A DNA stretch of 64,000 nt from Paraburkholderia phenazinium (lineage in GTDB: Bacteria; Pseudomonadota; Gammaproteobacteria; Burkholderiales; Burkholderiaceae). Positions 1-64,000 of the stretch are shown here, one piece after another (within the stretch, counting starts at the first letter, position 1; every line of letters begins with the position of its first letter). The translations under genes were made by a program, and so were the position numbers. Location: assembly GCF_900142845.1 (NCBI RefSeq), contig NZ_FSRU01000001.1, positions 2,604,001-2,668,000 of the forward strand, in the 5' to 3' direction. The notes under the pieces were generated by a model. The model had not been told where the DNA came from and did not search any database. It saw only the letters and a program-made list of their open reading frames with translations.

Positions 1-344
1 CGACGCTGCCGAAGCCGCCTGAAGTCCGCGAATATGTCGACAACAATCAGGCCTACGCCGACCTCGCCGCCGGCCGGATTGCCGCCGTCGCCAACTCGAT
101 GACGAACATCGCCTATGTGGCGAAACAGCGCCCCGAGACCTTTGCCGTGGTGCAGCCGCCGTTCGGCGCCAAGGTGTACTTCGCCTACTGCATGCGCAAG
201 GACCCGGACAGCAAGTCGCTCGACGACGCGTTCAACGCCGCGCTCGTCAAGATGCACGACGACGGGCGGCTCGCGGCCTTGCAGAAGAAGTGGTTCGGCG
301 TCGCGATGGACTCGCCGATCACCATGCCCACGCCGAACTACTGA
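1..344 (+). CDS. Amino-acid ABC transporter substrate-binding protein, C-terminal part
   Basis: This is the last 113 codons of a periplasmic solute-binding protein of the polar amino-acid family (SBP_bac_3); the start lies before the window. The reading frame runs from base 3. The text LAAGRIAAVANSMTNIAYV and the ending ALQKKWFGV are typical of the C-terminal lobe of GlnH/HisJ-like receptors, where the W-F-G element packs near the end. It should capture an amino acid or amino-acid derivative in the periplasm and deliver it to the two permeases that follow 88 bases downstream. The substrate cannot be told from this fragment. Family call is firm; specificity is unknown. Confidence 0.85.
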   Translation, partial: TLPKPPEVREYVDNNQAYADLAAGRIAAVANSMTNIAYVAKQRPETFAVVQPPFGAKVYFAYCMRKDPDSKSLDDAFNAALVKMHDDGRLAALQKKWFGVAMDSPITMPTPNY

Positions 345-389
345 TCTACTGATGCCTTGAAGCGGACGCTGCCGGCTGTATGGTCTTAG

Positions 390-404
390 GCAGGCAGCGC
401 CTGC
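390..404 (+). other. Intercistronic stem-loop
   Basis: A perfect 6-bp stem (GCAGGC/GCCTGC) with a 3-base loop lies between the binding-protein gene and the first permease gene. Such hairpins often protect the binding-protein part of the mRNA, so more receptor than permease is made. That role is inferred only from position. Confidence 0.35.
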
Positions 405-431
405 TGGTCTGCTCTAGCGGGTGCCCGACAC

Positions 432-1082
432 ATGTTCAGCATGCCTGTCTTTCTTCAGGGTCTGCCGCTGCTGCTGCACGCGGCCATCGCCACGGTCGGC
501 ATTTCGCTCACCGGGCTCGTGATCGGCTTCTTCGTCGCGATCGGCGTCTGTTCGGCGCGGCTGTCGGCGCATCGCGCGGCGCGCATGTTCGGCGGCGCGT
601 ATGTGTTCTTCTTTCGCGGCGTGCCGATGCTCGTGCAATTGCTGCTGGTGTACTACCTGCTGCCCTTCGTCGGCATCAACGTGTCGCCGCTCGTTGCGGC
701 GATCAGCGCCGTGTCGCTCTGCTCCGCTTCGTACATCGCCGAAATTTTGCGGGGCGGCTTCCTGAGCATTCCGCCGGGGCAGATCGAAGCCGCGCGCATG
801 CTCGGCATGTCGCCGCTCGACATGCTGCGGCGCATTCAGGTGCCGCAGGCCTTCCGACTGACCTTGCCGTCGCTCGTCAACGAGATGGTGTTGCTGATCA
901 AGGCCTCGTCGCTGATTTCGGTGGTCGGCGTAGCCGAGTTGACCCGCACCGCGCAGAACATCGCCGCCAGCACCTATCGTCCGCTTGAGGCATATCTCGC
1001 CGCGGGGCTGATCTATTTCGTCATCTGCGGGACGCTCGCGCTGGTCGCGCATGGCGCCGAACACCGCTTGCAGCAAGCCTGA
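432..1082 (+). CDS. Polar amino-acid ABC transporter permease (HisM/GlnP family)
   Basis: The 216-residue integral membrane protein is one half of the translocation channel of the uptake system begun by the binding protein upstream. Length and hydrophobic profile match the HisMQ/GlnP family. The EAA loop that docks with the ATPase is visible as IEAARMLGMSPLDMLRRIQ near residue 120. ATG at 432 gives a usual N-terminus running straight into the first hydrophobic helix. The second permease follows after 10 bases, so the two are likely co-translated and form a heterodimer in the inner membrane. Confidence 0.9.
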   Translation: MFSMPVFLQGLPLLLHAAIATVGISLTGLVIGFFVAIGVCSARLSAHRAARMFGGAYVFFFRGVPMLVQLLLVYYLLPFVGINVSPLVAAISAVSLCSASYIAEILRGGFLSIPPGQIEAARMLGMSPLDMLRRIQVPQAFRLTLPSLVNEMVLLIKASSLISVVGVAELTRTAQNIAASTYRPLEAYLAAGLIYFVICGTLALVAHGAEHRLQQA

Positions 1083-1092
1083 GAGCCAAGCC

Positions 1093-1755
1093 ATGCAGCA
1101 ATTCGACCCTACCGTCATCACGCACAACCTGCAGCCGATCGCAGCGGGCCTCGCGACGACCGTCGGCACGTGGGCCGCGGGCGTCGCCATCGGCATCCTG
1201 ATCGGCTTTCTGATTGCCGTGCTGCAACTCTTCTGCGGACGCTGGGTGCGCGGGTTCTTGCGCTTCTATATCGAACTGTTCCGCGGCACGCCGTTTCTGG
1301 TGCAACTCTTTCTGCTCTACTACGGCGGTCCGTCCATCGGCCTCACACTCGAACCGATGACCGCCGGTGTCCTCGGTCTCGGCCTGTACGGCAGCGCATA
1401 TTTTGCCGAGGCGTTCCGCTCGGGCTTCCAGTCGGTGCCGCCCGGCCATCTCGAAGCGGCGTCGTGCCTCGGCCTGTCGCGCTGGCAAGCGGTGCTGCGT
1501 ATTCAGGTGCCGCAGATGCTGGTGCTGATCGTCCCGGCGCTCACCAATCTGATCATCGTGCTCAGCAAGGAGACTGCCGTGCTGTCGATCGTCACCGTGC
1601 CTGAACTGACCTTCGTTCTGACCGGCATCGGCTCGGCCACCTTCGCTTTCGTCGAAACCTTGCTCGCGCTCTGCGTGTGTTACCTCGCGCTCGTCGAACT
1701 CACCTCGCGTGCCGGCATGTGGGCGGAAGCCCGCATTGCGCGGTTCATGGCATGA
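1093..1755 (+). CDS. Polar amino-acid ABC transporter permease, second subunit
   Basis: The 220-residue permease of the HisMQ family is partner of the preceding gene. The EAA-type loop reads LEAASCLGLSRWQAVLRIQ, and the protein is hydrophobic throughout. The frame is open further upstream to 1051, but that start would overlap the previous gene by 32 bases. ATG at 1093 (MQQFDPTVI) gives a normal length and is preferred. The ATPase gene begins 19 bases after its stop. It acts in the inner membrane in ATP-driven import. Confidence 0.9.
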   Translation: MQQFDPTVITHNLQPIAAGLATTVGTWAAGVAIGILIGFLIAVLQLFCGRWVRGFLRFYIELFRGTPFLVQLFLLYYGGPSIGLTLEPMTAGVLGLGLYGSAYFAEAFRSGFQSVPPGHLEAASCLGLSRWQAVLRIQVPQMLVLIVPALTNLIIVLSKETAVLSIVTVPELTFVLTGIGSATFAFVETLLALCVCYLALVELTSRAGMWAEARIARFMA

Positions 1756-1774
1756 ACGAACTCCGGATTGATCG

Positions 1775-2650
1775 ATGAATGCCCTTGCCGATATGCCCAC
1801 CTCCGAACCCACCGCCACCACGACCGCCGCACAAGCCAGCTGCGCGCCGCTGATCGAAGTACGCGACCTGCGCAAGCGCTTCGGCGAAGTCGACGTGCTG
1901 CGCGGCATCGATCTGGAGATCGCCAGATCCGAAGTGGTTTGCATCATCGGCCCGTCGGGGTCCGGCAAGAGCACCTTGCTGCGCTGTCTCGCCGCGCTCG
2001 AAACCTACGATCAGGGCGATGTGCGGATCGAAGGCGAACTGCTCGGCTACACCGAGCGCAACGGCAAACGCATGCGGGCCTCGCAAGGCGAGATCAACCG
2101 CGTGCGGCGCAACGTCGGCATGGTGTTCCAGCAGTTCAACCTGTGGCCGCATATGACGGCGCTCGGCAATGTGATGGAAGCGCTTCTGCGCGTGCGCCAT
2201 CTGCCGCGCGACGACGCACGGCGCCGTGCCCATGCGATGCTGGAGACCGTGGGGCTCGCGCACAAGGCGGACGCGTATCCGGCCAAGCTCTCCGGCGGCC
2301 AGCAGCAACGCGTGGCGATTGCGCGAGCGCTGGCCATGGAACCGCACATCATGCTGTTCGACGAACCCACCTCGGCGCTCGATCCCGAACTGGTCGGCGA
2401 GGTGCTGCAGGTGATGAAGCAACTCGCCCGCGACGGCATGACCATGGCGGTCGTCACGCACGAAATGGGCTTCGCCGCGCAGGTCGCCGACAAGGTGGTG
2501 TTTATCGATCAAGGCCGCATTGCAGTGGCAGGCAAGCCGCGCGAAGTCTTTCACGATGCCGGGCAGCCGCGCCTGCGCCAGTTCCTGCAGAATTACTTCG
2601 ACCGCAACGCCTTCTGGACGCAAGGCGCCGATGAGCCGGGTTCGCCATGA
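1775..2650 (+). CDS. Polar amino-acid ABC transporter ATPase
   Basis: The 291-residue nucleotide-binding subunit powers the import system. Walker A is GPSGSGKST (residues 59-67), the signature is LSGGQQQR (172-179) and Walker B is IMLFDE (192-197), followed by PTSALDP and the switch-histidine context VTHEMGF. These are hallmarks of the HisP/GlnQ type. The first 26 residues before LIEVRDLRK are an Ala/Thr-rich extension unlike most family members; a later start is possible but no better ATG was seen. Its stop overlaps the start of the GntR gene in an ATGA, so transporter and regulator are translationally coupled. Confidence 0.92.
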
Positions 2651-3369
2651 ACACCGCGCGCTACGAACAGGTCAAGAGCCACATCCGCCGCACCATCGAC
2701 TCGGGCGCGCGGCAGCCCGGCGACCGCATCCCGTCGGAACTGGACCTTGTCGCAGCGTTAGGCGTGTCGCGCATGACCGTCAACCGTGCCTTGCGCGAAC
2801 TCGCCGAGGAAGGGCTCGTCACGCGCGTCTCGGGTGTGGGCACCTTCGTAGCGGAGGCGAAACCGCAATCCACCTTGCTGATGATCGCCCACATCGGCGA
2901 CGAGATCCGCTCGCGCGGTCATGAGTACAGCTACGCAACGCTGCTCAAGCAACGGGAGACCGCACCGGTTCTGGTGTCGAACGCATTGGGCCTGGCGCCG
3001 GGCACCTCGGTGTTTCACGTGATCTGTGTCCACCGCGAAAACGGCCTGCCCGTGCAGCTCGAAGACCGTTACGTCAATCCAGCCACGGCGCCGGAATTCT
3101 TGCTGCAGGACTTCGCGGCGATCCGGCCGTCCGAGTATCTCTACAACGTCGTGCCCGTGCACGACGTCGAACATGTCGTCGACGCGGGCCTGCCTACTCG
3201 TGACGAAGCCGGGTTACTCGAAATCCGCGCAGAGGAGCCGTGCCTGACGCTGGTGCGGCGCACATGGACGAGCGGCGTGGCGGTGACGTTCGCCCGCTTC
3301 GTGCATCCGGGTTCGCGCTACCGGCTGGGCTGCCGGTTCGCGCCGGACCTCTCGCAGCGCCAGGGCTGA
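2647..3369 (+). CDS. GntR-family regulator, HutC subfamily
   Basis: The 240-residue repressor-type protein has an N-terminal winged helix ([10 protein letters not shown] to [10 protein letters not shown], about residues 5-75, with recognition helix region [12 protein letters not shown]) and a C-terminal UTRA effector-binding domain ending RYRLGCRF. HutC-type GntR proteins sense small ligands such as urocanate and repress nearby catabolic or uptake genes. This one is coupled to the ABC transporter by an ATGA overlap, so it probably controls that operon. It is clearly homologous to the second GntR gene transcribed toward it (3396-4154). The ligand is unknown. Confidence 0.88.
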
Positions 3370-3395
3370 GCAGAGCCGCTGGCGCGGCGCCCGTA

Positions 3396-4154
3396 TCAGA
3401 CGTTGCCCGCCAGATGAAAGCGCGAGGCCGGATGCCACAGTTGCACCGACGTCGCCACCGCTTCGCCGACCCACGTGCGGCGCCACAACAGCAGGCACGG
3501 CTCGCCAATCTCCATCAGCAGGTGCCGGCGCACATGCGCGTCGGGCTTTTGCGCGTAGATGCGAAACTCGGCGCGCTGGATCGGCGCGAGCCGCACCATG
3601 TAGTGATTCGGCGTTTCGAGCGTGAAGTCCTGCCGCAGATACTCGGGGAACACCTTGGGATTGACGTAGCGGTCTTCGTACTGGATCGGCTCGCCCTCTT
3701 CGCTATGCACGATGCGCGAATGAAACGCGGGGCCGGCGGACAGGCCGAGCGCATCGAGCGCCTGTGCATCGTCGCTCGGTTCGAGCGCCAGCACGTGCGC
3801 CATGTGCCGATGGCCGCGCGCGGCGATCTCGTCGGCGATGTTGCGAATCTCGAGAACCGTCGATTCATAGCGCTGCGGCGCGACGAAAGTGCCCGAGCCC
3901 TGCACGCGCGTCAACACGCGTTCGGCGGTCAGCTCGCGCAGCGCGCGCGACACCGTCATGCGCGCCACGCCGAATTCCTTGACCAGTTCGGTCTCCGATG
4001 GAATCAGGCCGCCCGGCTTCCAGTCGCCTTCCGAGATCCGCTTCACGACATAGCGCTTGATCTGCTCGTAGGCCGGCGTGGCTTTGACAGGCGCCTCGCT
4101 GGCATTGCCCGGGCGGAGCTGGGTGGTGTCGGATGGCGCGTTATTTAGAGTCAT
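3396..4154 (-). CDS. GntR-family regulator, HutC subfamily (second copy)
   Basis: The 252-residue protein has a GntR winged helix (AYEQIKRYVV through GSGTFVAPQR, about residues 23-95) and a UTRA domain with the typical YEDRYVNP element. ATG at 4154 (MTLNNAPSD) is chosen. The frame is open further upstream, but that extension is Arg/Cys-rich and out of keeping with the family. It lies 88 bases downstream of the lyase-like gene and is probably last in the minus-strand operon beginning at 9149. It may bind the TGTCTAGACA sites before that operon (inference). HutC, the histidine-utilisation repressor, is the best-known relative, and the lyase neighbour fits an imidazole or amino-acid ligand. Confidence 0.87.
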   Translation of the reverse strand: MTLNNAPSDTTQLRPGNASEAPVKATPAYEQIKRYVVKRISEGDWKPGGLIPSETELVKEFGVARMTVSRALRELTAERVLTRVQGSGTFVAPQRYESTVLEIRNIADEIAARGHRHMAHVLALEPSDDAQALDALGLSAGPAFHSRIVHSEEGEPIQYEDRYVNPKVFPEYLRQDFTLETPNHYMVRLAPIQRAEFRIYAQKPDAHVRRHLLMEIGEPCLLLWRRTWVGEAVATSVQLWHPASRFHLAGNV

Positions 4155-4242
4155 ATTCACGTCGACCTCGTGGGTGGTACGCAATACGCCAATGCGCCGG
4201 CAGGTAGGCCGGCCGCACCGGCTCGTGGGGCGCTCGCCCCGT

Positions 4243-5868
4243 TCATGCCGCCGATTGCAGATCTCGCCCGGCGGCGTCAGGCAAATGGGCAGCCGTTGGG
4301 TTCGCTTCGCCGGCCGTTGCATAACCGGTGTGCCCGACTACGCCGGCGGCGGCTGGCCGCATCTTACCCGGGTTCGGCAGCGGCGGCGGCTCGGTGTCCG
4401 CAATCATACGGAACGCGAGCGCCATGTCCTCGGCGAGCGGCCGGTCGTCGCGATACGTCGGCACGAGACTGCGCACGCCGCGCCAGAGCGAATCGGTGTA
4501 CGGTGCGCGCGCTGCATCGAGCGTCTGCAGATCATAGGCCTGGGATGCCGCGAGCAATTCGACTGCCACGATGCGTCCGGCGTTGTCGACGATTTCCAGC
4601 GCCTTGAGCGCCGCCGGCGTCGCGTGACACAGATGGTCTTCCTGCAGGCCGGAGGTGATACCGCCGTCCAGACTCGCGGGCATCGCGAGGCGGCGGTTTT
4701 GCGCGACGAGCGAGGCCGCGGTGTACTGCGCAATCATGAAGCCCGAACAGGTGCCGCCCGGCTCGGCGAGAAACGCCGGCAGGCCGCTGACCAGTGGATT
4801 GACGAGGCGGTCGAGGCGGCGCTCGGCCATCGCCGCCACCTGGGCAATCGCCGTGGCGAGGCTGTCCATCGCCAGCGCGATCGAGGCGCCCACCGCATGC
4901 GCCTGCGAATAGACGCGCGGCGCTTCGGGCGTACCGGCGACGATCGGATTGTCGGTGATCGACGCCAGTTCGCGATTGACGACTTCCGCCGTCGCGCTCA
5001 GCACGTCGCGCGCCGCGCCGTGCACGTGCGGGATGGTCCGCATGCTCAGCGGGTCTTGCGTACGACGGCCCACCGCCGCGGCCAGGATGCCGCTCTCGGC
5101 AAGCGCGCCGCGCATTCTTTCGCCCACCACGTTCAGTCCCGGCGAGATCCGCAACGCCAGCGATTCGGCGTCGAACGCCGCCAGTTGGCCGCGCAGGTTC
5201 TCGAAGCTCATGGCCGCCACCGCGTCGGTCCAGTCGAGCAGCCGCGCGGCGCGCGCCAGCGCCAGCGCCGCGAGTCCCGTCACGCACGGCGTGCCGTTGA
5301 CGAGGCTAAGGCCCTCCTTGGCATCGAGCACCAGCGGCTCGAGCCCGAGCCGCTGCAGGGCCTCGCGGCCGCTCAAGCGCTCGCCGCGATAGCGCGCATG
5401 GCCCTCGCCGATGCACACCAGCGCGATATGCGCCATATGGCTCAGATAGCCGACCGAGCCGAACGCCGGCACTTCGGGCAGACAATCGGCATCGAGCAGC
5501 GCCACCAGCTGCTCGGCGACCGCGAGCCGGATGCCCGAATGCCCGTGGGCGAAATTGTTGAGCGCCGCGGCCATGATGGCGCGCGTTTCGGCGACGCCGA
5601 GCGGCGTGCCGACGCCCACCGCATGGCTCATCAGGATATTGCGCGACAGCGTGCGCTGCTCGGACGGCGACACGATCACATCGCACAAGGCGCCCACGCC
5701 GGTATTCACGCCATAAGCGCGAATCCCACGCTCGACGATCTGTTCGACGAGGACATGCGCCGCCGCAATGCGCGCCCGCGCATCGGCGGAAAGCTCGAGC
5801 GGCTCGCCTGCGGCCACGGCCGCAACCTGACGCCAGTCGAGAGGACGATCGGAACGAATGACAGCCAT
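4243..5868 (-). CDS. Histidine ammonia-lyase-family protein lacking the MIO triad
   Basis: The 541-residue protein aligns by eye with histidine/phenylalanine ammonia-lyases over most of its length. Recognisable blocks are YGVNTGVGAL (52-61), NG at 191-192, EPGGTCSGFMIAQ (369-381) and QEDH (409-412). In active lyases the sequence GSVGASGDLAPLxHMA supplies Ala-Ser-Gly, which cyclises into the MIO electrophile. Here it reads GSVG-Y-LSHMA (137-146), so the triad and its neighbours are absent and no frameshift is seen. The QDPY tyrosine is Leu (QDPLSMR, 271-277). A Pro/Ala-rich tail extends it about 30 residues past usual length. Start ATG 5868 lies 11 bases after the ATPase gene. Function is open: a pseudo-lyase, a ligand-binding protein or an enzyme with other chemistry. 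Confidence 0.85.
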   Translation of the reverse strand: MAVIRSDRPLDWRQVAAVAAGEPLELSADARARIAAAHVLVEQIVERGIRAYGVNTGVGALCDVIVSPSEQRTLSRNILMSHAVGVGTPLGVAETRAIMAAALNNFAHGHSGIRLAVAEQLVALLDADCLPEVPAFGSVGYLSHMAHIALVCIGEGHARYRGERLSGREALQRLGLEPLVLDAKEGLSLVNGTPCVTGLAALALARAARLLDWTDAVAAMSFENLRGQLAAFDAESLALRISPGLNVVGERMRGALAESGILAAAVGRRTQDPLSMRTIPHVHGAARDVLSATAEVVNRELASITDNPIVAGTPEAPRVYSQAHAVGASIALAMDSLATAIAQVAAMAERRLDRLVNPLVSGLPAFLAEPGGTCSGFMIAQYTAASLVAQNRRLAMPASLDGGITSGLQEDHLCHATPAALKALEIVDNAGRIVAVELLAASQAYDLQTLDAARAPYTDSLWRGVRSLVPTYRDDRPLAEDMALAFRMIADTEPPPLPNPGKMRPAAAGVVGHTGYATAGEANPTAAHLPDAAGRDLQSAA

Positions 5869-5879
5869 GATGACGATAC

Positions 5880-6671
5880 TCAGTTCGCAGTACGGTGGTG
5901 GTGGCTCGAGACGAATTGCTTGAAACGCTCGGACTTGAGTTCGCCGAACACCTCGTCGGGCGTACCGTCCGCTTCGACCTCGCCTTGATGCAGGAACATC
6001 ACGCGGTTCGACACATGGCGCGCAAAGCCCATTTCGTGCGTGACGACCAGCATGGTGCGGCCTTCTTCCGCCAGCGAGCGCATCACGCGCAAGACTTCGC
6101 CGACCAGTTCCGGGTCGAGCGCCGAAGTCGGCTCGTCGAACAGCATGACCTTCGGATGCATCGCCAGCGCCCGCGCAATCGCCACGCGCTGCTGCTGGCC
6201 ACCCGACAGATGCGCCGGATAATGGCCGCGCTTTTCCGCGAGACCGACCTTGGCGAGCAGCGCTTCGGCTTCTTCGACGGCCTCGGCGCGGCTGCGTTTT
6301 TGCACGCGCATCGGACCTTCGATCAGGTTCTCGAGCACCGTCATATGCGACCACAGGTTGAAGTTCTGAAACACCATGCCGAGTTGCGAGCGGATGCGGT
6401 CCACCTGGCGGCGGTCGCTCGGCTGCATCTTGCCGTCGCCGCGGCGCTTCATCTTGAGTTCTTCGCCGGCCAGCGCGACCGAACCGTCATCGGGCGTTTC
6501 CAGCAGGTTCAGGCAGCGCAGGAAAGTGCTCTTGCCCGAACCGCTCGCGCCGAGGATCGAGATCACGTCGCCCTGGTGCGCGTCGAGCGAGATGCCCTTG
6601 AGGACGTGGTGGTCGCCGAACGACTTGTGAATGTTCTTGACCGACAATGCAACGGGTGCCGTAGCGTTCAT
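5880..6671 (-). CDS. Polar amino-acid ABC transporter ATPase (HisP/GlnQ type)
   Basis: The 263-residue nucleotide-binding subunit has Walker [10 protein letters not shown] (residues 41-49), signature LSGGQQQR, Walker [14 protein letters not shown] and the [12 protein letters not shown] switch region. ATG at 6671 (MNATAPVAL) is chosen because GGAG lies just before it; the frame is open to 6710 but that would run into the previous gene. It energises the two permeases encoded immediately upstream in the same operon. It is closely similar to the ATPase at 1775-2650, including the insert before VRRN/IRSQ, which points to two related transporters. Confidence 0.92.
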
Positions 6672-6696
6672 GTGATTCTCCGGAATGAGCGGCCGT

Positions 6697-7449
6697 TCAG
6701 TGCGCGGCACGACGTGCTTCGGTGGTGGCGGAAACCGGGCGCGAGGCGACCTGGACCGGCACCGCGCGCAGATGACGCGACAGGCGCACTTCGAGCAGGC
6801 CCAACAGGCGCACGATCACGAAATTGAGGAACAGGTAGATCAACGCGGCGCAGATAAAAACTTCAGTTGTCCGATAGGTTTGCTGGATGATCTGCTGCGC
6901 GACGCCGGTCACTTCCCACACGGTGACGAGACTCGCGAGCGCCGTCGACTTCACCAGCAACACCGCTTCAGTGGAATACGCGGGCAGGCACTGGCGCAGC
7001 GCAATCGGTCCGATCACGCGGCGCAGCAACGCGAAGCCGGACAGGCCGATGGCATAGCCCGCTTCGATCTGTCCAACCGGCACGGCCATCAGGCCGCCGC
7101 GGATGATCTCGGCGGTATAGCCGGCCGTACACAAGGCGAGCGAGAGCACCGCGCACATATACGGTTCGCGCAGCACCGGCCACAGGAAACTCTCGCGTAT
7201 CACGCCGAACTGGCCGAGTCCGTAGTAGACGAGAAACATCTGGATCAGCAGCGGCGAGCCGCGAAACACGAGGATATAGGCGCGTGCGAAGCGGTTCGGC
7301 AGCCAGTGCGGCGAGACCCGCATCGTGACGATCACGAGCGACAGCAGACCGCCCAGGATCAGCGACGAGAAGAACAGGCCGAGTGTGGTCGGCACGGCGC
7401 CGAGCAACTGGCGCAGCGTGTCGAACAGGAAATCGAAGTCGATATGCAT
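6697..7449 (-). CDS. Polar amino-acid ABC transporter permease (HisM-like)
   Basis: The 250-residue inner-membrane permease has EAA loop [19 protein letters not shown] and the usual five-helix hydrophobic pattern. Motif [15 protein letters not shown] near residue 80 is standard for the HisMQ family. ATG at 7449 follows the preceding permease by 15 bases. With that gene it should form the heterodimeric channel. The C-terminal 25 residues are polar and Ala/Arg-rich, probably cytoplasmic. Substrate is not predictable beyond amino acids or related compounds. Confidence 0.9.
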
Positions 7450-7464
7450 GATGGCGCGGCCTCG

Positions 7465-8187
7465 TCAGTTGCGGGCGAAATTGCGGCGGAAGGACCGGCC
7501 TACGCGGGCTTCCGCGTGGTTGAAGACCCGGTTCGAGATGCTCGTCATCACCAGGTACAGGCCGCCGCCCACGACGAAGAACGTGAAATATTGATGAGTC
7601 GAACCCGCGGCAACCTGGCTCACGCGCAGCAGTTCGGCGAGGCCCGTGACCGAGATCAGCGCGGAATCCTTGAGGCTCAATTGCCAGACATTGCCGATGC
7701 CCGGCAACGCGAAGCGCAGCACCTGCGGGATCAGGATGCGGCGCGCCATGGTCAGCGTGGGCATGCCGATGGAACGGGCCGCTTCCAGTTCGCCGCGCGA
7801 CACCGCCAGCACCGCCGCGCGGTACACCTCGGCCTGGTACGCGCCGGAGATCATCCCCACCGCGAGCGCGCCGATCACGAAGGGCGGCACGCCGACGAAG
7901 CCGTCGGCGCCGAACCACTGGCCGATCGTCGTCACCAGCGTCGAACCGCCGAAATAGAAAAGATAGATGACGAGCAGTTCGGGCACGCCGCGAAACACGG
8001 TCGTGTAGAAGTCGCCGACGATGCGCAGCGTGCGAAAGCGCGACAGCTTCGCCGCCGCCACCAGTGCGCCGAACACCGCGCCGACGGCGAGCGCCGCGAG
8101 CGTCAGCGCGACGGTCATCAAGGCCGCCAGCAGCACGACGCCGCCCCAGCCATCCGGCCCGAAGCCGAGCATCCCGATCAGAGCCAT
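7465..8187 (-). CDS. Polar amino-acid ABC transporter permease (HisQ-like)
   Basis: The 240-residue permease has FRGVPELLVIYLFYFG (about residues 64-79) and EAA loop LEAARSIGMPTLTMARRIL, both conserved in HisQ/ArtQ-type subunits. It starts with ATG at 8187 and is separated from the binding-protein gene by 101 bases that contain a strong stem-loop. It pairs with the next permease in the membrane. It belongs to the minus-strand operon: binding protein, permease, permease, ATPase, lyase-like protein, GntR. Confidence 0.9.
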   Translation of the reverse strand: MALIGMLGFGPDGWGGVVLLAALMTVALTLAALAVGAVFGALVAAAKLSRFRTLRIVGDFYTTVFRGVPELLVIYLFYFGGSTLVTTIGQWFGADGFVGVPPFVIGALAVGMISGAYQAEVYRAAVLAVSRGELEAARSIGMPTLTMARRILIPQVLRFALPGIGNVWQLSLKDSALISVTGLAELLRVSQVAAGSTHQYFTFFVVGGGLYLVMTSISNRVFNHAEARVGRSFRRNFARN

Positions 8188-8225
8188 ACCCTACCCCTCG
8201 TCCAATCCGTTGAATCGATCAGGCG

Positions 8226-8251
8226 GCACGCGCGAGCGTTGCCGCGCGTGC
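8226..8251 (-). other. Intercistronic stem-loop after the binding-protein gene
   Basis: A perfect 9-bp GC stem (GCACGCGCG/CGCGCGTGC) with an 8-base loop lies between the binding-protein and permease genes. It has no U-run, so it is more likely an mRNA-stability element or partial terminator than a full stop. By analogy with hisJ-hisQ spacing, it would bias expression toward the receptor (inference). Confidence 0.45.
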
Positions 8252-8288
8252 TGGACCACCTGCTGGTACCGCTTGACTCAGTTACCGC

Positions 8289-9149
8289 TCAGGGCGTGAC
8301 GTCCGTCTTGAACCACTTCACGGAGAGCTTCTTCACCGTGCCGTCTGCAAGCGCCGCGGCAATCGCGGTGTCGAACTTCGCCCTCAGGTCGGCGTCCTGC
8401 TGGCGGAACGCGAGGCCTTCACCCGGACCCCAGATCGGGCCACCGATCTTCGGTCCGGCCATCACGATCGAAGCGGTCTCTTTCTTGTCCGTGTTGGCGG
8501 CGTAGTAGGTCACGTCGTCGAAGGAAGCGTCGATACGGCCGTTCGCCAGATCGAGGTCACGCTCCGGCGAGGTCTTGTAGACGCGGATCGTGGCGACGTC
8601 CTTGAAGCCGTCGTTGATGAACTTGGTATAGACCGTGCCCGACTGGATACCGATGGTCTTGCCCTTCAACTCCTTACGCAACGAGTCGACGGTCGGTTGG
8701 TCGGTCTTCGGGTCGCCGGTCAGCTTGAGGACGGCGCTGGTCGGACCGGCCTTCGGCAGGATCTTGGTGTCGGTCACGGCGAAGGTGGCCGGCGTAGCCG
8801 CATAAGGACGCGAGAAGGCGATGATCTTTTCGCGCTCCGGCGTGATCGAAATGGCGTCCATCAGCACGTCGAACTTGCCGGCTTGCAGACCCGGGATCAT
8901 GCCGTCCCAATCCTGGGCGACGAGGTTGCACTGCAACTGGATGCGCGCACACAGGTTCGCCACCAGTTCCGGTTCGAAGCCGCCCAGCTTGCCGCCCGGC
9001 AGCGTCAGATTCCACGGTGCATAGCCGCCTTCCAGCGCGATGGTCACCGTTTTCCATTCTTTCGCCTGCACAGGGGCCGCGAGAATAGTCGCTGCGCCGA
9101 GGACGGCGCCAATCAATGCTTTAGCCAACGTAGTGCGCTTTACCTTCAC
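8289..9149 (-). CDS. Amino-acid ABC transporter substrate-binding protein (ArgT/HisJ type)
   Basis: The 286-residue periplasmic receptor has an N-terminal signal peptide (positively charged KVKRTTLAK, hydrophobic ALIGAVLGAATILAA, likely cut after VQA). The mature protein carries the SBP_bac_3 landmarks EGGYAPWNLT, GFEPELVANLC and WDGMIPGLQAGKFD. The start is GTG at 9149: AAAGGAG sits about 7 bases upstream and no ATG is available. It is first in the operon and so defines the promoter region from 9150 leftward. E-G-x-Y-x-P-W matches receptors for basic amino acids and opines; histidine-like ligands are possible. Confidence 0.9.
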   Translation of the reverse strand: MKVKRTTLAKALIGAVLGAATILAAPVQAKEWKTVTIALEGGYAPWNLTLPGGKLGGFEPELVANLCARIQLQCNLVAQDWDGMIPGLQAGKFDVLMDAISITPEREKIIAFSRPYAATPATFAVTDTKILPKAGPTSAVLKLTGDPKTDQPTVDSLRKELKGKTIGIQSGTVYTKFINDGFKDVATIRVYKTSPERDLDLANGRIDASFDDVTYYAANTDKKETASIVMAGPKIGGPIWGPGEGLAFRQQDADLRAKFDTAIAAALADGTVKKLSVKWFKTDVTP

Positions 9150-9523
9150 GTCGAAACTCCTTTGATTGAGGGAACACCATCCAGCTAGTCGAGCGACTGA
9201 TTCACTCGCCTAAATTGACTAGACAAGTCTGCATGAGTAAAAAAATCGTCGCAAGCACAATTGTGAGATTTCACCGAAATCCTCGGGTAAGCCCTATAAA
9301 TAAAGGCCCATGGCGCGATTTCGAGGCGAAAGGAGATTGAAAAATACTGTGCCACGCACGCTGCTTTGGTGCATTTTGTCTAGACAGGTTCACTCAACGA
9401 CGCACGATGCATCGCCCTGGTGCAAGGGTGCACAGGGGTGGATCGAGACGCCCGGCCTGGGTCTGGGGACGTGAGGATTGAGAACTTTAAGACGTTCGAG
9501 AGATGACGCCCGCCACCCGCCCG
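9150..9523. promoter_or_regulatory. Regulatory region with paired TGTCTAGACA-type operators
   Basis: The 374-base gap lies upstream of the minus-strand amino-acid transport operon and downstream of the convergently placed methyltransferase gene. It holds no gene. Two near-identical inverted repeats occur 150 bases apart: TTGACTAGACAA (9215-9226) and TTGTCTAGACAG (9376-9387), the second with a perfect 10-bp palindrome core. Short T-G-T-N-x-A-C-A palindromes are what HutC-subfamily GntR repressors bind, so these are likely sites for one of the two GntR proteins. A clear sigma-70 promoter could not be fixed. Confidence 0.6.
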
Positions 9524-10201
9524 CTACCAGATATACGGCACGAACCGATAGCGCACGCGAGCGGCATACGCGGCATAGCCTTCGAGTTGCTCGGCGAGCA
9601 TGCGCTCCTCCCGCACCGCGCGATAGCCGATGCCGGCCACCAGCAACGGCACACAGGCGAGCCCCCACCAGGAACCCAGCAGCAACGGCGTGCCGACGAG
9701 AAACGGCAGTGCGGACGCGTACATGGGATGCCTGACGTAGGCGTACGGTCCTGTGTCGCTGACCGTGTGGCCGCGTTCGGACTGGATCTTGACGACCGGC
9801 GCCGCGAAGCTATTGGCGCGGAACACCGAGCGGCACGCGTAGATGCACACGAACATGCCGAGCGCGCCGAGCCCATTCAGCCAGCCCGGCATGGACGACC
9901 AATGAAAGCGGCCGGCGTCGAGTCCCATCAGGATCAACCAGCCAATCCAGACGACGCCCACATAAGCCATGAAGATCTGGTCCCAGCGGCTCTGTTGCGG
10001 CTGCACGATGGGTTTCAGCCGTTCGGTGAGCAGCGCCGGATCATGCCGCGCGAGCCACAGGCCTAACCACAGGCCAAGCACCGCCCATTCGAGCAGAAAC
10101 CACCAGGCCGCGACCCAGTGCAGCGTGCCGGCGGCACCGAACAGCAGGGCCGCCATGAAGGCAAACCAGAGCGCCAATTGAAGCAGCAGGTTCTTGACCA
10201 T
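9524..10201 (-). CDS. Isoprenylcysteine carboxyl methyltransferase-like membrane protein
   Basis: The 225-residue protein has several hydrophobic helices and the RHPMYASALPFLVGTPLLLGSWW block (about residues 155-178). This block marks the ICMT/PEMT-like family of membrane methyltransferases, where R-H-P-x-Y and the later ERML (Glu-Arg) contribute to S-adenosylmethionine and phosphate contacts. In bacteria these proteins are mostly uncharacterised; lipid, quinone or small-molecule methylation is possible. Start ATG 10201 has CGGAG ten bases upstream. It stands alone, apart from the nearby acetyltransferase. Confidence 0.75.
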   Translation of the reverse strand: MVKNLLLQLALWFAFMAALLFGAAGTLHWVAAWWFLLEWAVLGLWLGLWLARHDPALLTERLKPIVQPQQSRWDQIFMAYVGVVWIGWLILMGLDAGRFHWSSMPGWLNGLGALGMFVCIYACRSVFRANSFAAPVVKIQSERGHTVSDTGPYAYVRHPMYASALPFLVGTPLLLGSWWGLACVPLLVAGIGYRAVREERMLAEQLEGYAAYAARVRYRFVPYIW

Positions 10202-10305
10202 CGCATCAGGCTCCGCAGTTTGGGTTCTTCATTGGCCCTTCTGATTGCCCCGGGGTTGCCCCTTCATTGGCCTTCATCGGTCTTCGTCGAGTCTTCGTGG
10301 CCGCG

Positions 10306-11130
10306 TCAGTGCGACTCCCGGATGCGCTCGAACAGACGCGGCACGTCGAACTCGCCGACCGGCAAGCCGAACCGTTCGCCGAGGCATGCCGCGAGGTCGG
10401 CGGCCGTTCCGATCACCTGTTCACTGACCACCTGGCCGTCAGCGGCGCGCTCCGTCAAACGGTCGTTGCGCAGCGCGAGGCGCCCATGCGGCAAGACCCG
10501 GCAGACAATCAGGTTGCTCACGAAGAGCGACGCCGGCCAGGTGGAGGTGTACCAGTTCGACACCTCATAGTCGATCCACTCGGCGCGCTGCTGCTCGAAG
10601 CGGTAGGCCTTCATCCAGCCGTCGCCCGACTGCACTTCCAGGTCGAGCGCGCCATGCGACGCATCCGCGAGGCGAAACGCCTCGAGCGGCGTGGCTTGCG
10701 GCATGCCCGCCTCGAGACGCAAGGGCGCGGTCAGCGTCGCGCTGCCGAACCCGACGTCTGCGAGCCAGGGCGTGTCGTCGATATCGACGCGCAGCAGCAT
10801 ATGGGTGCGAGCCGTGACGGCGTCCGCCTCACGCCCCCACAACACCCGCGCGATCAGAGGCGTCACGCGAAAGCCCAGTTGCATCAGCGCATGGGCGAAC
10901 ACCCGGTTCTGCTCGAAGCAATAACCGCCCCGCCGGCGCTCGAGCAGCTTGTTGACGACGGCCGGCAATTCCAGCGAGACCGTGCGGCCGCTCAGCGGGT
11001 CGAGATTTTCGAAGGGGATCGCGAGCGGATGCAGGCGGTGCAGTTCGCGCAGCACGGCGAGCGTCGCCGTGCGCGGACCCTCGTAGCCGATGCGGGAAAA
11101 ATACAGGTCGAGGTCGAGTGCATTTGACAT
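10306..11130 (-). CDS. nat: Arylamine N-acetyltransferase
   Basis: The 274-residue cytosolic enzyme of the NAT family moves an acetyl group from acetyl-CoA to arylamines or hydrazines. The cysteine-protease-like triad is visible: Cys71 in RRGGYCFEQN, His110 in RTHMLLRV and Asp125 in WLADVGFG, close to the canonical 69/107/122 spacing. PFENLDPL near residue 40 is a further family mark. Length is normal. It is a single gene; the 533-base region upstream leads to the iron cluster and shows no obvious shared regulation. Confidence 0.93.
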   Translation of the reverse strand: MSNALDLDLYFSRIGYEGPRTATLAVLRELHRLHPLAIPFENLDPLSGRTVSLELPAVVNKLLERRRGGYCFEQNRVFAHALMQLGFRVTPLIARVLWGREADAVTARTHMLLRVDIDDTPWLADVGFGSATLTAPLRLEAGMPQATPLEAFRLADASHGALDLEVQSGDGWMKAYRFEQQRAEWIDYEVSNWYTSTWPASLFVSNLIVCRVLPHGRLALRNDRLTERAADGQVVSEQVIGTAADLAACLGERFGLPVGEFDVPRLFERIRESH

Positions 11131-11663
11131 GAGTGTGGGTCCTGGGAACGACGGTAGCGACTATATCAAGCGCACCTGCGCCGGCGACCAACGAAAGCAA
11201 ACGAATGTGTCGATTCATGGACAGATCTCCTGACAACAAGCTTTCGTTGCATTCGGGCACTTCAACAGCGCATCCCGGCGCCGCTTCGATGCATCTGTCA
11301 CACGAGCTTTCGCGCGAAGGACCAGCGCGCCGTCCACCCTCCCGGACAAGCTCACCGCTCGCGCATCAGCACCGACAGGCGTCGCAAAACAGCCCTTCAA
11401 TTTCATACTATTTAATTACGCTTAAATTACTTTTAAATAACAAAAAGTCAAATAAAAGACAGAAAACGTAAAAATATCAATTACACCCCAGTAATATTGT
11501 TGCGAATCGTTCTCATTTGTATTGACGCACCTATTGGGCATGCGTACGATCTCGACATTGCTGCCTGAGGCGTCGCGAACCGCAGCAGCAATGCGCGGGA
11601 TGCCGGCTATCGTCACCCAAAGCAGATAGCCGGAACAGTCGATACAACACAATAAGGATTTCG
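11131..11663. promoter_or_regulatory. Intergenic region with Fur-box-like site before the iron cluster
   Basis: This non-coding stretch becomes strikingly AT-rich around 11400-11480 in an otherwise GC-rich genome. At 11501-11515 it contains TGCGAATCGTTCTCA, whose complement TGAGAACGATTCGCA resembles the 7-1-7 Fur box form TGATAAT-N-ATTATCA and is close to sites seen in beta- and gamma-proteobacteria. The first gene downstream begins at 11664 with AAGGA in front. Repression by Fur when iron is plentiful would fit the ferric transporter genes that follow. Short open frames in the region have no supporting features. Confidence 0.7.
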
Positions 11664-13190
11664 ATGAAGTTCGCCCAGTCCAAACGACGCGCGTCAGACG
11701 CGCGTCCATCCAGGAATGCTACACCGCGCGGTCGCGCCGCACGCAAGCCAGGTCTGCCCTCGATTCGCAGCGTGGCGCTTTACACAGCATTCGCCTGGGC
11801 CTCGCTGACGGCGGCCGCCGCGATGGCCGAGACCAATCCCGACGCCGCGCCGAACGACGCGCCCGAGGCCGACCTGAGCATTCAGGCGCAGCCCACCAGC
11901 CAATGGACCGGCGTGTGGAACCGCGGCAACCTGCTCGGCGACATCGGCGGCCTGCGTCCGTGGCTCGGCAAGTACGGCGTGACGTTCGGCCTGACCGAGA
12001 CCAGCGAATATCTTTACAACGCGCGCGGCGGCCTGAACACGGGCGGCACCTATGACGGCCTGACGACGGCCACGGTCCAGGTGGATACGAAGAAGGCATT
12101 CGGCCTGCCGGGCGGTCTCTTCAACGTCAGCGCGCTGAACATCCACGGCCAGAATCTGAGCGCCGACAATCTCGGCACGCTGAATACCGCGAGCGGGATC
12201 GAGGCGCAGGATACGACCCGTCTGTGGGAGCTGTGGTACCAGCAGTCCTTCCTGAACAACAAGATGGACGTCAAGGTCGGTCAGCAGAGTATCGATCAGG
12301 AGTTCATCGGCAGCCAGAGCGCCGGCCTGTTCGTCAATACGATGTTCGGCTGGCCCGCGCTGCCGTCGTACGACATGCCGTCGGGCGGCCCGGCCTACCC
12401 GCTCGCCGACCTCGGCGTGCGCGTGCGCGGCCAGATCACGCCGACCTTGACCGCCCTCGCAGGCGTGTTCGACGGCGACCCGCTCGGCAACAATCCGAAC
12501 AATATCAGCGGCACGAATTTCAACCTGCACACCAGCGCGCTGTATATCGGCGAACTGCAGTACGCGTTGAACCAGCCGGGCGACGGCGAGATGGTCGGCG
12601 CCGGCAACACCGGCCTGCCCGGCAGCTACAAGCTCGGCTTCTGGTACAACACCGGCAGCTTCGCCGACGAGTACTACGACAACACCGGCGTGTCGCTGGC
12701 GAACCCGAATTCGACGGGCGTCGCTGCGCAGCATCGCGGCGACTACAGTTTCTATGCCGTGGCAGACCAGATGGTGTGGCGTCCGGATCCGGACGAGCCG
12801 CGCAGCATCAACGTGTTCGCCCGGGTGATGGGCGCACCGGGCGACCGCAACCTCGTCGACTTCTCCGCCAACCTCGGCGTAGTGATGAAGGCGCCGTTCG
12901 CCGGACGCGACAACGACACCGTGGGCCTCGCACTGACCTACATCAAGGTCAGCAATAGCGTGGAGAACCTCGATCTCGACAATCGGGCCTTCCTGAACAG
13001 TCCGTACGGCGTGCGCACGCAGGAAACCACCCTGGAAGCGACCTATCAGTTTCAGGTCAATCCGTGGTGGCAGATCCAGGCCGACGCGCAATACACGTTC
13101 AATGCCGGCGCCGGACAGAACCCGAGCGACCCGACTCAGGCGCTGCGCAACACTCTTGTTGTCGGCGTGCGAACCAACATCACGTTCTGA
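11664..13190 (+). CDS. OprB-family carbohydrate-type outer-membrane porin
   Basis: The 508-residue precursor has a long basic leader followed by hydrophobic VALYTAFAWASLTAAAAMA (residues 35-53), a probable signal peptide cut near MAE. The mature part has the OprB landmarks GNLLGDIGGLRPWLGKYGV, GLTETSEYLYN and the repeated aromatic/Gly beta-strand pattern to a final strand ending NTLVVGVRTNITF with C-terminal Phe. OprB porins are usually 16-stranded channels for sugars. Its position behind a Fur-like box and ahead of iron genes suggests a role in passage of an iron-complex or iron-related substrate. That is inference; it could still be a sugar porin recruited to the operon. Confidence 0.85.
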   Translation: MKFAQSKRRASDARPSRNATPRGRAARKPGLPSIRSVALYTAFAWASLTAAAAMAETNPDAAPNDAPEADLSIQAQPTSQWTGVWNRGNLLGDIGGLRPWLGKYGVTFGLTETSEYLYNARGGLNTGGTYDGLTTATVQVDTKKAFGLPGGLFNVSALNIHGQNLSADNLGTLNTASGIEAQDTTRLWELWYQQSFLNNKMDVKVGQQSIDQEFIGSQSAGLFVNTMFGWPALPSYDMPSGGPAYPLADLGVRVRGQITPTLTALAGVFDGDPLGNNPNNISGTNFNLHTSALYIGELQYALNQPGDGEMVGAGNTGLPGSYKLGFWYNTGSFADEYYDNTGVSLANPNSTGVAAQHRGDYSFYAVADQMVWRPDPDEPRSINVFARVMGAPGDRNLVDFSANLGVVMKAPFAGRDNDTVGLALTYIKVSNSVENLDLDNRAFLNSPYGVRTQETTLEATYQFQVNPWWQIQADAQYTFNAGAGQNPSDPTQALRNTLVVGVRTNITF

Positions 13191-13268
13191 CCGCTTTCAT
13201 AACCTGGACACCATGCTTTCGATCATGACCGCATTCAACGCTTTGTGCGCAGGCACGGAGGCTCAATC

Positions 13269-14420
13269 ATGAATTACCCCAAGCGCAAGTCTTTGCCGCG
13301 CGCTACGCGGGCACTGATGGCAGCAGCGGCGGGCGCCGCCGCGCTGCTCGCGGCCGGCACCGCGTACGCCGATCCGCAAGGCTTCCTCGAGACGGTGCAC
13401 AAGCACACCACGCTCATCAATACGGTGCCCGACAACGGCGACCAGAACCCGTATGCGCTGGTCGTCGCACCGGTTTCAGCCGGCACCGTGAAGAAAGACG
13501 ACGTGCTCGTCGACAACTTCAACAACTCGACCAACCTGCAAGGCACCGGCTCCACGATCGTGGATTACCACCCGGATACCAAGCAGATGTCGGTGTTCGC
13601 CGTGATTCCGCGCGATCTGAAGGAATGCCCGGGCGGCGTCGGTCTGTCGACCGCCATGACCATGCTGAAGTCGGGCTGGGTGATCGTCGGCAGCACGCCG
13701 AGCAACGACGGCACCACCGGCACCAAGGGCGCCGGCTGCCTGATCGTGCTGGATCCGCAAGGCAAGGTGGTCTCGACCATCAACAGCCCGAACATCAACG
13801 ACCCGTGGGGCAACATGGCGGTCGTCGACAACGGCAATAGCGCCACGCTGTTCGTCAGCAACGCCGGCTTCGGCGTCGGTTCGGCGGCGGGCGATCCGCC
13901 GGTGTTCAAGCAAGCCACCGTGCTGCGCCTCGATCTCGACATTCCGGACGGCAAGCCGCCGGTCGTGAAGCAGGAAATGGTCGTGGGCAGCGGCTTTGGC
14001 GCGCAGGCCGACAAGGGCGTGTTCCTCGTCGGGCCGACCGGCCTCGCCCTGTCGCCGGATCAGAAACTCCTGTATGTTTCGGACGCAATCGGCAACCGCG
14101 TCAACGTGATCGAAGATCCGATGACGCGCGACACCAGCGCCGGTGTGGGCCGCCAGCTCACCGCCGACGGCCTGCTGCACCGGCCGCTGGCGATGGTCAC
14201 GGCGCCCAACGGCCATCTGCTGGTGACCAACGCGCTGAATGGCCAGGTCGTCGAGATCGACCCGGCGAGCGGCAAGCAGATCTACGCACGCTGGATCGAT
14301 ACCGACAAGGCGCAGTCGCCTCCGGGTAACGGCGACCTGTTCGGCATCGTCATGACGCCGGCGGGCGACGGTTTTTACTACGTGCAGGACGACGTGAACA
14401 CTTTGGTACTCGCGAAGTAA
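13269..14420 (+). CDS. Secreted beta-propeller protein of the iron cluster
   Basis: The 383-residue precursor starts at ATG 13269, chosen for the GGAGG just upstream. A signal peptide (RALMAAAAGAAALLAAGTAYA) is followed by repeated strands of the NHL/SMP-30-like propeller kind, such as GPTGLALSPDQKLLYVSDAIGNRVNVI, LAMVTAPNGHLLVTNALNGQVVEIDP and VVGS blocks. No enzyme motif is recognised. It is followed two bases after its stop by the DyP peroxidase gene, so the two are probably made together and both act in the periplasm. It might bind an iron chelate or a protein partner. Specific function unknown. Confidence 0.8.
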   Translation: MNYPKRKSLPRATRALMAAAAGAAALLAAGTAYADPQGFLETVHKHTTLINTVPDNGDQNPYALVVAPVSAGTVKKDDVLVDNFNNSTNLQGTGSTIVDYHPDTKQMSVFAVIPRDLKECPGGVGLSTAMTMLKSGWVIVGSTPSNDGTTGTKGAGCLIVLDPQGKVVSTINSPNINDPWGNMAVVDNGNSATLFVSNAGFGVGSAAGDPPVFKQATVLRLDLDIPDGKPPVVKQEMVVGSGFGAQADKGVFLVGPTGLALSPDQKLLYVSDAIGNRVNVIEDPMTRDTSAGVGRQLTADGLLHRPLAMVTAPNGHLLVTNALNGQVVEIDPASGKQIYARWIDTDKAQSPPGNGDLFGIVMTPAGDGFYYVQDDVNTLVLAK

Positions 14421-14422
14421 TC

Positions 14423-15718
14423 ATGGCAAACGATACACATCCCCCCAAGCGGCCTGCCCGGCGCGGCTTTCTGAAGGCGGGAGGGGCGGCGGTCGCAGCA
14501 GGCGCGAGCCTGTCCGCGACCAGCGTCGCCCACGCCGCACTCGGCAAGCCGCAAGCGCACACCGACGATCCCTACCTCGCCGTCGAACCGTTCTTCGGCG
14601 AGCATCAGGGCGGCATCGTCACGCCGCAGCAAGCGCATATCTACGTGGCCGCGCTCGATCTCACGACGACCAAGCGCGACGACGTGATCGCCCTGCTGCG
14701 CACCTGGACCGACGCCGCCGCGCGCATGACCCAGGGCCTGCCCGCAGGCGCGCTGCCCGGCGCCGACGGCAAAGCCGCGCCGGATTCCGGCGACGTGCTG
14801 GGCCTCGGCGCGGCCGGCCTGACGGTGACCTTCGGCTTCGGCCCAGGTCTGTTCACCTCGGACGGCAAGGACCGCTACGGCATCGCCAGCAAGCGCCCGG
14901 CGGCGCTCGTCGATCTGCCGCGCTTTAACGGCGACCAGTTGCTGCCGGAAAAAACCGGCGGCGACCTGTTCATCCAGGCGTGTGCGAACGACGCGCAAGT
15001 GGCTTTCCATGCGGTGCGCCAACTGGCGCGCCAGAGCTACGGCATTGCGACGATGCGCTGGGGCCAGGCCGGCTTCGTGTCGGGTCCGCGCGGGCAAACG
15101 CCGCGTAACCTGATGGGCTTCAAGGACGGCACCAACAACCCGTCGACGAAAAAGCCCGAGCTGATGAACCAGTTCGTCTGGGCGAACGGCGCGGACGCAC
15201 CGTGGATGCAGGGCGGCTCGTACGGCGTCGTGCGCCGCATCCGCATCACGCTCGAACACTGGGACATGACGGAAGAGGATTTCCAGGAACAGGTGTTCGG
15301 CCGTCACAAGTACAGCGGTGCGCCGATCGGCAAGAAGAACGAATTCGACCCGCTCGATCTCGACGCGCAGGACAAGGACGGCAATCCGGTGATTCCGGAA
15401 AACTCGCATGTCCGGCTGTCGAACCAGGCGACCAATAACGGCGCGCAGATTCTGCGCCGCTCGTATTCGTACAACGACAGCTCGAATTTCTACATCGAGC
15501 GCTGGCCGCCATGGCGCCAGGAAACCGAGTACGACACGGGGCTGATTTTCATTGCCTACCAGGGCGACCCGCGTACCGGCTTTATCCCCATCAACGAGAA
15601 GCTCTCGAAGTTCGACATGATGAACCAGTTCACGACGCACGTCGGCAGCGCGGTGTTTGCCTGCCCGCCGGGCGCCAAACCGGGTTCGTACATCGGCGCG
15701 GGGCTGTTCGAAACGTAA
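14423..15718 (+). CDS. efeB: Tat-exported DyP-type peroxidase, EfeB/deferrochelatase type
   Basis: The 431-residue heme peroxidase begins with a twin-arginine signal, ARRGFLKAG then AAVAAGASLSATSVAHA. The DyP catalytic motif GFKDG is at residues 232-236, with Asp235 as the acid-base residue. A heme-ligand candidate His is in ENSHVRLSNQATN, and a distal Arg lies in the ILRRSYSYN segment. Length matches EfeB. EfeB acts in the periplasm in ferrous-iron uptake (EfeUOB) and has been linked to releasing iron from heme. No EfeU or EfeO gene is present here; a ferric ABC transporter follows instead, so it may feed iron to FbpA. Confident on family, less so on role. Confidence 0.92.
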   Translation: MANDTHPPKRPARRGFLKAGGAAVAAGASLSATSVAHAALGKPQAHTDDPYLAVEPFFGEHQGGIVTPQQAHIYVAALDLTTTKRDDVIALLRTWTDAAARMTQGLPAGALPGADGKAAPDSGDVLGLGAAGLTVTFGFGPGLFTSDGKDRYGIASKRPAALVDLPRFNGDQLLPEKTGGDLFIQACANDAQVAFHAVRQLARQSYGIATMRWGQAGFVSGPRGQTPRNLMGFKDGTNNPSTKKPELMNQFVWANGADAPWMQGGSYGVVRRIRITLEHWDMTEEDFQEQVFGRHKYSGAPIGKKNEFDPLDLDAQDKDGNPVIPENSHVRLSNQATNNGAQILRRSYSYNDSSNFYIERWPPWRQETEYDTGLIFIAYQGDPRTGFIPINEKLSKFDMMNQFTTHVGSAVFACPPGAKPGSYIGAGLFET

Positions 15719-15790
15719 GGCGCGAACGCCGCCCACGCGGCTCGCCGCGCGTGAAACAGATCGATACCATCACAAAAGGAATTTTGAATC

Positions 15791-16822
15791 ATGACTCATT
15801 CCTGGCTTGGCAACCGTGTTCGCGCAATCAGCGGCGCGGCGGCCCTTCTGCTGGCGACGCTGGGTGCTGCACCGCTCGCCGCCCATGCTGCATCGATCAC
15901 GCTGTATAGCGCGCAGCACGAGCAGGTCGTCAACATGCTCGCGAAGGACTTCCAGAGCCAAACCGGCATTTCGGTGAAGATCCGCACCGGCGAAGGCCCG
16001 GCACTGGCCGCGCAGCTCGTCGCGGAAGGCGCCGCCTCCCCCGCCGACGTCTACTTCACGGAAAACTCGCCGGAACTGATGCTGCTCGAAGAAAAGGGTC
16101 TGCTCGGCAAGGTGGATGCCGCGACGCTGTCGGCCGTCCCGACGCGTTTCGATTCGCCGACCGGCGCATGGGTCGGCGTCACCGCACGTGAAAACGTGCT
16201 GGCCTACAACACGGCCAAGGTCAAGCCGGACCAGTTGCCGCAATCGCTGTTCGATCTGGCCAAGCCGCAATGGAAAGGCAAGGTCGGCATTGCGCCGAGC
16301 GACGGCGACTTCCTGCCGCTCGTGAGCGCCGTGATCGCCCTGAAGGGCGAAGCGCAAACGCTCGAGTGGCTGAAGGGCCTGAAGGCCAACTCGCAGATCT
16401 TCGACGACGACGAAGGCGTGGTGGCCGCAGTGAACCGCGGTGCAGTCGCAACCGGCATCATCAACAACTACTACTGGGCGCGTCTGAATGCCGAAATCGG
16501 CGACAAGGCCACCCGTAGCGCGCTCTATCACTTCAGCAACGGCGATGCCGGCGCACTCGTGAACGTGTCGGGCGCGGCGGTGCTGAAGTCGGCGCACAAC
16601 GAAGACGGCGCGCAGAAATTCCTCGCCTATCTGGTCAGCGAACGTGCCCAGACGCTGCTGGCGAAGAGCCACGTCGACTTCGAGTACCCGCTGCACAGCG
16701 GCGTCGCACCGGACCCGATCCTCAAGCCGTTCACCGAACTGAGCCCGCCGACGCTGACGGTGCAGCAACTCGGTGACGACAGCCAGGCCGGCAAACTCCT
16801 GCGCCAGGCCGGACTGCTGTAA
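15791..16822 (+). CDS. fbpA: Ferric iron ABC transporter substrate-binding protein
   Basis: The 343-residue periplasmic receptor has a signal peptide ending AAPLAAHA, then ASITLYSAQHEQVVNMLAKDFQSQTG, the standard opening of FbpA/FutA1-type iron-binding proteins. Later blocks include WVGVTARENVLAYN, LPQSLFDLAKPQWKGKVGIAPSDGDF and IINNYYWAR, where the paired tyrosines normally coordinate Fe3+. A short intergenic space of 72 bases separates it from efeB, and the permease gene begins directly at its stop. It should pick up free or released ferric iron in the periplasm. Confidence 0.92.
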   Translation: MTHSWLGNRVRAISGAAALLLATLGAAPLAAHAASITLYSAQHEQVVNMLAKDFQSQTGISVKIRTGEGPALAAQLVAEGAASPADVYFTENSPELMLLEEKGLLGKVDAATLSAVPTRFDSPTGAWVGVTARENVLAYNTAKVKPDQLPQSLFDLAKPQWKGKVGIAPSDGDFLPLVSAVIALKGEAQTLEWLKGLKANSQIFDDDEGVVAAVNRGAVATGIINNYYWARLNAEIGDKATRSALYHFSNGDAGALVNVSGAAVLKSAHNEDGAQKFLAYLVSERAQTLLAKSHVDFEYPLHSGVAPDPILKPFTELSPPTLTVQQLGDDSQAGKLLRQAGLL

Positions 16823-18427
16823 ATGAGCGATGCCGTGTCAGCCGCCCCGCCGGCTGTTGCCTCTGAACCGGCGCGCGGCCGCAAGCGCGCGCCGCGTGGT
16901 TTGTTCGTAGCTGCCGCGCTGAGCGCGTTGCTGGTGTTGCTGCCGCTCGCCTTTACCGTCTGGCGGGCGGCCAGTTTTGGTTTTGCCGAAGCGGCCGAAC
17001 TGGTGTTCCGGCCGCTGGTCGGCGAACTGCTGGTCAATACGCTGATGATCACGGTGTCGGCCACGCTCGCCGCGGCCGTGCTGGGTACGGCCGCCGCGTG
17101 GTTCGTCGAACGCACCCGCCTGCCCGGGCGCCGCTTCTGGGCTGTGGCGATGGCTGCGCCGCTCGCCATGCCGCCGTTCATCACGAGCTATGCGTGGGTG
17201 TCGTTCAGTCTGGACCTGCAGGACTTCAACGGCGCCTTGCTGGTCATTACCTCCGCCTATTTTCCGCTGGTCTATTTGCCGGTCGCGGCCGCGCTGCGCA
17301 GCATGGACCCGGCGCTGGAAGAAAGCGCCCGCTCGCTTGGCTGCGGCCGCTGGAGCACTTTTTCCCGCGTGATCCTGCCGCAACTGCGCCCCGCTTTGCT
17401 GGGCGGCATGCTGCTGGTGGCGCTCGGCGTGATGTCCGAATTCGGCGCGTTCACCCTGCTGCGTTTTCGCACCTTCACGACCGAAATCTACGCCGAATAC
17501 CGCACCAGCTTCGACGGCCCGGGCGCCTCGCTGCTGGCTTGCCTATTGATCGTGATGTGCCTCGCGGTGCTCGCGTTCGAATTCCGCGTGCGCGGCGCGG
17601 CGCGTTATGAACGTGTGGATCGCGGCGCGCGCCGCGCCGTGCTGCGCTATGACCTGGGCGTGTGGCGCTGGCTGGTGGTCGCGGGCTTCGCCGCGCTGAC
17701 CCTCGCCACGCTCGGCGTGCCGCTCGGCATGATCGGCTACTGGCTGACGCAGCCGGGCGCGGCCGCCGTCACGCCGGCCGACGTCTCGCCCGAACTGCTG
17801 TTCAATGCGACGCTTTCCTCGCTCGGTTTCGGACTCGGCGCCGCCGTCCTGACCACGCTGCTGATCGTGCCGCTGGCGTTTCTGCTGGTGCGTTATCCGG
17901 GGCGCCTCGCCACCCTGTTCGAACGCACCGTGTTTCTCGCGCAAGGTATCCCCGGCCTCGTGATTGCGCTCGCCGTCGTCTCGCTCGCGGTGCATTCGCT
18001 GCAGCCGCTTTACCAGAGCACCACGCTGCTGATCATCACGTACGCGATCCTGTTCCTGCCGCTTGCGCTGGTAAGCGTGCGCGCCGCGCTGATGCAGGCG
18101 CAGCCGCGTCTTGAAGAAACCGCGCGTGCGCTTGGGCTGGGCTGGCGGCAGACTTTGGTGCGCGTGCTGTTGCCGCTCGCTGGGCCAGGCCTGGGCGCGG
18201 CGGCGTCGATGGTGTTCATCTCCGTGGTCACCGAACTCAACGCGACGCTCCTGCTCTCGCCCATCGGCACCCAGACGCTCGCCACGCAGGTCTGGTCCGA
18301 CACCTCGACCATGGCGTTTGCCGCCGCCGCGCCCTACGCGGCGCTGCTCACGGGCATTTCGCTGTGCGCCTCCGGCCTGCTGTTCGCGCTGCTCGGCCGC
18401 TCGGCGCTGCTCGGCGAACGCGGCTAA
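16823..18427 (+). CDS. fbpB: Ferric iron ABC transporter permease (double-length)
   Basis: The 534-residue inner-membrane protein contains two fused permease halves, each with an EAA-type loop: LEESARSLGCGRWSTFSRVI near residue 165 and LEETARALGLGWRQTLVRVL near 430. This fused layout with about 12 helices is typical of FbpB/SfuB. ATG 16823 directly abuts the fbpA stop, indicating translational coupling. It forms the channel through which FbpA-delivered Fe3+ enters the cytoplasm. Confidence 0.93.
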   Translation: MSDAVSAAPPAVASEPARGRKRAPRGLFVAAALSALLVLLPLAFTVWRAASFGFAEAAELVFRPLVGELLVNTLMITVSATLAAAVLGTAAAWFVERTRLPGRRFWAVAMAAPLAMPPFITSYAWVSFSLDLQDFNGALLVITSAYFPLVYLPVAAALRSMDPALEESARSLGCGRWSTFSRVILPQLRPALLGGMLLVALGVMSEFGAFTLLRFRTFTTEIYAEYRTSFDGPGASLLACLLIVMCLAVLAFEFRVRGAARYERVDRGARRAVLRYDLGVWRWLVVAGFAALTLATLGVPLGMIGYWLTQPGAAAVTPADVSPELLFNATLSSLGFGLGAAVLTTLLIVPLAFLLVRYPGRLATLFERTVFLAQGIPGLVIALAVVSLAVHSLQPLYQSTTLLIITYAILFLPLALVSVRAALMQAQPRLEETARALGLGWRQTLVRVLLPLAGPGLGAAASMVFISVVTELNATLLLSPIGTQTLATQVWSDTSTMAFAAAAPYAALLTGISLCASGLLFALLGRSALLGERG

Positions 18428-18465
18428 GACTGCGTCGCACTCCCCGCTATCCCCATCGGATTCTC

Positions 18466-19524
18466 ATGAGCGAACTTCGTATCTGCGGCCTGCAAAAATC
18501 GTTCGACGGCAACCCGGTGCTGCACGGCATCGATCTGTCCGTCGAGCGCGGCACGCTGCTCGCCCTGCTCGGTCCGTCCGGCAGCGGCAAAACCACGCTG
18601 CTGCGCGTGCTGTGCGGTTTCGAACGCGCGGACCGCGGCACGGTGGAAATCGACGGCCGGCGCGTCGCCGGCGATGCGCTGCACGTGCCGTCGGAACAAC
18701 GCCGCATTGGTTATGTGCCGCAGGAAGGCGCGCTGTTTCCGCATCTGTCGGTAGCGGACAACATCGTCTTCGGTCTGCCGCGCGCGCAACGGCGGGCGCG
18801 CCATCGCGTCGCCGAACTGCTCGAACTGGTCGGCTTGCCGGCTTCGTTTGCCGAGCGCGCGCCGCAGCAGCTTTCCGGCGGCCAGCAGCAACGGGTAGCG
18901 TTGGCACGCGCGCTGGCGCCCTCGCCCACGTTGGTGATGCTCGACGAGCCGTTCTCCTCGCTCGACGCCGCGCTGCGCCTCGAAACCCGTCAGGCCGTGG
19001 CCAGCGCGCTGGCCGCAGCCGGCGCCACCGCCGTGCTGGTGACGCACGATCAATCGGAAGCGCTTTCGCTCGGTCATGAGGTCGCGGTGTTGTGGCACGG
19101 CAAGCTGATCCAGACCGCGACGCCGGAAATCATCTACCGGCGCCCGGTGACGCGCGAGCTTGCGTCGTTCATCGGCGAGGCGGTGTTGCTGCAAGGCGTC
19201 GCCGCACGCGACCGGGTGACCTGCGAACTCGGCGAACTGACGCTGGCGGCGCCGGCGAAAGACGGCGCCGTCGACGTGATGGTGCGCCCCGAGCAGATCC
19301 GCCTGTGGCGCGCCGACGAAACTACGCCGGACGGCACGGCTTCGTTCGATGCCATTGTTCAGGACGTGATCTTCCAGGGACAGGACGCGGCTGTCGGCCT
19401 GCAGTTGCAGTCGGCGGCGCGCACGGTGGTACGCGCCCGCGTGCCCGGCTACCGGACGCCGCAGCCGGGTGAGCGCGTGCGGCTCGCCATCGACGGCGAC
19501 GTCACGGCCTACGCGCGCGCCTGA
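18466..19524 (+). CDS. fbpC: Ferric iron ABC transporter ATPase
   Basis: The 352-residue ATPase has Walker A GPSGSGKT near residue 35, signature LSGGQQQR, Walker B LVMLDEPFSSLD and the VTHDQSEAL switch. The C-terminal third (from about 240) is a regulatory TOBE-like domain containing DVMVRPEQIRLWR, as in FbpC/PotA-type proteins. ATG 18466 (MSELRICGL) is preferred; the open frame extends upstream into fbpB but without a matching product. Its last 16 bases overlap the end of the convergent LysR gene. Confidence 0.93.
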   Translation: MSELRICGLQKSFDGNPVLHGIDLSVERGTLLALLGPSGSGKTTLLRVLCGFERADRGTVEIDGRRVAGDALHVPSEQRRIGYVPQEGALFPHLSVADNIVFGLPRAQRRARHRVAELLELVGLPASFAERAPQQLSGGQQQRVALARALAPSPTLVMLDEPFSSLDAALRLETRQAVASALAAAGATAVLVTHDQSEALSLGHEVAVLWHGKLIQTATPEIIYRRPVTRELASFIGEAVLLQGVAARDRVTCELGELTLAAPAKDGAVDVMVRPEQIRLWRADETTPDGTASFDAIVQDVIFQGQDAAVGLQLQSAARTVVRARVPGYRTPQPGERVRLAIDGDVTAYARA

Positions 19525-20444
19525 ACGTCGGACGCGCGTTCGTCGCGCGGCGCCGCGGACGCGGCAGCCGCCGAAGCGCGCGGCTGCGCCCGCACCGACA
19601 AATCCTGAATCATCTGGGCTGCCAGGTAATCGCAGGTCGGCCGGTCCGATTTGGCGCTGCGCGCCACCACGATCTCCAGCGACTCGATCTTCGGCAAACC
19701 CTGCGCGGCACCGAGGATGGCGAGACGCGACGGCACGCTGCAACGGGTCAGCGCGATCACCGCCAAACCCGCATCGACGGTCGCCACGAGCCCGAGCAGA
19801 CTGGCGCTGCTATAGGCGGCACGATAGCGGATCCGCGCCGAGTCCAGCGCCGCAAGCGTGTGGGTGCGGGCCACGCAGCCCGGCTCGTATAAGCCCACCG
19901 GCAACGGCGACGCCGCCAGCACCGGCGTATCCTCCGACGCCCCCACCCACACCATCGGCTCGCTGCGCACATATTCGCCGCGCAGCTTGCGGTCGCGGGT
20001 AACGAACGCGAGGTCGATCTTGTTGTCCGCCAGCATCGGCGCGAGCGCCGTGCTTTGTGCGCAGACAATCTCGATCTCGACGTGCGGGTACAGGTTCGAA
20101 AAACGCCGGAGCACCGGCGACAGCAACGACGACACGTAGTCGTCCGGCGCGCCCAGCACGACCCTCCCCGTGACCTCGGGCCGCACGATTGCCGACCACG
20201 CTTCCTCATGCAGATCGATCACGCGCCGCGCGTACTCGAGCAGCGTGCTGCCAGGCCGCGTCAGCGCCAGATTGCGGGTATCGCGGGCAAACAACGTGGT
20301 GCCGAGCATGCCTTCGAGCCGCTTGATCTGCATGCTGACCGCCGCCTGCGAGCGGTGCACCGTCGCCGCGGCTTTCGTGAAACTGCCCGCCTCGACCACG
20401 GCGACGAAGGTGCGCAGCAGATCGACGTCGAATTCAGGGTGCAT
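19509..20444 (-). CDS. LysR-family transcriptional regulator
   Basis: The 311-residue protein has an N-terminal HTH (VDLLRTFVAVVEAGSFTKAAATVHRSQAAVSMQIKRLE, residues 7-45) and a LysR substrate-binding domain with GRVVLGAPDDYVSSLL. The C-terminal 30 residues are Ala/Arg-rich and disordered in appearance. It is divergent from the EamA transporter gene with about 100 bases between the starts, so it likely controls that gene and itself through the ATAAG-N5-CTTAT site just upstream. Its end overlaps fbpC, but no functional link to iron is evident. Confidence 0.88.
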   Translation of the reverse strand: MHPEFDVDLLRTFVAVVEAGSFTKAAATVHRSQAAVSMQIKRLEGMLGTTLFARDTRNLALTRPGSTLLEYARRVIDLHEEAWSAIVRPEVTGRVVLGAPDDYVSSLLSPVLRRFSNLYPHVEIEIVCAQSTALAPMLADNKIDLAFVTRDRKLRGEYVRSEPMVWVGASEDTPVLAASPLPVGLYEPGCVARTHTLAALDSARIRYRAAYSSASLLGLVATVDAGLAVIALTRCSVPSRLAILGAAQGLPKIESLEIVVARSAKSDRPTCDYLAAQMIQDLSVRAQPRASAAAASAAPRDERASDVQARA

Positions 20445-20449
20445 GATTT

Positions 20450-20464
20450 ATAAGCCCAGCTTAT
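20450..20464. promoter_or_regulatory. LysR-type T-N11-A operator candidate
   Basis: ATAAG-N5-CTTAT is an inverted repeat that meets the T-N11-A rule for LysR binding. It lies 6 bases before the LysR start and about 80 bases before the EamA gene, the usual place for an autoregulatory and activating site. Confidence 0.5.
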
Positions 20465-20545
20465 CGAATTTCTCAATTTTATTCGTTTGTTGCGTGACGG
20501 CAAGTCCCCGATACTCGACCTGGTTACCGTCACGGAGCGTTTTGC

Positions 20546-21469
20546 ATGTCATTCACCTCACGTCAACAGGGCGCCATCACCCTTGCCAGCGGCGGTTTGC
20601 TGATGGGGACGATCGGCATCTTCGTCGAGGAAGCGCGGCTCGATGCCATGACGATGGTGTTCTTTCGCTGCCTGTTCGGCTTTCTGGCGCTGGCCGGTTA
20701 TTGCGCGTGGAAGGGCTTCTTCCGGGCGCAGCGCTTCACCCTGCGCATGGTGTTGCTCGCGGTACTGTCGGGCCTGCTGATGGTGACCCAGTGGGTGTGG
20801 TTTTTCGACGCGATTCATCGCACCAGCATCGCGGTCGCGACCGTGGTGTTTCACGTGCAGCCCTTCTGGGTGGTGCTGATGGGCGCGGCGCTGTTCAATG
20901 AACGCCTTGGCGGCGACCGGCTCGGCTGGATCGCGACGGCGTTTGTCGGACTCGTGCTCGCCTCAGGCGTGGCCACGAGCGAAAACCTGCAGGGACACGC
21001 CAGTTATCTGTTTGGCGTAGGCGAGGCGCTGGCAGGCTCGGTGCTCTATGCGAGCGTGACGCTGATCGCCAAGAGTCTCGGCCAGTTGCGCCCGCATCTG
21101 CTGACGCTCGCGCAGTGCCTCGTCGGCGTGGTTTGTCTGGCGTTTATCGCGCCGCTGCATTCGGTGGCGCATATTGGGCCGGCGCAGTGGTTCTGGCTGG
21201 TCGGCATGGGGGTGCTGCATACGGGGCTTTCGTATGTGCTGATCTACGGCGCGCTGCCCAAGCTGACTACGCCGATCATCGCGGTGCTGCTGTTTGTTTA
21301 TCCGCTGACGGCGATCGTTGTGGATGCGCTTGTTTATGGACGGGCGTTGTCCGCGCCGCAACTGGCCGGTATGGCGTTGATCGTGACGGCGAGTCTCGGT
21401 GTCAATCTTGGGTGGCCGCTGGTGTCCATTCTGCGGCGCGGTGCGCGGGTCAGGCATCCGGTGGATTGA
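20546..21469 (+). CDS. EamA/DMT-superfamily metabolite exporter
   Basis: The 307-residue inner-membrane protein has about ten hydrophobic helices arranged as two EamA repeats, the first starting ITLASGGLLMGTIGIFVEEARLD and the second near residue 160 (YLFGVGEALAGSVLYA). The motif AVLLFVYPLTAIVVDALVYG in the last third is typical of the drug/metabolite transporter family (RhaT/YdcZ-like relatives). Likely an exporter of amino acids or another small metabolite under control of the divergent LysR protein. Substrate unknown. Confidence 0.88.
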   Translation: MSFTSRQQGAITLASGGLLMGTIGIFVEEARLDAMTMVFFRCLFGFLALAGYCAWKGFFRAQRFTLRMVLLAVLSGLLMVTQWVWFFDAIHRTSIAVATVVFHVQPFWVVLMGAALFNERLGGDRLGWIATAFVGLVLASGVATSENLQGHASYLFGVGEALAGSVLYASVTLIAKSLGQLRPHLLTLAQCLVGVVCLAFIAPLHSVAHIGPAQWFWLVGMGVLHTGLSYVLIYGALPKLTTPIIAVLLFVYPLTAIVVDALVYGRALSAPQLAGMALIVTASLGVNLGWPLVSILRRGARVRHPVD

Positions 21470-21485
21470 GCATCGCCAGGGCGAT

Positions 21486-21507
21486 GCCGGGCGTGATGGC
21501 GCCCGGC
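21486..21507. terminator. Stem-loop between convergent genes
   Basis: A perfect 8-bp GC stem (GCCGGGCG/CGCCCGGC) with a 6-base loop lies between the EamA gene stop and the YoeB gene stop. No T-run follows on either strand, so it is a weak or bidirectional terminator candidate. Confidence 0.4.
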
Positions 21508-21513
21508 GTCGCT

Positions 21514-21819
21514 TCAGTCGTCGTAGTGAAACCGGCAAGCGGCGACGTAGATCAGTCCGTCCTGCGGGAGATAGACAAGACGATCGGCATGCGTCACTCG
21601 ACGCGACCAGAAACCCGTCAGGTTGCCTACCAGGGGTTCCGGTTTACCGGACCCCTTGAAAGGGTCACGCCGGCATTCTTCCAGCAATTCGTTGACCTTC
21701 CGCAAAACCTTGGCGTCGATCCTTTGCCAATGCAAATAGTCATCCCAAGCTTCATCCGTGAAGACAAAAACGCTATCGGACCTCACGGTCTCCTTGTTGC
21801 GGGCTTTCTGTTTGCTCAT
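21514..21819 (-). CDS. yoeB: YoeB-family toxin (mRNA interferase)
   Basis: A ribosome-dependent endoribonuclease of the RelE superfamily that cleaves mRNA in the A site. VFTDEAWDDYLHWQ opens the fold, and the end HADRLVYLPQDGLIYVAACRFHYDD carries the catalytic-type His and final Tyr seen in YoeB. ATG 21819 gives 101 residues and a 47-base overlap with the antitoxin. A GTG at 21786 behind AAGGAG would give 90 residues, nearer the usual 84, and a 14-base overlap; this may be the true start. It is paired with YefM directly upstream. Confidence 0.9.
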   Translation of the reverse strand: MSKQKARNKETVRSDSVFVFTDEAWDDYLHWQRIDAKVLRKVNELLEECRRDPFKGSGKPEPLVGNLTGFWSRRVTHADRLVYLPQDGLIYVAACRFHYDD

Positions 21820-22069
21820 CTGTCAGCAGTTTGCGCGGCGTACCCTTGCGTGCATTGATCTGGGCAACAGAACGTACAAGCCGTTCGGCATTCTTCGGAG
21901 AACTCAACAGATACAGCGTTTCCTGCATGGCGCTGAAGTCCTCGAGCGAAACCATCACCACATGTTCGCCGCCTTGCCGGGTAATCAGCATAGGCGTGTG
22001 GTCGCGGCATACGTCGTCCATTGCTTGCTTAAAGCTTGCACGGGCCTCGCTGTAAGTAAGGGTGTTCAT
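21773..22069 (-). CDS. yefM: YefM-family antitoxin
   Basis: The 98-residue Phd/YefM antitoxin begins MNTLTYSEARASFKQAMDDVCRDH, with ITRQGGEHVVMVSLEDFSAMQETLYLL (about 29-55), the classic DNA-binding and dimerisation part. The Gln/Glu-rich C-terminus should bind and neutralise YoeB. It is the first gene of the two-gene operon, as usual, and probably autoregulates. An intact pair in a quiet chromosomal site suggests a stress-response or stabilising module rather than plasmid debris. Confidence 0.92.
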   Translation of the reverse strand: MNTLTYSEARASFKQAMDDVCRDHTPMLITRQGGEHVVMVSLEDFSAMQETLYLLSSPKNAERLVRSVAQINARKGTPRKLLTDEQTESPQQGDREVR

Positions 22070-22362
22070 GGCTTATCCGGCCCGGAGGCTTACCTTCGGC
22101 CGCTCCTGATAAAAAAGTTAGCGGTATTTAGCGTAGCGAACCAAGCCGCCCCCGGAAGGGGGCAAGTCCACCGACCCAACATGAGTTGGACGTTCACGGC
22201 TCTGAAATTAATTGTACAGAAACCGGTACAAGATCTCAAGTGTGCGATCAGGATGCCAAACACCGCCTAACCAGAACGAAGCATGCCGCGTATCGCGCCC
22301 AGATACCACCTGGCCAATCGGCCAACCCGCGGCGCACAAGGATGTGCGCCGCGCCCCCCTCT

Positions 22363-23661
22363 TCACTGCGGCAACACCTCCCCCTTCGTCTCCGGCGCAA
22401 ATGGAATGATGAAGAGCCCGACGACGAACGCGAGCGCAGTCAACGCGACCGGGATGCCGAGCGTATGCATATGCAGCACCGCCGCGCCCAGCAGGAAGTT
22501 GACGCCCGCCCCCACAAAGCGCCCGAACGAGGTGCAGAACGCAAACGCCGTCGCCCGCACGCGGGTTTCGAACTGCTCCGGCAGCCAGAGGCTGAACAGC
22601 GCAAAATTGCCGCCGAAGAACCCCAGCACGCACAGCCACGCGATGAACGGCACCAGCCCGTTCGGCATATAAAACGACCAGCCGAAGCTGCCGGCAATCG
22701 CCACCGCCATGCCCGCGAAATAGATCGCCAGGGTCTTCTTACGTCCGATCCGTTCGGCTAGCGGCGGCAGGGCGAGACAGCCCAGAACCGTCGAAATGGA
22801 TAGCAAGCCGGTGGCGATCGACGCCGTGCGAATCGCGTCCGCCTTGCCCATCCCGGCGCGCGTCGCAAGCTGGATCACCGCCGACGGCTCATACACCGCC
22901 CCCGCCCACAGCCCGATAATCGCAATCGTCAGCAAGGCGCACGCAACCCAGGTGCGACGCCGGTACACAGGCCCGAGAATCTCGCGCAACGGCCGGCTGC
23001 GCACGGCGTTCGGCTCCGCCTTCTGCCACTTTTCCGGCTCCTTCACGCGCAGCAGGATCAGAATCGCGACAAACACCGGCACGGCGCCGGTCAGGAACAT
23101 CGCCCGCCAGCCGTAGTGAACCCCGATCGTGTAATTGAGCGCGGCGGCCAGAAAGAAGCCGGCGTAGTAGCCGGTTTGCAGATAGCCCGCCCCCATCTTG
23201 CGACGATCCTCCGGCCAGGCCTCCGCCACATAGGTGCCCGCCAGCGCCCATTCGCCGCCAATCCCCACGCCCGCGATAAAACGGAAGATAGCCAGCTCCC
23301 AGACATTCTGCGAGAGCGCCGAAAGCCCCGTAAAAATTGCAAAAGTGAAGATCGTGCCGGCCAGCACCTTGGTGCGGCCAAAGCGGTCCGCGAGCGGCCC
23401 CCAGATGAACGACAGCCCCCAGCCGACCAGAAACAGCGCAAACAGGATCGACCCGGCGAGCCCGACGTTGGCAGGTGTCGCCGCGTAACCCGAACGCGGC
23501 AGCAGTTCAGTAAGCGCGGGCGTGAGAACCAGTGCGTAGATGAACGAATCCATCCCGTCCAGCGTCCAGCCCGCCCATGCGCCCCAGAAACCGGCTATCT
23601 GCGAGCGGTTAAGTGGCGTGCGATGCCGCGCGACACGCGCGCGGTCCGAGATTGTATTCAT
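22363..23661 (-). CDS. MFS transporter, likely organic-acid symporter
   Basis: The 432-residue protein has 12 predicted helices and MFS signatures: GPLADRFGRTKVL (about 90, loop 2-3) and LAERIGRKKTL (loop 8-9), with SLWLPEQFETRVRATAFAFCTSFGRF near 370 typical of the metabolite:H+ symporter family (sialate, aromatic or dicarboxylate transporters). It is divergent from the FadR-type regulator and the malonate decarboxylase operon, and no MadLM or MdcF transporter gene is present in the window. It is therefore the best candidate for malonate uptake, though this is inferred from position. Confidence 0.88.
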   Translation of the reverse strand: MNTISDRARVARHRTPLNRSQIAGFWGAWAGWTLDGMDSFIYALVLTPALTELLPRSGYAATPANVGLAGSILFALFLVGWGLSFIWGPLADRFGRTKVLAGTIFTFAIFTGLSALSQNVWELAIFRFIAGVGIGGEWALAGTYVAEAWPEDRRKMGAGYLQTGYYAGFFLAAALNYTIGVHYGWRAMFLTGAVPVFVAILILLRVKEPEKWQKAEPNAVRSRPLREILGPVYRRRTWVACALLTIAIIGLWAGAVYEPSAVIQLATRAGMGKADAIRTASIATGLLSISTVLGCLALPPLAERIGRKKTLAIYFAGMAVAIAGSFGWSFYMPNGLVPFIAWLCVLGFFGGNFALFSLWLPEQFETRVRATAFAFCTSFGRFVGAGVNFLLGAAVLHMHTLGIPVALTALAFVVGLFIIPFAPETKGEVLPQ

Positions 23662-23834
23662 CGTGCTCCTCCGGCCCTACGGTTGGATTGCCTATTGCCT
23701 ATTCTTAACAGCGGGTTAGCGTGCGTGCGGCTGGTACAGCAGGCCTTCCTCAGAAGGCCCAAAGCCGCTACTGACCTCGGTGCCCAGGCTCCACTTGCCG
23801 CCTGAGTCCCGGATCTCCCCCTTGCAAACGCGCC

Positions 23835-23857
23835 ATTTCATATATAATATTTGAAAT
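23835..23857. promoter_or_regulatory. AT-rich inverted repeat, GntR operator candidate
   Basis: ATTTCA-N11-TGAAAT ends one base before the ATG of the GntR gene and contains TATATAAT-like sequence that could be the -10 element. A protein bound here would block the regulator's own transcription and might also act on the divergent MFS gene about 175 bases away. AT content stands out sharply from flanking DNA. Confidence 0.55.
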
Positions 23858-23858
23858 T

Positions 23859-24638
23859 ATGAACGACGCAACCGATGGTTTTCCCCTGGACAGCGCGCCG
23901 CGTGTCCCTTTTCTGCCTGTAACGGTCACGCCGCGGGCCAGCACCTCACGTGTGATTGCGGACGCACTGCGCACGGCGATCGTCGAAGGCACGCTGGCGC
24001 CCGGCGCCCCGCTGCGGCAGGACGCTATTGCCCGTCACTTCTCGGTCAGCGCAATTCCCGTGCGCGAGGCGTTGCGGCAACTGGAAAGCGAAGGCTGGGC
24101 GAAGGTCGCCGTGCACAAGGGTGCGACGGTCGCGCCGCTGTCGGCGGAGGAAGCCCGCGAGATCTACGAAATTCGCTCGGCGCTGGAGAGTCTTGCCATT
24201 GGCCTCGCCATTCCCCGGCACACCGCCGCGACGCTGCGCGAGGCGGAAACGCTGTGTCGCGCCGCCGAGGCCGAGCTGGACCCGGCGCTCTACGTCGCGC
24301 GCAACGAGGCGTTTCATATGAGCCTGTATGCGCCTGCCGCCCGGTCTCAGCTCGAAGAGATGATCACCACGCTGCATCGCCGCGGCGAACGCTATTTGCG
24401 CCTCAAATTCGGACTGCCCGTGTACAAGGACGAGTCCGATCGCGAACACACGGCCATTCTCGACGCGGTGCGCCGCGGCGACATCGAAGCCGCCCGCTCG
24501 CTGGTCGCCGCGCATCTGCTCGGCACCGGCGAGCTGCTTTATCGTTTTCTGACCGAACGCGCGCAGGCCGAAGCCGCGCAAGCCAACGGCCGCAAGCCGC
24601 GCGCGAAACGCGCGCGCCCCGCCCCTACCGAGAGCTGA
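23859..24638 (+). CDS. GntR-family regulator, FadR/VanR (FCD) subfamily; probable malonate regulator
   Basis: The 259-residue protein has an N-terminal winged helix (SRVIADALRTAIVEGTLAPGAPLRQDAIARHFSVSAIPVREALRQLESEGW, about 28-80) and an FCD effector domain with YEIRSALESLAIGLAI, ARNEAFHMSLY and a metal-site-like His in DREHTAILDA. It sits 8 bases before mdcA in the same direction. MdcY-type GntR repressors of malonate decarboxylase operons have this architecture; LysR-type MdcR, the other known regulator, is absent. A repressor relieved by malonate is the likely role. Confidence 0.87.
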   Translation: MNDATDGFPLDSAPRVPFLPVTVTPRASTSRVIADALRTAIVEGTLAPGAPLRQDAIARHFSVSAIPVREALRQLESEGWAKVAVHKGATVAPLSAEEAREIYEIRSALESLAIGLAIPRHTAATLREAETLCRAAEAELDPALYVARNEAFHMSLYAPAARSQLEEMITTLHRRGERYLRLKFGLPVYKDESDREHTAILDAVRRGDIEAARSLVAAHLLGTGELLYRFLTERAQAEAAQANGRKPRAKRARPAPTES

Positions 24639-24646
24639 ATCCGCCG

Positions 24647-26326
24647 ATGAATCCACGAGCCGAACCCACTTCCCACTCCGCCACCGCACCCGCGGCCCGG
24701 TCCTGGACCACCCTGCGCGACGAGAAGGCCCGGCGGCTTGCCGCCATCGCGCCGTGGCTCGAAGACGGCGTGCTGCCCGCCGCGCGCATGGTCGATGCGC
24801 TGGAGATCCTGATCCGCCCCGGCGACCGCGTCGCCCTTGAAGGCGACAACCAGAAGCAGGCGGACTTTCTGTCGCGTTCTTTCGCCAAAGTCGATCCGCA
24901 AAAGATTCACGACGTGCATCTGCTGATTTCCAGCATCAGCCGTCCCGAGCATCTGACGCTGTTCGAGCGCGGCATCACGCACAAGGTCGACTTCGCTTTC
25001 GCCGGACCGCAAAGCCTGCGCGTCGCGCAACTGCTGGAGGACGGCCAGCTCGAAATCGGCGCGATCTACACTTATGTCGAGCTGTACGCGCGGATGTTCG
25101 TGGACCTGACGCCGAACGTCGCGCTGCTGTGCGCCGAAAAAGCGGACCGTCACGGCAATCTCTACACCGGCCCGAATACCGAAGACACACCCACCATCGC
25201 GGAGGCCGCGGCGTTCCGGCATGGCATCGTGATCGTTCAGGTGAACGAAATTGTCGACGAATTGCCGCGCGTCGATATTCCCGGCTCGTGGGTGGACGTG
25301 GTCGTGGAAGCCGACCGGCCGTTTGCGGTCGAGCCGTTGTTCACGCGCGATCCGCGCCACATTGGCGATCTGCAGGTGCTGACCGCGATGATGGTGATCC
25401 GCGGCATCTACGAAGCGTATGGCGTGACCTCGCTCAATCACGGTATCGGCTTCGATACCGCGGCGATCGAACTGCTGCTGCCGACCTACGGCGAAGCACT
25501 CGGGCTGAAGGGCAAGATTTGCCGCAACTGGACGCTCAATCCGCATCCCACACTGATTCCGGCCATCGAATCGGGCTGGGTCGAAAGCGTGCATTGCTTC
25601 GGCAGCGAAGTGGGCATGGAACAGTACATCGAGGCGCGTCCCGACGTCTTCTTCACCGGCCGCGACGGCAGCCTGCGCTCGAACCGCGTGCTGTGCCAGT
25701 TGGCGGGCCAATACGGTGTGGATCTGTTCATCGGCTCGACGCTGCAGATCGACGCGGATGCGAACTCGTCGACGGTCACACGCGGGCGGCTCGCCGGCTT
25801 CGGCGGTGCGCCGAACATGGGCCACGATCCGCGCGGGCGCCGTCATTCGAGCGAAGCTTGGCTCAAGCTGCTGAAGGACCAGGGCCCGGTTTCGCGTGGA
25901 CAGAAGCTGGTGGTCCAGCTCGCCGAGACGTACAAGAAAGGCGGCGAGCCGACCTTCGTCGACGAACTCGACGCGGTTGCGGTCGGCGCGAAGAGCGGCA
26001 TGCCGATCGCACCGGTGATGATCTATGGCGACGACGTCAGCCATGTCGTCACCGAAGAAGGCATCGCGCATCTGCACAAGGCTGAAGGCATCGACGAACG
26101 GCGCGCCGCGATCGCAGCGGTGGCGGGCGTCACGCCGATCGGTTTGCGCGCGAAGCCGGAGAAAACGGCTGAGCTGCGCCGGCGCGGCATCGTCGCTTAT
26201 CCGGAAGATCTCGGCATCCGGCGCGGCGAAGCGAAACGCTCGCTGCTGGCCGCGCGCAGCATCGACGATCTGGTCACCTGGTCGGGCGGTCTGTATGTGC
26301 CGCCGGCGCGTTTCCGGAGCTGGTAA
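24647..26326 (+). CDS. mdcA: Malonate decarboxylase subunit alpha (malonyl-ACP:acetate ACP transferase)
   Basis: The 559-residue CoA-transferase-like subunit swaps the acetyl group on the acyl carrier protein MdcC for malonyl. Conserved text includes LRPGD-like [51 protein letters not shown] and [22 protein letters not shown], all familiar from MdcA. ATG 24647 is chosen; the frame stays open upstream inside the regulator gene but that part matches no MdcA. mdcB follows after 2 bases. Cytoplasmic complex with MdcC, D and E. Confidence 0.95.
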
Positions 26327-26328
26327 GC

Positions 26329-27375
26329 ATGGCTACGCCCACACTGATGCCGGTATCCGCCGCGCGGGTTTCTGTCGGCGCCAGGCCGCCTGCGGGTGAG
26401 AGGCTGCCGGTCGGAACGTACGCCGCGCCGTTTGCGGCGGGCCTCGCCGTAGGCGGTCGCCAGAGCGGCCTCGAGGCCCGCCGCGAAGCCAGCGCCGCCG
26501 ACGCGTGGCTGGCCCGGCTTGCCACCACCGCGTTGATCGAAGAAGCACAACTCACGCCGAAGCCCGCCCTGGTGGACCGGCGCGGCAGCGGCGCGCACCG
26601 CGATCTCAATCTGGACATCATGTTGCGTTCCGCGCAGGCGCTGGAACCGACCTTCGCCGCGCTCGCCTCGGCCGCACGCTACAACGCACCGTCCGCGACC
26701 CTGCGCGCGGAACTGGCGCAGATCGGCCGCGCCGGCGAACACGCCATGATGCAGGCCACCGACGGCAGCAATGCGCACCGTGGGGCGATCTGGATTGTCG
26801 GCTTGCTGGTGGCAGGAGCCGCGCTGGTGGATGGCCGGCCGCCGGCGTACGCCGCAGCAGCCACGTCTGCGAACGCCGCCTCGAACGTCTGCGCGCTGGC
26901 CGCCCAGATCGCCTGCTTCCCCGACCGCGTCGCCGCGCCCCCGGACAGTCACGGCGAACGCGTACGCCAGCGCTATCAGGTCGGCGGCGCGCGGCGCGAA
27001 GCGCAGGACGGCTTTCCGCACGTCGTCGCCGTCGGCCTGCCGGCGCTGCTCGCAGCCCGGGCTCACGGCGCACCGGAAGACGCCGCGCGTATCGACGCGC
27101 TGCTCGCCATCATGGCCTCGCTCGACGACACCTGCCTGTTGCATCGCGCCGGCTTGCCGGGCCTGCAAGCCGGTCAGCAAGGCGCACGGCGGGTGCTGGA
27201 TCTCGGCGGCAGCAATACCATCGCCGGCCGCGCCGCGCTCGCCGAACTCGACCGCACGCTGCTGTCCCTTAACGCATCCCCCGGCGGCGCAGCCGATCTG
27301 CTCGCCGCTACCCTCTTCATCGACATGCTGGTGCGTCACGGCACCGGCGGGAGCCAAGTCTCATGGAAAATCTGA
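26329..27375 (+). CDS. mdcB: Triphosphoribosyl-dephospho-CoA synthase
   Basis: The 348-residue enzyme (CitG/MdcB family) makes 2'-(5''-triphosphoribosyl)-3'-dephospho-CoA, the precursor of the prosthetic group carried by Mdc[37 protein letters not shown] and [21 protein letters not shown] are the conserved family blocks. It contains an unusually Ala-rich insertion near residue 180. Its 3' end overlaps mdcC by 13 bases, pointing to coupled translation. Without it, the carrier protein cannot be matured. Confidence 0.93.
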
Positions 27376-27668
27376 CCTTCGATTACCCGGCGCAGCGCGC
27401 CGTCACGACCCGCGCCCATGTCGGCGTGGTCGGCTCGGGCGACCTCGAAGTGCTGCTGTCGCCGGCCGCTTCGATGACGGCGCACGTGGTCGTGCGCACC
27501 AGCGTCGACGGCTACGGCCATATCTGGAAGAGCGTGCTCGACCGCTTCTTCACGCGCTACGATGGCGCCGCGCAGATCGAGATCAACGACTTCGGCGCGA
27601 CCCCCGGCGTAGTGGCGCTGCGTCTCGCGGAAGCGGTGGAGGAAGCGGAACAGGGAGACGAGGCATGA
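27363..27668 (+). CDS. mdcC: Malonate decarboxylase acyl carrier protein (delta subunit)
   Basis: The 101-residue carrier protein has Ser25 in [11 protein letters not shown], the attachment site of the dephospho-CoA-derived group in this family. The C-terminal [23 protein letters not shown] is a typical MdcC/CitD ending. It ferries acetyl and malonyl between MdcA and the MdcDE decarboxylase. It overlaps mdcB at its start and mdcD at its stop (ATGA). Confidence 0.95.
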
Positions 27669-28561
27669 GCACCGTCGCTACCCCTGTGATTACCCCTCAA
27701 CCCGCGCCCGTGCTGCACGACAGTTTCATCGAACTGTCGGCGCGCGAACGCGCCCGCGCCCTGCTCGATGCCGGCACGTTTCGCGAACTGCTCGGACCGT
27801 TCGACCGGATCGAGTCGCCGTGGCTGCCGTTGCAAGGCATCGTCTGCCAGGCGGACGACGGTTGCGTGATCGCGCGCGGCACGATCGACGGCGAACCTGC
27901 GGTGGTCGCCGCGATCGAATCGGCGTTCCAGGGCGGCAGCATCGGCGAGGTCTCCGGCAGCAAGATCGCGGCGGCGCTCGAACTCGCCTTACGCGACTGC
28001 GAACGCGGCAAGCCGGTTCGTCCGGTGGTGCTGTTCGAAACCGGCGGCGTGCGTCTGCAGGAAGCCAATCTGGGCCTCGCCGTGATCGCCGAAATCCAGG
28101 CCGCGATCGTTGCGCTGCGCCGGCATGTGCCGGTGGTCGGCGTGATCTCGGGGATGGTGGGCTGCTTCGGCGGCATGTCGCTCGCGGCCGCGCTGTGCTC
28201 GTATCTGGTCGTCACGAAGCAGGGCCGGCTCGGCATGAACGGGCCCGAAGTGATCGAACAGGAAGCCGGTATCGACGAACTCGACGCCAGCGACCGCCGT
28301 CATGTGTGGCAACTGATCGGTGGCGAACAGCGGGCCTTGACGGGCTTTGCGGATGCCCTCGTCGAAGACGATCCCAATGCGCTGCGCAGCGCCGTGCAGC
28401 GTGCTTTCACCCAGGGCGTCCCGGCGGCGCACCGGACCGAGCAGGTCGACAGCTATCTGGACGGACTCGCGCGGATCGATCCGGCGAACGTCACCCCTGA
28501 AACCATGCGGACCGTGTTTCATGCGAACGCCGCGCTCTCGTCCTCCAAGGAGCAAGCATGA
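27665..28561 (+). CDS. mdcD: Malonyl-S-ACP decarboxylase, beta subunit
   Basis: The 298-residue carboxyltransferase-fold subunit has SFIELSARERARALLDAGTFRELLGPFDRIESPW at the front, the glycine-rich ESAFQGGSIGEVSGSKIAAALELA, and VVGVISGMVGCFGGMSLAAALCSYLVVT, where the crotonase-like oxyanion environment lies. With MdcE it removes CO2 from malonyl-ACP. ATG 27665 overlaps the mdcC stop; its own stop overlaps the mdcE start, also as ATGA. Confidence 0.95.
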   Translation: MSTVATPVITPQPAPVLHDSFIELSARERARALLDAGTFRELLGPFDRIESPWLPLQGIVCQADDGCVIARGTIDGEPAVVAAIESAFQGGSIGEVSGSKIAAALELALRDCERGKPVRPVVLFETGGVRLQEANLGLAVIAEIQAAIVALRRHVPVVGVISGMVGCFGGMSLAAALCSYLVVTKQGRLGMNGPEVIEQEAGIDELDASDRRHVWQLIGGEQRALTGFADALVEDDPNALRSAVQRAFTQGVPAAHRTEQVDSYLDGLARIDPANVTPETMRTVFHANAALSSSKEQA

Positions 28562-29373
28562 CCGAAGCCTCCCTTACCCGCGGCGCACGCTGGTTTCGCG
28601 CCCTCGCCGGCGAGCCGGTCAGCGCGGCGCCGGTGTGGAGCGGCGACGCTCCGCTTGGCAACGACACCGCCCACTTCTTCGCCGTCGTGCCCGATCCGCA
28701 GAACCGCTTTCCGCGCGCCACCGATAACGTCGTCGGCCTCGAACAGGGCTGGCTGCTCGCGCGTGCGGTACGCAAGGCCATCGCCGAGGATGCACAAAGC
28801 GGCGCGCGGCGCCCGATCGTTGCGATCGTCGATGTGAAAAGCCAGGCCTATGGCTACCGTGAAGAGACGCTCGGCATTCACCTCGCCTGCGCCGCGGCGG
28901 TCGACGCGTATGCAACCGCACGCGACGCCGGCCATCCTGTCATTGCACTGATTGTCGGGCCGGCGATGTCCGGCGCATTTCTCGCGCATGGCTACCAGGC
29001 CAACCGGATCCTCGCACTCGATGCGCCCGGCACCATGGTGCACGCCATGGGCAAGGAAGCTGCGGCCCGCGTCACGCGCCGCACGGTCGAAGACCTCGAA
29101 GCGCTTGGTGAAACCATTGTGCCGATGTCGTATTCGATGGCCTCGTTCGCCAAACTTGGCCTGCTCGACGAGCTGATCAAAGGCGTCGATGCCGATGCGC
29201 CCAGCGACGCGCAGATCGGACACGTGCGTGAGGTGCTGAGCGCGGCGATTCGCAGCGCGCGTGACGACCAGCCGGGTCTCTCGCACCGGCTGCAATCCGA
29301 TACCGCCAGGAAGTCCCGGGCGGCCTCGGTCGAAGTGCGGCGGCGCCTGGCCGAACAGTGGGACGCTGCGTAA
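28558..29373 (+). CDS. mdcE: Malonate decarboxylase, gamma subunit
   Basis: The 271-residue partner of MdcD shares the carboxyltransferase fold. RGARWFRALAG, AIVDVKSQAYGYREETLGIHLACAAAVDAYATARDAGHPVIALIVGPAMSGAFLAHGYQANRILAL are highly typical, with Gly-Ala rich loops that form the active site with the beta subunit. Normal length. The stop TAA shares its last A with the ATG of mdcG. Confidence 0.95.
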   Translation: MTEASLTRGARWFRALAGEPVSAAPVWSGDAPLGNDTAHFFAVVPDPQNRFPRATDNVVGLEQGWLLARAVRKAIAEDAQSGARRPIVAIVDVKSQAYGYREETLGIHLACAAAVDAYATARDAGHPVIALIVGPAMSGAFLAHGYQANRILALDAPGTMVHAMGKEAAARVTRRTVEDLEALGETIVPMSYSMASFAKLGLLDELIKGVDADAPSDAQIGHVREVLSAAIRSARDDQPGLSHRLQSDTARKSRAASVEVRRRLAEQWDAA

Positions 29374-30101
29374 TGCGCACTTGTGCGGCGCCGCCGTTTG
29401 CGACCGACAGCGCGCATCAATGCGACGCGCGTTGGCGGCCGCATGACCTGCTGCGTCTGCGTCGTCTGCCCGCATTCGACGGCGAGCCGGAGTGGGTTCG
29501 CGCCGCCTTCGCAGGCGCGCCGTTCGCGGTGGTCAGGCGCGCGCAGGCGGCGCCCGGCTTCATCGCCATCGGCGTGCGCGGCAACGGCCGAGCACAACGT
29601 TACGGCACGTGGGTTGAAAGCGGCGATATCGAAGCCGCGATCGCCCCCGAAGACCTCGCAGTCAGTTTGCCTGCCGACGCCGAACGTTGTGCCCTGCCGG
29701 CGTTCGCCTTGTATGCCGCCTTGCGCCGCGAAGCGCGTTACCTCGACGCGTTGTCGTGGGGGCCCACCGGCAGCGCAGGTTTCGAACTGGTGAGCGGCAT
29801 ACCCACCGTCACCGTGACGAGCGATCTCGATCTGCTGGTCCGCACGCCGCGAGCACTCTCGCGCGAGCGTGCCAAGCAGATGTTGAACGAACTCGAGTTG
29901 CATGCACAACGCGCAGGAATTCGCGTCGACGTGCAACTCGAAACACCTGCAGGCGGCATTGCGCTTGCGGAATGGGCTGCCGGCAAGCCGCGCGTCATGG
30001 CGCGTGATGCGCAAGGTCCGCGGCTGATTGCCGATCCGTGGGGCGCCGACGCCACACAAGCCGCGCACGCCGCGCAACCCACACTCAATGCGCACGCATA
30101 A
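29373..30101 (+). CDS. mdcG: Phosphoribosyl-dephospho-CoA transferase (MdcG)
   Basis: The 242-residue nucleotidyltransferase-like protein attaches the prosthetic group to Ser25 of MdcC. RWRPHDLLRLRRLPAF opens the family, the pair SDLDLLVRTP (about 150) supplies the metal-binding Asp-x-Asp of the transferase, and WAAGKPRVMARDAQGPRLI is the conserved tail. ATG 29373 is used because it forms a TAATG with mdcE. mdcH follows in the same manner. Confidence 0.92.
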   Translation: MRTCAAPPFATDSAHQCDARWRPHDLLRLRRLPAFDGEPEWVRAAFAGAPFAVVRRAQAAPGFIAIGVRGNGRAQRYGTWVESGDIEAAIAPEDLAVSLPADAERCALPAFALYAALRREARYLDALSWGPTGSAGFELVSGIPTVTVTSDLDLLVRTPRALSRERAKQMLNELELHAQRAGIRVDVQLETPAGGIALAEWAAGKPRVMARDAQGPRLIADPWGADATQAAHAAQPTLNAHA

Positions 30102-31039
30102 TGCTCGCTTACCAGTTTCCCGGCCAGGGCGCGCAATCTGCGGACTTCCTGCATCGATTGCCGCAGCACGCGGTGGTCGCCGCCACGCTCGACGAAGCCT
30201 CCGAGGCACTCGGTACCGACGTGCTGACGCTCGACACCCCCGACGCACTGCGCTCGACGGTTGCGGTTCAGATCGGGCTGGTGGTGGCCGGCGTCGCCAC
30301 GGTTCGGTTGTTGGCCGACGCGCAAGTCGTGCCTGACATCAGCGCCGGCCTGTCCGTAGGCGCCTATGCGGCTGCGGTCAGTTGCGGCGCGCTCGAGTTC
30401 GCCGACGCGCTGCGCATGGTGCGCAAGCGGGCCGAGTTGATGGAGACCGCGTATCCGTCCGGGTACGGATTGGCCGCTATTTCCGGCCTGACTGAACGGC
30501 AGTTGGAGACGCTCGCTGCGCAACAGGCGCAGGAAGGTTTACCGCCCGTCTATATCGGCAACGTCAACGCACCCAGGCAGATCGTCACGGCCGGCGCCGA
30601 CGCCGCGCTCGAAGCATTGATAGAACGCGCGCTAGCGGCTGGTGCACGCAAAGCCACGCGCCTCGCCGTGAGCGTGCCGTCTCATTGCGAGCTGCTTGCG
30701 GATGCCGCCGACGCATTGATCGACTACGCACGCGGCGTGCCGTTTCACGCGCCGCACAGTCTCTATGTAGGCAATCGCGGCGGCCGGCCGTTGCATACGG
30801 CGGAGGCCATCCGCGACGACCTCGCGACGAACATGGGTCATACGGTTCGCTGGTTCGACGCGCTCACCGTGATGCTTGAAATGGGTGCTCAGGTGGTGGT
30901 GGAAGCGCCGCCGGGTCAGGTGTTGACCGACATTGTCCGCGAGCAGTGGCCGCAGACCACGGCACTCGCCTTAAGCAGCATCGCACCGGACCGATGGGTG
31001 GCGACTGTGCGTCGCCGCCTCGCCGCGGGCGAAGGTTGA
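30101..31039 (+). CDS. mdcH: Malonyl-CoA:ACP transacylase of malonate decarboxylase
   Basis: The 312-residue acyltransferase (FabD fold) loads MdcC with malonyl so that the decarboxylase can begin its cycle. FPGQGAQ is at residues 5-11, the nucleophile elbow SAGLSVGAYAAAVSCGALEF carries GLSVG, and VSVPSHCELLADAADAL supplies the catalytic His. TAATG coupling to mdcG. It is the last gene of the seven-gene mdc run, followed by a hairpin. Confidence 0.94.
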   Translation: MLAYQFPGQGAQSADFLHRLPQHAVVAATLDEASEALGTDVLTLDTPDALRSTVAVQIGLVVAGVATVRLLADAQVVPDISAGLSVGAYAAAVSCGALEFADALRMVRKRAELMETAYPSGYGLAAISGLTERQLETLAAQQAQEGLPPVYIGNVNAPRQIVTAGADAALEALIERALAAGARKATRLAVSVPSHCELLADAADALIDYARGVPFHAPHSLYVGNRGGRPLHTAEAIRDDLATNMGHTVRWFDALTVMLEMGAQVVVEAPPGQVLTDIVREQWPQTTALALSSIAPDRWVATVRRRLAAGEG

Positions 31040-31047
31040 ACGACATG

Positions 31048-31068
31048 GCTGCGATGCGCTATCGCAGC
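31048..31068. terminator. Stem-loop after mdcH
   Basis: A perfect 8-bp stem (GCTGCGAT/ATCGCAGC) with a 5-base loop starts 9 bases after the mdcH stop and ends 8 bases before the MazF gene stop. No T-run. It probably separates the two convergent operons. Confidence 0.5.
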
Positions 31069-31076
31069 GTGTAGCC

Positions 31077-31397
31077 TCACTCGACAAAGATCTCCTGCAG
31101 CGTCGACAACGCGTTCGATAAAGCCAGATCCGACACCGCCCCCGCTTTCTTCACCAGCCGCGTCTTGTCGACCGTGCAGATCTGGTCGAGCAGGATCAAA
31201 CCCTTCTTGCGCAAGAACGTAAGCGGCACGCGAAACGGCGCGGCCTTGCCGGCCGTGGTCATGGGCGCCACGATCACCGTGCGCAGATGATCGTGCAACT
31301 CGGATGGTGACACCACCACGCACGGCCGGGTCTTTTGAATCTCGCTGCCAATGGTGGGATCCAGCGCAACCAGCCAGACGTCGCCGCGCGCTACCAC
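31077..31397 (-). CDS. mazF: MazF/PemK-family toxin
   Basis: The 106-residue endoribonuclease toxin has ARGDVWLVALDPTIGSEIQKTRPCVVVSP (residues 3-31), the classic start of MazF, and later VIVAPMTTAGK and LILLDQICTVDKTRLVKK. The start is GTG at 31397, overlapping the antitoxin gene by 7 bases. It would cut single-stranded mRNA at specific triplets or longer sites; the specificity cannot be read from sequence alone. Confidence 0.92.
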   Translation of the reverse strand: MVARGDVWLVALDPTIGSEIQKTRPCVVVSPSELHDHLRTVIVAPMTTAGKAAPFRVPLTFLRKKGLILLDQICTVDKTRLVKKAGAVSDLALSNALSTLQEIFVE

Positions 31398-31639
31398 GTG
31401 AACCCCGCGTCATCCGCGTTGGGAAACTCGCCCATCACAAGGTCGTCGTCACCCGACGCCGCCAACGAGCGGCTCGCGTCCGCCCAGCCCGTGCGGGCCC
31501 TCTTCTGCGGGCGACGCAAGACCAATGCGTTCCCCTCTACTTGCATATCCACTTCGTCCTCCAGTCCCAGTTGGGTCAAGATGGGTTTCGGAATCAGTAC
31601 GCCATGGGAATTGCCCATTCTGCGGATCGTTGTCTTCAT
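31391..31639 (-). CDS. mazE: MazE/AbrB-type antitoxin
   Basis: The 82-residue protein has the SpoVT/AbrB swapped-hairpin domain KTTIRRMGNSHGVLIPKPILTQLGLEDEVDMQVEGNALVLR (2-42), which binds DNA. The acidic C-terminus (ASGDDDLVMGEFPNADDAGF) should wrap MazF. First gene of the pair, so it likely autorepresses together with the toxin. Intact. Confidence 0.93.
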   Translation of the reverse strand: MKTTIRRMGNSHGVLIPKPILTQLGLEDEVDMQVEGNALVLRRPQKRARTGWADASRSLAASGDDDLVMGEFPNADDAGFTW

Positions 31640-31794
31640 GGCGTCACCTGAACAGGAATGCTAAAGGGTTAGCGAACATAAGTAAGCACAATGTTATTAC
31701 ACGATAGCACGGCAAACGGCATAAGACGAATCGCATTGCGATACGTTGCAATCCGCCGCGAGTCGATGCGGTACGTTGCCAAAGCCCCCGCCCG

Positions 31795-32727
31795 CTAGCG
31801 TCGCTGGATCAACTGTCGGCCCATGGTCTGCGCATAGGCGTCGCAAGCGTCGTGCGCCACTCGCGCTGCCGCGAGCACGCCCACAGCGGCGTCATCGCGA
31901 TAACACATGGCCACGACGATAGGCGGCGGCAACGGCCGCACCTGCAACTCGCCGAGTTCTCCGCTCTGTAGCAACGGCTCGACGAACAGCGCCGGCACCG
32001 CCGCCACGCCGTAGCCGTCGCGCAGCAACTGCACGATCACCGCGACCGACGGCATGCAGGTGACGTTGGTCTGTTCGAGCGGCACACCCGCCCGTCTCGC
32101 GAGCTCGCTGACAATGCCCTCCACCGCCATCTGCGGCGCAGTCCCGCGTCCGAACGTCAGCACCGGTTTGTGCAGCACCGTCTGCACATGCTTCGCGCGG
32201 CTCGCGGGAATCAGGTCGCGGCGCGCGATCCAGCGCACCGGGTAGCTCGCCAGCGCGGTAGACACCACCGTGGGGTCGCCGTCGCTCTCCACCTGCAACA
32301 CCAGGTCCAGTTCGCCCGCGCGCAGTCGCGGCGCGAGCACGGCACTCACGTCGACGGTCAGGTCCACCACGATGCGGCTGTATTCTGTGTTGAGCATGCG
32401 GACATAGTCGGGCAGCCAGCTATGCACAACCGTTTCGATGACGCCGAGCCGCAGCCGCGTGGCGATTTGCGCGTCGTCCTGGGCGGCGAGTTGCAGCGAG
32501 CGCGTCGCCTGCACGACCGAGCGCGCATGCGTGAGCAGACGCTCGCCGTGCGGCGTCAGTTGAAACTCCGCCGCGCTGCGCTCGATCAACTCGACGCCCA
32601 ATTCCGCCTCCAGCGTCTTGATGCGCAATGAAATCGCCGCGGGCGTCGCGTGCATCGCGTTAGCGGTTGCGCGAAAACTGCCGAGGCGGGCCAGCGTCAG
32701 AAACGTTTCCACAAAGCGTGTATTCAC
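31795..32727 (-). CDS. LysR-family transcriptional regulator
   Basis: The 310-residue regulator has HTH NTRFVETFLTLARLGSFRATANAMHATPAAISLRIKTLE. The start is set at GTG 32727, which yields the normal LysR N-terminus. A TTG ten codons earlier is open but lacks a ribosome site. The effector domain shows RLRLGVIETVVHSWLPDYVRML. It is divergent from the DUF1445/MFS pair and is separated from it by about 180 bases containing an inverted repeat, so it probably regulates that pair. Effector unknown. Confidence 0.88.
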   Translation of the reverse strand: MNTRFVETFLTLARLGSFRATANAMHATPAAISLRIKTLEAELGVELIERSAAEFQLTPHGERLLTHARSVVQATRSLQLAAQDDAQIATRLRLGVIETVVHSWLPDYVRMLNTEYSRIVVDLTVDVSAVLAPRLRAGELDLVLQVESDGDPTVVSTALASYPVRWIARRDLIPASRAKHVQTVLHKPVLTFGRGTAPQMAVEGIVSELARRAGVPLEQTNVTCMPSVAVIVQLLRDGYGVAAVPALFVEPLLQSGELGELQVRPLPPPIVVAMCYRDDAAVGVLAAARVAHDACDAYAQTMGRQLIQRR

Positions 32728-32805
32728 AGCGGCATCTCTGGCAAATGAGCGGGTCAATCATCTGGCGAATGATGGGGCAAATAGTGGCGCGACGGCCGTC
32801 TACCT

Positions 32806-32824
32806 CGTTAAGTTTAATTTAACG
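32806..32824. promoter_or_regulatory. Inverted repeat, LysR operator candidate
   Basis: CGTTAA-N7-TTAACG is a perfect 6-bp inverted repeat in the intergenic space between the LysR gene and the hydro-lyase gene. Its size and AT-rich centre suit a LysR binding site. Confidence 0.55.
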
Positions 32825-32906
32825 AAAAGCAAAAAAATCTCGCTAGATGGATATTTTCGGCGCGACTACTCTGGTTCGCATCCGTCACCCGAAGCGAAGC
32901 CCGTTC

Positions 32907-33686
32907 ATGTCCCTTGCTCCATCCGAATTCCGCCAGCAGGTTCGCAGCGGCCGCCTGTCCGGCCCCACCGCCGGCTATTGCGGCGATTTCGCGCAAGCCA
33001 ATCTGGCGATCCTGCCGCGCCAATCCGCCGACGATTTCCTGCGCTTCTGCACGCTCAATCCGAAGGCCTGTCCGCTGCTCGCAATCGGCGAGCCCGGCGA
33101 CTGGCGAGTGCCCGCGCTCGGCGCCGATCTCGACGTGCGCAACGACGTGCCCGCCTTCTACATCTACCGTCACGGCGAACGCACGGAAGAAGTGCGCAGC
33201 CTGAACGAACTCTGGCGCGACGACCTGGTGGTGTTCGCCATCGGCTGTTCGTTTTCGTTCGAGGAGATGCTCAAGCGCGAGGGAATTGCGTTGCGCCATC
33301 TCGAACAGGAACGCAACGTGCCCATGTACCGCACCAGCGAAGCCAACGTGCGGGCCGGCGTGTTCGGCGGTCATCGCGTCGTATCGATGCGGCCGATGAA
33401 GGCCGCCGACGCGATTCGCGCCATCCAGATCACCAGCCGCTTTCCCTCCGTGCACGGTGCGCCGGTGCATCTGGGCGACCCGTCGCTGATCGGCATCCGC
33501 GATCTGTCACGGCCCGATTTCGGCGATGCGGTCGACATCCACAGCGACGAGCTGCCGGTGTTCTGGGCCTGCGGCGTGACACCGCAAGCGGCCATCGAAA
33601 GCGCGCGTCTGCCGTTCGCGATTGCCCACAAACCCGGTCACATGCTGATCACGGATATCCCGAACACGCGGCTCGCGATTCTCTGA
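32907..33686 (+). CDS. DUF1445 family putative hydro-lyase (YcsI-like)
   Basis: The 259-residue protein of the DUF1445 family starts with ATG 32907 ([15 protein letters not shown]). Characteristic blocks are [44 protein letters not shown] and [13 protein letters not shown] with [17 protein letters not shown] at the end. The Cys in GCSFS and the Cys in ACGVTP are candidates for catalysis, as is the His in HKPGHM. The family has been tied to hydro-lyase or D-glutamate cyclase-like activity, but few members are tested. It is followed by an MFS transporter gene, suggesting catabolism of a substrate that the transporter imports. Confidence 0.88.
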
Positions 33687-33764
33687 ACGCGTCACTCAAG
33701 GTCTTCTATCCCGCTGCAAGCCGTGCATCAAGACACGGTTCCTAAAACGACCCGGAGGTTAAGC

Positions 33765-35069
33765 ATGGAAAGCAAAGCGCAGTTGACAGCCGATACGACG
33801 GAGACATCCCCCTCCGACGCACGCACCGGCGGCCCGTTCTCGTGGTACCGCACGATTTCGGCGGGCGAGAAGCGCGCCTTCTGGAGCTGCAAGATCGGCT
33901 ACATGCTCGACGCAATGGACACGCAATTCCTGAGCTTCGTGATTCCCACGCTGATCGCCACCTGGGGTATCACGCGCGGCGATGCGGGTCTGATCGGCAC
34001 GGTCACGCTGCTCAGTTCGGCGCTCGGCGGCTGGGCCGCCGGTCTGCTGTCGGACCGCATCGGCCGGGTCAAGACGCTGCAGATCACCATCCTCTGGTTT
34101 GCGATTTTCACGCTGGCCTGCGCGCTGGCGCAGAACTTCGCGCAGCTACTGTGGGCACGCGGATTGATGGGGCTAGGCTTCGGCGGCGAATGGACGGCGG
34201 GCGCGGTACTGATCGGCGAAGTGATCCGCCCGCGCGACCGCGGCAAGGCAGTGGGCCTCGTGCAAGCAGGCTGGGCAATCGGCTGGGGAGTGTCCACCTT
34301 GCTGTTCACGCTGGTGTTCTCGTTCGTCCCCGCGCACGACGCATGGCGCGTGCTGTTTGCGCTCGGCATTGCACCGGCGCCCTTCGTGATCTGGATTCGC
34401 CGTTTCGTCGCCGAACCGGAGGCGCATCGGCAGCAGAAACGGGTTGAAGCGGATACGCAGGTGCACCCTTCCCTGCTCGACATCTTTCGCCGCGACATGA
34501 TCTGGACCACGCTGCGCGCCTCGATCCTCGCCACCGGCGTGCAAGGCGGCTACTACGCGGTCACCACCTGGCTGCCGACGTATCTGAAAACCGAACGGCA
34601 TCTGAGCGTAATCGGCACCGGCAGCTATCTGGGCGTGGTGATCGCCGGGTCGTATTGCGGCTACCTGGCCGGCGCCTATATCAGCGATGCGATCGGCCGC
34701 AAGCGCGCCTTCATCGCCTTCGCGCTGGCCTCGGTGGCAATCGCCTTGATGTACACGCGCTTGCCGCTCGACAACCTGTCGATGCTCGCGCTCGGCTTCC
34801 CACTCGGCTTCTGCGCGTCGGGAATCTTCGCGGGGATGGGGGCGTTCCTGACCGAACTCTTCCCGACCCGGATTCGCGGGTCGGGACAAGGCTTCTGCTA
34901 CAACTTCGGACGAGCGGTCGGTGCGACGTTTCCGTTCCTGATCGGTTATGTGTCGCAGAGCATGACGCTCGGACATGCAATCGGCGTGTTTGCGGCCGCG
35001 GCGTATGGCGTGGTGATTCTCGCTGCCTTCACCTTGCCTGAAACCAAAGGCCGAGCCTTGATGTCGTGA
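33765..35069 (+). CDS. MFS transporter partner of the DUF1445 protein
   Basis: The 434-residue 12-helix transporter starts at ATG 33765, selected because GGAGG lies 7 bases upstream. MFS loops are LLSDRIGRVKTLQIT (about 100) and ISDAIGRKRAFI (about 305); RGLMGLGFGGEWTAGAVLIGEVIRPRDRGKAVGLVQ is the usual helix 4-5 segment of the metabolite:H+ symporters. It likely shares an operon with the hydro-lyase 78 bases upstream and is controlled by the divergent LysR protein. Probable substrate: a hydroxy or amino acid. Confidence 0.86.
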   Translation: MESKAQLTADTTETSPSDARTGGPFSWYRTISAGEKRAFWSCKIGYMLDAMDTQFLSFVIPTLIATWGITRGDAGLIGTVTLLSSALGGWAAGLLSDRIGRVKTLQITILWFAIFTLACALAQNFAQLLWARGLMGLGFGGEWTAGAVLIGEVIRPRDRGKAVGLVQAGWAIGWGVSTLLFTLVFSFVPAHDAWRVLFALGIAPAPFVIWIRRFVAEPEAHRQQKRVEADTQVHPSLLDIFRRDMIWTTLRASILATGVQGGYYAVTTWLPTYLKTERHLSVIGTGSYLGVVIAGSYCGYLAGAYISDAIGRKRAFIAFALASVAIALMYTRLPLDNLSMLALGFPLGFCASGIFAGMGAFLTELFPTRIRGSGQGFCYNFGRAVGATFPFLIGYVSQSMTLGHAIGVFAAAAYGVVILAAFTLPETKGRALMS

Positions 35070-35176
35070 GGTCTCCGCGCGCTTGATGGCGTCGCTGATC
35101 GTCTTGCCTGGCTATATCAACATGTTGCTTCGTAGCGTGAGCGTCTTTGCCCAACGGCAGAGCGCCCACGCCTCTT

Positions 35177-36298
35177 TCAACGACCCAATGCCTTGGGCAA
35201 CCCTTTCTGCGGCACGCGGCCAGCCGCATGCGAATCCGTCGCGGACGCATCATGACGTGCGCGTTCGCGCGACGGCGTCGCCACCACCGCCCCGGCGGGA
35301 CCGCCCGGCCGCCGCACCGAACGCGCATGACGTTCGATCAGCCGCTGCAGCAGGCAGAACGCGCACAGCAGCGCGCCGATCACGATGCGGGTCCACCATG
35401 AGCTCAGCGTGCCGTCGAACGTGATCAGCGTCTGGATCGTGCCCAGAATGCCGACACCGAACAGCGAGCCGATGACATAGCCGACGCCGCCCGTCAGCAA
35501 GGTGCCGCCGATCACAGTCGCGGCAATCGCATCGAGCTCCATGCCCTGCCCCTGCAATCCATAGCCGGACAGCACGTAGAACGTGAAGACCGCGCCGCCG
35601 AGCGCCGAGCAGAAGCCGCTCAGCGCGTAGACGCCAATCCGTGTTTGCGCCACCGGCAGCCCCATCAGCAGCGCCGAACGCGGATTGCCGCCGACCGCAT
35701 ACACATTGCGTCCGAAGCGCGTGAAATGCGCCACAAAAATCGCGGTAATCAGCGTCACCAGCGCGATCAGCACATTGGCGCTCACCGAGCCGGTGCCGAC
35801 CGGAAGACGGTACGACGAGATGGCCTTGAAGGTCGGATCGGTGATTGTGATGGACTGCGTAGTGATCAGGAAGCACAGCCCGCGAGCGAAGAACATCCCA
35901 GCCAGCGTAACGATGAACGGCTGCAACCGGAAAAAGTGGATCAACGCGCCCTGCACCGCGCCGAATAGCGCGCCCATCACCAGCACGATCGGCAGGATGA
36001 CCCAGACCGACACGTGCATCTGCTCGGATAGCACCGCCTCGACGATGGTTGTCAGCGCAACCACCGAACCCACCGAGAGGTCGATCCCACCCGAGACGAT
36101 CACGAACGTCATGCCGATCGCGACAATCAACAGGAAGGCGTTGTCGATCAGCAGATCGAGCAGCACCTGTAGCGAGAAAAAGCCGGTGTACATCACCGAG
36201 CCGAAACCGAACAGCGCGCAGAACAGCAGGATGGTGACGGCGATCGGCAGCGTGCGCGGATCGAAAATACGAGCCCAGATATCGACCAGACGTTTCAT
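35177..36298 (-). CDS. yjfF: Sugar ABC transporter permease (YjfF type)
   Basis: The 373-residue inner-membrane permease of the BPD_transp_2 family has VSGGIDLSVGSVVALTTI near residue 65 and VYAVGGNPRSALLMGLPV near 195. This is the second permease of the Ytf galactofuranose-type system. The last 45 residues (after RLIERHARSVRR) are an Arg/Ala-rich extension longer than in E. coli. Its ATG overlaps the ytfT stop in ATGA, so the two permeases are coupled and should form a heterodimer. Confidence 0.88.
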   Translation of the reverse strand: MKRLVDIWARIFDPRTLPIAVTILLFCALFGFGSVMYTGFFSLQVLLDLLIDNAFLLIVAIGMTFVIVSGGIDLSVGSVVALTTIVEAVLSEQMHVSVWVILPIVLVMGALFGAVQGALIHFFRLQPFIVTLAGMFFARGLCFLITTQSITITDPTFKAISSYRLPVGTGSVSANVLIALVTLITAIFVAHFTRFGRNVYAVGGNPRSALLMGLPVAQTRIGVYALSGFCSALGGAVFTFYVLSGYGLQGQGMELDAIAATVIGGTLLTGGVGYVIGSLFGVGILGTIQTLITFDGTLSSWWTRIVIGALLCAFCLLQRLIERHARSVRRPGGPAGAVVATPSRERARHDASATDSHAAGRVPQKGLPKALGR

Positions 36299-37326
36299 CG
36301 CGCCACCCCACGCGGGCTGAACACAGACATCGCCAGCGCACGCGCCGAAGGCGACTGGATCACGCTGACCACCAGCACCACCACCGCCTTGACGACGAGC
36401 GTCGCTTCGGGCGGCACGCCGATCGAATAGGTCGTGTAGGTGAGCGTCTGGATGATGAGCGCACCGAGCACCGTGCCCGCGAGACTGAAACGCCCGCCGA
36501 GCAGCGAAGTGCCGCCCAGCGTCACCGCGAGAATGGCGTCGAGTTCGAGCAGCAGTCCCGCGTTGTTACCGTCTGCACTGCGTACGTTCGAGCTGATCAG
36601 AATGCCGGCAATGGCCGCGGTGAGTCCGGAAAAGCCATACACGGCAAATACGATGGCTTTCGAGCGCAGTCCCACCAGCCGGGTTGCCACCGGATTCACC
36701 CCAATCGCGCGGATAAAGAGCCCGAGCGCCGTGCCCTCGATGAGCAGCGCCGTCAGCAACACCGCGGCAGTCGCAATCCACACGGAAAACGGCACCGCCA
36801 GCAGATAGCCGCCGCCGACGAACAGATAGCCCGGCGCGCCGATCGGAATGATCTGGCCGCCGGTCAGCAACTGCGCGACGCCACGGCCGGCCACCATCAG
36901 GATCAAGGTGGCGATGATCGGCTGCATGCCGACGTAGGCCACCAGCATGCCGTTCCACATGCCGCTCAGAATCCCCACAAGCAACGCCGCAGCGAGCGCC
37001 TCGCCGATCAGCCCGGCACTCGGGAACGGCTGCGTAGCCAGCATGGTGGCCGCTGCAGCGCCGGCAATAGCCACCACGGCGCCGACGGAAATGTCGATGC
37101 CGCGCGTGGCGATCACCAGCGTCATACCCGTCGCCACAAGAACGAGCGGCGCCGCGCGATTGAGAATGTCGATCGGCGCGCCGAACAGGTGGCCGTCGAG
37201 CATGCGCAGCGACAGAAAATGCGGATTGACCCACAGATCGAGCAGGAAAAGCAGCGCAAGCGTCACGCACGGCCAGATCAGCGGGCGCTCCGCGCCATCA
37301 CGCGCGAACCAGTTCGATAGCTTCAT
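36295..37326 (-). CDS. ytfT: Sugar ABC transporter permease (YtfT type)
   Basis: The 343-residue permease has MTLVIATRGIDISVGAVVAIAGAAAATML (about 70-100) and LFIRAIGVNPVATRLVGLRS. ATG at 37326 (MKLSNWFARDG) is chosen; it overlaps the ytfR stop in ATGA. The frame is open upstream within ytfR but that part lacks permease features. It forms the channel with YjfF. Confidence 0.9.
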   Translation of the reverse strand: MKLSNWFARDGAERPLIWPCVTLALLFLLDLWVNPHFLSLRMLDGHLFGAPIDILNRAAPLVLVATGMTLVIATRGIDISVGAVVAIAGAAAATMLATQPFPSAGLIGEALAAALLVGILSGMWNGMLVAYVGMQPIIATLILMVAGRGVAQLLTGGQIIPIGAPGYLFVGGGYLLAVPFSVWIATAAVLLTALLIEGTALGLFIRAIGVNPVATRLVGLRSKAIVFAVYGFSGLTAAIAGILISSNVRSADGNNAGLLLELDAILAVTLGGTSLLGGRFSLAGTVLGALIIQTLTYTTYSIGVPPEATLVVKAVVVLVVSVIQSPSARALAMSVFSPRGVAR

Positions 37327-38924
37327 TCGCCGCTCCCCGCAATCAGTCGATAGATGTTGTCCTCGTTCGAGGCGTTGCCCGCCACTTCCGCAATCTTGCG
37401 GCGGTCGCGCAGCACCGCGACGCGGTGGCTCACGCGCAACACCTCGCTGACCTCCGACGAAATGAACAGGATTGCGAGGCCGCCGGCGCACAAGGCCAGC
37501 ATCCGGTCCATGATGTCGAACTTCGCGGCTACGTCGATGCCGCGAGTCGGTTCGTCGAGAATCAGCAACCTGGGTTCGGTGGCAAGCCAGCGCGCCAGCA
37601 GCGCCTTTTGCTGGTTGCCGCCGGACAGCAGACCGATGGGCTGTTCAGCGTCCGAGGCCTTGATGCCAAGCCGCTCGATCCACAGATCGGCCAGTTCCCG
37701 GGCCCGTGCGCGGCTGATCTTGCGCAGCCAGCCGCGCTGCGCCTGCAGCGCCAGCAGAATGTTTTCGCGGATCGACAGTTCGGCGACGATACCCTCCTTC
37801 TTGCGGTCTTCCGGGCAATAGCCGATGCCGAGCGCCACCGCGTCGTGCGGCGAGCGCAGGCGCACCGCTTTCCCGCCTACGGTGATCGTGCCGCTGTCGG
37901 CACGATCCGCGCCGAACAGCAAACGCGCGGTCTCGGTCCGTCCCGATCCGAGCAGGCCGGCCAGACCGAGAATCTGTCCGGGTTGGACGTCGAGATCGAC
38001 CGGCTGCATGCTGCCGCGCCGCCCAACGCCGCGCAGCTCGACGAACGGCTCCACGGCTTGCCGTTCTGCCGGCGCTTCGTGCTCGGCGTCCCGCAGGCGC
38101 GCGCTCATCCGCTCGTGTCCTACCATCTTCGCAACCAGTTGATCCGCCGACAGGTCGCGCGCGAGGTACTCGCCCTCACACTCGCCATTGCGCATCACGG
38201 TAATGCGATCGGAAATGGCGTACGTCTGCTCGAGAAAGTGCGTCACGAACAAGATCGCAATACCCGATTGCTTAAGATGCCGAAGTATTTTGAAAAGCTG
38301 CGCCACCTCGCTGTCATCGAGGCTGGAAGTGGGCTCGTCGAGAATCAGCACGCGCGCGTCGACCGAGATCGCCCGTGCGATGGCCACCATCTGCTGCACG
38401 GCGATCGGGTAGGCATCGAGCGATTTGGTGACATCCAGCGAGACGTCGAGCCGGGCAAGCGCCGCCTGCGCGCGACGCCGGATTTCGCGCCAGTCGATGG
38501 CGCCGAAACGCTTCGGCTGGCGCCCCGCAAAGACGTTTTCCGCCACCGACAGATTGGGACACAGATTCACTTCCTGGTACAGCGTCCGCACGCCGGCCGC
38601 CTCGGCCTCCTGCGGCGAACCGAAGGCCACCGGCTGACCGCCGAGCCGCACCACGCCGCTATCGGGCGCAACCACGCCCGTCAGCACATTGATCAAGGTG
38701 GATTTGCCGGCGCCGTTCTGCCCCATCAGCGTATGCACCTCGCCGGGAAACAGACGGAAGTCGACGTTTTGCAGCGCCTTCACACCGGGGAATGTCTTGC
38801 TGACGCCGGCGGTTGCCAGGATTGGCTCAATTTCTCCCGCTTGAGCGTTTGAAGCGGCATGCGGCGTCGGCGCCGGGCCGCGATCACGGACGGGATCGGA
38901 CGAATCAGGAGTCGGGTGGGCCAT
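37323..38924 (-). CDS. ytfR: Sugar ABC transporter ATPase (double-domain, YtfR type)
   Basis: The 533-residue ATPase contains two nucleotide-binding domains. The first has Walker A MGQNGAGKSTLI (about 67-78), signature-like region YPIAVQQMVAIARA and Walker B VLILDEPTSSLD. The second has the degenerate GLLGSGRTETARLLFG, LLSGGNQQKALLARWL and LLILDEPTRGIDV. This arrangement is typical of RbsA/MglA/YtfR. The first 35 residues are a Pro/Ala-rich tail absent in most relatives. ATG 38924 is chosen over the longer open frame. It precedes ytfT in the operon. Confidence 0.9.
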   Translation of the reverse strand: MAHPTPDSSDPVRDRGPAPTPHAASNAQAGEIEPILATAGVSKTFPGVKALQNVDFRLFPGEVHTLMGQNGAGKSTLINVLTGVVAPDSGVVRLGGQPVAFGSPQEAEAAGVRTLYQEVNLCPNLSVAENVFAGRQPKRFGAIDWREIRRRAQAALARLDVSLDVTKSLDAYPIAVQQMVAIARAISVDARVLILDEPTSSLDDSEVAQLFKILRHLKQSGIAILFVTHFLEQTYAISDRITVMRNGECEGEYLARDLSADQLVAKMVGHERMSARLRDAEHEAPAERQAVEPFVELRGVGRRGSMQPVDLDVQPGQILGLAGLLGSGRTETARLLFGADRADSGTITVGGKAVRLRSPHDAVALGIGYCPEDRKKEGIVAELSIRENILLALQAQRGWLRKISRARARELADLWIERLGIKASDAEQPIGLLSGGNQQKALLARWLATEPRLLILDEPTRGIDVAAKFDIMDRMLALCAGGLAILFISSEVSEVLRVSHRVAVLRDRRKIAEVAGNASNEDNIYRLIAGSGE

Positions 38925-39045
38925 AGACCTCGCTCGATGGGTGGAAAAGAGGCCGCCCGCTGCAGTCACAGCCGGACGGCCAGGCACCGCTGGAGAAACT
39001 CGTTATGTTCTACTGATCACCTGATCGATTCGATTCGCTTCGGTT

Positions 39046-40032
39046 TCAGTACTTGCGGGTCGGCAAGGTCTGCGCCGCGACGCTCATCGGGAAGACCGTC
39101 TCCTGCGTCAAAATCCGCTTCGGCAATGGCTTGCCGGCCACCACGTCCTTCACCGCCGACATCAGTTGCGGCCCCAGCAACGGGCTGCACTCCACATCGA
39201 CATTCATCTTGCCCGCGGCCATCGCCTGGAAGCCGCCCTTGGTCGCATCGAACGAGACGACGGTGATGTCCTTGCCGGGGTGCATGCCGGCCTCTTCCAT
39301 CGCCTGGATGGCGCCTAACGCCATGTCGTCGTTATGCGCATAAACAACATTTATTTTATTTCCATAAGTTTTGATGAAGGCTTCCATCACCTGCTTGCCG
39401 CCGGCTAGCGTGAAGTCGCCGCTTTGCGAGGCAATGATCTTGAACTTGGGATCGTTCTTGATCACTTCCATCAGTCCGGAGTGCCGGTCATTCGCCGGCG
39501 CGGAGCCGACCGTTCCCTGCAGTTCCGCGATGTTGATAGGCCCTTGATCGTTTTTATAGTGATCTTCGAGCCAGTGGCCGCCGCGCCGCCCTTCTTCCAT
39601 GAAGTCCGAGCCGATCATCGTGACGTAGAGCGAGGTGTCCTTCACGTCGATGTTGCGGTCGGTCAGGATCACCGGGATCTTCGCGGCCTTGGCCTCGAGC
39701 AGGATCGGCTCCCAGCCGGATTCCACCACCGGCGAGAAGGCGATCACGTCGACTTTCTGCGCGATATATGAACGGATCGCCTTGATCTGGTTTTCCTGCT
39801 TTTGCTGGGCATCCGAGAACTTGAGGTTGATCTTGGCATCGGCCGCGGCCGATTTGATCGATTCGGTATTGGCGGTGCGCCATGCACTCTCGGCGCCGAC
39901 CTGCGCGAAACCGAGGGTGATGGGTTTGTCCTGGGCATATGCGCCGGGTGCAGTGAGGGCGAGTGCCCCGAAACCCGCAGTGAGCGCGAGCGCGCCCAAC
40001 GCACGACATACCACGCGTCGTGAATTCGCCAT
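39046..40032 (-). CDS. ytfQ: Sugar ABC transporter periplasmic binding protein (YtfQ type)
   Basis: The 328-residue receptor has signal peptide VVCRALGALALTAGFGALALTAPGAYA, then ITLGFAQVGAESAWRTANTESIKSAA, strongly like E. coli YtfQ (galactofuranose receptor). Further matches are QQKQENQIKAIRSYIAQKVDVIAFSPVV, ILTDRNIDVKDTSLYVT and VYAHNDDMALGAIQAMEEAGMHPGKDI. ATG 40032 has AGGAGA upstream. It is first in the four-gene operon ytfQRT-yjfF. Galactofuranose or another furanose sugar is the expected ligand. Confidence 0.92.
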   Translation of the reverse strand: MANSRRVVCRALGALALTAGFGALALTAPGAYAQDKPITLGFAQVGAESAWRTANTESIKSAAADAKINLKFSDAQQKQENQIKAIRSYIAQKVDVIAFSPVVESGWEPILLEAKAAKIPVILTDRNIDVKDTSLYVTMIGSDFMEEGRRGGHWLEDHYKNDQGPINIAELQGTVGSAPANDRHSGLMEVIKNDPKFKIIASQSGDFTLAGGKQVMEAFIKTYGNKINVVYAHNDDMALGAIQAMEEAGMHPGKDITVVSFDATKGGFQAMAAGKMNVDVECSPLLGPQLMSAVKDVVAGKPLPKRILTQETVFPMSVAAQTLPTRKY

Positions 40033-40381
40033 GACTGTCTCCTGATCGTTGTTGTGTTGGCGATCCGTGGTGGCCTGAAGCAAGCCCTCGGCAAGGATCG
40101 TGATCAAGCGTAGTGGCTGGCGCCCTCAGCGTCCAATCATATGATTCGCGCCCTCCATACCAATTTTGGTATAGCGACCTGAAGCGGGGCTCACAGTCAT
40201 GCATACCGGCGCGGCAGCCGCAATGTGCGCTTGTCCACGCGCTCCGGCAGCGTTCTTTATGTGATTTTTACGCGTCGGCAGGCAGTCTTTAGACGCCTGG
40301 AACACGCCTGCCGCTACGCTTTAATTGATCCTGCTGCACACCCGCAGTCAGATCCGACGGTCAACTGATGGACAACCGATC
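40033..40381. promoter_or_regulatory. Control region of the ytf operon with perfect palindrome
   Basis: This 349-base gap lies between the divergent sugar transporter operon and the universal stress gene. At 40157-40172, ATACCAA-TT-TTGGTAT is a perfect 7-bp inverted repeat, a likely operator for an unlinked sugar regulator. At 40276-40313 an 8-bp inverted repeat (CGGCAGGC/GCCTGCCG) with a 22-base spacer is also present. No gene or clear sigma-70 promoter was found. Confidence 0.5.
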
Positions 40382-40816
40382 ATGCTGAAACTGCTGGTTC
40401 CCGTAAGCCGCTCGACGCGCTCGCTGCAAGCCGTCCGGCACGCTGCGTTCCTCTATAACGAGCGATGTGCCTCCGAAGTCGTGCTGGTCAATGTGCAGCC
40501 GCCGCTCGAATCGACACGTCTCGAAGCGTTTTATTCGCTCTCGACACTGCGCGCGCTCGAAGATGGCTACGCCGAGGCGGCGCTTAGCCGCGCCAAACGC
40601 ATTCTCGAGGATGCAGGCGTCAAGTACTCCGTAGAAGTCAGGGTGGGCGCGCTGGTGCCGACCATCGCGAATTGCGCAGAGCAAAACGATTGCGACGAGA
40701 TTGTGGTCACCGCGCCGCGCAGGGATCTGTTTCACGCCGTCGCGCGGCTGGTGAACCGCAGTGTGCTGGACCGGCTGGTGAGCGTTTCGCGCGTTCCGGT
40801 CACGGCAGTCAACTGA
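40382..40816 (+). CDS. Universal stress protein (UspA family)
   Basis: The 144-residue UspA-fold protein begins MLKLLVPVSRSTRSLQAVRHAAFLY, has VEVRVGALVPTIANCAEQNDCDEIVVTAPRRD in the middle, and ends SVSRVPVTAVN. The usual ATP-binding G-2x-G-9x-G(S/T) motif is not clear near 105-125 (VTAPRRDLFHAVARLVNRSVLDRLV), so it may be of the non-nucleotide type. ATG 40382 is taken as start. It stands alone. Role presumably in stress or stationary phase. Confidence 0.85.
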   Translation: MLKLLVPVSRSTRSLQAVRHAAFLYNERCASEVVLVNVQPPLESTRLEAFYSLSTLRALEDGYAEAALSRAKRILEDAGVKYSVEVRVGALVPTIANCAEQNDCDEIVVTAPRRDLFHAVARLVNRSVLDRLVSVSRVPVTAVN

Positions 40817-40916
40817 AGCGGCATGGGCAGACTTCCTTGCGCGTGGGGGTTTCAACGCCGCGCGGCAAACAGGCGGGTTTTATCTGCGCCCACCGCGCCG
40901 GCGCCATTGAACGCCG

Positions 40917-41507
40917 CTAGCGCTCCGGCATCACCCAGCGAAACGTCAGATTGATCCGCTCGCCGCTAATACGCGGCTCCTTAGGCACCCGATGCCGCCA
41001 CTCCGCCTGCGTGTTGCCCCGCATCACGAGCAGGCTGCCGCCTTTGAGCTGATACGACTGCACCGCCCCCGTCTTGTTGTGACGCAGATCGAAAGTGCGG
41101 GCTGCGCCCAGACTCACCGACGCAATCACCGGCTGCGGCCCCAACTCGCGCTCGTGATCGGCGTGCCAGCCCATGCTGTCGAGTCCATTGCGGTAGCGGT
41201 TAAGCAACACGCTGTTGAAGCGGCACTCGCAGATCGTTTCCGCCTGCGTCTTCAACTCGGCCACCATCGGCGTCCACGCTTGCGGCACGTTGCGAATGCC
41301 GGAGTAGACGTAGATCGCGTCCGCTTCGCCTTGCCACGCGGTGAGACGCGGCAGCGCTACGCGACCGGCCGGCGTGCCCATCGATTCCTGCTTCCACGCC
41401 ACTTCGTCGATGAGTTGCCGCAACGCGCGCTCAGCCGCGGCGGGCGCGAGCCAGTCGGGATACCAGGCAACGTCGGGCTTGGGAAGATCGTCGAACAGAT
41501 CGTTCAT
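40917..41507 (-). CDS. alkB: AlkB-type 2-oxoglutarate/Fe(II) dioxygenase
   Basis: The 196-residue DNA- or RNA-dealkylation enzyme of the ALKBH2/3-like bacterial group. Fe ligands are His115 and Asp117 in WHADHER and His172 in WRHRVPK, with 2-oxoglutarate ligands Arg184 and Arg190 in ERINLTFRW. LNRYRNGLDSMGWHADHE is a hallmark. The protein is close to usual length. It oxidatively removes methyl groups from 1-meA and 3-meC. No adaptive-response ada gene is nearby. Confidence 0.92.
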   Translation of the reverse strand: MNDLFDDLPKPDVAWYPDWLAPAAAERALRQLIDEVAWKQESMGTPAGRVALPRLTAWQGEADAIYVYSGIRNVPQAWTPMVAELKTQAETICECRFNSVLLNRYRNGLDSMGWHADHERELGPQPVIASVSLGAARTFDLRHNKTGAVQSYQLKGGSLLVMRGNTQAEWRHRVPKEPRISGERINLTFRWVMPER

Positions 41508-41697
41508 GGGATAGCATGTCGCATGCGCATCTGCGCGTTTGAGTGGAAAGTGGCCGGGCTATTATGGAACGAGTCGCCGCCATGGGTCACGTATCCGGCT
41601 TGCGCTTTTATTCACGCCCACTCGCGGCAAACCGTGCCACGCTGCGCCCCTCCGGCAGCCCCACGATCCAACTTTTCCTGTTACCCAGTTGACCATC

Positions 41698-42282
41698 ATG
41701 AACCTTTCCGACGACGCACTCGACCAGCTCTTTCGCAACGCGCGCACGCATAACGGCTGGCAACCCAAACCGGTCGACGATGCCCTGCTCAGGCAACTGG
41801 TAGAACTCGTCCTGCTCGGACCGACCTCGGCTAATTCGAGCCCGGGCCGGTTCGTTTTCGTCAAGTCGCAGGAAGCGAAGGAAAAGCTGCGCCCCGCCCT
41901 GTCGGCTGGCAATCTCGAGAAGACGATGGCTGCGCCGGTGACGGTGATCGTAGGGATGGACATGGCCTTCTACGAGCACTTGCCTAAACTGTTCCCGCAC
42001 GCCGATGCGCGCAGCTGGTTTGCGGGCAACGAAAAAGCCATCGCCGACACGGCTTTTCGCAACGCGACGCTGCAAGGCGGCTATCTGATCATGGCGGCAC
42101 GTGCGCTGGGGCTCGATACCGGCGCCATGTCGGGCTTCGATGCGGCCAAGGTCGACGCGGCGTTCTTCGCGGGCACGACGGTGAAGGCAAACTTCCTCAT
42201 CAACCTCGGCTACGGCGACCCGTCGAAGCTGTTCGCGCGCAGCCCGCGCTTTACGTTCGACGAGGCCGCTCAGATCGTCTGA
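41698..42282 (+). CDS. Nitroreductase-family protein, malonic semialdehyde reductase (RutE) type
   Basis: The 194-residue FMN-dependent oxidoreductase has [26 protein letters not shown] (about 37-62) and [33 protein letters not shown], both typical of RutE/HadB reductases. RutE reduces malonic semialdehyde in the Rut pyrimidine pathway. No rut genes neighbour it, so it may have another aldehyde or quinone substrate. ATG 41698 chosen; upstream open sequence has no family match. Confidence 0.86.
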
Positions 42283-42351
42283 CGCAAGTGTTGTGAAGTA
42301 CGAGGCGCGCGGCGGGTTTCGCTTCAGGCTTCGGGTTTCGGGTTTCACGCT

Positions 42352-42663
42352 TCAGGCGAACAACGCCACGTAAAACACAATGGCGCCGATCAGTGCGCCG
42401 ACGAAGCAAAAACCTTCTTCGGCCTCGTCGCCGCGCGAGCGCAACCACGCGCCGACGACGCCGAAGAGCCCCGCAATGCCCAGCGCCACGAAGACCATCA
42501 CGACATCGAATAGCGCGTCCCGGCCTAGCTCCGAAATGTCGAGACTGCGCACTCCGTAGTACACCCCGATGGCCATCAGCGACAACACCACCATCGGCAA
42601 CATCACATGACTCCCTTCATGGCCGACGTGATGCGGATGATGGCCGGTTCTGGTCAGTTTCAT
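42352..42663 (-). CDS. Small inner-membrane protein of unknown function
   Basis: The 103-residue protein has a His-rich N-terminus (TGHHPHHVGHEGSH, about 6-20), then three hydrophobic helices (MLPMVVLSLMAIGVYYGV; LFDVVMVFVALGIAGLFGVVGAWL; FVGALIGAIVFYVALFA) with an acidic loop GDEAEEG between the last two. ATG 42663 is preceded by GGGAGAC. The His cluster suggests metal contact, but no family is recognised. Single gene. Confidence 0.7.
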   Translation of the reverse strand: MKLTRTGHHPHHVGHEGSHVMLPMVVLSLMAIGVYYGVRSLDISELGRDALFDVVMVFVALGIAGLFGVVGAWLRSRGDEAEEGFCFVGALIGAIVFYVALFA

Positions 42664-43163
42664 GATGCGTCTCCCACCTCTCGCTCTCAACGGGCGACAA
42701 GACGAACCACGTGATGCAACCGTCATACCTGACTGGCCGCGGCGATCCAGACGGATGCAAGGCGCCGGAGGGGCCGGTTGCATCAGGGCTCTCTTTCAGG
42801 ATAGTCCACTCGGGCGGGCAATTCAAAAGCTGTTTAATTCGCGTTTCCCCGGTTTCTTTCCGGTCTTTTTGGAGTTTTTGGGCGGCCTTTTTGAGGTCGT
42901 TTTTGCGGTCCTTTCCAGGCCCTTTTCCGGGCTCTTTCCCGATCGACCTCTGACCGCTCCGCACCCGGCCAGCGCGCCTCGACACGCAAGCGTCCCCCGT
43001 CAGAATGTTCGCGGCCGCAGGCTTGGCCTGGAAGGAATCCGGGCCGCTCCGGCAGGCCCGACGACATGCCGGTAGAATGATCTGCCTTGCCGGCAAGTCT
43101 GCACAGAACGCGCCAGAACCTTTGCGCGCTCGTCCGGCACCCCTTCCGCCTTGACCCCCTTCT
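42664..43163. other. Non-coding stretch with phased T-tracts
   Basis: No convincing gene. At 42843-42940 runs of three to five T recur about every 9-13 bases, eight or more times, separated by G/C-rich spacers. Near 43086 the palindrome CTTGCCGGCAAG occurs. A TAGAAT hexamer is present at 43072 but without a matching -35. Several frames stay open because of the repeat, including a Lys-rich one on the minus strand, but none has a ribosome site or family similarity. Confidence 0.5.
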
Positions 43164-44327
43164 ATGCGCCGCTCATCGTTCCTTGTCCGCATTATTTGCA
43201 TTGGCGTCCTGCTGCATATTTACGTCGGCTTTCGTATCATTCCAGACCTGCCCATCGATACCGCCGCCCGATGGCTGGCAGCGCTCTGGCTCGTGCTGTC
43301 CTGCCTGCTGATTCCGCTCGGCATGCTGGCGCGCACGATCGAGCGCCAGCCGCTCGGCGACCGCCTCGCGTGGATCGGCCTACTGGCGATGGGTTTCTTC
43401 TCGTCCCTGCTGGTGCTCACCTTCGTGCGCGATCTGGCAATGGCATCGCTGCTGACCGTCGATGCGATCTGGCCGCATGCCATCCCGCTGAGCGTCTGGC
43501 GCACGGACTCCGCCGCGGCGGTGCCGCTGCTGGCGTTGCTGTCCACCGCGGTGGGCCTCTTCAACGCGCGGCGCCGGGCACGCGTTGTCACGATCGAGGT
43601 GCCGATCGACGATCTGCCGCCCGCACTCGACGGCTTCACGATCGTCCAGATCAGCGATATTCACGTTGGACCGACCATCAAGCGCCGTTACGTCGACGCG
43701 ATCGTCGATGCCGTCAACCGCCTCAAGCCCGATCTGATTGCCGTGACCGGCGACGTGGTCGACGGCAGCGTGCCGCAACTGAGGGACCACACACGCCCGC
43801 TGTCGCGCCTCAGCGCACGGCACGGTGCGTTTCTGGTCACCGGCAATCACGAGTACTACGCGGGCGCCGATGCCTGGATCGACGAGTTCCGTCGACTCGG
43901 CCTGCATGTGCTGCTTAACGAGCACGTGGTGGTGGAGCACGAAGGCGCACGTGCGGTGATCGCGGGCGTGACCGACTACTCGGCCGCGCACTTCGACCCG
44001 GCCCACCGCAGCGACCCTGCTGCGGCACTTGCGGGCGCCCCGGGAGACATATTGATCAAGGTACTGCTCGCGCATCAGCCGCGTTCGGCCGAAGCCGCGG
44101 CGGAAGCCGGTTTCACCCTGCAGTTGTCAGGGCATACGCACGGCGGCCAGTTCTTCCCGTGGAATTTCTTTGTGCGGTTTCAGCAGCCGTTCACGGCTGG
44201 GCTTGCGCGACTCAACGGACTGTGGGTTTATACGAGCCGCGGAACCGGCTATTGGGGACCGCCCAAGCGGCTTGGCGCACCGTCGGAGATTACCCGGCTG
44301 CGTCTGGTGCCGGGTGAAGTCAGCTGA
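43164..44327 (+). CDS. Membrane-anchored metallophosphoesterase
   Basis: The 387-residue protein has about four N-terminal hydrophobic segments (residues 5-130) followed by a calcineurin-like phosphoesterase domain. Metal ligands are visible: SDIHVG (Asp165, His167), TGDVVDG (Asp197), GNHEYY (Asn228, His229), and GHTHGGQ near 330. The family includes YkuE/YaeI-type enzymes that act on lipid or nucleotide phosphate esters. ATG 43164 gives a normal amphipathic start. Single gene. Confidence 0.9.
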   Translation: MRRSSFLVRIICIGVLLHIYVGFRIIPDLPIDTAARWLAALWLVLSCLLIPLGMLARTIERQPLGDRLAWIGLLAMGFFSSLLVLTFVRDLAMASLLTVDAIWPHAIPLSVWRTDSAAAVPLLALLSTAVGLFNARRRARVVTIEVPIDDLPPALDGFTIVQISDIHVGPTIKRRYVDAIVDAVNRLKPDLIAVTGDVVDGSVPQLRDHTRPLSRLSARHGAFLVTGNHEYYAGADAWIDEFRRLGLHVLLNEHVVVEHEGARAVIAGVTDYSAAHFDPAHRSDPAAALAGAPGDILIKVLLAHQPRSAEAAAEAGFTLQLSGHTHGGQFFPWNFFVRFQQPFTAGLARLNGLWVYTSRGTGYWGPPKRLGAPSEITRLRLVPGEVS

Positions 44328-44420
44328 AACGGGAAGGTCAGCAGCGATGGCGTCGCGCCTCGCGTCGAGCAAACAGGCGCGATGAAAAGCGCCGATAGAA
44401 AGCGAACGAAAGCGGCGGTA

Positions 44421-44454
44421 AAAAAACGCGGAACGCCCTTGCAGGCGTTCCGCG
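44421..44454 (-). terminator. Rho-independent terminator of the two-repeat protein gene
   Basis: On the minus strand an 11-bp stem CGCGGAACGCC/GGCGTTCCGCG with a 6-base loop is followed directly by six T (AAAAAA on the plus strand). It lies 45 bases past the stop of the gene at 44500-45006. It could also stop the convergent metallophosphoesterase transcript. Confidence 0.85.
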
Positions 44455-44499
44455 CACAGACTCACGCGAAGCTAGCTAACTAGCTTGACCGCGGAACGG

Positions 44500-45006
44500 T
44501 TATTGCGCCGCAGGCGCGACAGCGACGCTCACTTGCGGAGCGTAGGCCACCTCGACGTGCATACCCGGTTGCAGGTTGCCGACCTTCACCGGATCACGCC
44601 CCTGGATATGGAATACGGCGCCATTGGGGCCCTTCAATTCGACCACGCCGGACGCGCGATCGAGCGCAACCACTTCTGCGCTGACGTTCTGCGGTGACGA
44701 CTGGACGCCGGCCGCGTTGCGCGTCGGGCTCACGAGCGCGCTACGCACCATACGAACGTGGACCTTGCTGCCCTGGCGAAGCTGGGCAAGGTTGCTGGTG
44801 TCGGTGACGGTAAATGACGCTTCGCCGCCATGGGCGTCGATCACGGTGACAGCGTGCTTTGCCTCGTCGACACCCTTTACGATGCCGTCGGCCTGCAACA
44901 CGCTATTGCCTTCGAACGGTGCGGGAAGCGAATCAGCCGCCGACGAGACAAGCGGTGCTGCTGCGATCAGTGCGCCGGCAACGATGCCGAGAGCTTTCTT
45001 GTTCAT
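44500..45006 (-). CDS. Secreted protein with two tandem beta-rich repeats, unknown function
   Basis: The 168-residue precursor has signal peptide KKALGIVAGALIAAAPLVSSAA. The mature part contains two similar units of about 50 residues. The first holds IVKGVDEAKHAVTVIDAHGG then FTVTDTSNLAQLRQGSKVHVRM; the second holds VVALDRASGVVELKGPNGA then LQPGMHVEVAY. Each has the outline V-x-D-x(5-7)-V-x-[VL] followed by G-x-x-V-x-V. This looks like a duplicated OB- or small-barrel domain. ATG 45006 is used. Periplasmic; function not assigned. Confidence 0.72.
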   Translation of the reverse strand: MNKKALGIVAGALIAAAPLVSSAADSLPAPFEGNSVLQADGIVKGVDEAKHAVTVIDAHGGEASFTVTDTSNLAQLRQGSKVHVRMVRSALVSPTRNAAGVQSSPQNVSAEVVALDRASGVVELKGPNGAVFHIQGRDPVKVGNLQPGMHVEVAYAPQVSVAVAPAAQ

Positions 45007-45718
45007 GCGATCCTCAAACAGGTAATGACGAAAAAAGAATCACGCCGCGGACAAATGCCCCAGGCAGCGCCCCCGGTTGCCGGGAGCGCTCGCGCAGGGT
45101 TATGTGGGAGGGCACCTACGTGCAGTCACCCGTGTGAAATGACGCACGGGCGGCACGGCATGATTCAACGCATCGATCAGTCTGTTTTCCGGGATGAAGC
45201 CTGTCAAGCTTCGGAGTCCGCATTTATTTCAAGATGCGTTTTGAGATGAGACGGGAGATATTCGGGACGGCACCCTGAGCTATCGGAGAACGCTTTGATA
45301 CCGTGCCCCCAGGCCAACGGCCATATAAGACATCCCGCCCTCGCTCACAGCGCCATTCAGCGGTTGACTTCACGTCGTGCCGCTGCCTAAAATCCGTCCA
45401 CACGTTTAACCGGACTCCCCATCTTGGACAGTAGCAGTTATCGATCTCCGTTTTACGCAATCGCCTGATCGGCAAGCTCGCCGCGCCAGTCTCATCCCTG
45501 CCGCCGTCTTGCCATCTGGGCAGACGGTGCGCGCCGTAGTCATCCCCGTGCACCTGTAATGCGTCGCGACAAGGCTTCATGCCTCGCCGTGGCGGCAGCA
45601 TTCGCGTCGCGAGCGAGAGCCCGCGCGCTCGTCACGTGTAACGCCTCGCGTTAGATTAGCGAGGCTGTCACGCGTATGGTTCAAACTATGCGTCTAGCAC
45701 GCCTTGACTACTTATCCC
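45007..45718. other. Gene-poor region
   Basis: A 712-base stretch without a supportable gene between two divergent genes. A minus-strand frame at 45224-45601 is open but matches nothing recognised and has uneven composition. A short hairpin GCCTCGC/GCGAGGC (45643-45665) lies 53 bases before the MgtC-like gene and could be part of its leader. Nothing else seen. Confidence 0.4.
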
Positions 45719-46426
45719 ATGACGCTTGAATTTGTCTTGCGGCTTCTCGCCGCCTTCGCCTGTGGTGTGGCAATCGGCATCGAACGGCAGATGCGGCAGC
45801 GCACCGCCGGTCTGCGCACCATCACCCTCGTCGCAAGCGGCGCGTGCCTGTTCGTCACACTCGGGGTGCTGACCGGCAACGGCTCGGCTGGGGTCACGCA
45901 GATCGCCGCATATGTGGTGTCCGGCGTGGGCTTCCTTGGCGGCGGCGTGATCATGCGCGACAAGGGTTCCATCCAGGGCATCAACACGGCGGCGACCTTG
46001 TGGTGTTCGGCGGCCGTCGGCGTGTTGTGCGGTGCGGGACATTTCGGCCCGGCGCTCGCCGGCACCGGTATCGTGCTGCTGACCAACACCGTGCTGCGCG
46101 AAGTCAGCCGCACCATCAATGCGACGCCGGTTTCGAACGCCGACCTCGTGCGCGAGTACGTGCTGACGGTGGTCTGCCGCGACGAGGACGAGATTCATAT
46201 CCGCGCGGCGCTATCGAACTCGATGTATTCGATGCCGCTGTCGTTTCAAAGTCTGACAAGCGAGGACGTCACGGAGCAGCCCGGCCGTATGCGCGTCACG
46301 GCGACCATCAAACTGCATCCGAAGGATCAGTCCAAGCTCGAATTGATGGCAAGCCGCATCAGCATGGAAACGAGCGTTTCGAGCGTCAGCTGGATCGCCA
46401 AAGAAGCGGAACCGACGCCGGAGTAG
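45719..46426 (+). CDS. MgtC/SapB-family membrane protein
   Basis: The 235-residue protein has four hydrophobic helices with the MgtC hallmark text ACGVAIGIERQMRQRTAGLRTITLVASGACLFV and GFLGGGVIMRDKGSIQGINTAATLWCSAAVGVLCGAGHF. The C-terminal 90 residues form an ACT-like domain (VREYVLTVVCRDEDEIHIRAAL). ATG 45719 (MTLEFVLRLL) is preferred over a TTG five codons earlier; neither has a strong ribosome site. Relatives adjust magnesium starvation, acid and F-ATPase response in intracellular bacteria. Confidence 0.88.
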   Translation: MTLEFVLRLLAAFACGVAIGIERQMRQRTAGLRTITLVASGACLFVTLGVLTGNGSAGVTQIAAYVVSGVGFLGGGVIMRDKGSIQGINTAATLWCSAAVGVLCGAGHFGPALAGTGIVLLTNTVLREVSRTINATPVSNADLVREYVLTVVCRDEDEIHIRAALSNSMYSMPLSFQSLTSEDVTEQPGRMRVTATIKLHPKDQSKLELMASRISMETSVSSVSWIAKEAEPTPE

Positions 46427-46879
46427 CACGGCGGCGCCGGCTGTGGTGGACGGCCGTGCCCGCCACGCACCGGCGCCACGCGCTCAAACGCCCGGCAGCG
46501 GGGCGCTTGCCGCATACCGGCCAGTCCACGCCTTGCGCCCGGCGACGGCTTCATCTATAACAACCGTAGACGAAGCATCGGCTGGCGTCTCGCCTCGGCG
46601 AGGGTGGGGTACGCCGTATGAGTTGACGCTTCGTATGCCTGTGCAGCCCGACACCGAGAACGAAATGAAACGAGCGACTGCGCCTTGTCTGTCCCTGCCT
46701 CCCCGCCATGGCCACTGCCGCCATGCGTCCCGTTCCGCGCTTTCGCCTGCCTCACTGTCTGCTTCGCCGCAAAACATTGAGACAATGTTAATTCTGTATC
46801 CCGAATATGGACTGCACCCCACCCTTCGACTAAGCTCTGTCACCGTGAATTTTTCACGCTCAACCATGGAGTCTTGATT
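46427..46879. other. Intergenic region with AACATTG inverted repeat
   Basis: A 453-base gap before the GlsB-like gene. AACATTG-AGA-CAATGTT (46773-46789) is a perfect 7-bp inverted repeat about 90 bases before the start, suited to a repressor site. No gene recognised; short open frames lack support. Confidence 0.45.
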
Positions 46880-47134
46880 ATGGAACACGGCATCATTGCA
46901 TGGCTCATCATCGGCGCAATCGCTGGCTGGCTGGCGGGTGTGCTCGTCAAGGGCGGCGGTTTCGGGTTGATCGTCGACATCATCGTCGGCATTGTCGGTG
47001 CGTTTATCGGCGGTTGGCTCTCCGGTGTCCTGCACATCTCGCTCGGCGGCGGCTGGATCGGCTCGATCATTACAGCGGTGATCGGCGCAGTGATCCTGTT
47101 GTTTATCGTCCGGCTGTTCAAGCGAGGAGCCTAG
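46880..47134 (+). CDS. GlsB/YeaQ/YmgE-family small membrane protein
   Basis: The 84-residue protein has three hydrophobic glycine-rich helices: IIAWLIIGAIAGWLAGVLVKGGGFGLIVDIIVGIVGAFIGGWL and GGWIGSIITAVIGAVILLFIVRL. This is the transglycosylase-associated (GlsB) family, often induced by general stress. ATG 46880 is behind GGAG at an 8-base spacing; a TTG two codons earlier is open but less likely. Confidence 0.88.
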   Translation: MEHGIIAWLIIGAIAGWLAGVLVKGGGFGLIVDIIVGIVGAFIGGWLSGVLHISLGGGWIGSIITAVIGAVILLFIVRLFKRGA

Positions 47135-47144
47135 CGCTTGCCGC

Positions 47145-47168
47145 GTCAGGCGACTCCGGTCGCCTGAC
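47145..47168. terminator. Stem-loop between convergent genes
   Basis: Perfect 9-bp stem GTCAGGCGA/TCGCCTGAC with a 6-base loop, between the GlsB gene stop and the CoA-transferase gene stop. No T-run on either strand; a bidirectional weak terminator at best. Confidence 0.45.
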
Positions 47169-47210
47169 CCTGGCTGCGCGTCTTCGCCTTACGTTCCGTT
47201 ACACGGACCA

Positions 47211-48743
47211 TCAAGCCAGTGCGGCCGTTTCTTCCCGCATCGAGCCGGTTTCGTTCAGGCGTGTATGCCAGCTGAATGCCCGCTCCAGACGGTGCGGCGT
47301 TTGCCCCCCCTGTTTCAATGCATCCCGGTAGTAGTCGCGCAGCATGTCGCGATAGAGCGGATGCACACACTTCTCAACAATCAGCACGGCGCGTTCACGC
47401 GGCGCAAGCCCGCGCAGATCGGCGAGCCCCTGCTCCGTGACCACCACGTCCACGTCGTGCTCATTGTGATCGCAGTGCGGCACCATCGGCACCACGCTTG
47501 AAATGCGTCCGCCCTTCGCAATCGACTTCGTCGCGAAGATCGCGCACGACGCATTGCGCGCGAAATCGCCGGATCCGCCGATGCCGTTCATCATGTGCGT
47601 CCCACCCACATGAGTGGAATTGACGTTGCCGTAGATATCGAATTCGAGCGCGGTATTCAGCGCAATCAAGCCTAAGCGGCGGATGACTTCGGGGTGGTTG
47701 CTGACCTCTTGCGGGCGCAGCACGAGACGGTCGCGATAGCGATCCAGGTTGCCGAACACCTGCGCGTGCCGTGCGGCCGAGAGCGTAATCGAGGCGCCCG
47801 ATGCAAACGTGACCTTGTCTGCATCCATCAGGTCGAAGGTCGAGTCTTGCAGCACTTCCGAATAGATTTCAAACGCTTCGAAGGGCGACTTGACGAAGCC
47901 GGCCAGCACCGCGTTGGCAATCGTGCCGATGCCGGCCTGCAGCGGCGGCAAGCGCGCCGGCATGCGTCCGCGAGACACTTCGTGCTGCAGAAATTCGATC
48001 AGATGGCCGGCGATCTGCTCGGTCTCTTCATCGGCGGGCAGCACGGTCGACGCGCTGTCCGCCATATTCGTGATGACGATAGCGGCGATTTTCTCAGGCG
48101 GAATCTCGATGACCGGCGCGCCGACCCGATCGCGCGGATGGACGATCGGCAACGGCTCACGGTTCGGCCGGCGGCCGGGAATCCAGATGTCGTGCAGACC
48201 TTCGAGCGCCAGCGGTTGCGCGAGGTTGATCTCGACAATCACCTTGTCGGCCAGGATCGCGAAGCTTGCCGAGTTGCCCACGGAGGTGCTGGGCACAATG
48301 CCGCCGGTTTCCGTAATCGCGACGGCCTCGATGATCGCGACATCCAGTTTGCCGAGCTGGTTAGCGCGCAGCATCTCAACCGTTTCGGACAGGTGCTGGT
48401 CGACAAACATCACTTCGCCGCGATTGATAGCATCACGTAAGGTTTTGTCCACCTGGAAAGGCAAGCGGCGGGCCAGCACGCCCGCTTCGGTCAGCGTCCG
48501 GTCCACGTCGTGGCCGAGCGAGGCGCCCGTCATCAACGTAATGCGCAGCGGTTTGCCTTCCTGACGGGCCCGCTCGGCCAGTGCAACGGGCACGGCCTTC
48601 GCGTCGCCCGCGCGCGTGAAGCCGCTGGCGCCGACGCGCATGCCATCGTGAATCAGCGCTGCCGCAGCAGCGGCCGAGGTGACTTTGCCGCGCACCGCGG
48701 CACAACGAATCCGGTCTTCGTACATGCTACTCAGTCTCTCCAT
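47211..48743 (-). CDS. Acetyl-CoA hydrolase/succinate CoA-transferase family protein
   Basis: The 510-residue class I CoA-transferase (Cat1/ScpC type) moves CoA between succinate, acetate or propionate. Typical text: DGMRVGASGFTRAGDAKAVPVALAER (about 35-60), ATEAV-like IIEAVAITETGGIVPSTSVGNS, and VEINLAQPLALEGLHDIW. The putative catalytic Glu lies in the FDIYGNVNSTHVGGTHMMNGIGGSGDFARNA region typical of the family. ATG 48743 has GGAGG in front; ATG 48725 (MYEDRIRC) is also reasonable. Confidence 0.9.
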   Translation of the reverse strand: MERLSSMYEDRIRCAAVRGKVTSAAAAAALIHDGMRVGASGFTRAGDAKAVPVALAERARQEGKPLRITLMTGASLGHDVDRTLTEAGVLARRLPFQVDKTLRDAINRGEVMFVDQHLSETVEMLRANQLGKLDVAIIEAVAITETGGIVPSTSVGNSASFAILADKVIVEINLAQPLALEGLHDIWIPGRRPNREPLPIVHPRDRVGAPVIEIPPEKIAAIVITNMADSASTVLPADEETEQIAGHLIEFLQHEVSRGRMPARLPPLQAGIGTIANAVLAGFVKSPFEAFEIYSEVLQDSTFDLMDADKVTFASGASITLSAARHAQVFGNLDRYRDRLVLRPQEVSNHPEVIRRLGLIALNTALEFDIYGNVNSTHVGGTHMMNGIGGSGDFARNASCAIFATKSIAKGGRISSVVPMVPHCDHNEHDVDVVVTEQGLADLRGLAPRERAVLIVEKCVHPLYRDMLRDYYRDALKQGGQTPHRLERAFSWHTRLNETGSMREETAALA

Positions 48744-48808
48744 AATCAACCCTCCAGCCTACCGATGCGCACGTCTTCCGCGTGCGTGAATCAGGAGTCA
48801 GGTTGTCG

Positions 48809-48853
48809 TGCCCCGCAGCGGTGTCTCATGACGTAAGACATCGCTGCGGGGCA
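48809..48853. repeat. Long stem-loop
   Basis: Arms 48809-48826 and 48836-48853 can pair over 18 bp with one G-U, around a 9-base loop. It lies between the small secreted protein gene and the start of the CoA-transferase gene. It could be a terminator, an mRNA-processing element or a dispersed palindrome; no T-run follows. Confidence 0.7.
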
Positions 48854-48892
48854 TGCATCGCACTACTGATCAGCAAAAGCTGATGGCTTTTC

Positions 48893-49132
48893 CTAGCTGC
48901 CGAAGAACAGATTGCAGAAACTCACCGGCCCGACACAGTCTTCGGCCTTTTTTGCCGGCGCGGCAAGGCGGCCATGCTGGACGGCGCCGCTCGCGAACGG
49001 CTCGTGGCTTCGCTCCTGGGTTTGCGCAAGCTGCTGCTGTGCGTCGGCGGCGGGGGCGGTGGTTTGTGCCTGGGCCACGGCGGCTACAGCAGACAAGGAA
49101 CAGGCAAGCAGGACTGTTTTCAACGCTTTCAT
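48893..49132 (-). CDS. Tiny secreted protein with Cys-containing C-terminal motif
   Basis: The 79-residue precursor has an evident signal peptide KALKTVLLACSLSAVAAVAQA and a Gln/Ala-rich mature part. It ends EDCVGPVSFCNLFFGS, with two cysteines seven residues apart likely to form a disulfide. ATG 49132 is preceded by GGAG. Start at 49168 is open but less likely. No known domain; the tail looks conserved enough to be functional. Confidence 0.7.
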   Translation of the reverse strand: MKALKTVLLACSLSAVAAVAQAQTTAPAADAQQQLAQTQERSHEPFASGAVQHGRLAAPAKKAEDCVGPVSFCNLFFGS

Positions 49133-49289
49133 TCTATTTTCTCCGGTACTGACGATTACGCCCTGCAAGAAGTCCCCTTGGGAACGGCGAGGGCGTGATC
49201 AAAACTATATGGCCAGCATGTACACGGATAAACGGCCTTGCCTGGAAAGCATCTTTCCATCTGGCAGAAGGATTGAAACCGCGCCTCGC

Positions 49290-51461
49290 TCAACGCGCAT
49301 TAAACGGCGCGTCTTTATCGAGCAAGGCGGTACGAATGAAATGCAGGCAGCCGAGCATGCGCTGCAGGTCATGCCGACGCTCGCGATCCGCATGAACGGT
49401 TTCAAGGACCGCCTGCACGGTCCCGATCGTCTCGCGCATCGACGTCAGCACGCGCTCGAGACGGCGCGGCGTGGGCTGCTCGAACAGCGCCGCGATAGCG
49501 CCGTTCATCTGCTCCAGGCAAGTACTCCAGCGCGGATGCAAGCCCTCCGCGTAGGCTGCGTGAGCCGCTTCGTTGCGCAAGTCGATCACCGCATGTCCTA
49601 CTTCCACGGTCATGAGCATCCAGCGCAAGGCGTCGCGATGCTCGCGCGAGGGCTTCGTCAGCAGGACGCGGAGTTGCGCCATCAGATCGTGAGTACTCGA
49701 TTGAAAATATTGATTCAACCCGCGTAATTCGCCCTTGCAGGCGAGTACCACCTGAGATCGCAGACTGCCTTTGATCTTGCCGATCAGCCATGGCATGTGC
49801 GCGGGGAAAATCACGGCAAACGCCAGCGCAGCAACCAGCATTGCCGCGACGATGGCCATGCCGTTGTTGATCAGAAGATCGGGCTGGTAGATCACCACGT
49901 TATCCGGCCCGGCCAGCAAGCAGAAGAACACCGAAAAGCCCACGCCGTAGCCGGAGATGCCGGGGCGCATCGCGACGAACGCACCGAATGCCAGCACGGG
50001 CGCGAGCGTCGCGCAAAGCAGCGGGAAGCCGTCGATGTTCGGGTACACATAGCAGGTGAACAGGTAGCCCACCATCGTGGCGAAGACAGCACCGACGGCC
50101 ATCTGCAGCGTTAGCTTCGACGCATTGGGCGCGGTCGAGGTCAAGGCACAGGCAAGCGCCGCGCCGATGACGGCAAGGCCGCCGCTTGGCCAGTCGGTTT
50201 CGATCCAGAAACACCCGACAATCGCCATCACCACCACCGTGCGCAGAAAAGTGAGCCCGACCACGACACCGTTCGTTTTGCTGACGTAGCGGACGGTCTG
50301 CCGCTCCTTTTCGGGCTTGCGGTGTTCGAGCGATGCATAGGTCTCCGTATAGCGGATGAGCTCCTCCACGAAGCGATAGAGCAGCTCGGCCGAGGTATCG
50401 AAGTCGGCCAGCAGGTCCGGCGCCGATGCCTCCAGCGGCCGGCGAGTCTGCCGCACGCTGCGCGGCAGCATGGACTGAAAGATCCGCAACTCGACGGCCG
50501 CGCGAACGGCATGCGAAGCGTCGGCGGTCTGCGCGTTCTGGCGAATCAACAGGGCCGATAGCGCTTCGAAATACGGCAGGGTTGCGTCGACAACCGGACT
50601 CGCGCCGCTTGCCCGCAACCGCTTGAGCAGTTGATGCAAGGCATGCAGGCGAGCGCAGGCGTCCATGAACTCGCTGTTCAGGCGCGCCAGACGTCCGCTG
50701 CGGGAGCGCATGCCCGGGTCCTCGAACGCAGCGAAGGTGCGGGTCGCCTCGAAGCCCACAATTTCATCGACGAGGTCGGCAAAACGCCCCTCGAAGACAC
50801 CCCGCTCGACCTTGCCGCTGAGCACCTGCGCAGCGAACGCAGTAAAATCGAGATACCTGTTGCGCAGCGTGCGCTGCAGCGCGAGTGCCGACCTTTGGGG
50901 CATGATCAAGGCGCTGACTGCGCTCGAACACACAATGCCGACCGCGACCTCCGCGGCGCGCGTGAGCGCTGCGAGAAACAGGCTGTTGGGCTCTGTCACC
51001 GCCGGTATGCCGATCAGGGCGGCGGTGTAACCCGCCAGCACGAAGCCGTACCACCGAAAATGCCGATACCGGACCGCCGCCGCAGTGCAGGCACCTACCC
51101 AGCATGTCAGTCCGAGAAGGTAAAGCTCGGGCTGCTGCACGAAGACCGCGCCCAGCACCAGCGCGGCGATCGCCCCCACCGCCGTCCCGATGATCCGATA
51201 AAAGCTTTTGGCAAGCACCATGCCGCTGAACGGCTGCATCAGCACGAACACGGTTGTCATGGCGGTGCGCGGTTGCTGCAGATCCAGCAGCATCGCGATG
51301 CCCAGCGCGAGCAGCGCCGCGGTGACCGTCTTGAACAGATGAAGCCAGACGAGGCCATCGCCCGTCGCCCAGTCACGGACGGCCGCGGCGGTCGCACGCA
51401 GCACCGGGGGCCATCCGCCGCGAGGGTCGGACGTTTGCTGGATCAGATGCTGGCGTTTCAT
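49290..51461 (-). CDS. FUSC-family inner-membrane efflux protein
   Basis: The 723-residue protein of the fusaric-acid resistance/aromatic acid exporter (AaeB-like) family. Two membrane halves: LHLFKTVTAALLALGIAMLLDLQQPRTAMTTVFVLMQPFSGMVLAKSFYRIIGTAVGAI (about 43-100) and, after a cytoplasmic segment, TFLRTVVVMAIVGCFWIETDWPSGGLAVIGAAL (about 410-440). ATG 51461 is chosen over a longer frame. Divergent from a LysR gene, like aaeR/aaeXAB. Likely exports aromatic acids or toxic weak acids, perhaps needing a periplasmic adaptor encoded elsewhere. Confidence 0.87.
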   Translation of the reverse strand: MKRQHLIQQTSDPRGGWPPVLRATAAAVRDWATGDGLVWLHLFKTVTAALLALGIAMLLDLQQPRTAMTTVFVLMQPFSGMVLAKSFYRIIGTAVGAIAALVLGAVFVQQPELYLLGLTCWVGACTAAAVRYRHFRWYGFVLAGYTAALIGIPAVTEPNSLFLAALTRAAEVAVGIVCSSAVSALIMPQRSALALQRTLRNRYLDFTAFAAQVLSGKVERGVFEGRFADLVDEIVGFEATRTFAAFEDPGMRSRSGRLARLNSEFMDACARLHALHQLLKRLRASGASPVVDATLPYFEALSALLIRQNAQTADASHAVRAAVELRIFQSMLPRSVRQTRRPLEASAPDLLADFDTSAELLYRFVEELIRYTETYASLEHRKPEKERQTVRYVSKTNGVVVGLTFLRTVVVMAIVGCFWIETDWPSGGLAVIGAALACALTSTAPNASKLTLQMAVGAVFATMVGYLFTCYVYPNIDGFPLLCATLAPVLAFGAFVAMRPGISGYGVGFSVFFCLLAGPDNVVIYQPDLLINNGMAIVAAMLVAALAFAVIFPAHMPWLIGKIKGSLRSQVVLACKGELRGLNQYFQSSTHDLMAQLRVLLTKPSREHRDALRWMLMTVEVGHAVIDLRNEAAHAAYAEGLHPRWSTCLEQMNGAIAALFEQPTPRRLERVLTSMRETIGTVQAVLETVHADRERRHDLQRMLGCLHFIRTALLDKDAPFNAR

Positions 51462-51678
51462 GAAAGCAAAACCGCGCCCCGGACTGTCATGCGGACTGGA
51501 GAGAGCGCCGGGCGCGGCAATGCGCGCTCCGGCTGGCAAGGGCCCGATTGTAGGAGCCCAGGAGACGCGCATTAATGGCACGAGTCGGGAACGTCCATTC
51601 CAGATCGAACAACAATCGCGTTGCGCGACAGGAGGACAATATCGGCTCTCTCTCAAAAATGTCGAACCAGAAGGACTG

Positions 51679-52683
51679 ATGGATACGCTACAAAATATGC
51701 GGGTGTTCGTGCGCGTGGTGGAGGCCGGCAGCTTCACCGCCGCCGCGCAGTCGCTCAATTCGACGACAGGCGCCATGTCGCGCGCGGTCTCGGAACTCGA
51801 AGCCCATCTGCGCACCCGTCTGATGAACCGCTCGACCCGGCGCCTCGCGCTCACGACCGCCGGCGAACGCTATCTGAAGCGCTGCCGGCAGATTCTCGCG
51901 GACGTCGATACCGCGGAGGAGGAAGCCAGTTGCGCGCATGAGCGCCCTACCGGCGCGCTGCGCATGCACAGCTTCGCCAGCATCGGACAGCATTACGTGC
52001 TGCCGGCGATTTCGCGCTATCGCACGCTCTATCCGGAGGTCACCGTCGAGCTGACGCTGTCGCAACGCATGCCGGATCTGTACGAAGGTAGCAGCGACGT
52101 GTCGGTGGTCACGGCCTCGAGCTTGCCGAATTCGGATCTCGTGTCACTGTTACTGGGCTCTACGTTCAACATCCTGTGTGCATCGCCGGCCTATCTGCGT
52201 GCCCGCGGAGCGCCGAAAGAACCGCGCGATCTGGCGCATCACGAATGTCTGATCCTGCAAACGCCCGCCTTTCCTGCCAACGATTGGCTGCTCGAAGGCC
52301 CCCACGGCAGTGAGTTGATGGAAGTCAGCGGGTCGGTGCAGGTGAATATCGCGGAGTCGCTGGTGGTGGCGATCCGCGAAGGCATGGGGATCGGCACGCT
52401 GCCGCTCTATGCGGCAATCGACGGGCTGCGCGACGGATCCATGGTACGGGTTCTACCGGAGCACACGCTGCAGAAGACGAGCATTTACGCGCTCTATCCT
52501 TCGCGCAAGTTCATCGACGCGAAGACTCGCACATGGGTCGAATTCCTTCGCACGCATATGCCGAAGGTCATCGCCCGCGATGAGGCGTTGCTCGCCGAAG
52601 TGGGACAGACCGATCCGCGCGACGGCCTTTTGCCCGTGCGCGGCGAACCGGCCGTCGCGCCGGATCAACCGTTCGAGCATTGA
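51679..52683 (+). CDS. LysR-family regulator, divergent from the efflux gene
   Basis: The 334-residue regulator starts at ATG 51679 behind AAGGA. HTH: MDTLQNMRVFVRVVEAGSFTAAAQSLNSTTGAMSRAVSELEAHL. The effector domain includes LRMHSFASIGQHYVLPAISRYRTLYPEVTVELTLSQRMPDLYEGSSDVSVV. The C-terminal end ARDEALLAEVGQTD is longer than usual by about 25 residues. It is likely to activate the divergent FUSC gene when an aromatic acid is present (inference from layout). Confidence 0.88.
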   Translation: MDTLQNMRVFVRVVEAGSFTAAAQSLNSTTGAMSRAVSELEAHLRTRLMNRSTRRLALTTAGERYLKRCRQILADVDTAEEEASCAHERPTGALRMHSFASIGQHYVLPAISRYRTLYPEVTVELTLSQRMPDLYEGSSDVSVVTASSLPNSDLVSLLLGSTFNILCASPAYLRARGAPKEPRDLAHHECLILQTPAFPANDWLLEGPHGSELMEVSGSVQVNIAESLVVAIREGMGIGTLPLYAAIDGLRDGSMVRVLPEHTLQKTSIYALYPSRKFIDAKTRTWVEFLRTHMPKVIARDEALLAEVGQTDPRDGLLPVRGEPAVAPDQPFEH

Positions 52684-52880
52684 GGTTCTGCGGAGGCGGG
52701 ACACGCGCCACTGAGCGTGCCCCGCGCCCATGTTGCATCGCAAGTTGACTCTCTTCGTGCTGAAGGCGCATATGCTTATTCCAGAATGAGCTTTGCGCCG
52801 GACCTAAACCAACTAAAGTTCAAGATGGCTGGTTGTGCCGCCCCGATTCGCAATTCAAACCGATACGGAGGAGCAACACC

Positions 52881-54275
52881 ATGGGTATCTGGAAGCCGGA
52901 CCCGAGCTTTTATCCGTCACCGCGGCTTGCCGCGCAGGCGCCGCCCGAAAAGCTCGCTTATGTGGCCGCGTTCGATCCGGATCGCACACGACCCGATGGG
53001 ATCGCCGTGGTCGACGTCGACCCTGCGTCCCCGGCCTATGCACGCATCGTCGGTAATGTGTCGATGCCGCACACCGGCGACGAACTGCATCACTTCGGTT
53101 GGAACGCCTGCTCCTCATGTCTTTGCCCCAACGCGCCGCATCCGCATACTGAGCGGCGTTACCTCGTCGTGCCGGGACTACGCTCCTCACGCATCTATAT
53201 CCTCGATACGAAAGCCGACCCGCTGAACCCCACCATTGCCAAGGTGATCGAGCCGGAGACGATTGCGAGCCGCACCGGCTACACGCGTCCGCACACCGTG
53301 CACTGCGGTCCGGGCGGCATCTATGTGACGGCGCTCGGAAATACCGACGGCGGTGCGCCCGGCGGGATTTTCCTGCTGGATCCTGAGAGCTTTGAGCCGC
53401 TCGGACGCTGGGAGGTCGACCGCGGACCGCAACAGTTGGCCTACGACGGTTGGTGGCACCTAGGCTACGACACCCTCGTGACCAGCGAATGGGGCACGCC
53501 GGACACCTTTGAAGACGGCCTGATTCCTGAAGTGCTTCTCGGTGCGCGTTATGGCCGTCGTTTGCATTTCTGGGATTTCACCCGTCGCAAGCATCTGCAG
53601 GAGATCGACTTTGGGCCGGAATATCAGCTCGTCTTCGAACTGCGCCCAGCCCACGATCCGACCAAAGCGTACGGCTTCGTCAATTGCGTGATTAGTCTGA
53701 AGGACCTGTCGTCGTCCATCTGGGTCTGGTATCGCGACAAGAACACATGGGCCGTGCGCAAGATCATCGATATTCCGGCGGAGCCGGCCGATCCCGCTTT
53801 GCTGCCGCCAATGCTCAAATCGTTCGGTGCGGTGCCGCCGCTGGTAAGCGACATCGATCTGTCGATGGACGATCGATTCCTATATGTGTCCTGCTGGGGT
53901 ACGGGCGACCTGCTGCAATACGACGTGTCCGATCCGTTCGCACCGAAACTGACGGGGAAAGTACGGATCGGCGGCATCGTTTCGCACGCGACGCATCCCG
54001 GCGCATCGAATGGTGCGCTCAATGGCGGTCCGCAAATGGTCGAGGTCAGCCGCGACGGCAAGCGTGTCTACTTCACGAACTCGCTTTACGGCGCGGTGGA
54101 TGCGCAGTTCTATCCCGAAGGCATCGACGGGTGGATGGTCAAACTGGATGCCGGAACGGACGGCGGCCTGGCGTTCGATGAGAAGTTCTTCCTCGCCTGG
54201 CCCGAAGGGCATAGACCGCATCAGATTCGCCTGCAAGGCGGCGACTGTTCGTCCGATTCGTACTGCTACCCCTGA
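52881..54275 (+). CDS. mtoX: Selenium-binding protein 56 family, methanethiol oxidase type
   Basis: The 464-residue beta-propeller oxidase begins at ATG 52881 after GGAGGAG. HHFGWNACSSCLC (about 73-85) is the family signature with the conserved Cys pair, and further blocks are RTGYTRPHTVHCGPGGIYVTALGN, TSEWGTPDTFEDGL, and LRGGPQ-like GGPQMVEVSRDGKRVYFTNSLY. MtoX oxidises methanethiol to formaldehyde, H2S and H2O2, usually with copper. Exported bacterial MtoX has a signal peptide; none is visible here, so the enzyme may be cytoplasmic. Followed 4 bases later by a membrane protein gene. Confidence 0.88.
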   Translation: MGIWKPDPSFYPSPRLAAQAPPEKLAYVAAFDPDRTRPDGIAVVDVDPASPAYARIVGNVSMPHTGDELHHFGWNACSSCLCPNAPHPHTERRYLVVPGLRSSRIYILDTKADPLNPTIAKVIEPETIASRTGYTRPHTVHCGPGGIYVTALGNTDGGAPGGIFLLDPESFEPLGRWEVDRGPQQLAYDGWWHLGYDTLVTSEWGTPDTFEDGLIPEVLLGARYGRRLHFWDFTRRKHLQEIDFGPEYQLVFELRPAHDPTKAYGFVNCVISLKDLSSSIWVWYRDKNTWAVRKIIDIPAEPADPALLPPMLKSFGAVPPLVSDIDLSMDDRFLYVSCWGTGDLLQYDVSDPFAPKLTGKVRIGGIVSHATHPGASNGALNGGPQMVEVSRDGKRVYFTNSLYGAVDAQFYPEGIDGWMVKLDAGTDGGLAFDEKFFLAWPEGHRPHQIRLQGGDCSSDSYCYP

Positions 54276-54279
54276 GCAG

Positions 54280-54930
54280 ATGATTCCGCCAACCTCCTCA
54301 TGGTGGACATGGTTCGCGGTCGCCGCACTCGGCACGTTTCACGGTCTCAACCCGGCGATGGGATGGCTGTTCGCGGTTGCGCTCGGCTTGTATCGACGCA
54401 GTCGCCGGGTGGTTTTGCTATCGCTCGTGCCGATCGCGCTGGGTCATGCGCTTGCCGCCGGCAGCATGTTGATGGCGGGACTATCGCTGGGCATGGTGAT
54501 CGATCACACGGTGCTGAATCGAGTGTGTGGGACGTTGCTGATCGGTTGGGCGGCCTGGCACGCGTGGCGCGGTCATCGGATGCGGCCGTTGGTCGGCATG
54601 CAAACGGGCTTCGCCGGCCTCACGCTTTGGTCGTTTGTGATGGCGGGTTCCCATGGCGCCGGACTCATGTTGATTCCAGCGTTGATGCCGATATGTAGTG
54701 CGTTGTCTAACGCAACGGGGGTTGCGGCCGCGAGCGCCGGTTCTACAGCGACGGTTGCAGCAATCGCCTTGTGCGTACACAGCGCGGCAATGCTTTTGAC
54801 GACCGGGGTGATCGCGCTAGCTGTTTACGATCACTTCGGCGTGGCGGGTCTGCGCACCAAGTGGCTCAACTTCGATCTGCTGTGGACCGGTACGCTGGCG
54901 ACATGCGGGGTGATACAGCTGGCGCTGTGA
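54280..54930 (+). CDS. Membrane protein paired with mtoX, HGLNP motif
   Basis: The 216-residue protein has about six helices. It opens WWTWFAVAALGTFHGLNPAMGWLFAVALGLYRRS with the H-x-L-N-P motif in helix 1, then LIPIALGHALAAG and, in the fourth, FVMAGSHGAGLMLIPALMP. Histidine-bearing helices of this kind occur in metal-transport proteins of the HupE/UreJ and UreH groups. Because methanethiol oxidase needs a metal, a role in its metallation is plausible. Start ATG 54280; the upstream open frame lies inside mtoX. Family call is tentative. Confidence 0.7.
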   Translation: MIPPTSSWWTWFAVAALGTFHGLNPAMGWLFAVALGLYRRSRRVVLLSLVPIALGHALAAGSMLMAGLSLGMVIDHTVLNRVCGTLLIGWAAWHAWRGHRMRPLVGMQTGFAGLTLWSFVMAGSHGAGLMLIPALMPICSALSNATGVAAASAGSTATVAAIALCVHSAAMLLTTGVIALAVYDHFGVAGLRTKWLNFDLLWTGTLATCGVIQLAL

Positions 54931-54972
54931 TTGAGGGTGATGTTGCGTGCGTTCAATTTTGAGCGCGTAAAC

Positions 54973-55007
54973 GCACAAACCCCACCTTTGCGGGGTGGGG
55001 TTTGTGC
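54973..55007 (-). terminator. Terminator of the rRNA operon
   Basis: A perfect 14-bp stem with a 7-base loop (arms 54973-54986 and 54994-55007) lies just after the 5S gene in its direction of transcription. Runs of three T occur within and after the stem. It is the expected end of the rRNA transcript and also lies 42 bases past the end of the plus-strand membrane protein gene. Confidence 0.8.
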
Positions 55008-55020
55008 TTGCTGCTGGGGA

Positions 55021-55135
55021 GCCTGACGATTACCTACTTTCACACGGGTAATCCGCACTATCATCGGCGTGGAGTCGTTTCACGGTCCTGTTCGGGATGG
55101 GAAGGGGTGGTACCGACACGCTATGGTCATCAGGC
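55021..55135 (-). rRNA. rrf: 5S rRNA
   Basis: Read on the minus strand it starts GCCTGATGACCATAGCG, has the loop text CCCGAACAGG, and ends with the complement of its own beginning (AATCGTCAGGC). These are diagnostic of beta-proteobacterial 5S rRNA, about 115 nt. It is last in the operon, 168 bases after 23S. End points are accurate to a few bases. Confidence 0.95.
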
Positions 55136-55303
55136 ATGACTTGTTGCCGCACTGCTCGAGGAGCAGTACAGCCAATCGGGAAGAAGTAGTTTCTGGTGAT
55201 GCCACCAGAGGGTGAAGCTGTTGGGGTTGTGTTGTTTCCGGCACAACACGTGATCACTCAACCGTGTGCGGGGTTCATCTGAACCACAAGACACACCTGT
55301 TAT

Positions 55304-58182
<2,879 letters not shown>

Positions 58183-58389
58183 CTATAACGGGTGTGTCTC
58201 CTGTCGCATCCACTGGGAATGCAACGCTCGCCACAACCGCTACAGGTTGAGTATTCGTGTTGCGCCGTATTCCAAAGCAATCTTTCGATCACTTAAAAAT
58301 ACATTGATACAATCACAACCCTGATTCACCTACTCGATCACCCATCTCTAAGTGATCTTTCGTGAATCTCTTTACTACTTCTTCCTGAT

Positions 58390-58400
58390 TGTTAAAGAAC
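58390..58400 (-). promoter_or_regulatory. boxA antitermination element in the spacer
   Basis: Minus strand GTTCTTTAACA in the 16S-23S spacer matches the boxA consensus TGCTCTTTAACA recognised by NusB-NusE. It sits about 200 bases before 23S rRNA, as expected for antitermination of rRNA transcription. Confidence 0.7.
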
Positions 58401-58500
58401 GACAGCCGATATCGCAGTTGCCATAACCGCGTATCACTCTGACTGGCTCAATCGCCAATGCATAAAGCTCGGTTAGCACCGAACGCTAGGCATTGAGGAT

Positions 58501-58576
58501 TGGTGGAGGATGACGGGATCGAACCGACGACCCCCTGCTTGCAAAGCAGGTGCTCTCCCAGCTGAGCTAATCCCCC
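58501..58576 (-). tRNA. tRNA-Ala (anticodon TGC)
   Basis: The 76-nt minus-strand tRNA begins GGGGGATTAGCTCAGCTGG and ends with an encoded CCA. The anticodon arm CTGCTTTGCAAGCAG places TGC in the loop. The T arm GTCGGTTCGATCCCG is canonical. It lies in the 16S-23S spacer, standard for this group. Confidence 0.97.
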
Positions 58577-58648
58577 AGTCATGCACAGATAACTTCATCT
58601 GTCTTGATACCCAGGGGTGATCGGTTAGCGCAGCCACCGCAGAAACAG

Positions 58649-58725
58649 TGGTGGGTCTGGATGGATTCGAACCATCGACCCCCGCCTTATCAAGACGGTG
58701 CTCTAACCGACTGAGCTACAGACCC
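58649..58725 (-). tRNA. tRNA-Ile (anticodon GAT)
   Basis: The 77-nt minus-strand tRNA begins GGGTCTGTAGCTCAG and ends with an encoded CCA. The anticodon loop has CTTGATAAG, giving GAT. The TTCGAATCC T arm is intact. It precedes tRNA-Ala in the spacer. Confidence 0.97.
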
Positions 58726-58786
58726 CTGAGTCTGTCTTTTTCACAGCCGATAAGCGTGAGCGCTCAACTTGAACACGTGAGCTCGA

Positions 58787-60318
<1,532 letters not shown>

Positions 60319-60742
60319 AATTCCTGTTACTGTTTTCGGGCTCTTTCGAACCCGGTCGCTCACTCAACGTACTGACGATGATTACGCCTGTCTCTCAACA
60401 GGCAAACCTTCCTCTAATACTGTGTGAGACTTGATACTTTCGCTTCATGCCAGATTCCGAAGAATCCGGCTCGCGTCGCCATCAAGCGCCCACACTTATC
60501 GGCTGTTAATTTTTAAAGATCGAGTCCGCATCCACTACCAAACCGGCACCGCACTTCAACCACCCGGTACCGCTTCGTTCTGCGTCGCTGCATCAGCAGC
60601 AGAGAAACGAGATTATGAAGAACTTTCGCTACAGCGTCAACAGGTTTTTTTAACTTCCTGAACCTGCCCACTTCGCCGAAAGCCTTGCCACTGCTGGCTC
60701 TCCCGTCCCCGCGCTCCGGTGTCCGGAACGCGAAAGAACGAG
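60319..60742 (-). promoter_or_regulatory. rRNA operon leader with boxA
   Basis: The 424 bases between the promoter and 16S carry no gene. A boxA-like element (minus strand GATCTTTAAAAATTAACAG, 60503-60521) lies about 190 bases before 16S and is followed by GCCGATAAGTGTGGGCGC, a usual Burkholderia leader text. The leader should bind the Nus complex and take part in 16S processing. Confidence 0.75.
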
Positions 60743-60771
60743 ATTCTAGCGACCCCACCCGGGCCTGGCAA
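60743..60771 (-). promoter_or_regulatory. rRNA operon sigma-70 promoter
   Basis: On the minus strand TTGCCA (60766-60771) and TAGAAT (60743-60748) are separated by exactly 17 bases, and a GC-rich discriminator follows. Upstream sequence is AT-rich (CAAAATAACGC), as in an UP element. This is the best promoter match in the window. Confidence 0.85.
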
Positions 60772-60860
60772 GCGTTATTTTGACACTCATAAAAGGGGAA
60801 ACGAAGCCCCGCCACGCACCGGTCACGGGCACCTCGACATACAGGAGTGAGCGGCTCAGC

Positions 60861-61421
60861 TTAGGCCGTCGCGTGCGTCTCCATCACCCGCTCTACAACG
60901 CTCAGGTAATGATCCAGATCCGGGGTTGCACGGTTCGCTTCCTTGGCCAGATCGTCCCAGCGGCGCACGCGTAGTGCGTCCTCCGCATAAGGCTTGCTGA
61001 GGAACGTCTCGGCTTCCTGCCGGCTGAAGATGCCGCCCTGCAACTCAAGACTGCGCACGGAATCGGCGGAGAGAAGACCGAAATACGTGTCGTCGATTGC
61101 ACAGAGGCAGCGTTTGGCGTCGACGTGCAGCCGGATCGGCTCCAGCACCGCCTCCGGCAAAACCGGCCGCAGAAACGGCAATGCGAAGTACTGGTGCAGA
61201 TCGTCGATACCGCGCTCGCTCGGCGTGTCGCCGAAACGATTCAGCAAATGCCCAAGGTCATGCAGGAAGGCCGCCGCAACCAGCTCGTCGCTCGCGCCCT
61301 CGTCTTCTGCCAATGCGGCGCTTTGCAGCGCATGTTCCAACTGCGTCACCGGCTCGCCGCTATACGCAAGACTGCCGTGCTGCTCAAACAGGGTACGAAT
61401 GTCATTCAGACTCAAAGCCAC
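60861..61421 (-). CDS. HD-domain protein of phosphonate degradation operons (PhnZ-like)
   Basis: The 186-residue HD-superfamily protein of the kind found next to phnA/phnY and phnW genes. Metal-site motif FLHDLGHLL gives His54, Asp55 and His58, with His30 in QLEHALQSAAL. The segment AYSGEPVTQLEH places a Tyr and a Glu three residues apart (Tyr20, Glu23), as in PhnZ, a diiron oxygenase that cleaves C-P bonds. Start GTG 61421 has TTGGGAG upstream and lies 4 bases past phnY. Whether it is an oxygenase or a phosphohydrolase is open. Confidence 0.83.
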   Translation of the reverse strand: MALSLNDIRTLFEQHGSLAYSGEPVTQLEHALQSAALAEDEGASDELVAAAFLHDLGHLLNRFGDTPSERGIDDLHQYFALPFLRPVLPEAVLEPIRLHVDAKRCLCAIDDTYFGLLSADSVRSLELQGGIFSRQEAETFLSKPYAEDALRVRRWDDLAKEANRATPDLDHYLSVVERVMETHATA

Positions 61422-61425
61422 ACCA

Positions 61426-64000
<2,575 letters not shown>

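Follow-up and report, generated by a model that had tools for sequence, protein, structure and literature searches.

A widespread MIO-less homologue of histidine ammonia-lyase, encoded beside importer genes, as a predicted hercynine trimethylamine-lyase

The window, a stretch of 64,000 nucleotides from Paraburkholderia phenazinium, carries a gene for a homologue of histidine ammonia-lyase (HAL) that has lost the MIO-forming residues and belongs to a widespread MIO-less clade including Pseudomonas hutH1. From the comparisons described below we infer its substrate, product and catalysis: the protein is probably an MIO-independent lyase that converts hercynine (N-alpha-trimethylhistidine) to urocanate and trimethylamine. 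We also lean, slightly less firmly, towards the wider view that this activity is one not assigned so far, namely a MIO-free hercynine lyase apart from ergothionase with which Burkholderiaceae, rhizobia and pseudomonads channel hercynine into their Hut pathway. The chemistry has a precedent in ergothionase; no description of the substrate assignment, the hut linkage or the explanation for hutH1 came up in the open-licence PMC papers searched. If the prediction is true, many proteins now called histidine ammonia-lyase are misnamed, an overlooked source of trimethylamine exists in bacteria of soil and plants, and bacterial consumption of hercynine, the precursor of ergothioneine, becomes defined. 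The second 'histidase' gene of Pseudomonas would likewise be accounted for, and the lyase fold would have undergone an experiment by nature, in which the electrophilic cofactor was dispensed with once the substrate nitrogen was quaternary.

The gene is the fifth of six genes on the same strand, between positions 9149 and 3396, which code for a binding protein, two permeases, an ATPase, the lyase and a HutC-type regulator (Table 1). All six genes of the operon reported in the preliminary description of this DNA, with its transporter and regulator, were thus found. The lyase gene begins with ATG at 5868 and is full length, as had been stated. Residues 137–147 read GSVGYLSHMAH, also in agreement with that description, which took a single Tyr to stand for ASGDLAP. 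The alignment revealed a register slip in the latter point: ASGD is replaced by Tyr, and L146 is still aligned. In P. putida numbering, A142 is changed to Tyr and positions 143–145 are gaps in the window lyase and 22 relatives, the net change in the window lyase being an in-frame loss of three residues (GSVG-ASGD-L to GSVG-Y-L) with L146 and the next -AH- in register with the HAL rows. The Ala-Ser-Gly triad was present in all 20 control HALs, which had not been picked for it, and absent from the window lyase. These controls made up the 27 HAL rows of the alignment together with five sequences selected for the triad and two solved structures, whose processed MIO was rewritten as ASG before alignment. 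With Ala-Ser-Gly gone, the window protein cannot, as judged from its sequence, form MIO, and it is therefore not a standard histidine ammonia-lyase, which upholds the earlier reading. The PF00221 fold of HutH is present, whereas the score against the hutH model TIGR01225 (463 bits) falls below the curated cut-off of 539.15.

Table 1. Coordinates of the lyase operon and associated features in the window
Feature	Position	Strand	Basis
MIO-less aromatic-amino-acid-lyase homologue (hutH1 type), 541 aa	4243..5868	(-)	PF00221 502.7 bits; clade SH-aLRT 100
GSVGYLSHMAH, one Tyr (codon 5446-5448) where canonical HAL has Ala-Ser-Gly(-Asp)	5428..5460	(-)	Alignments
Periplasmic substrate-binding protein	8289..9149	(-)	Nearest solved structures: nopaline- and octopine-binding proteins
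ABC permease (HEQRo_perm_3TM)	7465..8187	(-)	TIGR01726 over cut-off
ABC permease (HEQRo_perm_3TM)	6697..7449	(-)	TIGR01726 over cut-off
ATPase, polar-amino-acid-type ABC importer	5880..6710	(-)	Best model HisP 369 bits, under cut-off 466
HutC-family repressor, last operon gene	3396..4322	(-)	TIGR02018 273.7 bits, cut-off 220, match from residue 85
HutC-operator-like palindrome upstream of operon (ATTGACTAGACAAG)	9214..9227	(+)	Pattern picked after viewing region
Second HutC-operator-like palindrome (TTTGTCTAGACAGG)	9375..9388	(+)	Pattern picked after viewing region

The change at the MIO site is neither a chance event nor an error, since 53 of the 77 genomes sampled within the genus, among them that of the host, have the strict DNA motif of the MIO-less site without any mismatch, and the dN/dS ratios of the gene (NG86) against three relatives were 0.14, 0.25 and 0.24. 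A sequencing artefact or frameshift at this site was ruled out on the same grounds, and the gene is, by these ratios, under purifying selection. Structure prediction, proposed at the outset as a check, confirmed the fold (mean pLDDT 84.9, but 49 for residues 401–410), and the model does not separate HAL from ergothionase. A search with the N-terminal fragment against the PDB returned no lyase match.

Apart from the MIO site, the active site of HAL is largely retained, as had been noted earlier for its other blocks. Y53, H83, N195, Q277, R283 and E414 were common to all 23 aligned clade members, so that the window lyase, which has the fold of HutH (1b8f, 7tqr), differs from it at MIO, Y280 and F329 alone among the active-site positions tested. 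Position 280 holds Leu in 23/23 clade members and in 5/5 ergothionase-type rows, against Tyr in 27/27 HAL rows, while the F329 position is Pro in 17 clade members and Ala in six. It should be underlined that most of the 23 members were found via the Tyr motif, eight of them also via a motif containing E414, so the columns of the MIO-site Tyr and of E414 are partly circular; the other columns are not. The sub-branch of the window has Ala at F329 and SQAHAVG-like letters where the remaining members have SQANPHG (6 versus 17 of 23). Since this loop differs between the window sub-branch and the Pseudomonas branch, substrates may differ inside the clade, and that of the window sub-branch could, going by these letters, be another than in the rest.

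In HAL, Tyr53 acts as the base, Arg283 holds the carboxylate, and His83, Asn195 and Glu414 lie on the imidazole side; the free amine of the substrate attacks MIO and thereby becomes a good leaving group. In the predicted reaction the same residues would keep these roles. A quaternary ammonium group has no lone pair and is already a good leaving group; being unable to attack MIO, it would presumably render this cofactor useless and sterically obstructive. The deletion of Ala-Ser-Gly, together with the change of Tyr280 to Leu as in ergothionase, would suit an elimination of this MIO-free kind.

The clade extends well beyond the host. Among the best 120 of 3971 homologues, the named proteins came from Paraburkholderia or Burkholderia, and the strict DNA motif occurred in 16 of 398 sampled genomes of the phylum. 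A lyase match was obtained in 26 of 150 Burkholderiales genomes, three of which (G000, the host, G119 and G061) had a MIO-less gene beside a canonical copy; one row of the corresponding alignment (L031) was poorly aligned at the MIO site. Scanning the GTDB genomes with clade motifs gave at least 577 confirmed relatives. The 80 listed were mostly from Pseudomonas, the others from Leeia, Pseudogulbenkiania, Duganella, Rugamonas, Janthinobacterium, Polaromonas, Rhodoferax and Serratia. A further 851 plasmid records matched, canonical copies included; the 60 listed (58–77% identity) came from Rhizobium, Sinorhizobium and Burkholderia, and the annotated features under these matches are named histidine ammonia-lyase. 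All three plasmid loci that we opened were MIO-less, with site variants such as GSVGYLTHAAA on pSymB of S. meliloti and GSAGYLTHNAH in R. etli. On pSymB (L198), hutC, hutF and a betaine-type ABC importer precede the MIO-less gene. The clade was thus encountered in Pseudomonas, Burkholderiaceae, Oxalobacteraceae and rhizobial plasmids.

In a tree of 46 rows with the MIO columns removed, 22 MIO-less hut-type rows formed one group (SH-aLRT 100), five ergothionase-type rows a second (99) and 19 HALs a third (88). The window lyase, with its G-Y-L site and three-residue loss, fell within the first. The tree was a quick LG+G4 inference with SH-aLRT support alone, made after ten of 55 rows had been dropped and one added, and the program warned that long branches meet. 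As the tree consists of these three groups, with no outside MIO enzyme, MIO may have been lost once for both MIO-less groups or twice.

Ergothionase is the known enzyme with most in common with this prediction. According to PMC13405746, it releases trimethylamine from ergothioneine and has no MIO, and a Burkholderia ergothionase (BAM63550) is named there. The solved ergothionase of Treponema denticola (PDB 6s7j/6s7q) likewise has the PF00221 fold without MIO and Leu for Y280, and its trimethylamine elimination is the reaction type predicted for the window lyase. The preliminary description, in which a catalyst of new chemistry was one option, had neither this precedent nor the connection to Pseudomonas hutH1; a chemistry different from that of HAL is the option we favour. 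In contrast to these similarities, the window lyase is only 26–27% identical to 6s7j and does not group with it and the thiourocanate-hydratase-linked proteins (SH-aLRT 100 versus 99). Ergothionase-type proteins have the site GSxG-(E/A)(A/G)D, where the window clade has GSVG-Y, a Lys (Q/E-K motif) where 15 of 15 aligned members of the window clade have Tyr, and Ser or Ala at HAL position 195, where the window clade has Asn. By the last two differences, the window clade is not of the ergothionase type, and plain ergothionase identity was rejected after comparison with the ergothionase-type genes of the thiourocanate-hydratase loci described below.

The two kinds of lyase also differ in their company. 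Thiourocanate hydratase (NF058530, E <= 1e-290) was detected in 12 of 249 Burkholderiaceae genomes, and there was no match at this threshold in the host genome (G000). An ergothionase-type gene lay within 20 kb in six of the nine thiourocanate-hydratase loci fetched and was absent in three, whereas the window clade is found with hut genes. In the four of these six proteins whose site was read, it is GS(I/L)GEAD (L199, L200, L202 and L204; three in full and one near-identical copy), and for the one of the six that was compared with solved structures, 6s7j was closest. These data make it unlikely that the window lyase is an ergothionase or an ergothioneine-sulfonate lyase, in which case a 2-sulfur-substituted hercynine would lose trimethylamine and the product would pass to HutU or a relative. 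In favour of this alternative, besides the shared fold and Leu280, an ergothioneine sulfonate pathway is cited in PMC13405746 for Agrobacterium, a relative of the clade-bearing rhizobia. A further MIO-less lyase was observed at 4910–6397 of locus L055, with the site GSLG-AAD and ergothionase 6s7j as its best solved match; the same genome also has a hut-type MIO-less copy, and betaine-type ABC matches occur at 27–2010 of this locus.

To examine the gene neighbourhood, we made a census of 96 loci, comprising the window, 16 further loci and 79 of the 80 listed named loci (L067 was dropped because it duplicates L066). Going upstream on the strand of the lyase, the first recognised gene encoded an importer component in all 96, the window included, and lay within 300 bp in 94. 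The gaps were 1055 bp in L075 and 403 bp in L092. Recognition here means the nearest match to a reference set of 20 proteins (tblastn), so unrecognised genes may intervene; some loci end at contig ends, and L112, which is counted, has a stop codon in the matched stretch. The named loci are mostly from Pseudomonas, being drawn from the 80 listed of at least 577 relatives, and since this genus dominates the sample, 96 of 96 does not represent 96 independent events. By comparison, an adjacent importer (<=300 bp) was seen in none of 20 canonical hutH loci, seven of which have an importer component within 20 kb; these controls are 20 of the 23 other lyase-matching Burkholderiales genomes, in which no MIO-less copy was found.

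The importers were of the QAT (choline/proV-type) ABC kind in 79 loci, of the polar-amino-acid ABC kind in 15, including the window, and BCCT carriers in two. The best models of the importer representatives were choline, glycine-betaine and BCCT, and only the proV subfamily exceeded its specific cut-off; the carrier names therefore denote family-level scores of one representative each. Carriers from three unrelated families thus converge on the MIO-less lyase, and two of these families are typical for quaternary ammonium compounds. The idea that homologues sharing the motif would form a conserved clade with the same neighbours thus held for the clade (SH-aLRT 100) and for the upstream position of an importer (96/96), with importers of different types. 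In the QAT binding proteins of 72 loci, four aromatic motifs, which we take to form the cage of these proteins, were kept in 72, 72, 71 and 72 of 72; they were defined by alignment with the betaine-binding relative 7yle, the second motif being loose.

With regard to the hut genes, HutU was present within about 10 kb in 70 of the 96 loci, HutI in 74, HutG in 73 and canonical HutH in 65, and 78 loci had one or more hut genes; canonical hutH was absent from the locus in 31 and any hut gene in 18. Urocanase was encoded in all 17 MIO-less genomes, as a single copy in 16. Two of the HutU proteins scored 1017 and 945 bits as urocanate hydratase, as opposed to 688 and 663 bits as thiourocanate hydratase with its cut-off of 930. 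Since the two HutU proteins scored are urocanate hydratases by this measure, the product is most simply urocanate, and an imidazole side chain, a quaternary nitrogen and a urocanate product together make hercynine the simplest substrate. HutU, which consumes urocanate, is the usual companion of the lyase. In the proposed pathway, the importer of the operon would take up hercynine, and the urocanate formed from it would be converted to glutamate via HutU/I/F/G. The close relative in L051 (75% identical) has importer, MIO-less gene, HutU, HutD, HutI, HutF and HutG in one locus, with canonical HutH on a separate contig. The 18 loci without a hut gene and the polar-amino-acid type of the window importer count against hercynine. 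The hut-less loci with a betaine-type importer number 13 (L069–L072, L075, L078, L080, L094, L123, L130, L134, L143 and L144) and belong to Duganella, Rugamonas, Janthinobacterium and some Pseudomonas; those with a polar-amino-acid importer are L066, L068, L076, L079 and L112.

Among solved structures, those nearest to the window's binding protein bind nopaline and octopine. Nopaline and octopine carry a substituted alpha-nitrogen, and the resemblance is compatible with an N-substituted ligand, without being proof of one. The protein also keeps an Asp, a further point against hercynine, which aligns by eye with the Asp of histidine-binding proteins such as HisJ that we take to contact the alpha-ammonium group. 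Together with the octopine-type annotation of the importer in R. etli, the resemblance to opine-binding proteins raises the question of whether the lyase removes another N-substituted amine from histidine, such as from N-alpha-dimethylhistidine or an opine like histopine. We consider this very unlikely, as tertiary and secondary amines are, by established chemistry, poor leaving groups without MIO, and most of the examined loci pair the lyase with betaine-type carriers.

Hercynine as substrate may also account for Pseudomonas hutH1. The typical order in this genus is HutU, an NCS1 carrier, a quaternary-amine importer and, last, the MIO-less gene. The review PMC8871633 describes Pseudomonas hutH1 as a histidase gene dispensable for growth on histidine and urocanate as the inducer of the hut genes; it also reports that HutXWV takes part in histidine uptake, which counts against hercynine. 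By motif, tree and neighbours, the HutH1 beside hutXWV falls in the same clade as the window lyase, with the difference that its locus has a betaine-type and the window a polar-amino-acid importer; for P. fluorescens SBW25 the tie is made by gene order and by the description given in that review. We therefore infer that hutH1 is a member of the MIO-less clade and dispensable for histidine because MIO is missing.

According to a 2025 paper (PMC12772324), growth on histidine or urocanate suffers from six hut deletions, one of which is labelled 'hutG (PA5093)', and is restored by plasmids; polarity is thus unlikely for the PA5093 deletion. The numbering given there is PA5098 for hutH and PA5092 for hutI. 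Set against the order HutH, importer, MIO-less gene, HutI and HutG at the P. aeruginosa PA7 locus (L131), these numbers suggest that PA5093 is the MIO-less lyase and hutG the gene after hutI. The label may be a slip; otherwise, the phenotype speaks against a function confined to hercynine. It would also fit a non-catalytic pseudo-enzyme, an option raised in the preliminary description, which would regulate or stabilise HutH in mixed tetramers or sense urocanate or histidine, as would the loss of MIO and the canonical hutH often adjacent in Pseudomonas. However, the six active-site residues kept in 23/23 members and the purifying selection disfavour this option, and an importer gene stands upstream in all 96 loci, with no canonical hutH in 31 of them, so we regard it as quite improbable. 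For the receptor-like role also suggested in that description, no supporting evidence came up.

The predicted hercynine lyase would be controlled by the HutC-family repressor of its operon, and such control fits the induction of hut in Pseudomonas by urocanate, as stated in PMC8871633, although PMC12772324, by its title, reports another HutC ligand in P. aeruginosa. The listed HutC ORF overlaps the lyase gene, and its true start is probably further downstream, at about 4154. A first HutC operator pattern, TTGTNNNNACAA, gave no matches. The pattern CTTGTCTAGACAAG (up to three mismatches) gave two in 64 kb, both upstream of the lyase operon; 23 of 100 shuffles gave as many anywhere in 64 kb. At the start of the host's own hut operon this pattern gave three matches, a number reached by one of 200 shuffles, and in locus L003 none. 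As it was chosen after the promoter had been viewed, the evidence is weak, and HutC operators upstream of the lyase operon are suggestive only.

In the host genome (8.5 Mb, three contigs), the single other PF00221 gene encodes an ordinary HutH with GSVGASGDLAP, and its hut operon is located on a different contig from the lyase. There is exactly one urocanase, and the hut genes in the window are HutC genes only. The genome also encodes a PF10017 histidine-specific methyltransferase (L208, G000:C1:290365-291282, 321 bits), so the host may both produce hercynine and break it down.

Convergent with the lyase operon is a second polar-amino-acid ABC importer operon (window 1–3369 and L003 13298–14344), consisting of a binding protein, two permeases, an ATPase and finally its own HutC-family gene (TIGR02018, 293.8 bits). 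Genes for a 2OG-Fe(II) oxygenase (L003 12191–13414) and an FAD-linked oxidase (about 10794–12180) are divergent from it. Beside the lyase operon, at 10306–13190 of the window, are an arylamine N-acetyltransferase-type gene (PF00797) and a gene for an OprB-family porin (PF04966), and a complete rRNA operon (16S, tRNA-Ile, tRNA-Ala, 23S and 5S) occupies 55021–60318 on the minus strand.
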